Of a stretch of DNA of 64,000 nucleotides, positions 1-64,000 are shown one piece after another. The first letter of the stretch is position 1. Each line of letters starts with the position of its first letter. The position numbers and the translations under genes are program-made. The notes under the pieces are model-generated. The model saw only the letters and a program-made list of their open reading frames with translations. It made no database searches and was not told the DNA's origin. Source of the stretch: Telopea speciosissima. Taxonomy: Eukaryota; Streptophyta; Magnoliopsida; Proteales; Proteaceae. The DNA lies in NCBI RefSeq assembly GCF_018873765.1, contig NC_057923.1, forward strand, positions 58,832,593-58,896,592. Direction: 5' to 3'.

Positions 1-8
1 TACCCCAA

Positions 9-155
9 TCTTGTTTGTTTAACTTGGGATGATGAATTTACAAAAACTCAGAGAACAACATTAAATGTTTTGTCTGTTGATGTGGCCCAATCCCATAACA
101 TTTACACCTCATCTCCCATAACATTTACACCTCATTCTCCCCATCAAACAAACAA
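9..155. mobile_element. Probable foldback MITE
   Basis: The ends look like an imperfect inverted repeat: TTGTTTGTTT near 12-21 against AAACAAACAA near 144-153. Inside is a short tandem repeat built on CATAACATTTACACCTCA. No coding potential is visible. The class is not resolved and the left end may be clipped by the window. Confidence 0.35.
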
Positions 156-284
156 GGCCTAAAGAATTGTGAAAACAATTTGTATATAAAATATAATATA
201 AGAAAGTCATTCATGAATTTAATCCCCCAAGTTGTAAAAATATATGAACCACTAACTAAATAGTATGTCCATAGATTTGAAATA

Positions 285-428
285 CCTAATGCATGGGGCG
301 CAGGGTGTGCCCAGACACATGGAGGGTGGGTGAAATGACCAGACCCGTCCTTCTAAATAACTGAAATCCCTCCCCATGTGTCTGGGTGCAGCCTATGCCC
401 AGATGCACTTCCGGGTAGAGAACATTGC
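285..428 (-). mobile_element. Mutator-type MITE, family A
   Basis: This is a foldback of about 145 bp. Two arms carry CCAGACACATGG and CCATGTGTCTGG, and the right end reads in reverse as a GGGGCAATGTTCTCTACC-like terminus. It is related to the better-bounded copies at 24840, 39600, 42178 and 52023. I could not confirm a target duplication here. It lies in the first coding intron of the inositol transporter gene. Confidence 0.5.
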
Positions 429-454
429 CCCTTAAAAAAATATAAACAACATAC

Positions 455-587
455 CTGTGTCATAACCAAAGAGAAGCCCTCCAAGACCAGCTGATAAAGC
501 GAGTTGCATAATATAAGGCTGTTTCCAAGTTGTAAGACAACATTCTCTAAATTCTGTTTTGTCTGCTTTTGGAATACCACCTTCCAT
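455..587 (-). CDS. Inositol transporter, first coding exon (partial gene)
   Basis: The exon starts at ATG 587 and encodes about 44 residues beginning MEGGIPKADKTEF and ending in LLFGYDTG. This matches the N-terminus of plant inositol/H+ symporters (INT family, major facilitator superfamily), where the segment precedes and enters transmembrane helix 1 and GGLLFGYDTG is a sugar-porter hallmark. The exon ends in ACAG followed by a GTATGT donor (454-449), the boundary expected just after GYDTG. The rest of the transporter must lie left of the window, because reading proceeds toward lower coordinates. One family position looks unusual: FRECCLTTWK where FxECWxTTWK is usual. The family is known to move myo-inositol across the plasma membrane or tonoplast; which member this is cannot be decided from 44 residues. 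Confidence 0.85.
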
Positions 588-1016
588 TTTGTGAAATTTG
601 AGAAAATACACCAAGAAATTCTCTCCAAAAAAGGAACATAAAAGGGTTCTAACCTACATGGGAGAATAAAAATAAAAATCCAAAGAGTTAGAAAATTGTG
701 CAGTTTGGTTTCAAGAAAATGGAAATCATTAAACCTACTACATATGGACCTTTCTAGCTTTTTTATATATATAAAACTAATCAAATTATTTGAGAGAGCT
801 TAAACAATGGTTCTTAATCCATAATAAGATCCTTTCAATTGCACAAAAATTGTTTGATGTTATTAAATCTAAATGAAACAACCTTGGCAGGGTGTTTTAT
901 GTCATTTCGACCCTTATCGTGAGAGGGGATAAGACTGTGCACACAACTTTTAGCCATTATAAAAAAAATAAAAAGAGAATGAGGAAAATAAGAGAGTGGG
1001 ATCCACATTTTTTTAA

Positions 1017-1116
1017 GGACTATGTTCCAAAATACCCTCCCCATATCCTTTCTTGACTTCTCCCGTCTTGCAGTGAATGGGATCTCATTCACCCTGGGTG
1101 GAGGGAAACTCGGTCC
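1017..1116 (-). mobile_element. Mutator-type MITE, family B (internally deleted)
   Basis: It ends in GGAAACTCGGTCC, whose reverse GGACCGAGTTTCC is the family B terminus also seen at 50038. The other end is GGACTATG. It is flanked by 9-bp repeats TTTTTTTAA (1008-1016) and TTTTTTCAA (1117-1125), an 8/9 match, although the target is low-complexity. Confidence 0.55.
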
Positions 1117-1257
1117 TTTTTTCAAATAAAATTTTCACTTCCAAGATAAGAGAAAAAATGAGAAGTGATATGAACGGCTGGAATCTTTCCTGATAGGTAG
1201 GCCCCACATGAATAACAAATTCCCTATATGAAGCCCTAAGCCATCATTTTGGAAAGA

Positions 1258-1595
1258 TGAGAATTCCATCCAACCAAGCTACACAGACCGAATCAGACTT
1301 TAAATAAAAAAAATAAATAAATAAAAAAAAAAGAGGGCTGGGGAAGGAAAGAATCACTGAGGTTTAGTCGAAGTAATTTTCTGTTTACATAGTAAAACTA
1401 AACAGATTAACAAAGAGACAAGGGAAACCTCAAATTTAACCATGGTACTAAGAAAATGAAAATTCCATCCTACCTAGCTATACAGACCCAGTAAAGTTTA
1501 AAATTAAAATTAAAAAAAAAAAAAAAGGAAGAATAGGTACTGAGGTTTAGTCAAAGCAAATTTCAGTTTATATAATAAAATTAAAAAATCAAAAC
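1258..1595. repeat. Tandem duplication (~199-bp period) upstream of the transporter
   Basis: The block starting ATTCCATCC at 1262 recurs near 1461. Both copies include the CTACACAGACC/CTATACAGACC segment, an A-rich run and ACTGAGGTTTAGTC. The copies have diverged clearly, so the duplication is not recent. It sits in the inferred leader intron. Confidence 0.6.
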
Positions 1596-2270
1596 TCAGA
1601 ACAAAAAAAAAGGGAATCTCTAAACAAATAACCCAAAACGTAATTAAAAAACTAAGAACATCCATAAACATCTTTGAAATTTTTACATACCTCCGTAAAA
1701 AATTATGCACCAGCTTCTTGTCTTGTAACAGACGGAGAGAGAGAGAGAGATGAATGGGAGAAAGAGAGAAATGGTTGTGGATAGATGAAAAGAAACGAAA
1801 ACATGCAACGGTTTAAATAGTTAGAGTCTTTAAGAACTTACATTTTTAAAAATATTTTTCAAATTTGAACATTTAATTCTTATCATAAAATAGTTTCTTA
1901 AAATACATTTCTCAAGAAAAAAAAATTCATATTATCGTTAACATGAGAAGGGTATTGGTGGATGAATATAGTATTAAGAGATTCTAGAATTCTTATTACC
2001 AAAAATATAAAATAAAAGAGATTCCAGAATTTTTATCCTCTCAATCCATCTGACATGGCCACAACACTGAGATGATGAACTTTAAAAGTGTACTATCCAG
2101 TGTATCATCGGATACACAAATGAGATGCACTAGACAATGCACCGCGTTTGAAAGAATAAAGATCCGAGATTCTCATATCCTAAAATGAAAGTGGATATAT
2201 ATAGATCTTTTTCATATCCTATAATATATTTGGATATATATAGACAATTTTCATGTCCTAATATATATTT

Positions 2271-2630
2271 GGATTTTTTACAATTATCACCCCAAAATCT
2301 TTCATATTTATTATTACCTTTCCCCTCAAAAACTTTGAAACAACTGTTACCCTCCCCTGTTGCATATTAATAACTAACTGGCCCCCACCATAACGGAGTG
2401 GATTAATCGTGAGAGTATGCCGCTGTTATGGATTTTTTAGGACCAAAATGCCTTTTTGGGGGTGGTAATTATAAAAAACTCCCACCCCATCACCGTCCCT
2501 TCTCCTCCTCCTTCTTCTTCTCTTTCTCCTTCTTCATCTTCCTCCTCTGCAACCCCAACTGCCCCGATCGATCGATGACGCCATCACCACCTGACGTACT
2601 CCGGCTTCCTTCGTCTCAGTTGAGATGAGA
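2271..2630 (+). repeat. Left terminal inverted repeat of the Mutator-like element
   Basis: It pairs with 5018-5366. It includes CACCCCAAAATCTTTCATA at the outer side, a pyrimidine-rich CTTCTTC tract, CGATCGATCGATGA and CTTCCTTCGTCTCA at the inner edge. The small ORF-like stretches here are repeat sequence. Confidence 0.8.
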
Positions 2631-3030
2631 TGAGATGAGAGATGAGAGATGCCTGGGCACTTACTTTGATTCCTTGCTCATATGAAAACCAAAAAGAACA
2701 AAAAGGGGTGGCTGAGGGGGTTTGGGCTGCAAAAGAAAGATAAATTAATGAAAAGGAAGTGGGCTATTAGGCAGGCGCACAAAAACGGTCTGTGACCCTC
2801 CATGAAGCTTTGTCTCTTGTCTGATAGTATTCCCCAAACTGGTTACTATGAGTGAACACATCATATGCTCTCTTTATAGTCTATATTAAATACTCCATTT
2901 AAGACAATCAAAAAAAGTCATAAGAGAAAGAAAAACTGAAGCAAAGAAATGCTGTGAGATTAATTTTTGCCTTTTGGGTTTTTCCACTATGTTCTCTTTT
3001 CTTTCTCAGATTAGTTCCTTACCTACCTAT

Positions 3031-3241
3031 CTTACATATATGCCCTACAAGAGTACAATCTCCCCAGAGAAAAATCTAGAAAAAAAAAAATGAAAAAAAA
3101 TGAAGGGTAAGGGTTCTCTTTCTTGGTGATGGTTGTCAGTTGCAAGTCTACTGTAACTGGGCTCCTGAGAGATCTTCCTCGCTGAGTTTGCTCATGGAGA
3201 GCGTGAAGTATATCAGCAATATCGTTCCCATGCTTGACATT
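3031..3241 (-). pseudogene. Possible captured exon inside the Mutator-like element
   Basis: On the minus strand an uninterrupted frame without an obvious start reads through a sensible hydrophilic peptide containing HGNDIADILHALHEQT and RGRSLRSPVTVDL. It follows a long pyrimidine tract (the A run at 3251-3277 on the plus strand) and an AG near 3232, which resembles an intron 3' end. I do not recognise the protein. The peptide-like composition together with its place inside a Mutator-like element suggests a transduplicated host exon, but the call is tentative. Confidence 0.3.
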
Positions 3242-3414
3242 TGAGGAGAAAGAAAAAAAAAAAAAAAAAAAAAAAAACCTCAGTAAATTAGTAAATCGTT
3301 TTCTTCATAATGATCAAAATAATAAAACTTTCAATTAGAAAGAGGATTATTCTTATTGGGTTCGATACGAAAGCAATTATCCCATATCAGATGTGAGTAG
3401 TTCGTCGTAAAACT

Positions 3415-4165
3415 TTGAGAAAAAGCACACAGCTTAGTCGTGTGGAAAAATTATTGCCCCGCCCCTTTGTAAAATTAAAAAACTCATTCATATTGATGCC
3501 TTCTTGCGCTAATTATGAGGTTCAAGGAAACAACAACCTGCATTGGAAACACCCACCTGCAGGTTGGTGGAACCTTAGCATAGACGGCTCCTCTTTGGGG
3601 AACCCAGGAGCTACTGGAGCGGGGGGATTTTTTAGAAACCATATGGGCTCAATAGCTAAATGTTTTGCCACTTACCAAGGGATTGGAACAAACTTTATGA
3701 CAGAGATGGGGGCGTTCATGGAGGGAGTAAAAAAAGCCAGGAATCTGCACATTACAAAGTTCTGGATGGAAAGTGGCTTGGCTGCAGTGGTATATGCTAT
3801 CCTCTCTTATAAGATTCCATGGATTTTTATGCAAGAATGGTGGTCCATTTCTATTTTTTTGGACTCTATTCAGTGGAGAATCACGCACTGCTATCGGGAA
3901 GCTAATGTAGCCACTGATGCATTAGCAAATCATGCGGCTAAAAGCAAGATTTCAAGCACTTGGCTAGCTCCTCCGCCTCTCATCACTGAGGCTGTATTTT
4001 GAGATGTTACTGGCCGACCTAATTATAGATTCACTTGACATCCTCTTTTGAGCTGTAAATCCCTTTGAGGGGTTTTAAGTTGGACCTTCTGTTCTCTTTG
4101 TATCACTATATTTTTCATTTTCATATCGATACATTGCTGACCTTTAACACAAAAAAAAAAAAAAA
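3415..4165 (+). pseudogene. 5'-truncated LINE: RNase H domain and 3' tail
   Basis: The frame 3415-4002 (195 residues) contains a reverse-transcriptase-associated RNase H domain (RVT_3 type): WNLSIDGSSLGNPGATGAGG, then an MTEMGAFMEG helix, and a C-terminal REANVATDALANHA. Family acidic residues are visible in SIDGSS, MTEMG and ATDALA. The ESGLAAVV segment has lost the aspartate expected in ETDS-like motifs, so the domain is probably inactive. A ~150-bp 3' UTR leads to a poly(A) run at 4151-4165. Endonuclease and reverse transcriptase are absent, the usual 5' truncation of an L1-type element. It sits inside the Mutator-like element, so it was either inserted there or carried along. Confidence 0.85.
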
Positions 4166-5017
4166 GACACAACAACCTTCTCTTAATGACTGACTAGCTT
4201 TTAAGAGTTGCACTTGGGTTTGAACAATTCTGAATGACTAAACATAACCTCTCGCATGGGAGTAATTGGCAACATTGGCCCACAGGTTCATCACTTCATT
4301 GACCCTTTCTCATGCTCGAATGGCAGCCAAGAGACAGAATCAGAGATAGGATTTTAAGAAGTTAAAATGATGAGAGTTTGAGAACAGTTGGGTTGGTTGG
4401 TCATAGTGGCTCGTTGGGTCTGCAACTGGGACACTTTATTTTTTGTGATTGGATTTTAAGTGGGGTCAGTGGGCCATCGCCATTAATTGAACACAATACA
4501 GACGAGAATAGAGAATTCAGAGTTATCTTATATTCCACTCATCTACACTTACAAGGTGGCGAAGAAGACAAGAACCGTCCTTGGACCGAAGAGTGAAGCC
4601 AGTGGCCGCTTCCCACTGTGTCTTCTATTAAAACTATTACTGTTCCACCTACCTTCACTGTTCATCATCATCATCACCTATGTTTGTTGTTTGTTCATGG
4701 CTTCTGCTACTGGGTTCATCGTTGGAACCGTAATTGACTTCTCAGTTGTGCTATAACCACCATCTTCTGTACAATTGATTCAGTTTTACATGTGGGTTAG
4801 TTAATCCCAATTCTTGATTTTCAAAAAATTTGAAACATTTAGGTTACTAAATTAATGGGTACAAAAGATGAATTTTGAATTTTTGAAAAAAAAATAACTT
4901 TTTAATCTAGTTTATAAAGAAAGGAACAGAGAAAGGAACAACAACTTCAAAGTAAAATTCACCTTTGGATGATCCATCTCCATTAATTGCTGTAGTATAT
5001 ATAGCTTTGTCATGACT

Positions 5018-5366
5018 ATTGAATGAGACGAAGGAAGCCGGAGTACTTCAGGTGGTGATGGCATCATCGATCGGGGCGGTTGGGGTTGTAGAGGAGGAAG
5101 AAGAAGAAGGGGAAGGAGGAGGAGGAGGAGGGAACAGTGATGGGGTGGGAGTTTTTTATAATTACCACCCCAAAAAGGGCATTTTTATCCTAAAAAATCC
5201 GTGACAACGGCACACTCTCACGACTAACCCCTTCCGTTACGGGGCTGTAATGGTGGGCGCCAATTAATTATTAATATGCAACAGGGGAGAGTAACAATTG
5301 TTTCAAAGTTTTTTGGGGGGTAATAGTAAATATGAAAGATTTTGGGGTGGTAATTGTTAAAAACCC
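5018..5366 (-). repeat. Right terminal inverted repeat of the Mutator-like element
   Basis: This is the inverted partner of 2271-2630. The GAGGAAGAAGAAGAAGG purine tract and the GGGGTGGTAATTGTT end mirror the left copy. The Glu/Gly-rich open frame across this tract (about 5019-5204) is not a gene. Confidence 0.8.
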
Positions 5367-5384
5367 TATATATTTGGATATATA

Positions 5385-6040
5385 CAAAAGAGTTGAGCAA
5401 TCTTTGGAGTCCGGATCCTCTCTAGTGTGCTAGTGAGTGCAGCATGCATCCGATTGCTCGAGCTATCCGGTATGCGCCTCAAGGACAGCTCCAATTGTCT
5501 GATACCCCCTGCACTTACTAGCGCACTGGAGAGGATTTTTTTCGTCGTTCTCTGTGGCGTAGCACAGGAGCCACGCATGCACAACAACCAATAAGAATGT
5601 GCTAGCATCTAGGGGCCAAGTGTGGAATTTCTGCCTTTCATGGGAGCGGGGCGATCATTTCGCCTCCTCACTATGCCTGGGTGTGGCCTGCACCTCCCCC
5701 ACAGAAAACGTTTTCCCAAACCGGGTGGCCATTAAGGAAGGAAAACTAAGCAAACCCGGTGTTAATGAATTTTTTTCTTGTCAGGTTCCCTGCCTCGTCC
5801 AATTATCCGGTTCCTCTCATAGGGAGGCGGAAATGACAACTTAGCGACACCCGGGCAGGGGGGGTTAGGTCATCATTTTCACTCCCCTATGAGAGGAACC
5901 GGACAACTGTACCAGGCAGGGAACCTGAGAGGATGATGATCCGATGTTAACCTAAAAAATGGAAAGAGTGGATAATATCAGCTTTTTTAATACATAGAAT
6001 TACAGTCACATAATTGTGCTTAGGGTACTAATTTAGAAGA
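5385..6040. other. Intergenic, with degraded foldback elements
   Basis: No gene is visible. 5400-5545 carries a foldback (CTCTCTAGTGTGCTAGTGAGTGCAG region against GCACTTACTAGCGCACTGGAGAG). 5590-5735 resembles a family A MITE remnant. 5770-5945 is a separate foldback, listed next. Confidence 0.5.
5770..5935. mobile_element. Foldback MITE, family C
   Basis: The arms are CAGGTTCCCTGCC with CCGGTTCCTCTCAT (left) and ATGAGAGGAACCGG with GGCAGGGAACCTG (right). Related foldbacks lie at 58592-58770 and more distantly at 43165-43345. Flanks GGTGTTAAT and GATGTTAAC could be a 7/9-matching target duplication. Confidence 0.6.
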
Positions 6041-6055
6041 TACAGCTTTTGGGCA

Positions 6056-8137
6056 CCAAAAGTTTTGCTAGGCGATTTTCCATGGAAGTGCTACGAAACA
6101 TAGCTGGCTTATAGCCCATCTCATTCATGGGGGAAGCGGAAGAATTTTCTGGGGGTGCTGTGGGGCTCTCTGTTGATGTGATAGGAGAAGTTGGTATTGT
6201 ACATGGTGGTGAAGATGGCCTGAATGTTGACGGTGCTGCACATGGTGGTGGTCCAAGTGGTGGCGTAGCGGTTAGTAAGAGATTGAATGGTGTGTCCTGG
6301 TCCTCCCTCTTCTCTTCTCCTCTTCTCACAGAAGAGATGAAGGTCACCTTTCGTTTATTGAACCGGTTATAGTTGATGGTAAAGCTGTTGCGCGGTGTTC
6401 TTTATCTTCAATTCAAGGTGAGATGGTGAAATGGAAGAATACCCTGATGGGTCATTTTATTGGGAGGAGGCCATCATTTAATGCTACCAAAGAAAGTTTG
6501 GTGAAACAATGGAGGATCTCTGGTCATGTTGATTTTAATGTGCTTGATAGTGGATGGTTTGTATTCCGCTTTAACTTGGAGGAAGACAAATTAAAGGCCT
6601 TAGAAGGGAGGCCATGGTATGTTTAGAAGCGGCCGTTAATTTTACGTCCTTGGAGTCCTTCTTCCTCAATGGAGAAGATTGATTTGTGCACTGTGCCTGT
6701 ATGGATTAGTTTGCCGAACTTACCATTCCATTATTGGACGACTGAAACCTTAAGTATCATTGGTAGTGTTATAGGTAAACCAATCACTATTGATAAAATG
6801 ACAAAATCTATGGAAAGACTGTCTTTTGCTCGAATTTGTGTTGAAGTTTCTGCTGCGAATGATTTACCAAATTCAGTGGATGTCCCTGATGATGAAGGGA
6901 TGGTCTTCAATCAAAAGGTTCTATATGAATGGAAACCGCCAAGATGTAAGCATTGTAGTGTCTTTGGTCACTCATCACTCCAATGCGGGTTGAATGACGG
7001 TGCTAAAGTGGTTGTGAAAACCGTTCAGGGGGGTGGCCAGAGGACGAAGTGGAGGTTGAAGAGGGGTGCTGAAGGTAATGCTCCCCAAGTTGCTGCCAAG
7101 GGTGGCGTTCCACCATCTTCAGTGGTGGTTTTGAGTGGGGGTGATGGTTATCTGGCAGCCGGCCAGGGTGGCAAGGGGTTGAAACAAATTTCACAATTTC
7201 AAGATTCAAATTTAAATTTGGGAACCATTGGAGATAATAGAGGGAAGTTGGTTATTGTTGATAATGCTTTTGCGTTGTTGGCGGACTTGGAGGAGGATTC
7301 GTTGGAGTCCAATACTGAAGATATTGGTGCTGATTTGGTAGGTAAAGATTCGTCTATCAAAGATGTTAATCATCTTGATCCCATTGTGGATTCTCATACG
7401 GCTGTAGATAAGGATGATGGTAATCAATATAGCGAATTTAATGCAACAAGGAATATGGGATTTAAAAGTAATGATGAGGTGGAGATTGAGTTGGGAAAGG
7501 AGTCTTTATATTCAAATAAGGAGAGATTTTCTCACATAGGTGGGTCAGATGGAGTGGATTCGGGCCTAAATATGGGTATGGGTTCTACTTGTGCATTTGG
7601 GTCAGATGTGGGCAGGTCGGATTATGACCAATTTGTTCAAGAGGAGATGCAAGGTGGGTGGACTCAGGTGTTGGGTCGAAATAATCGTGATGGCTGTAGG
7701 AATGCCCCGCGAGGTGGTCGTGTGGGTTGCCATATTGGTAGAACTCGACGACAAAAGAAGGCAAAGTCTGGTGTTAAAGCAGTGGACACGGCAGTAGAAA
7801 AACCTCTGGTTGAAAAGGAGACTTCATCTCCCTTTTCACTAGAGGAGGAGGCTCTTTTGGTTCGTGTGGCTTTTGATCGGCCTGGTGTATCTACTGAGAT
7901 CCCCCAACGATCAAATAGGACAAGAACCCCTTCGGTGCGCCTCGCAAATCCCCCGTAGCCTTGGTTTATTATTTTCTCTCGAGTAAGCGAGTGGCTTGAA
8001 GCCCTCGCCAATATGGTTTAGGAGTGAGTTCCCCCTTTTTAAGCTTTAGTTTTCTTTGCCAATATTCTGTCATAGGCTTGGTTGCCGCCTTTTATATATT
8101 CAATAAAATTTCTCTTTTTTATTAAAAAAATAAAAAA
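6056..8137 (+). mobile_element. ORF1-only LINE (HAL1-like), inserted with target duplication
   Basis: The element holds a decayed L1-type ORF1, a short 3' UTR containing CAATAAAATTTC and an A-rich tail ending at 8137. It is flanked by TACAGCTTTTGGGCA (6041-6055) and TACAACTTTTGGGGCA (8138-8153), an imperfect target duplication of about 15 bp. ORF2 (endonuclease, reverse transcriptase, RNase H) is missing: only about 180 bp separate the ORF1 stop from the tail. Because both ends look like a retroposition product, the ORF2-less RNA was probably mobilised in trans. Confidence 0.75.
6127..7958 (+). pseudogene. LINE ORF1 protein (DUF4283 plus CCHC zinc knuckle), broken
   Basis: In order: an N-terminal Gly-rich stretch with GVSWSSLF; a DUF4283 region including VKWKNTLMGHFIGRRPSF, WYV and KIDLCTVPVWISLPNLPFHY; the zinc knuckle CKHCSVFGHSSLQC near 6945-6986 (CX2CX4HX4C, intact); then a long acidic, low-complexity tail ending RTRTPSVRLANPP at 7958. 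Two lesions are visible: a one-base frameshift near 6345-6352, where the frame changes before a GKAVARCSLSSIQGEMVKW segment, and an in-frame TAG at 6624-6626 after WYV. The family binds element RNA for retrotransposition. The remaining 429-codon frame from 6669 is open, so decay is modest. Confidence 0.85.
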
Positions 8138-8153
8138 TACAACTTTTGGGGCA

Positions 8154-8757
8154 TTACATAACTGATATGACCTTCCTATTTTGCTTTTTGTGTTAGATTA
8201 AGCATGGATTTTAATGTGAAGGATTCAGTTTGATCCGTTTCGATTAAGGAAGGCATCAGCATAGGAAATAAGCTGGGCTGACTCAGACCCACAAAGAATT
8301 AAGTTTAAACTAAAATTTCTTCACCGCTATTCTTGAAGTCTTATCCAACCATCAAAACCCATAAATTAAGAGATTCTCTCTTCACTGTAGATAAAGGAAA
8401 CTTAGTCCAAAACATATAATTGGTTCTATTTTATTTTATGGAAATATATATATTTATTTGGTATAGATTCTTCACTAATTACTTATATTCTTAAATTATA
8501 ATCCGAGCGGATATATCACTGTCCGAATTCTTATCCAATAATCTACATGTTATATATGCCATGACGTTTATGAGAAATTAATTTGAATATCTTTAATTTA
8601 CTTTAAAAGGGTAAAGGTTGGCATGCCGCCAGGTGGCAAACATGTGTCATTCTCTCTCCTCCCCTTTTGGAAAAAACTCCTTTCATCTTGTGTCCAACCT
8701 TATGATTGATGTATGCCGTTAGCTTTTCGAACGCTGGCAGGCAACTCTCACAATGCT
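8154..8757. other. Intergenic
   Basis: AT-rich sequence without a credible gene. 8360-8410 (GAGATTCTCTCTTCACTG, GGAAACTTAGTCC) looks like a fragment of a family B MITE end. Confidence 0.4.
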
Positions 8758-8765
8758 ATCAATAG

Positions 8766-9269
8766 TAGGAGTGTCAAATGGTCAGGCCCGATCAACTTCA
8801 AACGGGATTAACTGGTGCCCACCAATTTAAGACCCCACACCATTTTCCCTAGTTTAATTAGGTAATTGGGCCTTGTAGGACAAGGAATAGACATGTTTCT
8901 ATTTGGTCAATCAGTCATTGGTCCATAATTAGGCTACAGGTAATAAGCTAATTGACTAATTGGGATGTAAACAATCGTTAAACGAGCTATAATCAGGCCA
9001 AATGGGTTCATATAGGCTAATCAGATTGTAAACAATCCTTAAACGGGCTATAATTAGGATAAATGGGCTCATATAGGCTCATTAGGCTATACATAGTTGG
9101 TTATCAATCGGTCCCAGTCAGGCGACCGTTGGACCACTATCTTGCACTAGGGATGCCTATCACTTAGGGCTTGAGCCCGATATGTTGAGTAACCAATCGG
9201 GGCGGTTTAGGGCTTCAACCAATCAGTTCAAGTTGGGCCTACCGGTGTGGTCAACTTTAGACACTCCTA
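8766..9269. mobile_element. hAT-type non-autonomous element
   Basis: It begins TAGGAGTGTCAAA and ends TTTAGACACTCCTA, an inverted pair. It is flanked by perfect 8-bp direct repeats ATCAATAG (8758-8765 and 9270-9277), the hAT target-duplication length. There is no transposase. The interior has several repeats of GGGCTATAAT/TATAGGCT type. Confidence 0.85.
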
Positions 9270-9277
9270 ATCAATAG

Positions 9278-9977
9278 GACCGTACTATCTAGGTTTAAAT
9301 TGTCATATTCAGAATTGACTCCATTCTTCCCCCTCTCCCCATTTATTTGACATAAATATCCATGTGAGTTTATAGGTACTGATACTAGTGTCTATATCAG
9401 TCTCAATCGATACGGATTGGGCTGTAGTGGGTCACTATTATCACCATAGTATCGATCTATGGTGATACTGATACGTATTGACCGATATGCCTACACAATA
9501 CTGATACCTTAAACCATAATCCAATCGAGCTCATGAAATGGTCAATGACAACTACTCTATATATCCAATGTTTTTTTTCCCTCTCATATAGTTTCGTAAT
9601 TATAAGGGCAAAGTATATCTAGTTGATTAAAAAATCCATCACGTGTTATGTTAGATGGAGCCTAAATTTTGTGGACAAGTAGTTCCTCAGGTTCCCTACT
9701 CACAGTTTTAGCTCAAACAAAAAATTTCAAGTGACAAAATTGAACTTTGAAAATCTTGGATTAACTGTAAAGAATGCAAAGTAGTAGTTGAGTATCGTAA
9801 GTATTCATAGACTTATATAGGATTCATGCTAATACACAGGGGAGTATATAGTTGAATTTGAACCTAAATTTGACGTAACCTATCCATACCACCCATTGTC
9901 TTTCTAATGATCAAAATTGCCAAATTATTTTGCCATGTGGCTGAATTAGATGAACTAGAAATTTCCCTTCTAATAAA
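9278..9977. other. Intergenic, with decayed palindromic repeat
   Basis: 9375-9510 is rich in GATAC/GTATC motifs that form imperfect palindromes around CACCATAGTATCGATC. A similar motif-rich stretch occurs at 33725-33900. No gene is seen. Confidence 0.4.
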
Positions 9978-9988
9978 AGAGGAATTTT

Positions 9989-10138
9989 CAACGGTAAGGT
10001 TTCTCCATTGTGACCAAGTGGTCACGTGTTTGAGTCAGTAAATAGCCTCTCTGCAAAGCGGGGGTAGGACTATGTACATTATGATCCTCCTCAGACCCCG
10101 CAGTGGCAGGAGCCTCATGCACTGAATACGCCTTAATA
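9989..10138 (+). mobile_element. tRNA-derived SINE
   Basis: The head CGGTAAGGTTTCTCC and CACGTGTTTGAGTCA resemble polymerase III boxes A and B. The body contains GCCTCTCTGCAAAGCGGGG and CCCCGCAGTGGCAGGAGCC. It is flanked by AGAGGAATTTT (9978-9988) and AGATGAATTTT (10139-10149), a 10/11 target duplication. A second copy lies inverted at 46835-46967. Confidence 0.85.
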
Positions 10139-10149
10139 AGATGAATTTT

Positions 10150-11547
10150 AAAATTTTGACGCTATCAAATCATGACCCATTTTATGGTTGTTTCTTCCTT
10201 CCCCTCTTTTTGATATATCATCATTTGTTAGTTGTTTCTCCCTCCTTGGCTTTTGATGTATTATCATTTGATTGGTTGTTTCGGTCTTTTGTTTTGGATA
10301 TCCCAGGCTTGTTTCACTCACAAAGATAAAAAGGATTTTCTTATTGCCATGTTTCAAGGTACCAAATAATTTAGGGAAAATCACACCCCTCTCCTGTATT
10401 TTGCCCTAATTAGACCACCTCCCTTATGTTTTCAACAATTACGTGAACCTCCTCTACAATTTACGGTATGTTATAAACGGCCCCAGTCCGTTCTTGTGTC
10501 TCTGTTAACTCTGATGACATTAGTAAGGGTTAACTCATTTAATCCCCAAAATACCATTATAGAGCATAAAATTACTTTTTTATCCTTTATTAAAAAATTA
10601 GGGAAAACTTAGTTCTTAATTACTGATTTTTTTTTTTTTTGGGGGTAGAACTTAATTACTGATTTTACTACTCAATAAATAGGAATCGGTATCAGTATTA
10701 GTGACTTCTAAGATCACAAACTCAGATTTGTGGGCGATTTCAGAAATCAAACAACAGGTTAACATAATCAGCCAGAGGGGGTACAAGTGTAATTGTTGAA
10801 TGGCCTTCTTAATTGGCCCTACATTCTTTTCCTCCTAGGGTTGTTTATGCCAGCCGGATTGGTTTCCTCGTATATCTGGCGTCTCAGGTGGTTCTTACGA
10901 CTCCTCTTTTGAAAAACTAGCGTTGCGAGCTAAGATCACCTGAACGTATTTGCATATTATATCTATAGACAGGTGATGACATTTGTCCTTTTTATTTTCA
11001 TAACTGGAGTTTTAGATCAACTTCCCATATTCGTAAAAATTCACATACAATTTTGTGACGATACATGTCCTTTCACTTCCAAAAAATGCCTCTCTATGCC
11101 AGTCATATACATTAAAAATGTTTAGACTTGGATTTGAGACGAAAGTTTGTTGCTACCCGGGTTGCATGAATGTTCCTGCTATCCAGTTCACATCCAAAGA
11201 AATGGAATCTAAAAAGGTATTTTGAAAAATATAAAAACCTAAGAAAGTATTTGTGAAACCCAAAGGGAAAGTGAATTATTTCATTTCTTTGGTTGCATGC
11301 CTGAGTAACAGGAACAACCCTACAACTCGACAGTGCACCACACTTAATAATCCAACTGTCCACCCAACACTTAAAAAGATGAAAAGTTTTACAGTTGAAT
11401 TCTCAAGCGTGGTGCACTATCAGGATGACAATCTATGTCATCACAAAACCGTACATAAAGAATCGATACACTGCACATTTGGGGAACTAATCTAAACTTG
11501 CATAAAATGCTTTTCCATGCACTTTTATTGGCACCAAATGGGACAGA
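10150..11547. other. Intergenic, one possible decayed inverted-repeat element
   Basis: The stretch from about 10377 (GGGAAAATCACACCCCTC, TTTTCAACAATTACGTGAACC) pairs loosely with GTACAAGTGTAATTGTTGAA near 10780-10800 in reverse, suggesting a decayed Mutator-type foldback. I see no coding signal in the remainder up to the LTR element. Confidence 0.4.
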
Positions 11548-11632
11548 TGTCATGTTAAATCCGTGCCCAAAACCCGGTTTGAAACGCGATCTGACCACCG
11601 GTCTGGTTTAAACCTTTTGTGTAGAACCAAGA

Positions 11633-11845
11633 GTGGAGTACGCTCGTGAATTGTGGGTCATAATACTCAAGCCATCACACGAGATTATCAACCGCGAAAC
11701 AGGGGAAGTCCTCGAGGAAAGATCCACCATCAGAGAAAGGGGGAAAATCGTCCACGAAAGCATATTCTTGGAATTCCCTTATGATAGGGATCCGCGGGGC
11801 CCGCACTTGAATCGCCCTTATCCACTTGGCGATGATTGGGAGTAA
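11633..11845 (+). CDS. Conserved 70-residue ORF in the left LTR
   Basis: The frame begins MEYARELWVIILKPSHEI and ends YPLGDDWE. The product is highly charged with no membrane segment. The same frame in the right LTR differs by one residue (Asn to Asp). I recognise no domain. LTR identity alone explains the conservation, so this is not evidence of function, and expression is unknown. Confidence 0.3.
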   Translation: MEYARELWVIILKPSHEIINRETGEVLEERSTIRERGKIVHESIFLEFPYDRDPRGPHLNRPYPLGDDWE

Positions 11846-12294
11846 GTCACTATCCGAATAATTCATGCCTATGCATGACCATTAATAAGCATAAGAACTA
11901 GAATGGGCTTGGGCTTAGGAGCTTAGTCTCTTTCTAATTGTAACTAGAACTTAGGACATGGGCCATGGGCCATGGGCCCAAGTGGATCCAATGGCCCAAT
12001 GACTTAAACTAGACCTTGGGCTTATACCTAACCAAACAAGCTCCTAAACAAATGGACCTAAGGACTTGAGACTAACCAAACAAGACCTAATGCCTAGATG
12101 GGTTATTAAAGACCCAAAACTACTATTCACCTCACATTTCAATCCTAAATCGTGGAGAGGAGAGGAGAAAAAGAAAGAAGAAGAAAGAGAAGAAGAAAGA
12201 AGAAGAAGAAAGAAGGAGAAAGAAGAAGAGGAAGAAGGAAGGAGAAGGGGGAAGTATGGTGGAGCACAAGCTATCATCATCAACCATTGGTGAG

Positions 12295-12332
<38 letters not shown>

Positions 12333-12837
12333 TCTCTTTCCCTAATTCTATTACCTAGGGTTTGAATTGGTTGAGCACACCTTGAGTGCTCCATCTACTC
12401 AATTAGAAGAGCCATTAATGGCAAATCCTTGATGTTTAACTATGAAGCACCTAACCCTACCTTAAACCCATTCACCCTTCTCCATTTATGAACCCTAAGT
12501 TGGGGATTTACCTCCATTTATGGGTTTTACCAACCCTCATGGAAGACCGTAGATGTGTGGGTTTGAGGGATGTTAAATAACATTGATTAAAGACCCTTTC
12601 AAAACCCCAATACCCAAACCCATGAGTTTTCTTTTCATATGTATTTTAATGGAGGAAAACCTAATCGATCATGGGGTTTACAAATCCATGTTGGGTGTGT
12701 GTTATGGCACCTTGGTTGGAGTTGTTCTCATGGCCAAAGAGACCCCTAAAAAACCCCAAAGAATACCCCATTTTAGCCCAAGACTTTGGGGCTGCAAAAC
12801 CATTCTCGGAATGGCATGAACAGCAAGACTGGCACGT

Positions 12838-13075
12838 GGACAGGCACATGCAAGTGCCAGTCCCTGAGAAATTAGATCTGCCGGTGGGAAGTCTGAGAGG
12901 GACAGGCACATGGACAGGCACATGCAAGTGCCACCCGAGAAAGATTTGCGTGGGAGGTCCGAGAGGGACAGCACATGGACAGCACATGCAAGTGCGTACC
13001 CCGAGAACCTAGATCTCCGGTGGGAAAGTCCGAGAGGGACAGCACATGGACAGGCACATGGACAGCACATGATAT
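12838..13075. repeat. Tandem repeat array in the left LTR
   Basis: Three to four units of about 70 bp are each built from GACAGGCACATG, CAAGTGCCAGTCCCTGAG and GCCGGTGGGAAGTC. In this copy several units lack single G or C residues that are present at 18479-18722. Confidence 0.8.
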
Positions 13076-14221
13076 AGCCTTGCTGTATGTGCCGGTCCCC
13101 TATTTTAGCCTTGTTTGATAACTTATGGGGCCCAACTCTTCTAGCCCTAAGGCACTAATCTCTCCCCACGTTGTACACTCTCTTTAGGTTGACTGACCCG
13201 GCTCGGGGGCGTATTAGTACGTGGGACAGTGTACTTGGCATCGAACGTCGATTTGAAGAGCTCCGTATTGACGATTGACTGAGAATCAGGTGAGTGAGTT
13301 AAGCAAACGTCTTAATTTATGGAATGTTTGTGTGTCATGTCTTGCGAATGTCATTCATGCATGTGTACTATAATATATAATTATTAGTAAGATATAGGAC
13401 GATATAAATGTTTAGATGTTGATAGGACTTTACATTCTTGTCTTGCGATATTATTTATTTTACTGCACTATGGTGCGAATGGTGTTGGATTTAGTTATGG
13501 GACTCGGGTGCCGGTTGGGCTTGGACCGAGGATTCCATAATATGGACTCACTCATGGCATGTAGATCTAGGGCTTCAAGCGGGATCCAAGTGCCGGTGGG
13601 TCTTGGGCTTGAGATTGCCGTACTTGAAATTGCATTAGAGTTGTCCATTGCATTAGGTGGAAACGGGATGGTGACCGACCGACTGCCTTCGGTATTCACA
13701 TCTCGTACTTGTATACGTACGTATGGGCTAGAGGGGCGAGAGGATAGCCGGCCGACCGTATTTCGGTATCTATGGACTCGGCCTCTGGCCTATGCACATG
13801 CGTACCTCACTCATACAATAGGTGAATACTGGCTAGGATAAATGTTTACCCAGTACTATGACCCTTACCGACAGGGGGTTAGGTGTCGGTCAAATCCGTG
13901 GGTTCCGACCGTTATTCGGGTATACCCACCCGGGAAGTTCGGGCGCCAACCGTATTTTGGGCCGAACGCCAGGACGGGATTTGACTCGGGGGTTTGCGTA
14001 TATCTCTTGGTGGAGACCGGTCAGCGAGGCTTCAGCGCGACTCGGGTTTGTCATCGCCGGTATACCATCCGTTTATGGTACCGATGTCGGGGATGCTACC
14101 TAAGGTGTTGCTATAGTACTATACCTGACTTAGTTGTGTGTTAGGTGGATAACAATAAAACTATACATCATCATTCATTCATGTAGCATGATTGTAAATT
14201 GTATGTGATGTACGGTCTACC

Positions 14222-14506
14222 TTGGTGGTATGGGACACCTTGGTATCCTTCCATCATGTATGGTTTGCAGTCAACCCCATTCATTATTATTATTGTGTAT
14301 GCTTGTGTGGCTTAGCCACTCATTGGGCTCAGTTGGAGCTCACTCCTCGAGGAAACATATTTTTTTTAGTTGATTCAGGTACATTCGAGCATGACGGCAC
14401 GGAGTTCAAGACTCCTGATGAAGGTCATGAAGAGTGGTGGACTTTGAAGTATGAGGATCATGGACCGGAGTGCTACTGTGAGATGTGTTCCACGAGGGAA
14501 CAGTGA
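14222..14506 (+). CDS. Conserved 94-residue ORF in the left LTR
   Basis: The frame runs from MVVWDTLVSFHHVWF to CEMCSTREQ and is identical in the right LTR. Its C-terminal half (EHDGTEFKTPDEGHEEWW, then CYCEMC) is acidic with a C-X-C-X2-C cluster. The sequence TTTTTTTAGTTGATTCAG before GTACATTCG also resembles a 3' splice site, so this could be leader sequence rather than a gene. No family is recognised. Confidence 0.3.
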   Translation: MVVWDTLVSFHHVWFAVNPIHYYYCVCLCGLATHWAQLELTPRGNIFFLVDSGTFEHDGTEFKTPDEGHEEWWTLKYEDHGPECYCEMCSTREQ

Positions 14507-14857
14507 TTCTTGGCTGGTGGCCATCTTTTGTTACACTTTGATAAACTATTTTCTGATTCAAAGGTGTATTCTTTTATTCCTTTCTTGATAAGTGTATTTA
14601 TTATACAGTGATAATACATAGATCCTGATTAGAACCCATTGATATGAAAGGGTAAATTTGAATAGACAATATTTTATATGCTATCACCTAGCTTCTGCTA
14701 ACTCTGATGTTATTAATATTAATCCTTTCCTTTTACCTATTATTTGTCGTTGTGAATGAGTTAGTCTTGGGTCTTGCATCGGTGATGAGGTGGTTAGAGA
14801 GCGTATTGGTATGCTCCAGTTGCATTCCCGTGGTTCAGGGATGGGGGTGTGACAGCT

Positions 14858-14869
14858 TGGTATCAGAGC
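14858..14869 (+). promoter_or_regulatory. Primer-binding site (initiator tRNA-Met)
   Basis: TGGTATCAGAGC, three bases after the left LTR, is complementary to the 3' end of plant initiator tRNA-Met, the standard minus-strand primer for many plant LTR elements. Confidence 0.95.
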
Positions 14870-15479
14870 GTGATGCTCTACCTCATGGACTAACTCAGTG
14901 TTCACACGACCCGATTTACTCTAAATTAGGGTTAAATATTAAAAACTTTATCCACAAACAAGAATTGATAGAACAAGGGAGAATATACAAATTTTACTGA
15001 TAGAACATAAACCAGTTTAGAAATGAAGAAATGATGAGAAACTACATACTAAACCCTAGGAGTAAAAAATAAAAATAAAAATAAAAAAAATAAAAAAAAA
15101 AGGATATACACTTAAGTTTATGAGGGTAAAGTCATGAACAATGATGTAAAATATAATGATAATTGGGATTAGCCTAACCATAAAGAGCTATTGTATATAT
15201 TAGGAAAATTTATACATCATAGGATTGTTGTTGCATAAGCCCAACGACTTCAAGATACACCAATACCAATCAAGAACTGGGGCTCTTGGTCTACCAAAAA
15301 AAAAAATGTTGTGGTTAGGCACATTACGAATAACATTTTGAATAGAGAATCATACCATAAGCAAGTGTAGGAACGGGAAGAAGCTTACACATTGAGATGG
15401 ATTAGCAAATAGCTAATTTATACAAAAGAAAAGCTCACCTGAGCCTTTTCACAAACACCTCAAACCCATCACCTAGGCA

Positions 15480-15714
15480 TTCGTTGCTACAACTGCAACA
15501 AGCGGGGGCATATGTCCAAGACTTGCTCGTACAGTAAGCCCGTGTATATGTCAAACCTGCAGGCCATCGGTCCCATGCAACCCCAGGGGAGTGTATTCAA
15601 CATGCCTGCAGATGAGGCAGAGTCATCATCAGGCGCAGTGGCAAGTACCTTACCTAACTCACTAACGCTTAGCATTCATTATTTTTCTTACATTGTTAGC
15701 ATGACAATAAGGTA
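15480..15714 (+). pseudogene. Gag fragment with zinc knuckle
   Basis: The reading frame shows CYNCNKRGHMSKTC (CX2CX4HX4C, intact) followed by a short Met/Ser-rich tail. This is the nucleocapsid knuckle of a gypsy-type Gag. The capsid region before it (14870-15480) is not recognisable, and the protease and reverse transcriptase that should follow are missing. Confidence 0.8.
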
Positions 15715-15719
15715 AATTT

Positions 15720-16830
15720 CATTGCATCAGGTACCTTATGTCTATACCTATCACCTGTGCATGTATTATTGATTTTAGAGTTGACGACTCAATTTAGTCA
15801 CCCACAGTTGTTAGTTGTAATTCCAACTTGCGTAAGCTAGCTGTCGGTGAGAGACTCTTCGCAGGACTTGTTACGTAGGCTAATGATTAGGTGGAAATTA
15901 TCTTTCATTTTTCTCGTGGCCTCAGTGACTGGCCCGGGCTTTCTTTGGGAACCACCTAGAAATTTTGAGTATTGGTCCTAAGTACCCTTGGGTAAGCCTA
16001 TGGCCCTACATGTCTCTCAGGAGAGCCATTTTTAGGACTTGTTGGTAAATCTATCGGGAATGCTGGGATTGGCTTGGTGTATGGGCCTGGTACGTTCAGG
16101 GACCTTGTCCAGTAGGAAACCCCAGAATTGTGTCTAGATTCTGAAGGGACGGTGAAAAATATATATATATAGGCACGTAGTTAAATCTCGATATGTCTAT
16201 ACACCCACGAACCGATGGATATCTAGAAAGGATAATTTAGGACGGATGCTAGGAGGTATGGATTATATCATGTAGTTGGAAGAGAATGATAGATCTAGCA
16301 ATTTAAGTTGATGAACAGTACTATATCGGGTGTTAGTGTAGCCAAGTGCGTCAAGAACAAAAAGGAATTGGAACTGAATGATTCGATAAAACTTTGCTCA
16401 ACAATAGATATGAGTGGAGTAATGGGTCCTGAATGTCCCCTCCGTTATTGGGAGTGAACAGAGGGATTCCATCAATATTCCAATTCATTCTAAAGCTGAG
16501 TTAGGTATTGGAGGATCGAAAGTGAAAGTCCTCATAGAAAAAGCCAGGTAAGCAAAGTAGTACAGCCTTGTGTCATTCAACCCAAAATTTTTGGAGTACA
16601 GATACTGGACGAAGTATATGGAAATAGTTGCATCTCTCTATTTCTAGAAGTATAAGCTCAGAGTTTGATTTTCACTGGGTCCTTATATACACTGGACTTT
16701 ATATTAACTAAATCGGAATTGATTTATACCATTGTGTAAGGTGGATACTATTAGAGGACAAATCAATACAACTTAGTTTAAGCTAAATAACTAAGCAGTC
16801 CTGGAGCAGAAGTTGAGCACAGTTTTAACC
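15720..16830. other. Degenerate interior of the LTR element
   Basis: I find no open frame or recognisable pol motif. The sequence looks like scrambled or heavily deleted internal region, with a short AT microsatellite near 16163-16171. Confidence 0.4.
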
Positions 16831-17182
16831 CCTCTATCCGGAACTATCCAATACCATTTAAGCAAAGCCAATGTGGTGGCAGATGCACTTAGTAGGAAAT
16901 CACAAACCCTTCCTTGCCAGCTTTAACAGTCAATGAGCAGCTTATAGAGGAAGCCAGAAGAATGGGGTTGGAAGTGTTAATTGATGATGCTACTATGTTA
17001 TTTTTCGCCCTGACAGTACAACCCTCATTGGCAGAGAAGATTAAGGAAGTCCAACCTACCGATGCAGAGTAATCTCATTGATTAAAGGGGCATCTTGTTA
17101 ATGAGAAGGCGAAGTGCGGTCGAAGTATCCTCACCTATGCCGATACCTAGGTACGTCTCAATTTCGAGGACGAAATTCTTAT
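16830..17182 (+). pseudogene. Pol remnants (RNase H end and C-terminal tail)
   Basis: Translating across about 16845-16905 gives YHLSKANVVADALSRKSQ, the signature at the end of the Ty3/gypsy RNase H domain (usually YxPGKANVVADALSRK). Near 17155-17182 the sequence encodes NFEDEILIRWGG, like the C-terminus of gypsy polyproteins just before the polypurine tract. Integrase is deleted between them. Stops are present (for example after PCQL). Confidence 0.8.
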
Positions 17183-17195
17183 AAGGTGGGGAGGA
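17183..17195 (+). promoter_or_regulatory. Polypurine tract
   Basis: AAGGTGGGGAGGA lies immediately before the right LTR and is the plus-strand primer of reverse transcription; the T at 17187 is the only non-purine. Confidence 0.85.
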
Positions 17196-17935
17196 TGTTA
17201 AATCCGTGCCCAAAACCCGGTTTGAAACGCGATCTGACCACCGGTCTGGTTTAAACCTTTTGTGTAGAACCAAGAGTGGAGTACGCTCGTGAATTGTGGG
17301 TCATAATACTCAAGCCATCACACGAGATTATCGACCGCGAAACAGGGGAAGTCCTCGAGGAAAGATCCACCATCAGAGAAAGGGGGAAAATCGTCCACGA
17401 AAGCATATTCTTGGAATTCCCTTATGATAGGGATCCGCGGGGCCCGCACTTGAATCGCCCTTATCCACTTGGCGATGATTGGGAGTAAGTCACTATCCGA
17501 ATAATTCATGCCTATGCATGACCATTAATAAGCATAAGAACTAGAATGGGCTTGGGCTTAGGAGCTTAGTCTCTTTCTAATTGTAACTAGAACTTAGGAC
17601 ATGGGCCATGGGCCATGGGCCCAAGTGGATCCAATGGCCCAATGACTTAAACTAGACCTTGGGCTTATACCTAACCAAACAAGCTCCTAAACAAATGGAC
17701 CTAAGGACTTGAGACTAACCAAACAAGACCTAATGCCTAGATGGGTTATTAAAGACCCAAAACTACTATTCACCTCACATTTCAATCCTAAATCGTGGAG
17801 AGGAGAGGAGAAAAAGAAAGAAGAAGAAAGAGAAGAAGAAAGAAGAAGAAGAAAGAAGGAGAAAGAAGAAGAGGAAGAAGGAAGGAGAAGGGGGAAGTAT
17901 GGTGGAGCACAAGCTATCATCATCAACCATTGGTG

Positions 17936-17973
<38 letters not shown>

Positions 17974-20497
17974 TCTCTTTCCCTAATTCTATTACCTAGG
18001 GTTTGAATTGGTTGAGCACACCTTGAGTGCTCCATCTACTCAATTAGAAGAGCCATTAATGGCAAATCCTTGATGTTTAACTATGAAGCACCTAACCCTA
18101 CCTTAAACCCATTCACCCTTCTCCATTTATGAACCCTAAGTTGGGGATTTACCTCCATTTATGGGTTTTACCAACCCTCATGGAAGACCGTAGATGTGTG
18201 GGTTTGAGGGATGTTAAATAACATTGATTAAAGACCCTTTCAAAACCCCAATACCCAAACCCATGAGTTTTCTTTTCATATGTATTTTAATGGAGGAAAA
18301 CCTAATCGATCATGGGGTTTACAAATCCATGTTGGGTGTGTGTTATGGCACCTTGGTTGGAGTTGTTCTCATGGCCAAAGAGACCCCTAAAAAACCCCAA
18401 AGAATACCCCATTTTAGCCCAAGACTTTGGGGCTGCAAAACCATTCTCGGAATGGCATGAACAGCAAGACTGGCACGTGGACAGGCACATGCAAGTGCCA
18501 GTCCCTGAGAAATTAGATCTGCCGGTGGGAAGTCTGAGAGGGACAGGCACATGGACAGGCACATGCAAGTGCCAGTCCCTGAGAAAGATTTGCCGGTGGG
18601 AGGTCCGAGAGGGACAGGCACATGGACAGGCACATGCAAGTGCCAGTCCCTGAGAACCTAGATCTGCCGGTGGGAAAGTCCGAGAGGGACAGGCACATGG
18701 ACAGGCACATGGACAGGCACATGATATAGCCTTGCTGTATGTGCCGGTCCCCTATTTTAGCCTTGTTTGATAACTTATGGGGCCCAACTCTTCTAGCCCT
18801 AAGGCACTAATCTCTCCCCACGTTGTACACTCTCTTTAGGTTGACTGACCCGGCTCGGGGGCGTATTAGTACGTGGGACAGTGTACTTGGCATCGAACGT
18901 CGATTTGAAGAGCTCCGTATTGACGATTGACTGAGAATCAGGTGAGTGAGTTAAGCAAACGTCTTAATTTATGGAATGTTTGTGTGTCGTGTCTTGCGAA
19001 TGTCATTCATGCATGTGTACTATAATATATAATTATTAGTAAGATATAGGACGATATAAATGTTTAGATGTTGATAGGACTTTACATTCTTGTCTTGCGA
19101 TATTATTTATTTTAGCACTATGGTGCGAATGGTGTTGGATTTAGTTATGGGACTCGGTGCGGTTGGTCTTGGACCGAGGATTCCATAATATGGACTCACT
19201 CATGGCATGTAGATCTAGGGCTTCAAGCGGGATCCAAGTGCGGTGGGTCTTGGGCTTGAGATTGCCGTACTTGAAATTGCATTAGAGTTGTCCATTGCAT
19301 TAGGTGGAAACGGGATGGTGACCGACCGAGCGCCTTCGGTATTCACATCTCGTACTTGTATACGTACGTATGGGCTAGAGGGGCGAGAGGATAGCCGGCC
19401 GACCGTATTTCGGTATCTATGGACTCGGCCTCGGCCTATGCACATGCGTACCTCACTCATACAATAGGTGAATCTGGCTAGGATAAATGTTTACCCAGAT
19501 ACTATGACCCTTACCGAGCGGGGTTAGGTGTCGGTCAAATCCGTGGGTTCCGACCGTTATTCGGGTATACCCACCGGGAAGTTCGGCGCCAACCGTATTT
19601 TGGGCCGAACGCCGGGACGGGATTTGACTCGGGGTTTGCGTATATCTCTTGGTGGAGACCGTACACGAGGCTTCAGTAGCGACTCGGGTTTGTCATCGCG
19701 GTATACCATCCGTTTATGGTACCGATGTCGGGGATGCTACCTAAGGTGTTGCTATAGTACTATACCTGACTTAGTTGTGTGTTAGGTGGATAACAATAAA
19801 ACTATACATCATCATTCATTCATGTAGCATGATTGTAAATTGTATGTGATGTACGGTCTACCTTGGTGGTATGGGACACCTTGGTATCCTTCCATCATGT
19901 ATGGTTTGCAGTCAACCCCATTCATTATTATTATTGTGTATGCTTGTGTGGCTTAGCCACTCATTGGGCTCAGTTGGAGCTCACTCCTCGAGGAAACATA
20001 TTTTTTTTAGTTGATTCAGGTACATTCGAGCATGACGGCACGGAGTTCAAGACTCCTGATGAAGGTCATGAAGAGTGGTGGACTTTGAAGTATGAGGATC
20101 ATGGACCGGAGTGCTACTGTGAGATGTGTTCCACGAGGGAACAGTGATTCTTGGCTGGTGGCCATCTTTTGTTACACTTTGATAAACTATTTTCTGATTC
20201 AAAGGTGTATTCTTTTATTCCTTTCTTGATAAGTGTATTTATTATACAGTGATAATACATAGATCCTGATTAGAACCCATTGATATGAAAGGGTAAATTT
20301 GAATAGACAATATTTTATATGCTATCACCTAGCTTCTGCTAACTCTGATGTTATTAATATTAATCCTTTCCTTTTACCTATTATTTGTCGTTGTGAATGA
20401 GTTAGTCTTGGGTACTGCATCAGTGATTCTGGTGGTTAGAGAGCGTATTGGTATGCTCCAGTTGCATTCCCCGTGGTTCAGGGATGGGGGTGTGACA
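17196..20497 (+). repeat. Right LTR (~3.3 kb)
   Basis: Copy of the left LTR. It includes frames 17276-17488 and 19863-20147, matching those at 11633 and 14222, and the tandem array 18479-18722 in a more regular state. Relative to the left copy it lacks bases in the 19140-19680 stretch. Confidence 0.95.
18479..18722. repeat. Tandem repeat array in the right LTR
   Basis: Three full units of about 62-74 bp plus a partial one. Each unit carries one or more GACAGGCACATG blocks, then CAAGTGCCAGTCCCTGAG and a CCGGTGGGA segment. This copy is more regular than the left-LTR array. Confidence 0.85.
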
Positions 20498-20595
20498 TGT
20501 CATCATCTCACTATACGTGTAGGCCCGTCAACATTGCAAAACAACTCGATCATGTGGTTGAATCACGAATCATGTAAATCAACAATTGACCAACT

Positions 20596-21978
20596 TCTTT
20601 ATATAAAAAAAAAGCAAACATACATCCCTCCTGTAGTTTGAAACAATAACAAAACACCCCCTATTTCACTTGTACAAAAAAACCCCTAATGACTCACAGT
20701 GTTAATAAACTATTAGTTTTGTAAGTAAAAAGACTGTTTTACCCTTTTAGTTCAGTGACCTACATGAAGTACCATTTTACCCTTCATGACCTTCTCTCCC
20801 AAAATGAAAATTCCCTATATCGATTTAGGGTTTTGCCTCCACACCATCTCCGACGAAGGTGGCAGACATCTCTGGCGAACATCCCCTAGCCCAGCCACCC
20901 TTCGGAGAAAGTTAGTTTCTCCATCTTCCCTCTTTCTCTGTATGTTATTGTGAAGTTCAAACACCTGAACTGTCTTCAACCTCACGCCAAAACAAAAAAT
21001 TCAAGGGATTCTATTGTTTTTCCACTGCCGATTGAGGCTCTGTCCGACTCCCTACGGCACCCTGAACCCCGGCGAAGACCTACCTCATGCCGGAGAACTT
21101 CAGTCTGGCGACCATGACTGCGTAGAAACCAATCTGTTGAGAATGTTCCCTTTCCTAGGTCTCTTCTTCACCATAGTATGTCTCTGCAATACTTTGTAAT
21201 GTATCATATGCAAACTGTTGAGTAAACACACTGAAGCACTACAACGCATTGTCAAGTTCTAACTCCAGCCAAACCCCCTTTAAGCCCTATTCCTATTCAA
21301 TTCTTATCTTTAAAGTTAAACCTTAAAAATTGAGAGTTCATTTCCTCTTCATCTAGCTGATCCAAGTTGTTTCTCTACTTCTACTTAATTGACAAAACCA
21401 CTCTATGGAGCTGGGTTATTGTGTGATACAGAATGTAAGTGATTGTAAGCAAATGGAGGGAAAGCGTCGTGAAACCACCATCTCTGCCGCCGCCCCCAAC
21501 TCCCCGGAACACTGCTCCTCCTCCTCCTCCTCCTCCTCCGCCGGAGATCTCCTCCACCTCCGAAAATGTGACCCTCCCACCATCGTCGCCCCTAGCAACC
21601 CTTGGTGTTGGGCTTCTTCCAAACATAACCCCTCTATTATTCTTCCATTTCCACCTCCACCCCCAACTCATCATCAACAACAGCATCAGCGTCGTTGGGC
21701 GGCCATGGAAGCCCATGAAATTATTTTTTTTTTTAAACATAATAGCAACAGAAGGGTTTGATCCAAGAATAAAGGTAAAATGGTCCATGGAAAAATTTAA
21801 GGGTAAAATAGAAATTTTAAAAAATTTAACTACAATTAACAGTTTACACTTGATGGTAAGAACTTATTTGTAAACTGCCCACAAATTCAGAAGGGTGCAC
21901 GTAAATAATGAAACTAAGAGAATGTTTTGATATTATTTCAAATTATAGGAGGTGTATGTAATTTACTCAAAAAAAAAA
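20596..21978. mobile_element. Degenerate long-inverted-repeat element (Mutator-like)
   Basis: The left end (ACATACATCCCTCCTGTAGT, AACAATAACAAAACAC, later TTTTACCCTTTTAG) pairs loosely with the reverse of the right end (AGGAGGTGTATGTAA near 21948-21962, TAAGGGTAAAATAG near 21800). The interior 20830-21760 is GC-richer with Pro/Ser-rich frames (for example 21439 onward) that resemble captured host coding or leader sequence, but I recognise no protein. The target duplication was not resolved. Confidence 0.45.
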
Positions 21979-22075
21979 ACAGAAACAATCGAAAACTAGT
22001 TACTCAGTAGACAAAATACATAATGACAAGGATCGTATAGGGATGAAAGAGATGATGATGAACAGAGCATATCAA

Positions 22076-22678
22076 TTAATCAGAATGGCTTTCCTGGTCC
22101 TTCTTTTCTTTCTTTTCCTTCTTTTCCTTTTTTTCTTTCTTTTCCTCCTTATCCTTCTTTTCTTTCTTTTCCTCCTTATGATCCTTCTTTTCCTTCTTTT
22201 CTTTCTTTTCAGGCTTCTTCTCCTTCTTGGGCTTGTGATGCTCTTGAAGATCAATACTGTCATTCATGATTTCCATATGAACACCAGGATCGTTGGAGTT
22301 GTAACTCCCACCAAAAATAAGAGAATTATTGATGGATTGGAAATTGCTATTCACGTAGGTGCTCATCTCCTCCTCCTCCTCCTCCACCTCTCCCCATCGA
22401 AGGCTGTAAGGCTGATCAGACATCTCGCCCTTCCCAGTCCGCATCGTCGCTCCGGTGTTGCTTCCGGCAAGTGTGATCACTCGTGGTCCCCCGGCATTAT
22501 CATCATCAACCTCCTTCCCTTCAGCATTGGTTTGAGTCGACCCAGATTTGGTCATGTTATTAGTAGTGCGCTGAAGCTCTGAGACACGTTGAGTTAGAGC
22601 AGAAACCATGTCTCTCACTTCAAGATCCAATTGTTTCTGGATCTCTCCTTCGACTTGGATGGTTTCTGCAGTTCCCAT
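22076..22678 (-). CDS. Lys/Glu-rich plant protein of unknown function
   Basis: Single-exon frame of 200 residues starting at ATG 22678 (MGTAETIQVEGEIQKQL). The N-terminal ~40 residues are predicted helical (KQLDLEVRDMVSALTQRVSELQ). A middle part reads STYVNSNFQSINNSLIFGG and SNDPGVHMEI. The last ~70 residues are an almost pure K/E repeat (KKEKK, KKDKEEKKEKK) ending QESHSD. A TATATATT box lies at 22739-22746, about 65 bp upstream. The first 130 residues are not low-complexity and have normal codon structure, which argues for a real gene rather than a repeat artefact. The charged tail suggests a soluble, possibly nucleolar or nucleic-acid-associated protein, but that is a guess. I cannot name the family. 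Confidence 0.7.
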   Translation of the reverse strand: MGTAETIQVEGEIQKQLDLEVRDMVSALTQRVSELQRTTNNMTKSGSTQTNAEGKEVDDDNAGGPRVITLAGSNTGATMRTGKGEMSDQPYSLRWGEVEEEEEEMSTYVNSNFQSINNSLIFGGSYNSNDPGVHMEIMNDSIDLQEHHKPKKEKKPEKKEKKEKKDHKEEKKEKKDKEEKKEKKEKKEKKEKKDQESHSD

Positions 22679-22738
22679 GGCTTACTTACTAGTTCTTGGT
22701 GTCTAATGGCTTAGATTTAAGGACGAACCAGAGTTTCA

Positions 22739-22746
22739 ATATATAC
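22739..22746 (-). promoter_or_regulatory. TATA box of the Lys/Glu-rich protein gene
   Basis: TATATATT on the minus strand, 61-68 bp before the ATG. It leaves room for a leader of about 30 bp, a normal plant arrangement. Confidence 0.5.
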
Positions 22747-22799
22747 ATTTGTGATTGGTGTGAGTGATTCCCACGTCTCCTATTGATGCAGATACTTAG

Positions 22800-24830
22800 T
22801 CATACCTTTAGAGGAAGGGATCGCTTTGTCTCCCTTTAACAAAGATATCCTAAGCTTTTGTGCTCATTAAGTTCCTTTCAAGTGCTACCTATAAGCTTCC
22901 TATCCAAAAGGATTTTTTTAGAATAATTATCACCTCCAATTCCTCTAATATGGAGAGTGGACCTCACCTTGGACAGTGTTTTCGAGCAGGGGGTAGAGTG
23001 ATCATTTCTACCATCATGTGAAGAATTGGAGGGGATAACGATTCGGTTTTGCTATAGTATGAATGTTTTTTGGCACACAACTTCATTCTGTGTACCTCTC
23101 AAGCCTCAAGGGATACGTGAAAAACAAAAAATCCTAATCTCAAATGTGAGAAAGCATGTATTATGTCTCATAGAGTGATGGTCATTCTAATTGTTGGATA
23201 GAGAAGAAATGGTCTAGATTAACCATGTATCAAAATTTCAGATTCTAATTCAATCAAATACCCCCTTGTACCGACATGCATTTTGTGTATGTCAAAGCAT
23301 GTGTATAACTACGTACTTGGGTATTGTACACTTTCTCAATTATAAGAGAGAACGTGGTTTAAATTATATATATATTAAAAAAAAAAAAACTTGTAAAATA
23401 GATGGTTCAGATTTGTCTTGTGATTTTGGGAACATGGCCGGTCATATTTACTTGTTAACTTTGCTTTATTTAGACCAACCTAATACAATTTGACCCAGAT
23501 CGAGCCCACGGCCCATCCCACCCTAAACCCTGTTTGATGAACTCGTCTTTGGAGTTTGGATGGTGTATTATGTTGGGAGAAAGAACGCTGCCAGGCTGCA
23601 TAGTGTACATTAGCACATCCCTATGTATATCTCTCTCTCTTCTCCCATTGATGAAATGACATATCTGCCCTCTATTGTGGGAGGAAAGAGATAGACACAA
23701 GGAGACATTAGCATATACTACACAACCTGGTAGCTTTTTTCATCCTTTAATTAATTTGTGGTTGTTTATTAAGTTTATTGACGATTATTGTAGCATTTTG
23801 TATATATTGATAAATAATTATAAGGCAAAAGATCTACATACTATCTATGTGCGAATTTTTTTGTACACCCTTTCACAAAAAGGGAAGGTCTCATATGTAT
23901 TTTTTATTTGGGTAAGAATTTTCTATGGGGGAGCGTGGCCTCTGCACAAGCATGGGGCCAATGAGATCACACACAAAAGCTTCTTGGGGGCAGGTCTTGT
24001 ACCTTTCATAGAGGGCAGGGTAGTCATTTAGCCTTCCACTGTGTCTAGGTGTGGGCGGTACACTCCTCCAAGCCCTCCGCTACCATCACAGACCTAACAA
24101 AAAATTCCCTTTCAGGTTGCCACCAAAAATGTCGGACCGGAAGAAACTTCGAAACCGATACAATAACTCAAGACACACATAACAGAGGTTAATTTGCTTA
24201 ATTATATGATTGGAGAAATCGTTTAAAGAAGTAGGTTAGTTCTCACTTTATTTACACGAGATACCATGTATGTAGGATCCACTCCCCCTGGTATTCTTCT
24301 CTATGGGTAGTGTTGGAGGAGTGGGCCAAGCCCAATTAATTTGAGTTCTAGGAATTGAAAGCCCAGTCTGAACCAAACCCAGTCTCATTTTCAGTATTGC
24401 CAAGCCCAACCTATTTTAAATTATGGGAGGGGGATCGCTGTATACGAATGAATTGAAATCATATCCACTTGTTCTGCCATGTGGCAGCTTAGATGGAATT
24501 AAAACTTTATAATTAGGTGGAACCCAGGTTCTCCCCTTCTCACATGTCAAATTTCAGTCATTTCAGAAGCCAACCCATTAAAAATTTCAGGATTATGAAG
24601 AGATTCATAGAACTATGAGGGTACAAAAAACATGGGAGGGTATAGTATTATATGGAAGGATAAATGATTGGATTTGAGGCTGAAATTCGACACATGGTCA
24701 ATCCAGAACCACTACCTTAAAATTCAAAATAGTTGGATCCATCATCATTCCCGCATGTGGCATTTAAACTAGTTCTCATAATTGCAATTCATTTTTCAGC
24801 ATGCGCGCTGAGAATAAGGTCTTTCCGTAT
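22800..24830. other. Intergenic with MITE remnants
   Basis: No gene is recognised. About 23575-23740 is a foldback (GGGAGAAAGAACGCTGCCAGG against a right-end CCTGGTAGC; arms with CTATGTATATCTCTCTC and GAGATAGACACAAGG). 23930-24060 resembles family A interior. 38465-38580 contains the same TGTGTCTATCTTTCTC/GAGAAAGATAGACAC arms. 24300-24830 is featureless AT-rich sequence. Confidence 0.45.
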
Positions 24831-24839
24831 ATTAATTTT

Positions 24840-25038
24840 GGGAGAAAGAATATTACCTGGTCACGTGAGATGCACGATTATTGCACACCTAAACACAAGG
24901 CCGCGTGAAATGACTATCGTGCCCATATGGAAAGATAGAAATCCATGAGGGTGCAGCTGTCATTTTGCACAACCCTGTGTGACTGTGTCTGGGCACAGGG
25001 CCGTGCGCCAGACATGACCAGGTAGCGTTCTCTTTCCC
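24840..25038. mobile_element. Mutator-type MITE, family A
   Basis: It starts GGGAGAAAGAATATTACCTGG and ends CCAGGTAGCGTTCTCTTTCCC. The perfect 9-bp target duplication ATTAATTTT lies at 24831-24839 and 25039-25047. It is 199 bp long with a foldback interior (CTAAACACAAGG, GACTGTGTCTGGGC). No coding capacity. Confidence 0.9.
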
Positions 25039-25359
25039 ATTAATTTTAGACCATGAAGGATAATAGTAATAGGGCAGGGGCGTCGTGAGAATCCCGAGCA
25101 ATGAAAGGGTTGGAAGACGAATCTTCTAATAGAGATCCACATATTTACTAAGGAGAGAGAGTGTCACTGTGGGCAATAGACTTAGTGAGTCCTTATATGA
25201 GAGAACTTGCAGATTCCATTACTTCTCAGAATTATTGCTAATACATCACTTTGAGAAAGACTCGCCTTTCTTTATTCATATCAGATCAATACATACTCTC
25301 AGATCTGACCCCTTCAACATCCCTGAAGTTATTTTAGTACAGGCCTCTTGAATCCCTTT

Positions 25360-27079
25360 TTAAGAGAAGTTGATTTGGTATTTGGGTTGTTTATTTGGAG
25401 AGAATAACCCCCAATGCTTCTCTTCCTCTGGATTCTTATTGTTCTCATCAAACAGAGCAAACACATAAGTCTCTAAAGATCCAGGCTTCTTAGGAGTCCC
25501 ACTCTTCACATGTTGAATCAGATTGTTATTATAAATCCTTCCATTCTCTACTGTTGTTGCAGTACCTCCAGCAGTTGGCCAACCACTCTCTGATATAACA
25601 AGTCCAACACTTGAACCACCTGCCTTCTCCATAGCAGAGTAAAGAGCATCAACAATGGCATCAAAAAGGTTTTTATATCCAAGCTTACTGTATTGATCTT
25701 GCACCACAACTGATGAAGAAGTAAATAAGGCATAGGAAAGTTGAATTGAAGCAGTGTTGGCTTTGTAACTGAAGTAAGGATACACATTTGCTAGTAATGG
25801 AGACCCATTTTGAGCAAGGAAAGCAATAATTGGGTCTATATATGACCTTACATCACCTCTAAATGCTCCTTGGGATGGTGGGTATGAGGTGCCAAGGAGT
25901 CCAGTTTCAATGGATGTGGTCACTTGGATTTTCAGGCCAGCTGATGTAATTGCAGAGCGAATGTTTCTCATCGCCGGTAGAACGAAATTTACGTACTTAG
26001 AATTGCCATTCACCGGACTTACTTCATTACCGACGGCGATATACCGGAATCTGACATTAGATGAGTAAGCTACCACATTTGTTTGTACCCAATTATTTGC
26101 AGTGGAAGTGCTTGTTGCTATGCCTTGAAGGGCATCATTTGGGACACCCAAGATGAGTTCAATGTTGGAGCCTCTGAGAGCTTGAAGAGCTGCTTGGTTT
26201 GGATCATAGAGTCTCATTCTTAAGATGTTTCGGGATTTGTAGAGAGCCACCACTTGTTGTGGAGATGGTAAATTGTTTCCATTCATCCCATAACAAACAC
26301 CTGTTTGTGCCCCTGCATTAGATTGAGAGCTAGAAAGTTAATCTGATGTGATAAGAATTGAAACTTTGGTTGCCTTGATCTCAACCCAAAAATACTGAGC
26401 ATAAAGTTGCCACTATGCACTATATGTAGAAAACAAAAAAAAAATGAACCTATAAATCTATAATGCACACAAAAAGTTTTACGCCGGTTCAACAAGATTG
26501 TCTACGTCCACAATGAGATGAGATCTACTTCTCTATCAATGGAGAATAAGGTTAAAATTGGTCATCCCCGCACTTCTCTCAGATTGCTTACTTAGAAAGA
26601 ACAATCACTACAAATTTATAGTGAAACCTTATACAGATAATTTACCAAAATACCCTTTGGGCCTCGAGGCCTTCGACCTCTTAGTGGCCTTCCAGAACCA
26701 GCCCACTTAGACAAGTATCAATGGAGAAAGAACTATCGCTACAAATTTATAGTGAAACCCTATACAGATAATTTACCAAAATACCCTCTGGGCCTCGAGG
26801 CCTTCGACCTCTTAATGCCCTTTCAGAATCAGCCCACTTAGACAAGTATCAATGGAGAATAAGGTTAAAACTAGTCATACTCAGACCTCTCTCAGATTAC
26901 TTACGGATAAAGAACCATCGCCATAAATTTATAGTGAAAACCTATACAGATAATTTACCAAAATACCCTCTAGGCCTCGAGGCCATCGACCTCTTAATGG
27001 CCTTTCAGAATCAGCCCACTTAGACAAGTATTAGGAATAAAAGACAGTGTACCCCAACACTATACACTATGCCATATTC

Positions 27080-27110
<31 letters not shown>

Positions 27111-27202
27111 ATGTCTAAGCTGGACATTAGAAGCCCCAGAAGAAGAAGCATGGTAGCAGCAACAGAGGGGCAGTGGGTTTCTAGTGCAGAAAATGTAGTC
27201 AT
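25360..27202 (-). CDS. Glucan endo-1,3-beta-glucosidase (GH17), gene 1
   Basis: Two exons: 27106-27202 (ATG at 27202) and 25360-26312, with a 793-bp intron starting GTCTCT and ending ATGCAG. The product has 349 residues. Residues 1-33 are a signal peptide with the core [16 protein letters not shown], and the mature enzyme begins AQTGVCYG. The proton donor is Glu129 in YIAVGNEVS and the nucleophile Glu274 in VISESGWPT, both intact; other landmarks are [11 protein letters not shown] and FALFDENNK. It ends NFS with no C-terminal vacuolar extension, so it is probably secreted. The family hydrolyses beta-1,3-glucan (callose, fungal walls; PR-2). Genes 2 and 3 downstream are paralogues with the same exon 2 length (953 nt). 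Confidence 0.95.
26535..27033. repeat. Triplicated repeat inside the intron of glucanase gene 1
   Basis: Three tandem copies (about 26535-26716, 26717-26847, 26848-27033) share TTATAGTGAAA, ACAGATAATTTACCAAAATA, GGCCTCGAGGCC and CAGCCCACTTAGACAAGTAT. The middle copy lacks the first third. A related single copy at about 38830-39060 outside the cluster indicates a transposon-derived repeat. Confidence 0.75.
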
Positions 27203-27245
27203 GATGAAGGAAAACAAGAAGCTTAGATAGTTACTGATGTATTTT

Positions 27246-27631
27246 ATCACAAACATTTGAGCCTCTTATATAGGGAGAGATGGACCCCAGAGCTTATAAT
27301 CTTCCAAGACCCACATTATCAGAGTCAAGAACTATTGAAATTTGGTTCATGGAGACTTAGAATTTTCAGAAACTTGAATCGCAGCCGGCCACCATGTGAT
27401 TAAAAGGAATGAGTGGGATATTTAGTCCTGTTTCAGTTATCACAAACATTTGAGCCTCTTATATAGGGAGAGATGGACCCCAGAGCTTATAATCTTCCAA
27501 GACCCATATTATCAGAGTCAAGAACTATTGAAATTTGGTTCATGGAGACTTAGAATTTTCAGAAACTTGAATCGCAGCCGGCCACCATGTGATTAAAAGG
27601 AATGAGTGGGATATTTAGTCCTGTTTCAGTT
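27246..27631. repeat. 193-bp tandem duplication of the gene 1 promoter
   Basis: 27246-27438 is repeated at 27439-27631 with a single substitution seen (CCCACATT versus CCCATATT). Each unit contains the TATA box and the segment immediately upstream. The outer copy is therefore a second complete core promoter 193 bp further from the gene. Confidence 0.95.
27266..27272 (-). promoter_or_regulatory. TATA box of glucanase gene 1 (duplicated at 27459-27465)
   Basis: TATATAA on the minus strand, 64 bp before the ATG, in CCCTATATAAGAGGC. The same motif with TATATA extended is found before gene 2, and both precede AGAGGC. Confidence 0.8.
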
Positions 27632-27639
27632 GGAAAGTC

Positions 27640-28840
27640 TTGGGGGTCTTGGATTTCGTAGTGTAGACGTCTCTCCTCCTAATGCTTACATGATATTGAT
27701 TCTCTTTCAGTTCAGGGGAAGAGTTAGAAACAAATCATACCACCAAAGGGGGACTTATTTCCTCACTTCCCACTCTAAATTGGCCATCCTTGCCGGTCAA
27801 ACAAGTTAATTGTGGATAACCGTTTTTGGAAAAAGTTTTTCTTCACTGTAATGAATTGAATTCATAACTACCTTCTATTGTGCAAAGATTCAAAGTGCTT
27901 GTCACTTTTCCAAGAGTCCCATCTAAATATAAAAAGTGGTAAATGAAGAGATTCTCTCTTCACCATGGGGGAATGGAAAATTGGATCGTGATCATCTACG
28001 GTGCGTTGCCCATAGGGCCTGAGCGGCGCACAAACAGGGCGCAGCGCAATGACCGTCTTACCCCCGCTCAGGCAAGGCGCTTGGGCAGGGGTAAGGTGGT
28101 CATTGTGCTGCGCCCTGGTTGTGCGCCACTCAGGCCATTACGGGCAGCGCGCCGTAGAGGATCTGAATTGTGGAAAACTTTGGTGCAACTTTTTTTCTCT
28201 TTGGGATGAGAATATGGATCAACAATTGTAGCAGTTGGTTGGTTCAAAGAACACAAAGAGAGAACACTGTCTCCTCTTTTTTTCTCCACCTATAGTTGTG
28301 GCAATACTAAGTAGAAGAAAAGAAAATTCATGTACGAAAATTATTTACCCAAAGGCGGATCTACCAAATTTCTTATATCAACATTGTATATCCCTACAAC
28401 ACAAGCTTTCTATCATGATTTATATTAAATTTTTTACATTGTAGGAGTGCCCTCCGCATCTTGCTAATCTTATAGCGTGATTGTTTTGCCTATGTACATG
28501 ACTTGTTCGTTTCAATCTTCACCTACACGGCTACACATTCTCAGTGCATGTATCATTTTGTGTGCACTACTGTCTATGCATTGATCATTCCATAAATATC
28601 ACTATCTATGAACACTATTTGTGTGTCATTCTATGCTACACTAGTCCTTCAAATGAACAACTCCCGATCTTGGAAAGGATCCAACTTCGCATCAATCAAA
28701 TCTTGTACTCCCATCATATAATTATTCCACTTGCATGACTTCAACATTCATCGGCATTTGCTTCTTCAAAGCTTTTTAGTTTACTTGCATATAATGATAT
28801 GGTGGAACACTGGTCGACGGCTATCACTCCTTGGTATATA
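27640..28840. other. Intergenic with a GC-rich foldback (27996-28160)
   Basis: 27996-28160 forms a nearly perfect hairpin: CTACGGTGCGTTGCCC and CTGAGCGGCGCACAA on the left, TTGTGCGCCACTCAG and GCGCCGTAG on the right. It is much more GC-rich than its surroundings. It sits within sequence resembling family B MITE ends (GAGATTCTCTCTTCACCATG). No gene is seen in 28230-28840. Confidence 0.6.
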
Positions 28841-30170
28841 TTATTATTATTAATTGAGATTCAATTGATGATTCTTGAGGAACTACTCCTCTTATTCACA
28901 TCACCTAGACCAACTGTAGGAGCATCATCATCACCATCTACATCTCTGTTGTTTTGTCTTACATCTCCCATATCGTTATATGCAATGGGAGGAGAATTTG
29001 GAACAAGATCAATGAGGCCATCTATACAAACAATACGTTGAGGAGGTGTGATATGATTTTTCACAATCTGAACAATATAATAATTTCTCCAGATGAGTTA
29101 AACACAACGGTGTTTTTTCATCTGTCATCTCCTCCCCATCTCTCTTTGTATCTCTTTTGATCTTTTTGTACTAATGTTTCATATGCCCTTCATTTTTATA
29201 ATAGTAGCATATACCTCTTTCTTTGACTTTCTCCCCTAATTTTCTGTGGCAAGTGTTTCTTATTGAGAGTAGCCCAATGATTTTCTCCTTATCTCTTCAT
29301 TCATCAAACTTCTTGTTACTTGACTTACTATGAGCACTCCCATCTAGTGTAGAATTACTAAGAAACATCAGCAATGTCTCTCAACTATCAGGTAATGAGT
29401 TGAAAGTAGTAGGCCTAGTAACTTATTTGACAAACATCATCTTAATGAAGGTAAATTGATTCATAATACTTGGCGTTTTGTTCAAATGTTTTGCAATTGA
29501 GCTTCCTTCTCAATATTTTTGGTTCACAAACTTTCTAATCAAGAAAGCCTTATTTCTAACTGTGTTCATTTCGTACAATCCATCTAACTTCTTCTATAGT
29601 GAATATGCCAACATCTTTATGGATACGTGATTGATAAATCCAACGGTGTTTCGATTCAAATTCTTCCATTTAACATCAAACACTTTTTCTGGTTTCATCG
29701 TACACCTTCTATGATGCATACAGATTTTGGAGTATGACAAGTCTCCCATCTTCGCTTTCAAGATCATACAATTGCCTCGTTCGAACGCTAATCATTTGTA
29801 TTGTTGTGTTTCCCTCCATTGTTTACACACAAGTTTAAGAACCTCGTTTTGATAACACTTACTGGAAAAAACAAACTCTTTTTCACAAGAGTGCAAGTTA
29901 ATACACTATAAGCACAATAATATAGTATGTGCAAAAGATAATAACACTAAAACAAAGAATACACCAATATTTAATGTGAGAATTAACCAATATATATATA
30001 TATATAATGTGAGAAACCTTTGTCTAGGTGAAAGGGAAAAACCATGGGACCCATTCTAGGTAAAAACTTCTACTAGAGGCTAACAAGCATCAAGAATAAA
30101 AGCTCTTCCTAGATAATAAAACAAATCATCAAAGAAAGTAGATTACAAGAATACCATCCCCTCACCTTAA
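28840..30170 (-). pseudogene. Decayed Ty1/copia element: Gag, a pol scrap and LTR sequence
   Basis: On the minus strand, from about 29823 downward, interrupted frames read YDETRKS, DVKWKNLNRNTVGFINH, LDGLYEMNTVRNKAFL and KTPSIMNQF, the UBN2-type copia Gag. A degenerate knuckle CYYYKNEGHMK lies near 29185-29215 (second Cys lost). Many stops are present. 28861-29064 (RIVCIDGLIDLVPNSP, APTVGLGDVNKRSSSSR) resembles the linker between integrase and reverse transcriptase. 29850-30170 is probably the LTR, with GTTATCAAAACGAGG as a decayed primer site. Protease, integrase and reverse transcriptase are gone. Confidence 0.65.
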
Positions 30171-30177
30171 TACCCGC

Positions 30178-30600
30178 TTGACAAATGTAGAAAAAACCGT
30201 ACGTAGTGCTAAGAGAGCAACGCCCAGAAATGGCAATTTGCAGAAGAAATACGAAAGAGAAACAATACACAACACAGAAGATATACGTGGTTCACCCCCA
30301 AGATGGGAAGCTACGTCCATGGCTGAGCAACAAAATGAATTTCACTATATCTCTAGAAATGTTACAAACCCTCATATTTCACTCTCATACCTCTCATAGA
30401 GATAAGAACACTTTAATGAAAAGCCCTAACCCTAGAAAGTACAGAAATGCTCCTAGACCCAAAAAATGTCAAATCGAACAAGATTGGATCAAAACATAAC
30501 ATATCGATTCAAAAGTCTCGACGAGCCCAACATAACTCACCGCCTTTGGCAGAGATGTATCCGTATTCCTATATCTAGGTACAGCTTATAAGAGCCATGC
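30178..30600 (-). mobile_element. Copia-type LTR fragment
   Basis: Homologous in inverted orientation to 34640-35035. Shared blocks include GTAGAAGAAATACGAAA, ACGTGGTTCACCCCCAAGAT, GAAATGTTACAAA and GATCAAAACATAACATAT. The ACGTGGTTCACC motif and a TATA-like stretch in the other copy are typical of plant copia LTRs. Boundaries are approximate. Confidence 0.6.
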
Positions 30601-30636
30601 AACCAGACACCGTTCTTTTTCTTATATTCATTTTAA

Positions 30637-33030
30637 GGAAAATATCATCCCCCTCCCCTCTTTTTGGTAAACATCCCCCTCCCCTCTAAGGTTCCTTAAT
30701 ATCAGTTCGGTACCCAAGTTTTGAAATATGATAATTCCCTCTCCTACTTTAAAAAACGCCATTAAATGATGATGTGGCATATACAAAATTTGTAAACCCC
30801 AAAATGCCCTTAGTATAATTATATTCCAATTTACCCTCCCCTACTTTCCCAATTTTGCCCTCCCCTACTTCTTCTTCTTCCGCCACCACCACCATCATCA
30901 CCACTTCTTCTTCCATAGAGAGAAAAACTGAGTTATGCAGGCAGATCAGACGGTATTGAGCTTAAGACTTGGTGGTGGAGGCAACCGAGGAAGTAGATTC
31001 CTTGCCCCTCGCTTCGACTCTGATTTCAGCAATAATTCTGGTAGTGGCGGAGGACTTTGAGTTGGGTTTTTGAAGAAGATGTAAATGGTTTTAGACTCTA
31101 GAACCAAATTAAAAAAAACCCAAATGCGAATGTGCAGAAAACCTTGATCCGTCAAAGAACCAGAGATTGGTGAGCAGAATAGGCATAAGAGCAGGGATCT
31201 GATTGGTGTGGTAGATGTAAGGTTTCTGTAATATCTCTGGATTTACAGTAACATTGGGATCTGGGCAGGCATTAAACCAGTTTAATCGGATCTTGTCTTC
31301 TATTCATCATCTCTGATCTGGTCTGGTTATGGTACTGCGGGGCAAGATCATGTTTTTTCGATTCTTTCATCAATTAATCCTCTTTTCGTCCTTCCTTCCT
31401 TCTTGGATTCTCATCTTGAAATTATGGGCAGGTGGGGATTTAGTACTTTTCAGTCTTTGCTTTGCTTTTATCCTGATATTTTGTTTGGGAGATCTACCTA
31501 CTTCAATTCCAATCTTGCCTTTTCTTACAGATTGATTTAGAAATACAGAGAATTACCCAACCAAAAAAATTTAAAATAAAGGAAAGAAAGATTTAGAATA
31601 CTGCAGAGCCCTTTAACAAATTTAACAATTCAGTATTCAAAGACATAGCCATGTGAATCTGTGATTCTTCTTCGTCTTCCTCCCGGAACACCAGACGGAA
31701 CACCAGTGGTTCCTCCCAATGCATCTGTAACTCCGCGCCACCCAGCCCTGCAAACCCGCCCCAAAATCCCACCATCACCCCCTATTCCGCCTCCTAACCC
31801 CAAACCCTCCCTTCCCTGCCAACTGCTCCGCCATTCCTTTGTTCCCTGAACTCTGATATTTCTATCCCAAGCTCATTTTGCTTCAGTTCTTCTACTCTCT
31901 TTCTCTCTCTCCCCTTTTACCTCTCCATTTGTTCTCATTCTCACACTCTCTCTGGTGGGTCTTTCAGAAAATTAAAAATCTATTACAAGAAAAAAAAAAA
32001 AAAAAAAAGGGGTTTTTTTTATTCATCCATAATCCTCCGATAGCCTTGTTACTGTTTGTTTCCTTTGTTTTACACTGCTTGTACCGATTAGCTTTTTGTT
32101 TAGTTGCTTCCTGAACCTTATCCTTGCTGAAACAGAGACCCATGGCTTAGTACACCCGGAATTTACTATTTCAAGTGCGAAGAACGGATCTAATTTTTTG
32201 GAGGATTCGTGTACTGTGAATGCTGCAAAGAGAACCCAGATCAGATTTCAGAGCTGAAATTGATATTGAAGATGAAAAAGAAATGGGATGCGGGATACGC
32301 CATTGCACTCGAGAACTGGACCCTGACATCACAGCCAATCGTGGCGGCCGTCGGAGAGAAGAAAATAATAAATCAAAAAACAAAAAGAAGAATATTTTAG
32401 AAAGAAACCAATTTGGGATTCTGATATTGGGATCAAATTTCAGGCACTGAAGTTGATTTTAAAGGAGAGATTAGGAACTGGCACATGAGCACATCGGAGA
32501 CTTAGAACAGATGCAAAAAACAAAAAGGGAAAAATTAATGGAAAGTAATTTTTTTTGGTAACGTTTAATGGAAGTAATTGAAACTACAAGTGAGGGTTTT
32601 ATTTTAGAACAGGAGGAAAAAAGTAGGGGGAGAGAGCGAGAGAGAGATGAAAAATAGACAAAAGGATTGCAGACTTGCTGTACACAAACGCCACACTGCA
32701 CCAAACCTGTCAATAATGTACTATTTACTTCTAGGAAGAAGAAGTGGTGATGATGGTGGTGCCGGCCGAGGAAGAAGACGAAGAAGGAGAAGAAGCAAAA
32801 TTGGGAAAGTAGGGGAGGGCAAAATTGGAATAAAACTGAAATATAATTATACTAAGGGCATTTTGGGGTTTTACAAATTTTATACATATCACATCATCAC
32901 TTCACGATGTTTTTTAACAATTAGGGTACGGTTGATAGAATCTTTATAAAGTGGAGAAAGAATTGTCATATTTCAAAATTTAGGTATTTAATTGATATTA
33001 AGAAAACTTAGAGGGAAGGGGATGATATTT
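30637..33030. mobile_element. Pack-MULE-like element with ~280-bp inverted repeats
   Basis: 30637-30915 (GAAAATATCATCC at the end, CCCCAAAATGCCCTTAGTA inside, CACCATCATCACCACTTC at the inner edge) is mirrored at 32733-33030 (GAAGTGGTGATGATGGTG, TACTAAGGGCATTTTGGGG, GGATGATATTTTC). No transposase is present. The interior contains a recognisable host exon (30935-31060) and other gene-like sequence (31660-31850, 32190-32400) that I could not identify. Flanks are T-rich and no clean 9-bp target duplication could be fixed. Confidence 0.75.
30935..31060 (+). pseudogene. Captured first exon of an eIFiso4G-like gene
   Basis: The 41-codon frame begins MQADQTVLSLRLGGGGNRGS and continues RFLAPRFDSD to a Ser/Gly-rich end, then TGA. 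Plant eIFiso4G (scaffold of the eIFiso4F cap-binding complex) has this N-terminus: an SLRPGGG motif followed by an RGSR/LFAP-type stretch. Here the motif proline is Leu. The conserved region after the first exon (RERVRYTR...) is absent, so this is a fragment, not a gene. It lies just inside the left inverted repeat, the usual position of captured exons in Pack-MULEs. Confidence 0.6.
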
Positions 33031-33035
33031 TCTCT

Positions 33036-34640
33036 TTTTTTTAAGTATTTTCATATATTTTGTACCTCCCTAGTCTTGACTTTTTCTAATGATTGTCACA
33101 AGTCATGATCAAAACCTCATCAATACATGAATAATCTATTTTCTCCACTTCTGGATTAAAAATGCATTACCTTGAGTGAAAACTTTAACATCTAAAAAGG
33201 TCTATAGATACCAGCTTGCTCTGCTTGTATAGCCCTGTGGATGCAGTATTTAAGGTGTTTTCGATACTTATTTACCTAAACCTTGAGGGTCCCCCATCAT
33301 ATGGACAGTCGAGTTGGGCAGATAACCCATCTCTCTGACCTAGAAAGTGCCACTCACCTAGAAAAGAAATCCATTGGAACCACAATGAGAACAGTTTATC
33401 AAAATATGTTAGATTTCAGGAAATGAATAATTGAATACCAAAACACCTTTAAAGCAATATTAAACCTTGATCGTAAATCGTGTTCGGGTTTCTAGAATTT
33501 CAGTTTGGCACCTCATCTGAAATGTTGAATACTAAATGCAGAAAAATTCCAGCTGGAATATCGTAAACATGTGAAATAGGGAGAGGGATTTATACACTGC
33601 CACATTGCCACTTATATTTGCATCTTACTCGTCAAGTCAATGACGGAATATTATACTAGGAGAAAAGTTCTCTGTGGGGAAATATACCGTTCATGGTTTG
33701 ACGTATTGGTTTGTAAGCGATTGATCTTGATACTGTGCTGATAACATATCAGTGACTTGGTACGGGTAAGGGGTAAAATGTTAAAAAAAAAATCTATTTT
33801 TAAAAGAAAAATCAGGGGTAAATTTGTTCGATAAGACCAATCCATGTTGATATTGATCCAATACAGTATCGATTTCCACATTGACCAAAACCCATTCCGA
33901 TCCGTGCATTAAAATCATGACCCTATCCCCATGATGCCAGTGTGTGTTCTCATTGGCCCCTGAGCATGCATAGAGGGTCCCTACAAAGAACGCCAACCCA
34001 TTATACTTAATGATAATAGTGTACCGAAAGAGTATCAAATCAAATTGGGAAAATTACAAAAAAAACTCTATAGTTTAAAAAAATTACATTAATTCTTCTT
34101 AAAATTATATTCACCTCCATTTTAAAGGTGATAGGCATAATTTTGAAGGGGATCGGTACAATTTTTTCAAACTACAGAGATAATAAACATAATTTTCCTG
34201 ATTAGATAAAAATATGTACAAGGAAAGTGATGAGAGAGACCCATGACCAAACAAGTCACGAGATAGGCCACATGGGTGAGACATCAAATTAAGACAACTT
34301 GATGTTATTCAATCATAGAATGAGTTTTCCATGGGGGGCGGCAGTTTTGCCACTTGTTTCGCTAACATTTCACTTAAAAGTTCGAACGGCTATAAATGAC
34401 ACTCCCACGTTAACAGTACTAGATTCAGGCCAAGATCCCATGGTCTTGCACGTAAAGTTGATGTGAAATTTCCTTCGGATGATATTGAGAGGAAAAAATA
34501 TCAGGAAAACTTTATCGACACACTTCCCAAGAATCATACACTTGACCTCTTTATTGTGATACCATGTGTTATTGGTGAAGATTAATTTTGTTTCAGAATG
34601 TGCGGTTAGGATTTTTGGAAGCCATTTCGGCCTCAAAAGG
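33036..34640. other. Intergenic, with a small foldback MITE at 34047-34200
   Basis: 34047-34200 begins GGGAAAATTACA and ends TAATTTTCC with arms around CTATAGTTTAAAAAAATT and AATTTTTTCAAACTACAG, a Mutator-style foldback with no clear target duplication. 33725-33900 carries GATAC/GTATC-rich palindromic sequence. 34370-34630 is of unknown origin. No gene is seen. Confidence 0.45.
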
Positions 34641-35035
34641 ATCTCGAATTGTTGAAAAATGACGTATATCTACCTCCAATAGGTGGGGAGTTGTGGTGGG
34701 CTCATCAAGATCTTCGAAACAGTATATTATGGGATATATGTTATGTTTTGATCCATCCCTATCCGATTTGATAATTTCTGATTCTAGGGTTATTCTTTTA
34801 CTTCTTCAAGGTTGGGTTTCTCTATATAATGTTCTTATATCTGAGAGAAAGGTAAAAGAGGTTTTTTGTAACATTTCAAGAGAATAGTGAAATTCGTTCT
34901 ATTGCTCGGTCGTGCATGTAGCTTCCATCTTGGGGGTGAACCACGTAAATCCTGTGTGTTTGTATGTATTTGTTCTTCTCTGTTTTTCGTATTTCTTCTA
35001 CAAATCGCCATTCTAGGCGTCATTTCCTTAACACC
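34640..35035 (+). mobile_element. Copia-type LTR fragment (opposite orientation to 30178-30600)
   Basis: It contains CTATATAATG (possible TATA), TTGTAACATTTC, CTTGGGGGTGAACCACGT and a terminal TTTCCTTAACA. It is clearly homologous to the inverted copy 4.2 kb to the left. The two may be unrelated insertions or an inverted pair flanking the Pack-MULE. Confidence 0.6.
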
Positions 35036-35489
35036 ATGTTCCCTATCATTTCATCCAAAAGTTTGAATTGTTAAGAAAAGAGAGTGTCAATGTTTACATC
35101 AACAGATGCTGAAAGTTTAATCTCATATCGGATATTAATTAGCCTACCGCCACCTTATATATTTGAAAGTCTCTCCACCTAATAGTTCGAACTTTTGGAA
35201 TGAAAATTTTACATGATATCAAGATGGGTTTTCACCATATTCGCATTAAGGAAAAAAAATAAGAAAAAAAAAATAAGGAAAAAAGATAAGGAGACATTGA
35301 ATTACCTTGTGGAATTCTCCTGCAATATCCCTAAAAAAGACTCCTGATAACGAGAGAGTATTATTTTACTAGAGGTTTTATACCTCAGTTGAAGATACAT
35401 ACATGAGTAATTAACTCTTATTTAAAGATGAAAATTAAACCATAGAAAGAAAGCAAGACTCCCTCTTACTGCTTCCCATTATCAAAAGC

Positions 35490-36629
35490 TTAAGAGAAGC
35501 TGATTTGATATTTGGGTTGTTTGTTGGGAGAGAAAAGACCCCAATGTTTCTCCAGTTCTGGAGTCTTTTGGTTCTCATCAAACATGGCAAAGATATAAGT
35601 CTCTATAGGTCTTCCAGGCCTTTTAGGAGTACCATTCTTCACACGTTGAATCAATTTGGAGTTGTAAGTTTGTGCATTTTGCACTGAAGTCCCAACATCT
35701 CCTTCAGTTGGCCAACCACTCTCTGATACAACTATCTCAACAGAACCACCACCATCTTTCTCAAGAGCTGAGTATAAAGCATCAACCAAAGCATCAAAAA
35801 GGTTTTGGTAACCTTTTCCATCATCTTGAACGACAACTGATGGAGAAGTAAACAAGGCATAGGAAAGCTGGATGTTTCGTTGGTCATCTTTGTAACTGAT
35901 GTAAGGATAGACATTAGCAAGAAGTGGTGCACCATTGCTAGCAAGGAAGCTTATAATTGGGTCTATAAACGACTTGGCATCGTCTTTGAAGACACCATGG
36001 GATGGAGGATAAGTGTTTCCAAGGATTGCAGAATAAGTAGCTGTTGAGACTTTGATTTGATTTTGTAGACCAGCTGATGTAATTACACTTTGGATATTTC
36101 GCATTGCAGGGAGAACATACTGAGCTTTGCCGTCGCCGTCGCTGGGAAGTACTTCGTTACCGACGGCGATGTACTTGAATTTGACACTGGGTAAGTAGGG
36201 TTTTATGTTCTTTTGCACCCAATCATTTGCAGTATTAGTACTACTTGCTATGGCTTGAAGTTGATCATTTGGAACACCCAAGATGAGTTCAATGTTGGAA
36301 TCTCTAAGGGCTTGGAGAGCTCCATCGTTTGGAGCATAAAGCCTCATTCTTCCAATGTTTGATGATTTGTAAAGATTCACAACTTCTTGTGGAGATGGTA
36401 AATTGTTGCCTAGTGTTCCATAGCAAACCCCTGTTTGTGCACCTGCATTATTAGATTGAGAAAAGCTTAGAAAATGAGGTTTACATTAAACACAATTAAG
36501 CTAGAGACCCTTAATTTTGCTACACAGACCTGTAATGTCTAGGCTACCCATTAGTAGCCCAAAGAGAAGCAAGAGTATTGTGGCAGCAACTGGAGGGCTA
36601 TTGTTTGTTGTTGCAGAGAATGTAGCCAT
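35490..36629 (-). CDS. Glucan endo-1,3-beta-glucosidase (GH17), gene 2
   Basis: Exons 36530-36629 (ATG at 36629) and 35490-36442 flank an 87-bp intron (GTCTGT to ATGCAG). The product has 350 residues. The signal peptide has the core [19 protein letters not shown]; the mature start is [13 protein letters not shown]. The acid Glu130 in [11 protein letters not shown] and the nucleophile Glu274 in VVSESGWPT are both present. It ends YQISFS without a vacuolar extension, so an apoplastic enzyme is likely. Closest in sequence to gene 3 (44687), with which it shares flanking sequence; gene 1 is more divergent. Intron position matches gene 1, but the intron is much shorter. Confidence 0.95.
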
Positions 36630-36693
36630 GATAGTGGTGATGAAGAGAACCTTAGATTTGTCAGATGCATCTCATCACCACCATTTAGGCCTC

Positions 36694-36708
36694 TTATATA
36701 TATATATA
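36694..36708 (-). promoter_or_regulatory. TATA region of glucanase gene 2
   Basis: A run of TA repeats (TATATATATATATAA on the minus strand) 65-79 bp before the ATG, followed by GAGGCC as in gene 1. This supports a conserved core promoter arrangement. Confidence 0.75.
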
Positions 36709-36885
36709 GGAAGAGAAGAACTTCCATGTCTCCTACCATGACTCTTAAGGCAAACTATGAAGACACCAGGAAGATTCTATGCCAAACAATTTTTCCTTAT
36801 TCAAGTTGATAAGTCTTTGGGGGCCTTTAATTTCCTTTTAGTTTGTCGTTTCCTATACCAATAACCTCAAAAAAAATAAATAAAT

Positions 36886-37053
36886 AAAGGGATCGAGTTT
36901 CCCTTCAGCCACGGTAAATGGGATCGAGAGAGCAAAGAAGGTTATTAGGAGGGTTTTTTGGAAAGATAATAAAACTTAGGAAGGGTTTGTGAATCCCCTA
37001 AGATTGTTGCTTTCCATTCATCCAGTGGTGAAGAGAAACTTAGTCCAAAAAAC
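36886..37053. mobile_element. Mutator-type MITE, family B
   Basis: It starts GGATCGAGTTTCCCTTC and ends GAGAAACTTAGTCC, the same as the bounded copies at 50038-50210 and 57469-57637. No clean target duplication was found. Confidence 0.6.
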
Positions 37054-37479
37054 TGAGAGAGACAGGAAGGGAGAGACTTCAATTTAGATGGTCCCTCCCA
37101 GTTTAACATTAAAGATGACTTACATATACCGAACAGGTGCAATGGGCCAAACCAGTAAAGCCTGTGACCAGTTTAGTCGGTTGGTTTATGTTTGGATTAT
37201 TGGATATGAGGATATCCCCCCCCCCCTTCTCTACATCCTGAAACTCACAGAATAGTTAATCCAAACATTTTGAACCCAGTGAACCAACAAATGAACTAAA
37301 TGACTAAGGTTTAGTCCAATTAATTGATGAGGTAAAATCATTTCATCATATTTAGGACTAGCTTGCAGCCTCCTTAGTGGGTTTCTCTCAAAAGTGGAAG
37401 ATTCAGAGTTTGAACCAAGAGTCACCATTTTAGGTTTGCCCATTATTTTCTTCACTTGGTTTATTGGAAAATCACACTA

Positions 37480-37690
37480 TGCATGAACTTGTTATTAATC
37501 ATTATTTTCTTTATTGGGACAATCCAATTTTATCTCGCACTCCTTGTGGGTTGATGTTTTTGTTCCTAATGTTTTCTCTTTGTATTTCCAAGCCCTAGTG
37601 CCTCCTGGTGGCACCTTTACCTTGTGACATTCCTTTTTTCCCCTTCTTTTGGGGTTTAATATATTTATTTATTCACACAAAAAAAAACAA
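37480..37690 (+). mobile_element. LINE 3' end (5'-truncated)
   Basis: The 3' UTR-like sequence includes TTCCAAGCCCTAGTGCCTCC and a terminal TTTGGGGTTTAATATATTTA followed by a poly(A) run near 37680-37688. Its layout resembles the 3' ends of the other LINE pieces here, although the sequence differs. No coding region is preserved. Confidence 0.5.
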
Positions 37691-37721
37691 GCTTACCCCA
37701 TGGAAGGGAGAGAGTAGCTAG

Positions 37722-37760
37722 GGAAAGGGGAGGGGAGGGGAGGGGTGGGGGGGGGGGGGG
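37722..37760 (+). repeat. G-rich tract (GGGGA repeats then poly-G)
   Basis: Four or more GGGG runs separated by single A or T lead into a run of G. The tract could form a G-quadruplex. Homopolymer length may be unreliable. Confidence 0.7.
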
Positions 37761-37769
37761 ATTAAGGTA

Positions 37770-39250
37770 ATCAGAGGCCAGTCCATTCAATAATAATTGC
37801 AATTGTTCTTATTTGTTTGATTAAGTAAACCAAGATATGCAGTGGAGAAATAGATTTCAATATAGGCCATACCCCATTTTGCTATTGCAATATATGCCAG
37901 AACTGAATCATAAGAAGTCATTTCTCAAAAAGCATTTCATCCTTTTTAAGCATGCAGCCGGATCGAATTGCCTAACGAATATACTAATATACATGTGCGG
38001 TCGACCGTGAAGGAAGGAGGGTCACACAGTGCCTTTGACCATGACTTGTAGTTCAACAAGATCAGGGTGTCAACATCCTGAGCTCTATCCTCATGTTTAT
38101 CAGAACATGATCGACTCATTAAAGCTTAATTGTTTGTTGTGAAGAAGTTAATTACACTTTGCGTAAAAATCTAAATTTTTTTGATAGCGATAGACCTATA
38201 TATATGCCTCACAAATACAATTCCAAGATAAATCTTTTTCTATAAAACAAAAGGATGAAGGATCAACGATCAGAACAATCACGATGAAGGGAGCATTTTG
38301 GATATAAAATCAGGAGTGTGTGGAGCATTTTTGTCAGTTCATATACATTGGATTCGTATTTTATTCCATTTACATAGTCTATTACTATAGAATACGATGT
38401 CCCATCGCAGCTCTGTTAACCAACAAACTTTTCTCTAATAATTTATAAGGAAAAAGCTGGATATGCTAGCACGTACCTTATGTGTCTATCTTTCTCTTCC
38501 TCCTTTCGAGAGGTAAGGGAGTCATTTTATAGGAAGAAGATCGAGAAAGATAGACACAAAGGGTGTTAGTCTACCATCCCTCTCCCAAATTTATATAACA
38601 ATATAACTTGCTTTATGCTTCCATCTCAACCACAAAAGATTCAAGGTCTACCAGAAAATATATGAAGTCAGATTTTACTAATCTTTTCAATAAATGCAAG
38701 TGGAACTTTAAATTATTATTATTATTTTTTTTTTTATCTACTGTAGTTGATTCCAAAATGTAATAACGATGTAGAAAAGAACGAAAATCAGAAACAAACA
38801 ATCACACAATGTACGCAAGGATTTGCATGCATGGTTTGGCAAGATTGCATACATTCATGGTAAGATGAGATCTATTTCACTATCAATGGAAAATAGGATT
38901 ATAGTCGTTTGTCCTCACACCCCTCTCAGATTCCATTACAAAAAAAGATCCCTCGCTGCAAATTTTTTTGGACCTAGAAGCCTTGGGGCCTTCGGCCATG
39001 ACTAAAGGCCCTTCGGAATCAACCCCATACTGCAAATGATGGAATACAAGACATCATACCCCCAACATGGTCTACAAGGTGAGTCACACAGCAAAAAGAT
39101 TTAGCCTCTCTTCCATATGGCAATGTAATCACATAATCATAAGTGTTATACATGTCGATTGGGTTACCTTCCACTCAGTTCAGATTTTCTTTTTTCGTCG
39201 AGGAAATTAAGGTATTTTGCAGATATTGAGTGCTTTGAAACTGATTTTCC
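37770..39250. other. Intergenic
   Basis: No gene is recognised. 38465-38580 is a foldback related to that at 23575-23740. 38830-39060 is a diverged single copy of the repeat triplicated in the gene 1 intron (GGCAAGATTGC, TATCAATGGA, CCTTCGG). Confidence 0.45.
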
Positions 39251-39253
39251 TTT

Positions 39254-39411
39254 GGCTCCGTTTGGTTACAGGGAAGTCAAGAGAAGAGACATGAAGAGAA
39301 AATATTTGCATTTCCATTGCAATCAAACGCCGAAATTGACTTTTCCTATAAAAAATATTTCAATTCCCATAGAAATATTTGTATGTCCCTTACAACCAAA
39401 CAGAGCTTTTA
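39254..39411. mobile_element. Foldback MITE
   Basis: The ends GGCTCCGTTTGGTTACAGGGA and TCCCTTACAACCAAACAGAGC are inverted repeats; inner arms include TTTGCATTTCCATTGC and AATTCCCATAG. Superfamily not assigned. Confidence 0.6.
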
Positions 39412-39599
39412 TGTTTAATAATACTATGAAAGCAATATGAAATTTTGTGGGTAGATTATTTGTGTATATGTATGCATTGGGGTGTGTCTGTGTGTATATC
39501 CACACACTTTCAATCATTCAACCTAAAATCTTACAACCACCACCCCCCCACCCCCAAATTTTTTTGACTGATGGTCAACAAAAGATATATTTAAAGAAT

Positions 39600-39788
39600 G
39601 GGAAAGAGAATATTACCTGATGATGTGTGGTGCGTGGTCCCTATGCCTAGACACAGTTGTTGCGAAATGACCGCCATGTCCCTAGGAATTTCCATCTTTC
39701 CATGGAGGTGGGGCAGTCATTTCACACGGTCCTGTGTCTAGGTGCAAGAGCCGTGCACTGTAAGCAACCAAGTAGTATTCTTTCTCCC
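39600..39788. mobile_element. Mutator-type MITE, family A
   Basis: It starts GGGAAAGAGAATATTACC and ends AGTAGTATTCTTTCTCCC. Flanking TTAAAGAAT (39591-39599) and TTGAAGAAT (39789-39797) are an 8/9 target duplication. 189 bp. Confidence 0.85.
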
Positions 39789-39839
39789 TTGAAGAATATA
39801 AACAGGATTTACAAACCTAACGTCTGCAATACTAAAAAG

Positions 39840-40274
39840 TAGGGTTGTAAATGGATAATCGAAAATCCGAATTCGATCCGCATCCGTATCCGTTTCGGAG
39901 CATCCGAATTCGTTTAGAGAAATCCGGAAAAAAATCCAAATACTCTGATAAAAATTCGAATCCGAATACTTAATTATAAAAAATTAAGTAAATAATGATC
40001 TTGAGGGTTTTTGAAGATTCAACAGGTTCTAGAATTTGAGGAAAAGAGAATCATGATCTAAAACTATGGATTGAGAGTGAATTGTATCCATTAGGGAGAG
40101 GAAGGTTCGGGTTACACAAGGCAGAGGTGTAAACAGATGATCAAAAATCCAAATTTGATCCGAATCCGAATCCATCCGAATTCGTTTGGAGGTATCCGAA
40201 TTCGACCAAGAAATATCCGAATCCGATTACATCCGATCCGTATCTGAGCCGAATCCGATCCGTTTACAGGCCTA
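39840..40274. mobile_element. hAT-type element rich in ATCCGAAT motifs
   Basis: The ends TAGGGTTGTAAATGGAT and ATCCGTTTACAGGCCTA form a 17-bp inverted repeat. The 8-bp flanks CTAAAAAG (39832-39839) and CTAAAAAA (40275-40282) match 7/8. Subterminal ATCCGAATTCG-type repeats occur at both ends, a layout common in hAT elements. A second copy lies at 60531-60975. Confidence 0.8.
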
Positions 40275-40891
40275 CTAAAAAATCTTGAAACTCAAAATGT
40301 AATATTGCATTCACCCAAAGAAGATTTACAATAGTACTAACCTTCAAGATAAACTACTTGGGTAGGTTCACATAGTAGGCAATTTTAGTAAACCACGTAG
40401 TAGCATAGTACCATAACCTGTGACGTTGTGGGAAAAAGGTAATTGCATCTGTCTGGATAATAAGTGTGTCACAGAGAAGGATCACACAACCTCACGACCT
40501 ATTCACAGACATTGTGAATAGTACTTTGCATTACACTGGCAAAGGCCTGATTGACTTGGAAAAAGCATTAGAAGTTAGACTTTATGGGTTGGTGATAGAA
40601 AAATTAAGTCAGTGGCCCTTGGAAACAATTGCTTCTCTATAGAAACTCCCCAGTGACAAATTGATGTTGAGGGCAGAGCGAAGCCACTTGGTTCTACAAT
40701 TTCCCTTCAATTCTACATGGAATGGGTTCTTAGTCTTCTTAGTCCTCTTAGTCCTCTTAGCCCTCTTAGTCCTCTCTTCATTGTATTGATAGTGCTGCTT
40801 ACTGCCCACCAGCCCACCACATATTCCAATCTGAAGTTAATAGTGGAGGACTCAGTCAAGATAATCAACTTCTTTGGGATATCCTGAGATG

Positions 40892-41543
40892 TGTTGAAAT
40901 TTTATTTGTTTTTAAAATTAATGATTCAAAATACGTTTTTGTTGGATATGGTAAAGGTTAAGTCCTTTCTTAATAGACACTTAAATAGCCAATGGGTGCC
41001 TATTGAAAGATTTGTTTGAGTCATTAATAAATAACACTTATAGAAAAAAACATGATTAATTTGGGGTATATCTTTTGGAGACATTCTTTAGTGGTGTTTC
41101 TTCCTTTCCAATATAAAGAGAGGAGGTTTTGCTCATTCTCTAACATTGGTTTTGAAAACATCTTTAGAGGCAATTTTAATTTCTTATCCACCGTAGACGG
41201 TCAATGTCGATGAATTAGTGAATATAGCTTTTAGACTCCCTTTGTAATCACATTTGGGAACTGCAACCTATGTGATTAAAGAGTTATTTTATCTTGGAGG
41301 TATAGATGCATGGTCAACCCGGACTATAGATTTGGGGCATCTAAAAACTTTAACGAGAGCATCATTTGATGCGACTCAACTCTACCATTTACTGTTCCGA
41401 TTATACAAGAGGATTTGTATTGGTGTACTTCTTTCTCACGGTGCTATACTATCTGCCATACCGATCAGATAAGTCTTGTATTTACTGTTTATTTATTATA
41501 TTTCTAGTGTTGTACTTGCAGCCCATCTTGTTTTATTCCTACA
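40892..41543. mobile_element. Solo LTR
   Basis: It starts TGTTGAAATT and ends TTCCTACA, flanked by 5-bp repeats AGATG (40887-40891 and 41544-41548). Copy B of the duplicated block (near 46811-46825) has the uninterrupted empty site CTGAGATGAGATCATTG, which proves the boundaries. 652 bp, with no internal region, hence a solo LTR left by recombination. Confidence 0.9.
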
Positions 41544-42177
41544 AGATGAGATCATTGTTCACCTTCTGAATAAAGAAACCCTTCATTGCTCACTGTATTC
41601 ACCATAATTGTAAACTAATTTGGCAGCATTTGCTATAGGTTTCAGTTCTGGACAAACTCCTAAGCTGTCGAGTAGTCCAAATTCCTTACCTGGTTAGAAA
41701 AAATCATGACGCAGATTGCGGTCCATCAGCATGACCAGGGAAGAAGAATTGTGTAGTCAATTTGAGCAGAACAGCTTCCATGACTTGAATTGAGTGAATA
41801 AAAGCATCATCAATGAGAAAATAGAGAGAAATCCAAATCATTAAATCAAACCTTTTCTTCTAGTCCACATGAAGCCAATAAACAGATGGCCATGAGATGG
41901 GACCCAACCAATCAAGATAAATTTAATTTAATTTTGAGAACCCATGGCTCATGTCTCAACTACAGTGCCTAAGAAGCTGGGACCTCTTCTTTCCAGAGAG
42001 TCACTCTCACTATGAAAGCTTGAGTTTGTCATTCAGGACTCGGAATAGACAGTTTGGTTTCACAATTTCTAATACATAAAAATGAAGTCACAAAAAACTA
42101 GCACTAAACAACAAAATGATTTACTAGCAGATTGTCTGGCCCCATATGCGTACATGATAACCTTTAGTATAAATTAA

Positions 42178-42345
42178 GGGTGCACGTTTTCTGTCTAGGA
42201 GCGCATCTTGGTGCAGATTGCGCCCAGACATATGGGGTGGGATAGGGATGGGGTTTGAGTCATTCAGGAGAACAGACTGATCATTTCGCTCACCTCCCAT
42301 TTGTATGAGCACACCTTGCGCCCCCATTGCAAAGAACTTTATCTC
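42178..42345 (-). mobile_element. Mutator-type MITE, family A
   Basis: The perfect 9-bp duplication ATAAATTAA lies at 42169-42177 and 42346-42354. Copy B of the block carries the corresponding unfilled sequence AATATAAATTAATGC near 47448. The minus-strand end GAGATAAAGTTCTTTGC matches other family members. 168 bp. Confidence 0.9.
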
Positions 42346-43375
42346 ATAAATTAATAGAATAAATGAAAACATATTTTCAAGTCTATGAATTAAAATATTT
42401 AGTTTGGAAAAGAGGACAATCATTTAGAATAAGTACTGGGAAAGTTTTTCTTGGTCTGCAAAGCCCCTTACTGCACACTTGGTAGTGCAACTTGGAAGGG
42501 CAATGTGGCAATTCCAACCATTGATATATATAAAGAATGATCTGGGTTGTGTTGAACAGTGACAGCCACTGAGAGAGAGGGTAAATCAGTGGACTCAAAA
42601 ACTTTTTCTCTCAACAGGTTCACCTTCCAGTTCACCTGTTGATGTCCTGAACACTCAACACAACCATTGAACTATCCCCTCAAATGCATAGACCAAGGTT
42701 CAAGGACTCAATTTCGGTACAGGCTTCGCCCTGGCCAAAAATCGAGTTGGGCTGAAATCTCAACAAGATCTCGACGAGTTGGGGTAATTTTTTTTTTGTG
42801 TTTTCTTCAAATGCCCCCTCAAATTGCCCAAATGTACAAATGCACCCTTGAACTTTCACTAATTTCAAATGCACCCCTACTTTCCAAACTTTATAGCACT
42901 TTAGTCCAGTCCGTTAGTCTGGGACGTTAGACGTTAGTTTCAAAGAATCTAATGACCAAAATGCCCTTATGATAAAAACCCACAAAAATTAAAGAGTAAA
43001 ATGACCATTGCGTTCTTGTTTGGCAATGGTAATACAATATTTAACTTTTCAATAATTCAATCTAAAGTCCAATGTAATATTGTATATTTTCACCTCACGA
43101 GTCAAGAGTGTTAACTATACCTTTCAAGTTGGCGTCGTAAAACAAAAGGAGATATGAAGGATCTTGCCTGGGATCTTTATCCCCTCCAATTCCCTGCTCG
43201 GCCCAGTTCCCCAGTTCCTCTAACAAGAGGGGGGGCTGAAACGACCACCCTACCCCTGTCTGGGTGGGTTCCACTCTCCCCCCCCCCCCTATTAGAGGAA
43301 CTGGGAAATTGGGCCGAGCAAGACCATAGAATGAGCTTTCCATGGGGCAGCAGTTCCCCCCGCTCCCCCCCCCCC

Positions 43376-43378
<3 letters not shown>

Positions 43379-43412
<34 letters not shown>
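43379..43412. repeat. CA microsatellite
   Basis: An (AC)n run of about 34 bp next to poly-C. The open frames crossing it are low-complexity artefacts. Confidence 0.9.
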
Positions 43413-43415
<3 letters not shown>

Positions 43416-43626
43416 GTTCCACTGGATTTTCATATTTCTTTTCAGATGAAGATGAATTGGGGTTTTTCTTTTTGTATTTGCGAATTCCCAATCTTTCGAT
43501 TTCTCTTGGGAGGAAAATGCAGATTCTTAACTCTCTTATACAAGCTAGCTATTAACTTCAATTTAATGCTATGCGGATAACCAAATTGATTGTTTTGCTT
43601 CCACTATCTTTTCATCTTTTTAAGTT

Positions 43627-43765
43627 GGGGAAAGATTTTATACACGGTCGTGTAAACCGTGTATGAAAGAGAGTGGGAGTTTCAAGGCATTAATTAATGA
43701 ATGGGGATTTATGACTTTTCCAACTCTTTGTGAGAGATTACACAACCGTATATGAAAACTTTTCC
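43627..43765. mobile_element. Mutator-type foldback MITE, family D
   Basis: It starts GGGGAAAGATTTTATACACGG and ends CCGTATATGAAAACTTTTCC. Flanked by TTTTTAAGTT on both sides (43617-43626 and 43766-43775), consistent with a 9- or 10-bp target duplication. Confidence 0.85.
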
Positions 43766-44686
43766 TTTTTAAGTTCTCAAAGAATTCCAATTTTCTATCA
43801 CATCATTGAAGCAAAATACAGGAATATTACAATTTTGTGTATCTTTATAAACCCATATCATCACTTAAGCACAAGTTATACTCTAAAACTATTTTTCTTG
43901 TATTTTGTTTTTCTGGTCTCACCTTTTTCAAATGATGTTCAGTCATAATCAAAAACCTCGTCAAATAACAAATAAATAGACCATTATATCAAAATCACAG
44001 CCCCGAGGAATGTGAACCTTGACTCTTTCCATGAATGGGTCAAAATTTTATATCCAATCTTTAATTCAAGACAAGTTATACCCTTTCGTATAATTAATAA
44101 CTTCTATGATCTTATAGATATATACTTGGAATAGTGGCAGAGAGTGACCCAGTAAGAAGTATGGGGGCTAGATCCATTCACTCACGACCCTCAAATCATC
44201 AAGGTAAAGAAAAACCCTAATTCCGATGGGGAAGAAGAGCAAACAAAACAATTTAGATCATAAACTTTAAGATACTTTATTTCATCCAAAACTATACTTA
44301 TTTAAGGAGGTCGGATTACAAAGGGAAACGGAAACGAACTAATATAGAAAAAATAAAGTAAGAACCTAAAACTTTTAAATCGCACACAAAACTTCAAAAG
44401 CCCGGTACACCCCTTAAATGATGGAATTTGACCCCTTAAACTTCAGAAATCCGACATTGCTGACATTCCCAAAAAGATATTATAGCTCCTGTAACTCTAC
44501 CTGAGTCAAAAGTTACAGCTCTCAGAAGTAAACGCCGACAAATTAGTACTCCCGATTTAGGAATTCTTTAGAGATCTTCTCTACGTCAGAGAGTATTATT
44601 TTACTAGACGTTTCAAACTTAGGTTGAACAGACAGACATGAGTATTTAACTCTTATTTTAAGATGATAAGCTTCCCATTATCAATC

Positions 44687-45833
44687 TTAAGAGAAGCTGA
44701 TTTGATATTTGGGTTGTTTGTTGGGAGAGAAAAGACCCCAATGTTTCTCCAGCTCTGGAGTCTTTTGGTTCTCATCAAACATGGCAAAGATATAAGTCTC
44801 TATAGGTCTTCCAGGCCTTTTAGGAGTACCATTCTTCACATGTTGAATCAGTTTTGAATTGTAAGTTTGTGCATTTTGCACCGAGGTCCCAACATGTCCT
44901 TCAGTTGGCCAACCAGTCTCTGATACAACTAGCTCAACAGAACCACCACCATTCTTCTCAAGAGCAGAGTAGAAAGCATCAACCATAGCATGAAAAAGGT
45001 TTTGGTACCCTCGTCCACCATCTGGAACCACAACTGATGGAGAAGTAAACAAGGCATAGGGAAGCTGGATGTCACGTTGGTTATCTTTGTAACTGAAGTA
45101 AGGATACACATTAGCAAGAAGTGGTGCACCATTGCTAGCAAGGAATCTTATAATTGGGTCTATAAAGGACTTCACATCGTCTCTGAAGGCACCATGGGAT
45201 GGAGGGTAAGTGTTTGTTAGGATTGGAGAATAAGTTGCCGTTGACACTTTGATTTGGTTTTGTAGACCAGCTGATGCAATTGCACTTTGTATATTTCGCA
45301 TTGCAGGGAGAACAAACTGAGCTTTGCCGTCGCCGTCGCTGGGAAGTACTTCATTGCCGACGGCAATATACCTAAATTAAATTTTTTTTTTTCGGATGAA
45401 TGGTTAATATATTCAACAAAGCCCAGGAACTCTTTCCCCCAAAAAAATGGAAGAAAGAAAGAAAAAAAAAAAAACAGAAGCAAAAGATGGAGTAAACTCC
45501 ACAATAAACAACGGCATATCCCTACAGCTGAATCAAGTTATAAGGAAAATCCGTATGATTAATACCTGAATTTGACACTAGGTGAGTAGGCTTTTACGTT
45601 CCTTTGTACCCAATTATTTGCAGTGTTAGTACTACTTGCTATGCCTTGAAGCTGATCGTTTGGGACATCCAAGATGAGTTCAATGTTGGAGTCTCTAAGG
45701 GCTTGGAGAGCTGCATCATTTGGAGCATAAAGCCTCATTCTTCCAATGTTTGATGATTTATAAAGATTCACAACTTCCCGTGGAGATGGTAAATTGTTAC
45801 CTAGTGATCCATAACAAACGCCTATTTGTGCAC
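44687..45833 (-). pseudogene. Glucan endo-1,3-beta-glucosidase (GH17), gene 3: no signal-peptide exon, gained intron
   Basis: Exon 2 is present in two pieces, 45566-45833 (268 nt) and 44687-45371 (685 nt). They sum to 953 nt, exactly the exon 2 length of genes 1 and 2, and are separated by a 194-bp GT-AG insert. Spliced, the frame is open from [13 protein letters not shown] to YQISFS. The acid Glu in [11 protein letters not shown] and the nucleophile Glu in VVSETGWPT are kept. The signal-peptide exon is not found within the following 2.2 kb; the sequence after the AG acceptor at 45834-45835 diverges from gene 2 and runs into LTR-like sequence. The domain could still be transcribed, but without exon 1 the product would not be secreted normally, so I call it a probable pseudogene. 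It is the closest paralogue of gene 2. Confidence 0.85.
45372..45565 (-). other. Recently gained intron (194-bp insertion with AGGTAT duplication)
   Basis: On the minus strand the coding sequence reads AAATTCAG|GTATTAATC at the left junction and TTAATTTAG|GTATATTGCC at the right. Removing everything between the bars restores AAATTCAGGTATATTGCC, encoding KFRYIA, which matches genes 1 and 2 at this spot; neither has an intron here. AATTCAGGTAT and AATTTAGGTAT flank the insert as an 11-bp target duplication with one mismatch, so the duplicated AG|GT provides both splice sites. A TTAAC branch-point-like motif lies about 35 nt before the acceptor. The inserted element has no recognised family. Confidence 0.8.
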
Positions 45834-46104
45834 CTGCATTAGATTGAGAAAAAAACTAGGTTGGTTTTGAATGGAGGAGAGAGTGAAGTAACAACTATGT
45901 CATTTTCATTGAAAAGTGAAGTGATAGTAATGAAAAGAAGAAAAAAAAGGAAGAAGCCTCAATAAAGAGATTTCAAGTGGGAAATCTGTCTCTGAGTTTG
46001 CTGACAGCCAAAGGTAGAGGGATTATCACAATAATCAAAACATTAAACCAGCAATAAATCGGCTCAAGAACGCAATGGCAAAACCATATCTTTGATATCA
46101 CATG

Positions 46105-46492
46105 TTGGATTTGAATCCTTATTCACACAAACATAAAATTGAATGTTGTCTTTGCGTTCATGAATCACAAACAATAGAGAGAGAAATAATATATACCGTT
46201 CACCATTGGAACTTCTAGGTTTCTCCCTCTTCTTCTCCGTCAATGTTTCTCAATGATGGTATCGATATGATAACCCTTGAGACAAAGGGAGGACCTAGAG
46301 TCCTATTTATAAAGATAGTAATGCAAACTCCCATCAAGGTATGTGAGATATGGCAAGATTTTATTCCCTTAGTTGGATAAGAATGAGTTTCGTAATTAAA
46401 TCAAAGTCTACATTGAAATATACTTTGCAAACAAATTATGGTCATGTGGGACAAATAATTGGAATTAAATAATTAATTCCTATACTACAATA
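46105..46492. mobile_element. LTR-like insertion upstream of glucanase gene 3
   Basis: It starts TGTTGGATTTGAATCC and ends near CCTATACTACA, with an internal TTTATAAATAGG (minus) TATA-like box. The duplicated block resumes at about 46500. No target duplication was confirmed. It occupies the region where the exon 1 and promoter of gene 3 should be. Confidence 0.4.
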
Positions 46493-46499
46493 GCGAAGA

Positions 46500-48020
46500 C
46501 TTCCTTGTCAAAAAAAAACAATAGCAAAGACCTGACTGACTTGGTAAAAGCATAGAAGTCAGATTTTATGGATTGGTGGTAGAACAATTAAGCCAATGGC
46601 CCTTGGAAACAACTGCTTCCTTATAGAAAGTCTCCAAGGACAAATTGATGTTGCTGGCAGAATGAGGCCACTTGGTTCTACAATTTCCCTTCAATTCTAC
46701 ATGGAATGAGGTCTTAGTCTTCTATTTATTGTATTGATAATGCCCACCACTTACTCCAATCGTGCATTATGGAGGACTCAGTCAAGATAATCAGATTCTT
46801 CAGGGCATCCTGAGATGAGATCATTGTTCAGTTTAAAAAAGGGCATACTCAGTGCACAAGGCTCCTGCCACTGCAGGGTCTAGGGAGGCTCATAATGTAC
46901 ACAGCCTTACCCCTGCTTTCACAGAGAGACTTTTTTCCAGACTCGAACCAGTGACCACTTGGTCACAAGATCATTGTTCAGTTTCTGAATGATAAAAGAA
47001 ACCCTTTATTGCTCACTGCATTCACCGTAGATGTAAACTAATTTGGCAGGTCTTACTATAAGTTTCAGTTCCAGACAAGCTCCTAGGCTTTCTGGTCCAA
47101 GTTCCTTACCTGGTTTAAAAAAATCATGACACAAATTGGGCTCCATCAGCTTGACCAGGGAAGAAGAACTGTGTAGTCACTTTGAGCAAAACAGCTTCCA
47201 TGACTTGAATTGAGTTGGGACCTCCTCTATCCAGAATCACTCTCATTATGAAAGCTTGAGTTTGTCACTCAGGACTCGGAATACCACTGTGGTAAAGTTG
47301 ATAGTTTGTTTTTTCAATTTAGTTAAGTAATGTTTTCACAATTTCTACCACATAAAAATGATAAGTCACAGAAAGCTAGCACTAAACAACAAAAATGATT
47401 TACCAGCAGATTGTCAGGCCCAATATGTGTACATAATAACCTTTAAATATAAATTAATGCAATAATTGAAAACATATTTTCATGTCTATGGATTAAAATA
47501 TTTAGTTTTGGTACTGATATACATAAAAAATACCCCTCCAGTAGATGATCGACACGTGGCAGAAGACTACTTAAACTCTCAACCGTCAAAGGATTCAAAG
47601 CTCTCTCATCACACATCTGTTATTGAGAGAGCGCCCCATTACAAAGAAAGGGACTCCTCCACCGCCTCTCCTCCTATGAATATGAAGATAAAGCTTAAGA
47701 TAAGTGGTTGGAAAAAATCCAGGCAACTCAAAAACGCTCTTTTCGTACTCCCTCCACAAATGATTATATGTTGCTCAGGTCTGACTTATGCATCGGGAGT
47801 CCCCCTCGAAGTCCGCACCAGGTCTCTTCAGTGTCTTTTATCATTTTGCAGGACGTCCACATCATCGGGTCAGATTTCAGCTGCAACAGGTACAAAGAGG
47901 AAGCAACCCTTTAGAAAAAGTACTGGAAATTTTTTTCCTAGTCTGCAAAGTTCCTTACTGCACACTTGATCGTGCAACCTGGAAGGGCAACGTGGCAATT
48001 CCAGGCATTGATATATAGAG
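46500..48020. repeat. Upstream arm of duplicated block, copy B
   Basis: Co-linear with 40530-42560. It contains its own insertions relative to copy A: a SINE (46835-46967) and about 370 bp at 47530-47900 (TACCCCTCCAGTAGATGATC to TTTCAGCTGCAACAGG) of unknown origin. The open frame 47466-47969 spans copy B sequence and that insert and is not a convincing gene. Confidence 0.85.
46835..46967 (-). mobile_element. tRNA-derived SINE (same family as 9989-10138)
   Basis: Perfect 17-bp target duplication AGATCATTGTTCAGTTT at 46818-46834 and 46968-46984. On the minus strand it reads GACCAAGTGGTCACTGGTTCG (box B-like) through CTGCAGTGGCAGGAGCC to a T run. It lacks the first ~20 bp of the other copy. The empty site is seen in copy A at 41546-41570. 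Confidence 0.95.
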
Positions 48021-50037
48021 AATGATCACGTATTGGCATGCACCCTCTCAATAGTCCTGAATCTTTCAATGCTATATTATTCCACTTAGCCAACTCCATT
48101 TACGCTGAAACATGACATGTGAACAGCAGACCCCAGAATCACTACCTGGACACGATTTCAGTCCCATTTGACTGCATGTGGCGGAACTAAGTGCCTGTCC
48201 AAAGATTCCACAGTGGACGGGCAGTCAAGGAAAATCACTCTAATAAGTAAATATACATTATCTGTATACTTTGGAAAATTATTAAAGTCACAAGGGTTTC
48301 TTAATTTCTCTAATATAACAAGACATTTACCCTTTGGTACATCTTCTACAAACTTTTAATGTAGGGGTAAATATGTCATCTTAAAATCTCCATATTCTCC
48401 TCCTCCGAGTCCTCTCCTTCAAGTCTTCGGCAGCAGTTGCAGGTTGCAACAATAATGATGGCAACTGTGGCAACAGCAATGGAGGTGGCATCCCACTAAT
48501 CTCTCTCCCTGTTCCTCTATCCATCAATGTCTTCCTTTCTTGGTTTCTAACAACCTCTGCAAACTCCGGTGATGTTTTGAGGGGAACAAGTTCACAGTTG
48601 GGGTTCAACAGTCGCCAAATTCTAGGTTCAGACTTTGTATTTTAAGGCTTAGGCTTCTTAATTCAAGGTTAATGATTGTTAAGGTACTAAGGTTTCATGG
48701 TGTTTCCAAGGAGAAAGAAGATAATGTTGTCACTTCTAGGAAAGTCACAAACGATTATGACCCCAATAACAACCCATTTTTCAGAAAAAATCTCCCTGGA
48801 ACAGTAAGAAAAAAAGGGTTCTTACATATCCGCTCTTGAAACCCATTCCCATGCTACTACTTTTATGCCTCATGGACAGGATTATTTGGCATTAATGACC
48901 GTTGGATTAATGGGGAACTCCTTGGACAGGCAACTAGTCAAATTTGTTGGCTTATACCGACCAAATGACCTACAACATAAGGGGTCTTCCTATGCTATTG
49001 GAGTACAGTCCTTGCTGTTCAAATAGTTTCACATGGAGATCAAGTTGGTCTGAAATTTAGAACATGACTAGGTGACGTTCTGGAAAAGATCTAGACCATA
49101 TTTGGGCACTTTCAAAACTGCTGCCATGTGGCAGTTATTGGCAGTTGAAGTGGGCATGTGGGAGAGGGTTCCTTCAACAGGTGCGCATGAACCCTTGCCC
49201 CAGAAGGTTATATAGTGCATAACTAATAAATTCAATACTTATTACTAATAATTTTATTAATGTTCTAGTTAGGAATGCAAATTCTTATCTCAGCCCCAAC
49301 ACAGCCCATACTCAACCAAAAGCTTTTAAAAGTTATAGGCCAAATTTCACTGCAATGGAATCTAGAGACATTTCTTCAACTTTTTCGCATTGAACTCATT
49401 TATGAGGTTTTTCCCCCAATTGTTCATGAGTCATGACTCAAACTTGAACAATAAGGTAGGTATGGTGTCCTTTATAACATGGACCCACCCACATTTTCTG
49501 TATCGCAGGTGGTGACAAGTCTAAACATCACCAGCTATGATGGCATTTACCATGCAAGGACCCATAGAGATGCACCATCGAGTTGTCACTTGGATTAAGG
49601 TTAAGGATACATATATGACCCTAAATTTAACCCCCCCCCCCCAAATGTGCTAACCTTAAGACAGAGCAGTTCAAGTTATCAGGTCAGTTGAAAGGTGGGA
49701 AACACCAACCCACCAGGTTTCTACCCCAGCATGCCCATTCATCTATAGAAAGTGTGAATATCTCCCTAACTGGCACTTGAATGGACATAAAAATTTCAAA
49801 AACAGAACACTAAATTACTGATAAACAAGTCTGTAAAATGAGAATATTAACTACTCAAATTGAACTAGAAAACAAGAAAGATAAATCAATAGTCAAAGTA
49901 AAATGCACAAGCCATAAAATAATCAAAAACTCTCAATGGACATGCTAGATTTCAGTTAACCCACCTCGAAGAATTTTTTTTCAAGAAATTAACTATATAT
50001 ACCAAACTAATGAAATTTAACTATCATACAAAATTAA

Positions 50038-50210
50038 GGACCGAGTTTTCCTCCATCCAAAGTGAATGGGATTCCATTCATCGCGGAGCGGGAGAAGGCG
50101 GGAGGGGGTATCAAGAGGGCATTTTGGGAACATACTAAAACCCTATAGGGGTTTGTGAACCCTAGGATGGTGGGTGAACCGTCCTCTTTGGGTGGAGAGA
50201 AACTTAGTCC
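50038..50210. mobile_element. Mutator-type MITE, family B
   Basis: It starts GGACCGAGTTTTCCTCC and ends GGAGAGAAACTTAGTCC. The perfect 9-bp target duplication CAAAATTAA lies at 50029-50037 and 50211-50219. This is the best-defined member; relatives lie at 1017, 36886 and 57469. Confidence 0.92.
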
Positions 50211-50924
50211 CAAAATTAATATAAACCAACAATTCTAAAATTAAAAGGAAATCCAAAGAAAACTGAAACCATGACTGAAAATCAAAGGAAATGACCTATG
50301 TAATCTCCGAAAGCATCAAGGTTGAAATGCTCCGACTGTGCTAGATATTTGTGCCAGGAATTTCCATTATTTAGCATTTAAAAAATGAAGTGTCAGACAA
50401 GAAAAAAAAAATGCTTATATTTTCAATGAAAATAAAGAAAAAAATCTAATAAATCAAATTTAGCCTCAATCCATGAATTGAAAGTGTACGAAAAAAGAAA
50501 TTATAAGAAATCCATAAAAAATAAAGAGAAGAATAGAAATATTGCCTTCAAAATCATCTGAATGTCCTCAATAAAGGTGTCTTAGCATCCCCAAGGCTGA
50601 TGTGCAATGCTTTCAAGTTCTAATGGACAGCTGAAGCATAGGTCAAACTGTCAAACCATATAACCCTCATGTTCCTAGTACAGAGTCTTAATCCAATTGT
50701 TAATTGTCTGTAGAAAATCACCAGAGGGTGTGAGTATCCACAGGTTTCCATGTGCCAATGGGGGTTTAATAAACCAAGGAAAAATGATAGAAGATCCCAA
50801 TTTCAAGCCCTTGAAGTGATTTCTCTATAGAAGAACCCATTTACAGCAGAATATAGGGTTTTTTGTATTGAAAATTACAAATAGCCAGGGGCAGGCCTAA
50901 AATGACCTTAGGAGAAGTGGTGAG

Positions 50925-51050
50925 GAAATACATGCATAGCTTAGGCATTATATCAAGTATGACCTTGAATAGAGCTGATTGGAGGGCAAGGATCCACGCA
51001 GCCAACCCCAGTTAATTGGGATAAGGCTGAGTTGTTGTTGTTGTTGTTGT
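50925..51050 (+). mobile_element. Au-like SINE 3' end
   Basis: GGATCCACGCAGCCAACCCC, then TTAATTGGGATAAGGCTGAG and a (TTG)n tail at 51031-51050. This is the characteristic 3' end of plant Au-type SINEs. The 5' part with the polymerase III promoter is not recognisable, so it is truncated or diverged. Confidence 0.75.
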
Positions 51051-52022
51051 GATATGTGCAAGTTTGGGAGTGGGAATAATAAATTTTTCCAAAAAACGGG
51101 TTCTAGAAGCAAATATTGGTGGTGATTCAAGGAGAAAACTGAGTTAGAAATAAAATTCAGAACACACCATTTCAGCAAAAACCGGCAATATCAGTCAGCC
51201 AACCAACTATGATACCAATTAACAAGTTGATCGACCAATTAATCTGAAAACCTTCCAATCAACTATTGAATTAAGAAAAGGGGATCTCCACTACTGGTTT
51301 AATCTGCCAAGTCAAGTCAGTGGAGCCATATGGCACTTAAAAGTTCTACAAAGAAATGTTATCAAATGACATGATTATCTTTTTATTTTGTTTTATTTTG
51401 GGGGGGGGGTGAATTGTTTCTGGAAATAAGAAAAGGACTCCACAGAGGGTTTTGTCTTTTTAATGAATAACATAAACACCTGTATGAAAAGTTGAATCCA
51501 TGAAGAGGTTACAAATGACCCAAGTCAACATTCAGAAAGCCAAAGAGAAGAAAATTTTAAAATTTCCAAACAAGAAGATTTTGACTAAAAAATGGGCCTA
51601 GTAAACAGATTGCAATGCCCTTAAGAGTTCCTATTTGTAATAATCCATACTTCCATGCTGCTTGGAAGACAGCCCTTCTCCATTAGAGGTGGGTCAACCT
51701 TGGGTTGACTAGTCCTGTCAAACAAAAATAAACTGGGTATCATCAAAATCTTCTTGTAAATATAAGAATATATTTTTCTGCCATGACTATTGGTTATTAG
51801 AGGAACAATGGGTCTACCAATTATATATTTGAGCTTAGAGTACTTGGGGAAAATTGCAATATCAAGTGTAATATTGGTCAAAATTAATGTATGGAGCTCT
51901 TGACCAGCATAGAGCAAAATATGGTTTCAAGAAAAGGTATACACAGCAAGAAGAAAATGAGGAAGAGTTCCAACTGAGCCAACCCTGCAAAAAGGTTTTC
52001 AACTTCCACTATTAAAGATATG

Positions 52023-52197
52023 GGGAGAAGAACACTTCCTGGTCATGTGGCCAGCATGGCTCCTGCGCCTAGACACAGTATAGCCCCACCCCCATGGAAA
52101 GGCAGAAATCCCGCCCAGGACAATGCATGCTCGTGCGCTCCCATTGGCCAACGTGCACATGCAGGCTCTAGAGACCCAGGCAGCGATCTCTTTCGCT
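52023..52197. mobile_element. Mutator-type MITE, family A
   Basis: It starts GGGAGAAGAACACTTCCTGG and ends near CAGCGATCTCTTTCGCT. Flanks AAAGATATG (52014-52022) and AAAGATATA (52198-52206) match 8/9. 175 bp, no coding capacity. Confidence 0.8.
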
Positions 52198-53735
52198 AAA
52201 GATATATCTGTTTCCTTAGGGCATGAAAAAAATATAAAGGGGCAACTAAGCTGCTTAGATGGTCTATATTCCATTCTTGGATAATTTAGTTTCTCTTCTT
52301 TAAAGGTTGTTTTTGTGATTTTTACATCATAGGGCAATATTTTGTAGAAGGGATTAATCATTTTCATGTTAGTTCTATTTATTATGTTCTAATTTTAAGT
52401 TGTACTGGCGCATTTTAGTAATTAGGCCAATGAGGAAACGGAGATCTTGTTATTCACACTTTTACTTAGACCTTGCATTTTAGGGGCCAAAACTGCCCCT
52501 TTTGTTTGATTTTGAGCCATAAATGTGATGTGATTCAGGAGAGATATGGCCAAAATATCAGCAAGTTATCAGTTTGTAATGGAAATTTATTTCCAACAAG
52601 TTTAAATAGGAGTCCAAGGCTCTATACTCCTCAGGCTTCAACTTTTTACGTGACTATTTGGAGCGTTATGTGTTTCTACAATGCTTGAGAAGTTTCTATT
52701 CTCCCAATGGTTTGAAGCTATCTAAGCCTATGTGAGATACATTAGAAGGCTTAGCGATACATAGAAGAATTAATCTATTCTATTTACTTATACAATTCAA
52801 GTTAAGCATTAAAATCTTTTTCCCAAGAAATTTAATAAAGTATTACAAAGCTAGCACCTGCTAGCCATTGCATTTTCAGTCATATAAACAATAGCCCAAA
52901 CAAAGTAAATGTACCATATTATGAACAGAAAACGTTGATGAAACAAGGCAAGCACCCGCTAGTCTTTGAGCTTCCCTGACAATATGAATACCATATTTCT
53001 TTCCCAGCACTTCATGCCCATAAAAATTTAATAATTTTTTTCCTGCAGAGGAAATTTATTCACAAATCACAAGATTGCTATCAGAAGACTGATTATTTCT
53101 CTAAGTAACTTGAAAATTCAGCGCCTTGAATTTGGATGACAACAGAAACCCTCAGGGAATCTAAAAACATAATATTTATATAATAATTATACAAGCATAT
53201 CAGAAGCACTTATGTAGAAAGAATTAAGGGGACAAAGCTAAAAATAATTATGACAGAAAGTTGTATAACGGAAGATCATTCCAAAAAAAAACTTAATACG
53301 CTGAGAGAGGCAGCAGGAATGAAAACATTTGACTTACATTGTTAAATGCTTGAAGGCGCAGAAAAAATGAGTGTCATAATTCTTCATGCTGCTGATGATC
53401 AGAAATCATCTCATGACTATTGATTTAAGGCATCTCTTATGTCGACCCTTCCATTGCTGTGTCATGAAATGATATCTCTTGCACGCCTATTTTGCCCCTC
53501 CTGGATTTGTTGATGATATTAACAATGTAGAATCAGGGGTCACCAGCATCGATCTTTGTTCCCCTAAACATAACCATCAATCTGTGGCCCTAATTATGAC
53601 CGACATCCTTCATGGGAATTTTCAAATGTGCCTCAATCTTCAAGAATATGGTGCTTCCATCTCATTGCTGAATAACAACACCAATATCAAATCTCTTTTT
53701 GGTTAGTCTGAGAAGCATCATCTGGCTTCAATCTG

Positions 53736-56420
53736 TCACCAATAGTCTTTACAAGAACAAGAACCTTCAATGAAACGATGGAAGCGAATAGGATCTCTGA
53801 GAACAATCTCTCTGTTTTCCACCTTAGAAAAGAATTTCATTGTTGTATGGCAATCATGGCAGACCCTCAAGTTCTTCATCACTCTTATAGGAGCTGACTT
53901 TGGCAAATCAAGTATCCCGAGGACCACAGCTAACTTCTCACTGTGGTAGTTCACCACCAGGCCATTCTTTTGATCTTGCTCAGAGGTTTCAAAAGCAGAT
54001 GTTTCATCAACATAACCAATTTTTTTGATCTTCTCCAACATTTCTTCCAACTTAGCATAAATAGCTTGACACTTTGGGTGGGATCTGTCACCTGCCACAA
54101 AAGAATTAACAGTTGTCCCAATTTCAATCCAACTAAGTCCAGGTTCCTTCTTAACACCTCGATTTTTCATCAAGTCTCTGATTTCCATCGCTAGAAGTTT
54201 TATGCCAGAATCCAAGTAAATATTGTAGAGAAGAACATAGGAGGCAGCAGCTTGTGGTTCGAGCTCAATGACTCTCTCTGCAATGCGTTTCCCCATGACA
54301 GTGTCCTTGTGGACCCGGCAAGAACCTAACAAGGCCCGCCACATCACAGGGTCATCCTTGAAGCCTGAATTTATAATGAAGTTCTCAGCATCAGCCAGTC
54401 TTCCAGCACGACCAAGAAGGTCGACAATGCATGAACAGTGCTTAACGTTTGGATTCATAACATGGTCTCTCTTCATGCTCTCAAAATACCTGCATTCAGA
54501 TACAAGGAGTGTTCACTCATTAAAACTGGCAGATACAATAAATCTCTTTGGATATGGATTGCAAAAACAGATTGCTCGACAGGCAAGGAGATCATGATCC
54601 TGCATACCAAATGAACACATTCAAAGTTTCTATTCTATCAAATTTTCCTGTAAAAGTTGAGAAATATACCGGAATCCGTCATCCACAAGACCACCGTGGC
54701 TACAGGCAGTAAGAACTCCAAGATATGTAATGTGGTTAGGTGTAATCCCCGAATCCTTCATGCTCTCAAAAAGGCTGAGAGCTTCCTTTGCACAGCCATG
54801 CTGAGCATGGCTAGAGATCATCACAGACCAAGACACGACATCAGGGTTCCTTGTCTCCTTGAATGTCAGGTTAGCAGCATCTATATCTCCAGACTTCGCA
54901 TACATGCAAATCTGTGAGTTTGCAACAATTGTGTATTCTGCAATTCCAGTTTTCATGGCATAGCACTGGATCTGCTCACCAGATCTTGCAGCAGCCAAAT
55001 TTGCACAGGCACTTAGCACACTTGATATTGTGAATTCATCTGGTTTCATTCCAGAAGTGAGCAATTCGGAGAATAAATTCAATGCAAGCTCAAATTGGCC
55101 ATTCCGGACACAACCCCCAATCATGGACGTCCATGAGACAATATCTACTTTTAAGGTTGAATGAAAACATCTCAACCCATCCTCTGTTGAACCCAAAAGT
55201 GAGTATAAGTCAATAAGTGTACTTCCAATGAATTCATCAGATTGGAGATTGTTCTTGAAGATTTGAGCATGAATTTGCTTTCCATAATCAATAGCTCCAA
55301 CTACATTACAAGCTTTAAGTATGCTTGAGAATGTATACTTTGAAGGCTTCATACCTTTTTTTCGCATTTTAGAGAATAGATTCAGGGCTTCATCTGCAAA
55401 TTTGTCAGAGACTTCAGTCTCTGATCGGAAGAACCCTGCAATCATGGCATTGAACGTGACAACATTTGGGTCAGGTATGAGCCAGAAAATCTTGATTGCA
55501 TCATCCAGGTCCCCAATCTTTGCATACATATCAAGCAATGCAGTCGCAACAAAAACATCAAAATCCAGCCCAAGTTTGATCGTGCAGCCATGAAGCATTT
55601 TTCCAATTACTTTTGAACCATGAAAGTTCGAGCAGCATGCTTTTATTACGCTGCCAAGGGCAAAAGTATTCAACTTAAATCCAGATTGATACATTTGAAT
55701 AAGAACTTTCATCATTTCATCATTTGAACCAACTTGAACATAACCAGCAATCAATGAATTCCAAGAAACATCATCTAACTCATCAGAATTATCAAACAAG
55801 CACCTTGCTTGATCAATGCGTCCACACTTCGAATACATGTCAATAAGTGAATTGGTTAAGAAGACTTGGTCACCCAAACCGCTAATAGTAATCAACCCGT
55901 GAATGAGCTTTCCCAGTACAATATTCCCTGCTCGAGCACATACACTCAAAGCAGTAGCATATGTGAACTTATCCAGTTTTATACGAGCCACTCTAGCTTC
56001 ATTGAACACTTCCATGGCTTTATGATAGAAACCCACTTGTGAATATCCAGAAATAAGGGAATTCCATGAAATAATGTCCTGTCTAGGCATTCTATCGAAC
56101 AATTGGCGAGCATTATCCATTTCACCACATTTGCTATACATATTCAATAGGTTGTTTTCCAGGAACATACAGGATTTGAAGGATGTCTTGATCATACGAG
56201 CATGTACAAGCTTCCCAAGGATCAGAGACCCAGTTCTTGTGCATGATTGGAGGAGAGCCGTAAAAGTGGCAGAGTTCATTGAGATACCCAGATGAAATTC
56301 CTGGGGATTTTCGGTCAGGGGTTGTCGGATATAAAACATTGTGGCATACCAGTTTTTGGGCTGTCTGAAGAAAATTAGGCGTTCTGATAACCCATTATGG
56401 CATTTGCGAGAAAACTGCAT
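53736..56420 (-). CDS. Pentatricopeptide repeat protein, PLS-DYW class
   Basis: Exons 54670-56420 (ATG at 56420) and 53736-54489 flank a 180-bp intron (GTATAT to ATGCAG); joining gives GFRYFESMKRDH in frame. The product has 834 residues. After a ~50-residue N-terminus, probably an organelle transit peptide, come tandem P, L and S repeats from about residue 50 (LLQSC, NNLLNMYSKCGEMDNARQLF, DIISWNSLISGYSQVGFYHK, and so on), then E/E+ motifs and a DYW deaminase domain. The domain has zinc-ligand motifs HSEK at 766-769 and CHDCH at 794-798, then HRF, CSC and the terminal DYW, all intact. Such proteins bind single-stranded organelle RNA and edit C to U. Target and orthologue were not determined. 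Confidence 0.95.
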
Positions 56421-57197
56421 TCGCGTTCCTGGGGCGTGCCAAAATCATTCAAAAATCATGTCGAAGAGAGATGCCGATTTACAAAAGTAGTATACAGTTT
56501 TCTTTTAATACAACAGGAGTATACAGTTTTCTTTTTGGATTCCTACAAAATTGGTATGATTTCAAATTTCATGCGATGATTTCTATTTCCGAAATTGTTT
56601 TATTACAGTGAAATAAAAATCAAATGGAATAAAAATTCTGAAATGACTGAGGGATGATTTCTATTTTGAAATTTATTTTTTTATTTTTTTTTTGGTAAAA
56701 TAAAAAATTGTAATTGATTTCACTCTTGCTTTTTAATAAACACATGGTTAATTTGATGGGTAAAGCAATAATTTCATATTAAGAATAGAACACCACCCTT
56801 CTTCTCCTAATGGTCTCACCACCACCACCAGTACCTCTGCCACAACCCTTCTACCACCACCCCGCCACCATCACCACCACCACCATCTTCCCGACCCCGC
56901 CCCGTCCTCGCCACCCTCTTCCAAAGAAATAGAGAATCTATTCTCAAAAATTGAACTATCAAATGAATTTTTTATTCTTGACATATTTCAAATTGATACA
57001 ACCAATACAATTTCAATTTCTTGACCAAAAATCTCTTTGTTGACTATTTCATGAAATCAATCCAAAATTGAAATAGAAATAGAAATCATACCAAATTTGG
57101 ATGTCAAAGACAGATGCCAATTTACAAAAGTGGTATACAGTTTTCTTTCTGGATTCTTATTTTAATTGTTGTTCTCTCTGCTTCGGTAGAAAAAGCA
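56421..57197. other. Upstream region of the PPR gene
   Basis: 56421-56590 is the presumed leader/promoter; no clear TATA box. 56500-56520 duplicates GTATACAGTTTTCTTT, which recurs near 57133. 56810-56930 is a CCACCA-rich stretch. No other gene is seen. Confidence 0.4.
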
Positions 57198-57205
57198 CCT
57201 AGGAT

Positions 57206-58207
57206 TAGGGGTGTCAAACAGTCAGGTCAACCCAGTTCAATCGGGTTCAATTGGTTTCGATTTTTCAATATCGGATTAATACCAATCTAGATCGTTCATT
57301 TTCGAGATTGAACCACAACATGTAGTTTTGAGAGAAATTTCGATAAAAACACTTTAAATCATCTTTCCAAGTTAAACAAGTAAACAACCAGGAATAGGGA
57401 AATTGATTTGATATGTTTATTTTGTAACTAGAACAAAGAGGAATAAATTATAAGAGGAAGATAAATAATCTTTGAATTTCCCTTCAACCATGGTGAATGG
57501 GATCCCATTCACTACGGGAGATAGAGGGCGGAAAAGGGTGTCGGGAGAGTATTTTGAGAAGATATTAAAACCTAGGATGTGAATTCTATAATGGTAGCTT
57601 TCCATTTATCGGGCGGTGGTGCGAAACTTATTAATCCGATAAATAATAGTAAAATTAATGAATAAATAGAGTTTGTAGCTGAAATCATTATTACAAATCA
57701 AATCATTGTTTTTTGTTGTAAAGGGAAGATAACTAATATTAAAATAGATGGATAAATTAATAAGTGAGAAGATGACTAATATTGAAATCACAAAATGAAC
57801 CATACTCTCAACCCAAAAAAAAAAAAAATGAACCTTACTATTAAATCATTCATTTAACTATCCAACTAATTATGTATAGTGAACAAGAGTATTAATGGAA
57901 ACATTGTTACAAATCAGTTCCCTTATTCATAACCGCATACTCATTGATTTGTAACAATTCCACTTACAATGAGAAATCTTCTCACTAATAATGAAATCAA
58001 TGGATAATCAATTCATCTATTCATGACCTTATACTCAATGTTTTTTTTATCGGTCTTGTTTGGTTCAGTTTTCAATTTGGATATTAATCGGTTTGATGTG
58101 GTCTGATTTTCATACTCCAGTCCAAAACAAGTCCGATAAGGATCAATTCAGATCGATCCATTTCTTTTATCGATTTTATCAATTCAGACCAAGTTTTTAC
58201 ACCCCGA
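57206..58207. mobile_element. hAT-type element with nested MITE
   Basis: It starts TAGGGGTGTCAAAC and ends TTTTTACACCCCGA (inverted). The 8-bp flanks CCTAGGAT (57198-57205) and CCTAGGAA (58208-58215) match 7/8. About 1 kb without a transposase. A family B MITE is inserted inside at 57469-57637. Confidence 0.8.
57469..57637. mobile_element. Mutator-type MITE, family B (nested)
   Basis: Perfect 9-bp duplication GATAAATAA at 57460-57468 and 57638-57646. The interior matches family B (TTCCCTTCAACCATGGTGAA, GGGATCCCATTCAC). It must have arrived after the hAT element that contains it. Confidence 0.88.
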
Positions 58208-58591
58208 CCTAGGAATAATGAAGATGAGGAAAATTAAATATCATACAATAATCAAATTGTAATTTGAACTCGGTAAAATTAAAGGGGAGTTTCTTATTGA
58301 GAGCCCTCATGGTATTTAATAAGTTGTAACATTATTATTTTTGATATTCCAATACAATACATTTTTTTTCCAGTGAAAGTAATAGTATCATTTCACATGT
58401 GCACTCAAAAATGTGTATTGTCTGACTAAAAGAAATTGAGAGCACGGAGTTGTCAAGTTCTAGATTTTTTATTTTTTTGGGGGGGGATAAGGCTATCAAA
58501 TACTAGATAAACCTATAGAGATGTCATTCAAACTCCCAAATGATTACTATCCAACAGAAGACCTTACCCCTTCCCCCCCCCCCCCCTACCA

Positions 58592-58770
58592 CCGAATTTT
58601 TTTCCTGTCATGTTCCCTACTCGGTACAGTGGTCCAGCTCCACTCACGAGGAGGCGAAAATAACGTTTTAACTTTCCTCGATAGGGAGTTAGATTTTCAT
58701 TTCCGGCCCAACCCCTATGAGTAGAACTGGACCACTGTACCAGATAGGGAACAGGAGACGATAATGATAA
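58592..58770. mobile_element. Foldback MITE, family C
   Basis: The arms TGTTCCCTACTCGGTACAG and GGTCCAGCTC pair with GAACTGGACC and CTGTACCAGATAGGGAACA. Same family as 5770-5935 (shared GAATTTTTTTC lead-in). Adjacent poly-C runs make the exact ends uncertain. Confidence 0.65.
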
Positions 58771-59003
58771 CTCCCCCCCCCCCCCCCCCAAAAAAAAAAA
58801 AAAACATCAAAAGAAAACAAAACGAGAGGGGCTAACTGTACACCTGAACGGAGAATTTCTTTATTGTTTTATTTTTTCCCTCTTTAAACGGTTAAACCCC
58901 AATAATAATAATAATCAGTGGCAGATGTTGCCTGTGGCTTCATGGGCCCACCACACACCAAGAGATGCTTATCTGGTGTTCTGTGTTCACATGTTGAGAG
59001 TGT

Positions 59004-59126
59004 GTTTGGTATGCATTATCAGATAGATTATGATCTAAACTACATTCTAAAACGTGATTTTTCTCCATTTTCTCATTTTAGAATGTATTCTAGACCCATA
59101 ATCTATTCTAAGAATACATAACAAAC
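59004..59126. mobile_element. Foldback MITE with GTTTGGTATGCAT ends
   Basis: The left end GTTTGGTATGCATTATCAGA and the reverse of the right end (TTCTAAGAATACATAACAAAC) pair along nearly the whole length, with CATTCTAAAACG/TTTTAGAATG in the centre. Superfamily not assigned. Confidence 0.7.
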
Positions 59127-60074
59127 ATAGCCTAAAGTTTTAGTCTAATCAAAATATAAACCTTTGAAGATTTAGGAAAACCATTGTTCAAAGTGGAATT
59201 GGATCTGATTCAACCAAAATCAATTGGGAATCAGCCTGAACCTAAGAAATCGGGTACGAATAGGGCTATTCAAATTGGTTGTAATTAGAATGGGAATCGG
59301 TTGAAATTAGTCGATTAGAATCTGCCAAAATTGGAATCAGAGTTGAAATTGACCCATTCTGATCCGATTCAACTAGGTTTGATCCCTCAAATCATGAGGA
59401 CAACCAAGACGGTGCTTACCCGTGTTTCAAGAATTAGGATCGAATTGGCAGATCCGGCCCATCCGGTTGGGCTACGCCATTAAAACACCAACTCCGGGGC
59501 CAATCCGACCGATGCAGGCTGATTGACCAAAATCGGTCATGAACGATCCAGATCCCAATTGCTTGTTTTTAAACCCTAATGTTTGCCATACACGACAATA
59601 GAGAGGGTTTATGGCAATACAAAGATTAATAAATTGGAGTAATTCTCTCAACTTAGTTTGCTTAATTCTGATTGGTAACAACCCGTTCCCAATTCCATGA
59701 TTCCTGGTGGAAGTGATTTTTTCTTATTCCTTGATTTTTGAGAGCAAGATTGTCACTTGGTAAACATTGATAAAATTATTCCGGAATAGACTCAGAACAG
59801 AAGTAGCGTTTGGAATGCAATTGCAGAATCACGTTAATTACTTGTCACTGAAGAATTACGAGCCATTTTAATGGGAAATTACCATTTTTTTAAAACACTA
59901 ATTTTGTAAAAAAAAAATTGTCATTAACAAATAACAATTATCCAATTACAGTAACAATTTGTTTTTCTTGGGTAAACATTACACTCACATTTGAGAGGAC
60001 TAATAAAATCTTGGCCTTTGCGTACCAAACGTTAAATAATTCTGATAATTTCATTGTATCATTGTATTACTTGG

Positions 60075-60235
60075 CAGACCCAAAAATAGGCATACTCTGT
60101 AGTACCGACGAGGTGGTAATGCACATCCGACAGCACAGCAAAGGTCAGGTGGCACACATGGCACACATGGCCTCTGCTGTGCCGCCGAAGGTGCACTGCC
60201 GCCCCACCAGTACTGCAAAGGATTTTAATACCATC
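60075..60235. mobile_element. Foldback MITE (GC-rich)
   Basis: AGTACCGACGAGGTGG and GACAGCACAGCAAAGG pair with CCTCTGCTGTGCCGCC and CCACCAGTACT. A tandem GGCACACATG lies at the hinge. No coding signal. Confidence 0.6.
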
Positions 60236-60530
60236 TATCATTCACTTCACTTGTCATATAAATAACGAAGCTGAGTCAATAGAAAAACCCATATACGCTC
60301 ATGGAGACTGAATCCACAATAATGGTTTAATAGAGTCTGATCAGCTTGAACTTTGTGATGCATATGTCAGGTGACCACATGCTCATTGACACATTTATAT
60401 GTATCAACTCCTCGCACTACATTATCAACTGATTCATCCACCCACATGAATGCCCCTGGATGTCTCGCCCATCAAGTTGGTGGGTATTATTTGGGATATT
60501 TCCTTCGGCATCACCATCTCCAGGTATATC

Positions 60531-60975
60531 TAGGAATGTAAATAGATATTCGAAAATCCGAATTCGATCCGCATCTGTATTCGTTTAGGGACATTCGTAT
60601 TTGTTTAGAGATATCCAGAAAAAAAATCTGAATACTTCGATAAAAATCCATCCAAAAATTTTTTTTAAATACTTAATAATAAAAAATTAAGTAAATAATG
60701 ATCTTGAGGGTTTTTGAAGAATCAACAAGTTCTAGAATATGAGGAAAAGAAAATCATAACCTAAGAGATGGATTGAGAGTGAATTGTATAGACTAGGTGG
60801 AGGAAGATCCCGGATTACACAAGGCAGAGATGTAAACGGATGGTCAAAATCCAAATTCAATCCGTATTCGAATCCATCTGAATCCGTTTAGAGGTATCCG
60901 TATTTGGCCAAGGAATATCCGGATCCGATCACATCCGATCCATATCCGAGCCAAATCCGACCCAAGAGGTCTACT
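60531..60975. mobile_element. hAT-type element, second copy of the ATCCGAAT family
   Basis: Co-linear with 39840-40274 (shared AAGTAAATAATGATCTTGAG, GGATTGAGAGTGAATTGTAT, CACATCCGATCC). The right end is degraded and no target duplication is evident, so this is the older or damaged copy. Confidence 0.7.
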
Positions 60976-60999
60976 GGGTTTGCCGACTCCGCATCATTG

Positions 61000-61940
61000 T
61001 TTGTAGTTGCCAATTTATCTAATGTTTTTAATGAATTACACTTCCATCAATAAGAAAGAAAGAAATGCTCATGGACATAGAGTACTGATACAACCACATA
61101 ACCCAATACAAACTAGGGAGGCAATAGAATTTCTGACATGAAATTGATCAAAATATATATAGCCAATCGTCTTTCCAACTATTCAATTCTCTAACCAAAT
61201 CAGAAGCATACCAGTTGCAGAAATGGAGAAGAAAAAGGAAGAAATTCCATCATTCTAGGCTACCTAAATCTCAAGGCAAATTTGTAACATTCACAATCCC
61301 CTACAGCCCTATTAGCTTTTGAACAAACTCATCTTCAACCATAGCATAACAGCTGCAAGCAACCCTTGTAGGTACAGAAGCTAATACAATTAGTTAAAAA
61401 AATGTATTACATAACAAGACATCACAAGTTCTAAAAAGAAAAATTAGGAACATAAAACACAATCAACCTTGGTGAGCGATCTTCTCAATGTATCTTCTTC
61501 TTGTCAGCATCAGTATATAGGATGTTATTCAACTAAGACTTGTCCAAAGTGCCAAGTACATTAACTACAGTAGGAAGACATTAATAACTGAACCCTTCTA
61601 TGCAATTGTCCTCGATGTAATCCAGGGGAAGATCACTAAAATACAAAGGCATGGAGCTGACCAATTTTATGGTACATCAGGGGACAACTCTCGAGTGAGA
61701 ATCATCATTCATTGAAAGCTGCTGAATGATCAGACCTTAGGATAGTCAGACTTCCTATCTTCAATCAGGTGAGGCTTCAGATCAGTCTTTTAGCGAATGA
61801 AAAAAATCCCTAGCCTTCTAAGATAGTGATATGACATCCCTTTATAATTAATCCCATTTATTGCAATTCAAATTCATGGAGGACGTGATTAGGGAATGCC
61901 AGTGACTATGATATCCATCCACTTGATAAACCACCACTGA
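61000..61940 (-). other. 3' flank of the RecA gene
   Basis: No separate gene. 61700-61940 is probably the 3' untranslated region; no unambiguous polyadenylation signal could be assigned. The rest is AT-rich intergenic sequence. Confidence 0.4.
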
Positions 61941-63410
61941 TTATTTTGTGTTCCCAAACAACTGGCTTCTTAAGATTGCAACCACCTTATCTAAGGTTCC
62001 ATCATTTTCAGCTAGATACCGTTCAGCTTCCTGCTTATTCTTGAGAATCTCCCCTTCTATGCAGTAACTGTTGCCTTCTTTCAAGATCACTCCATGTTGA
62101 CAAGCCATGTCCAGAACCTCTGATTCACAACAAATGCCTCTTCCAAAAATTATCTCCAAATCAGCCTTCTTCATTGCAGGTGCCAGCTTATTTTTCTCCA
62201 CTTGCACGGAAACACCAATACCAGTAATCTAGTTAAAAGAAACACATTAGAAAAGAAAAGGAAAAAAGAGGGGGGGGGGGGTTCAAGGACTCAAGAGCAA
62301 CATTTAGGTACTGAAGTGAACAATTAGAAAAGATAAAACTGAATCAAATATAATAAAAATGTAAGGAGATCTACATTTTTCACCGTACCTATATTCAAGT
62401 AGGACAGTTTTTTACTAGCAACCTACTAAAGCCAAACATAGATGGACTACAGGTCCAAAAAGGAATTGGGACAAATACTTCATGCAAAATGTTAGGTAAT
62501 GTCTCTCTCAGAAGCTTCGAAGTACTACATGGAACCCTATCAAGCTGTAAGCCTATAACTAATAGTTTTAAACCAGATCTCCATGATTTTGCTCATTTTT
62601 AATCCCTATGTAGGTGCCATGGTCAGTTAATTTCACTTTCTACTTTGTTACTACATCTGATTTAAGTGATTTCATAATCTAAAACCTGAATCTAATTCCA
62701 CCCATACCTTATTTCTGATCTAAACCAGCTCTAGGTTATTGCAGTAGGGAAATGCTAGCCCAACATGCGCGTATTATGATGATAGCATGGATTCCAGCCA
62801 TATGGCAAGCTCATCCCTGCATTTCAATGGCCCACTGTATGGCTGAAATCTGAACTGTCATCATATTACATGCATATTGAGATAGCACTCCATTATACGA
62901 GTTCTAATCCATATACCTATGTAGTTGGGCCCATTACCCACAGGCTCTCAAATTGCTGCATCACAAATATATTATGAGAAGCGAAAGCACAAACCCAACA
63001 ATGAATCTATCAACAAACCTAACTCCTATACTACAAATCTTAGAAGCTTTACCTCATTCTCATTTTTTAGCAGTCCTCTTCTCAAAATTCTCAGCCGTAC
63101 TGCTGAATAGAACTTGAGGGCATTTCCACCACAACTAACCTCATTTGTACGCCCAAAACCCTGACATGATTTTAAATTTGATCTAACCTGGACAGGAGAG
63201 AGGAACACAGCCATTTCAGCAACTGACGGAGTTTAGAAAAGTCAGAAAAGATTGTCATTCTACCTGATTAATGAAAATAAGAAGTGTTTGAGATTGAACT
63301 ATTGAGGACTGAATTTTTCTCAGTGCTTGGTTCATCAACCGTGATTGTACATCTGGGAGGTTAATATCCATCAAAACATCAAGTTCACATTGGGGAACAA
63401 GGGCTGCCAC
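61941..63410 (-). CDS. RECA3: RecA homologue, organellar (RECA3-like), last three exons
   Basis: Exons 63264-63410, 63053-63187 and 61941-62228 are all phase 0 with GT-AG borders and give 189 C-terminal residues. In order: [20 protein letters not shown]; a [20 protein letters not shown] strand and [14 protein letters not shown] (loop L2 region); [15 protein letters not shown], the classic RecA motif; then [20 protein letters not shown] and [20 protein letters not shown]. It ends [10 protein letters not shown] without the acidic tail of bacterial RecA. The tailless C-terminus and KNKLAP fit mitochondrial RECA3 better than chloroplast RECA1, from memory of the family. The ATPase Walker A exon lies beyond the right edge. 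Known role: homologous recombination and suppression of ectopic recombination in mitochondrial DNA. Confidence 0.85.
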
Positions 63411-63785
63411 CTGTCAAGATCATACATACAGAATGTCATGCAAACATGTAGCATAAAGATCTCCAAAAAAAAAAAAGAGTGATTGAAAGAGGTATAGAGG
63501 TAGGGCTTTACATGTCAAAGCATTTATGAGGCTTGAGAAGGATTGAACAAGTAAAACAGAATACAACAGGAGATCTGGTGTATGACAGGTTTTGGAAACC
63601 TAGAAAATTATCTTAACTGAAAGATAGGAAGACTGGGAAGGGTATTCAACTCATATATCTCAGCACACATGCAGAATTCTTAACAAGTACAGCCATAAAT
63701 TAAAAAACAAACAAATTATATGCGCAGAATTTCATGCAATGTATGCAAAGGAGAATTTAATAAAAGAAACATAATAGATCAATAC

Positions 63786-64000
63786 TGTTGTAATATGGGT
63801 GTAAGGGTAGAATTGTCCTTGGAGTTTCTCTAGTGTTTGCCCTAGGGGCACTATGTACTTGTACCTCATCTTACTCTATTACAAATAAAGCCTGGCTGGT
63901 GTCTCATTGAAACAATTCATATTTCTCCAAACAACATGGTATCAGAGCTTGGGATCCAAACCCTGATATATCTTAAGCCTCTCCCCTCTACTTCTCGGTT
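63786..64000 (+). mobile_element. Copia-type element: short 5' LTR and primer site (continues off the window)
   Basis: An LTR of about 148 bp (63786-63933) starts TGTTGTAATATGGG and ends TCTCCAAACA. The TGGTATCAGAGC primer-binding site (initiator tRNA-Met) follows at 63937-63948. The short LTR and spacing are typical of copia or TRIM elements. It is inserted within the RecA gene, in the intron before the 63410 exon unless that intron ends sooner. Confidence 0.8.

Follow-up and report, generated by a model that had tools for sequence, protein, structure and literature searches.

Plant intron gains with a recognizable source are rare, despite the cases of a SINE in rice and of Ds in maize. The coding region of the rice CatA gene is described as having acquired an intron from a SINE (Iwamoto 1998, cited in PMC2394776 and PMC3443670), and a Ds element in a maize exon as being spliced out there (Giroux 1994). 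The Introners form families of similar introns (at least four each in that study) that are mostly DNA-transposon-like; they duplicate their target, and some families draw both splice sites from the insertion site (PMC9860276, Fig. 2E). The new introns of Daphnia carry repeats of 4–12 bp joining intron end and exon, include parallel gains at the same sites and are attributed to staggered double-strand breaks (PMC4202315). With respect to plants, a 2014 survey of grasses states that no proposed fixed intron gain had been tied to a transposable element (PMC4256211), and our own literature search came upon no plant coding intron derived from a LINE, although such a case may be in print.

Here we describe a candidate intron of this sort in the waratah, Telopea speciosissima. 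The window, that is, the whole stretch of 64,000 nucleotides analyzed (C8:58832593-58896592), holds a cluster of three GH17 β-1,3-glucanase genes (Pfam PF00332), the third of which, gene 3, lies on the minus strand and carries an insert (Table 1); genome-wide searches covered the 823-Mb assembly. As in rice CatA, a retroposon seems to have entered a plant coding exon, but here the intron is a candidate one, its source would be a LINE-type 3' end, both terminal dinucleotides are supplied by the duplicated target, and genes of a distant clade have an intron at the very same site. Maize Ds is likewise a plant transposable element in an exon, but, unlike our insert, a DNA transposon. The Introners share the target duplication with gene 3, whereas in the poly(A)-tailed family of its insert a single intron-like copy is known; the Daphnia introns have similar boundary repeats, whereas the source in gene 3 is a recognizable repeat family. 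We consider it probable that a LINE 3' end inserted with a target duplication that supplied AG|GT splice sites, and so made a new intron. Events of this kind have precedents, but two aspects deserve follow-up, namely the LINE as source and the match with an old intron position. A single genome here shows the source family, the two copies of the target, the paralogues with an empty site and the splice signals, and the match in position bears on the choice between shared ancestry and repeated hits on proto-splice sites.

Table 1. Features of the glucanase cluster discussed in the text (positions in the window)
Feature	Position	Strand	Basis or remark
Gene 1, intact	25360..27202	-	exon 1 ~27104-27202; main exon without insert; P0022
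Gene 2, intact	35490..36629	-	exon 1 36530-36629; main exon 35490-36442 without insert; P0003
Gene 3, main exon after insert, 685 nt with stop	44687..45371	-	alignment to paralogues
Gene 3, downstream target copy AATTTAG|GTAT, candidate 3' splice site	45368..45378	-	repeat comparison
Gene 3, 194-nt insert, candidate intron 2, GT...AG	45372..45565	-	direct reading, alignment, P0002
A11 tail of element	45382..45392	-	3 nt before downstream target copy
Part shared with most of the 39 further copies (query ~11-182), LINE-type 3' end	45383..45553	-	sense to gene
TTAAC, branch-point-like, A at -33	45403..45407	-	inside conserved motif of element
Gene 3, upstream target copy AATTCAG|GTAT, candidate 5' splice site	45562..45572	-	repeat comparison
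Gene 3, main exon before insert, 268 nt	45566..45833	-	alignment to paralogues
LTR-like sequence, 387 nt, TG...CA ends, TATAAATA	46103..46489	-	in the place of the promoter, exon 1 and intron 1 of gene 2

The insert and its target repeat

Read on the minus strand, the junctions of the insert are GTGTCAAATTCAG|GTATTAATC...TTTAATTTAG|GTATATTGCC. An earlier note on this DNA had placed a 194-bp insert at this junction, between exon pieces summing to 953 nt and flanked by an 11-bp repeat AATT(C/T)AGGTAT; direct reading and paralogue alignment bear out all of this (268 + 685 nt; one mismatch in the repeat). When the two exon pieces of gene 3 are joined and 7 nt of intron 1 are included, the alignment with gene 2 covers 960 positions, shows no change of length and has 92.1% identity; that with gene 1 has 75.3% over 974 columns. 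Left unspliced, its frame runs into an immediate stop (KFRY*). While seven GT-AG removals of at least 60 nt would keep a frame open to the stop, that of 194 nt alone restores all 319 codons. That removal restores the frame, as the note had claimed, is thus true, but it is no sign of splicing, since the removal of any insertion together with one target copy would do the same.

In a simulation that took GT and AG ends from the non-coding DNA of the window, the chance of a boundary repeat this good was 0.0001 if any coding position was allowed, 0.0045–0.0054 for AG|G sites and 0.012–0.016 given a site that is already AG|GT. The 953-nt exon has two AGGT sites, and AGGT lies inside 16 of its 943 possible 11-mers. 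The insertion and the repeat origin of the insert are well supported, and the earlier proposal stands, according to which the insertion duplicated its target and the resulting copies are able to supply GT and AG. We attach next to no weight to an assembly error, as a mis-join is not expected to place such a repeat next to a poly(A) tail.

Searches with the insert inside the window returned low-complexity matches only, and Rfam gave no match for 44500-48000 up to E 1. The insert has no terminal inverted repeats beyond A/T runs and short chance arms. A strong predicted RNA fold (z -3.5) was set aside, its pairing being that of T-runs with A-runs.

The repeat family and its probable LINE-type 3' end

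When the whole assembly was searched, as the earlier note had suggested, the insert turned out to belong to a dispersed repeat: 40 of 69 candidates were scored, the insert and at least 39 others, with 70–86% identity. These counts are lower bounds, and all 39 other scored copies were aligned with their flanks. In the sense of the gene, the 39 copies have a common tail like GCTTCGTTGAATATATTAATCATTCACCC followed by an A-run (of five or more in 35 of them), where the similarity ends, and their 5' ends vary. About 7 kb of upstream DNA, read for 20 of the 39, has little in common beyond ~285 nt, save in the closely duplicated pair L048/L054. Upstream of the tail, tblastn found LINE-type coding sequence in four of these 20 copies, always in sense and never in antisense: it is ORF1-like in L052 and L056 (1.1–1.8 kb from the tail) and RNase-H-like in L057 (1.3–1.8 kb) and L058 (~4 kb, perhaps unrelated). 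The two ORF1-like frames are collinear at 43% and match Pfam DUF4283, which we take to be a mark of plant LINE ORF1, and in L056 a reading frame stops where the shared tail starts. This is in keeping with a tail that derives from the 3' untranslated region of an L1-type LINE, although the ~7 kb upstream of the 20 copies yielded no full-length element.

The insert, which lies in the sense of the gene, is best read as the poly(A)-tailed end of a retroposon of the L1 type (LINE) that was truncated on its 5' side, and this reading is fairly supported. The earlier note had thought of Introners or DNA transposons; neither source is borne out, and the Introners were dropped because the copies have a common poly(A)-tailed 3' end and differing 5' ends. 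Break repair should also be considered: in Daphnia, short direct repeats at new introns are taken as its sign (PMC4202315, PMC3443670), and it could also have copied in a LINE tail. Nevertheless, that the insert is break-repair filler, a DNA transposon or an Introner seems very improbable, given that the dispersed copies number 40 or more and all end in the same A-tailed way, and that terminal inverted repeats are lacking, as noted above. Nor is the insertion "fresh", as it had been called. The nearest copy is 80% identical, and the insert, 91% identical to the family consensus over two conserved blocks (rank 17 of 40), is an ordinary member of the family and not a young one.

With the LINE as source, the following sequence of events can be proposed. 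The truncated 3' end would have entered the glucanase main exon by target-primed reverse transcription, the mechanism we infer, and a target of 11 bp or more, AATTCAGGTAT, would have been duplicated. As AG|GT was part of this target, both splice sites would come from its copies: the 5' splice site, exon-AG|GT, from the upstream one and the 3' splice site, AG|G-exon, from the downstream one. The element would contribute a T-rich tract and the branch-point-like TTAAC. The transcript would then be spliced there, leaving the same protein and a new, retroposon-made intron.

Target repeats elsewhere in the family lend this weak support, because the copies are old and degraded. For 35 other copies, the 24 nt after the A-run were compared with upstream DNA in matched and mismatched pairs. 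Four of them (L012, L025, L028 and L044) have a repeat of at least 10 bp, with a score similar to that of the insert or better, starting 0–3 nt after the A-run (P 0.011 each); the one in L012 probably lies inside the element. The insert's own repeat, measured in the same way and with every possible upstream end allowed, has P 0.09. The mean repeat score over the copies was 6.34, barely above the 6.03 of the mismatched pairs. A previous scan, in which some 5' ends (the insert's included) were misplaced, had given 2 of 38 copies at P 0.05 or less.

At the 5' junction (45552-45565) the insert reads TATTAATCAT, which is the family consensus near the 3' end of the element; its own copy of that stretch, at 45400-45409, is TATTAACCAT. 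The junction sequence could be template-jump filler, or the match could be chance. Two further LINE-like sequences lie in the window. The first (6669-7958), an ORF with DUF4283 followed within ~170 bp by an A-rich end (A-run near 8123-8138), looks like an ORF1-only LINE derivative. The second (3415-4002), an RNase-H-like ORF (Pfam RVT_3) followed by a short 3' region and an A-run near 4151-4165, is a LINE remnant of another family.

Splice signals and the condition of gene 3

The candidate donor, CAG|GTATTA, scores 7.99, against 8.47 for the intron 1 donor of gene 2; 1.4% of the 6446 GTs in the window equal or exceed it, and it is off consensus at +4 to +6. The acceptor reads TTTAATTTAG|G. Both GT and AG come from the target copies, and the T-rich stretch and TTAAC from the element; judged by the branch consensus, TTAAC is branch-point-like. 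The empty sites of the relatives read CAA|GTAC (g2 and g4), CAA|GTAT (L075 and L076) and CCG|GTAT (g1); L077, which missed the site, was omitted. In gene 3, by contrast, each of the two target copies contains AGGTAT, and an AAG-to-AGG change probably preceded the insertion and made the site spliceable. Most likely the insert would be spliced from the gene 3 transcript and the protein left unchanged, a moderately supported conclusion. Splicing is assumed in the NCBI model P0002, the counterpart of gene 3 among the NCBI-named T. speciosissima proteins that equal or match the three genes (P0022 and P0003 being those of genes 1 and 2). This predicted protein (285 aa) is the gene 3 frame minus 194 nt and begins at an internal methionine, hence without a leader.

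The 5' part of gene 3 is another matter. Homology to gene 2 ends at 45852 and restarts at 46518, and up to the window end no signal-peptide exon stands above noise, a point absent from the earlier note. The LTR-like sequence has a TATA box inside and a primer-site-like TGATATCAAAGA after it; judging by these motifs, it is presumably part of a copia-type LTR element. Over 45834-46489 of the minus strand, this remnant replaces the promoter, exon 1 and most of intron 1 of gene 3. It also contains ATGGTGAACG|GT (46206 downwards), the phase of which is compatible with the main exon, so that a leaderless, LTR-driven transcript of gene 3 is conceivable. A neighboring repeat (46842-46968), with an 83% match at 10008-10132, resembles an Au-type SINE.

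These features raise the possibility that gene 3 is dying or dead, its leader replaced by an LTR retroelement, and that the LINE tail is an unspliced exonic insertion, the AG|GT being luck and the intron of the NCBI model having been placed by software to save the frame. Because the signal-peptide exon is lost and an LTR-like sequence stands in its place, this explanation stays serious, although we think it unlikely. On its side are the loss of exon 1 and of the matching upstream DNA, and the internal start of P0002 without a leader. A near-invariant aspartate is also lost: it is present in 103 of 104 homologues and replaced by histidine in gene 3 (of 120 listed proteins, the 106 with 300–400 aa were aligned, and P0003 and P0022 do not enter the counts), although the changes in gene 2 are comparably odd. 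Finally, downstream of the insert alone, gene 3 has 7 synonymous and 12 nonsynonymous changes, and purifying selection there is not significant (P 0.12). Against it, an 11-bp target containing AGGT would be met by chance at only the 16 of 943 exon positions given above, and a usable donor and a branch-point-like motif exist. Moreover, the 319 codons hold neither stop nor frameshift. The dN/dS of gene 3 versus gene 2 is 0.26, and the gene-3-specific changes (13 synonymous, 21 nonsynonymous) give ~0.48 (P 0.031 against neutrality), equal to the ~0.49 of g4, an intact copy at C8:62582531 (14 and 23); gene 2, with 25 and 15 (~0.18), is more constrained than gene 3.

Gene 3 and g4 had been considered as sisters (dS 0.146), but the site patterns for gene 3, g2 and g4 (8, 9 and 13) and the maximum-likelihood tree (g2 + g4 at 76) do not resolve the three copies, and the sister assignment was therefore dropped.

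An old intron position in distant GH17 genes

A search of the assembly with gene 2 gave 92 matches. All 10 other close paralogues found (at least 61% identity) are uninterrupted at the site, one having a TAG elsewhere; the intronless state that the earlier note ascribed to the close paralogues thus extends to every other one found in this genome. Among more distant GH17 genes (counted from the match table, without weaker fragments), 28 are uninterrupted and 11 start their second exon at residue 81–92. Six of the 11 were read in DNA. Each of them carries a GT...AG intron exactly where the insert of gene 3 lies, in the same codon and likewise behind its second base; in L069 the junctions are ATATCAG|GTATGTT...TTGGCAG|GTATATTGCTGTTGGG. 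The insert bears no resemblance to the DNA of these six genes, the best match being 18 nt.

We take genes 1–3 to belong to clade beta, and the distant intron-bearing genes to clade alpha. In peach, all clade-beta genes but one have a single intron, and clade-alpha genes mostly two or more (PMC12540407). A study of cotton puts the tobacco PR-type genes into subfamily E, which is equated with clade beta, and describes introns as mostly subfamily-specific (PMC4926093).

Could gene 3 alone have kept an ancestral GH17 intron that its close paralogues lost, and that a LINE tail later filled? The same codon and phase in a distant clade (6 of 6 genes read) would agree with this, as would the finding of the grass survey that intron losses are more numerous than gains (PMC4256211). 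However, it requires loss in 10 of 10 close paralogues, singly or in shared steps; the insert is LINE nearly from end to end, with the target repeat on the splice sites; and the single intron of all but one of the peach clade-beta genes (PMC12540407) also speaks against it. We disfavor this explanation and would be surprised if it were correct. Gene conversion from a distant intron-bearing GH17 gene would likewise give the same position and phase, and among the closest copies gene 3 alone reads AGGTATATT at the junction, like L069. However, as the insert is unlike the DNA of the six such genes, and none of the 39 other insert copies lies at a GH17 match, such a transfer is scarcely credible. 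Several changes of gene 3 are clustered at the junction, and the idea that they are a trace of conversion was considered and rejected: TAT also occurs in g1, L075 and L076, and no donor was found.

Since the intron of the distant genes at this codon and phase is unrelated, the candidate intron of gene 3 seems to have come independently to a place where an intron was already old. We lean, with some reserve, toward the view that this position arose twice: anciently in the distant, clade-alpha-like GH17 genes and again in Telopea, through a LINE 3' end at the same AG|GTAT codons before the conserved VGNE. If this is true, an intron position in common would be false evidence of common descent in GH17, and the cause could be read from the sequence: AG|GT sites are few, and one is pinned by a conserved motif.

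Other repeats in the window include a direct duplication of ~3.3 kb (11552-14854 and 17195-20497; 98.5% identity, offset 5643 bp). Tandem repeat units also occur in intron 1 of gene 1 (26534-27031) and just upstream of its exon 1 (27244-27631), with 195 nt at 99.5% identity for the latter.
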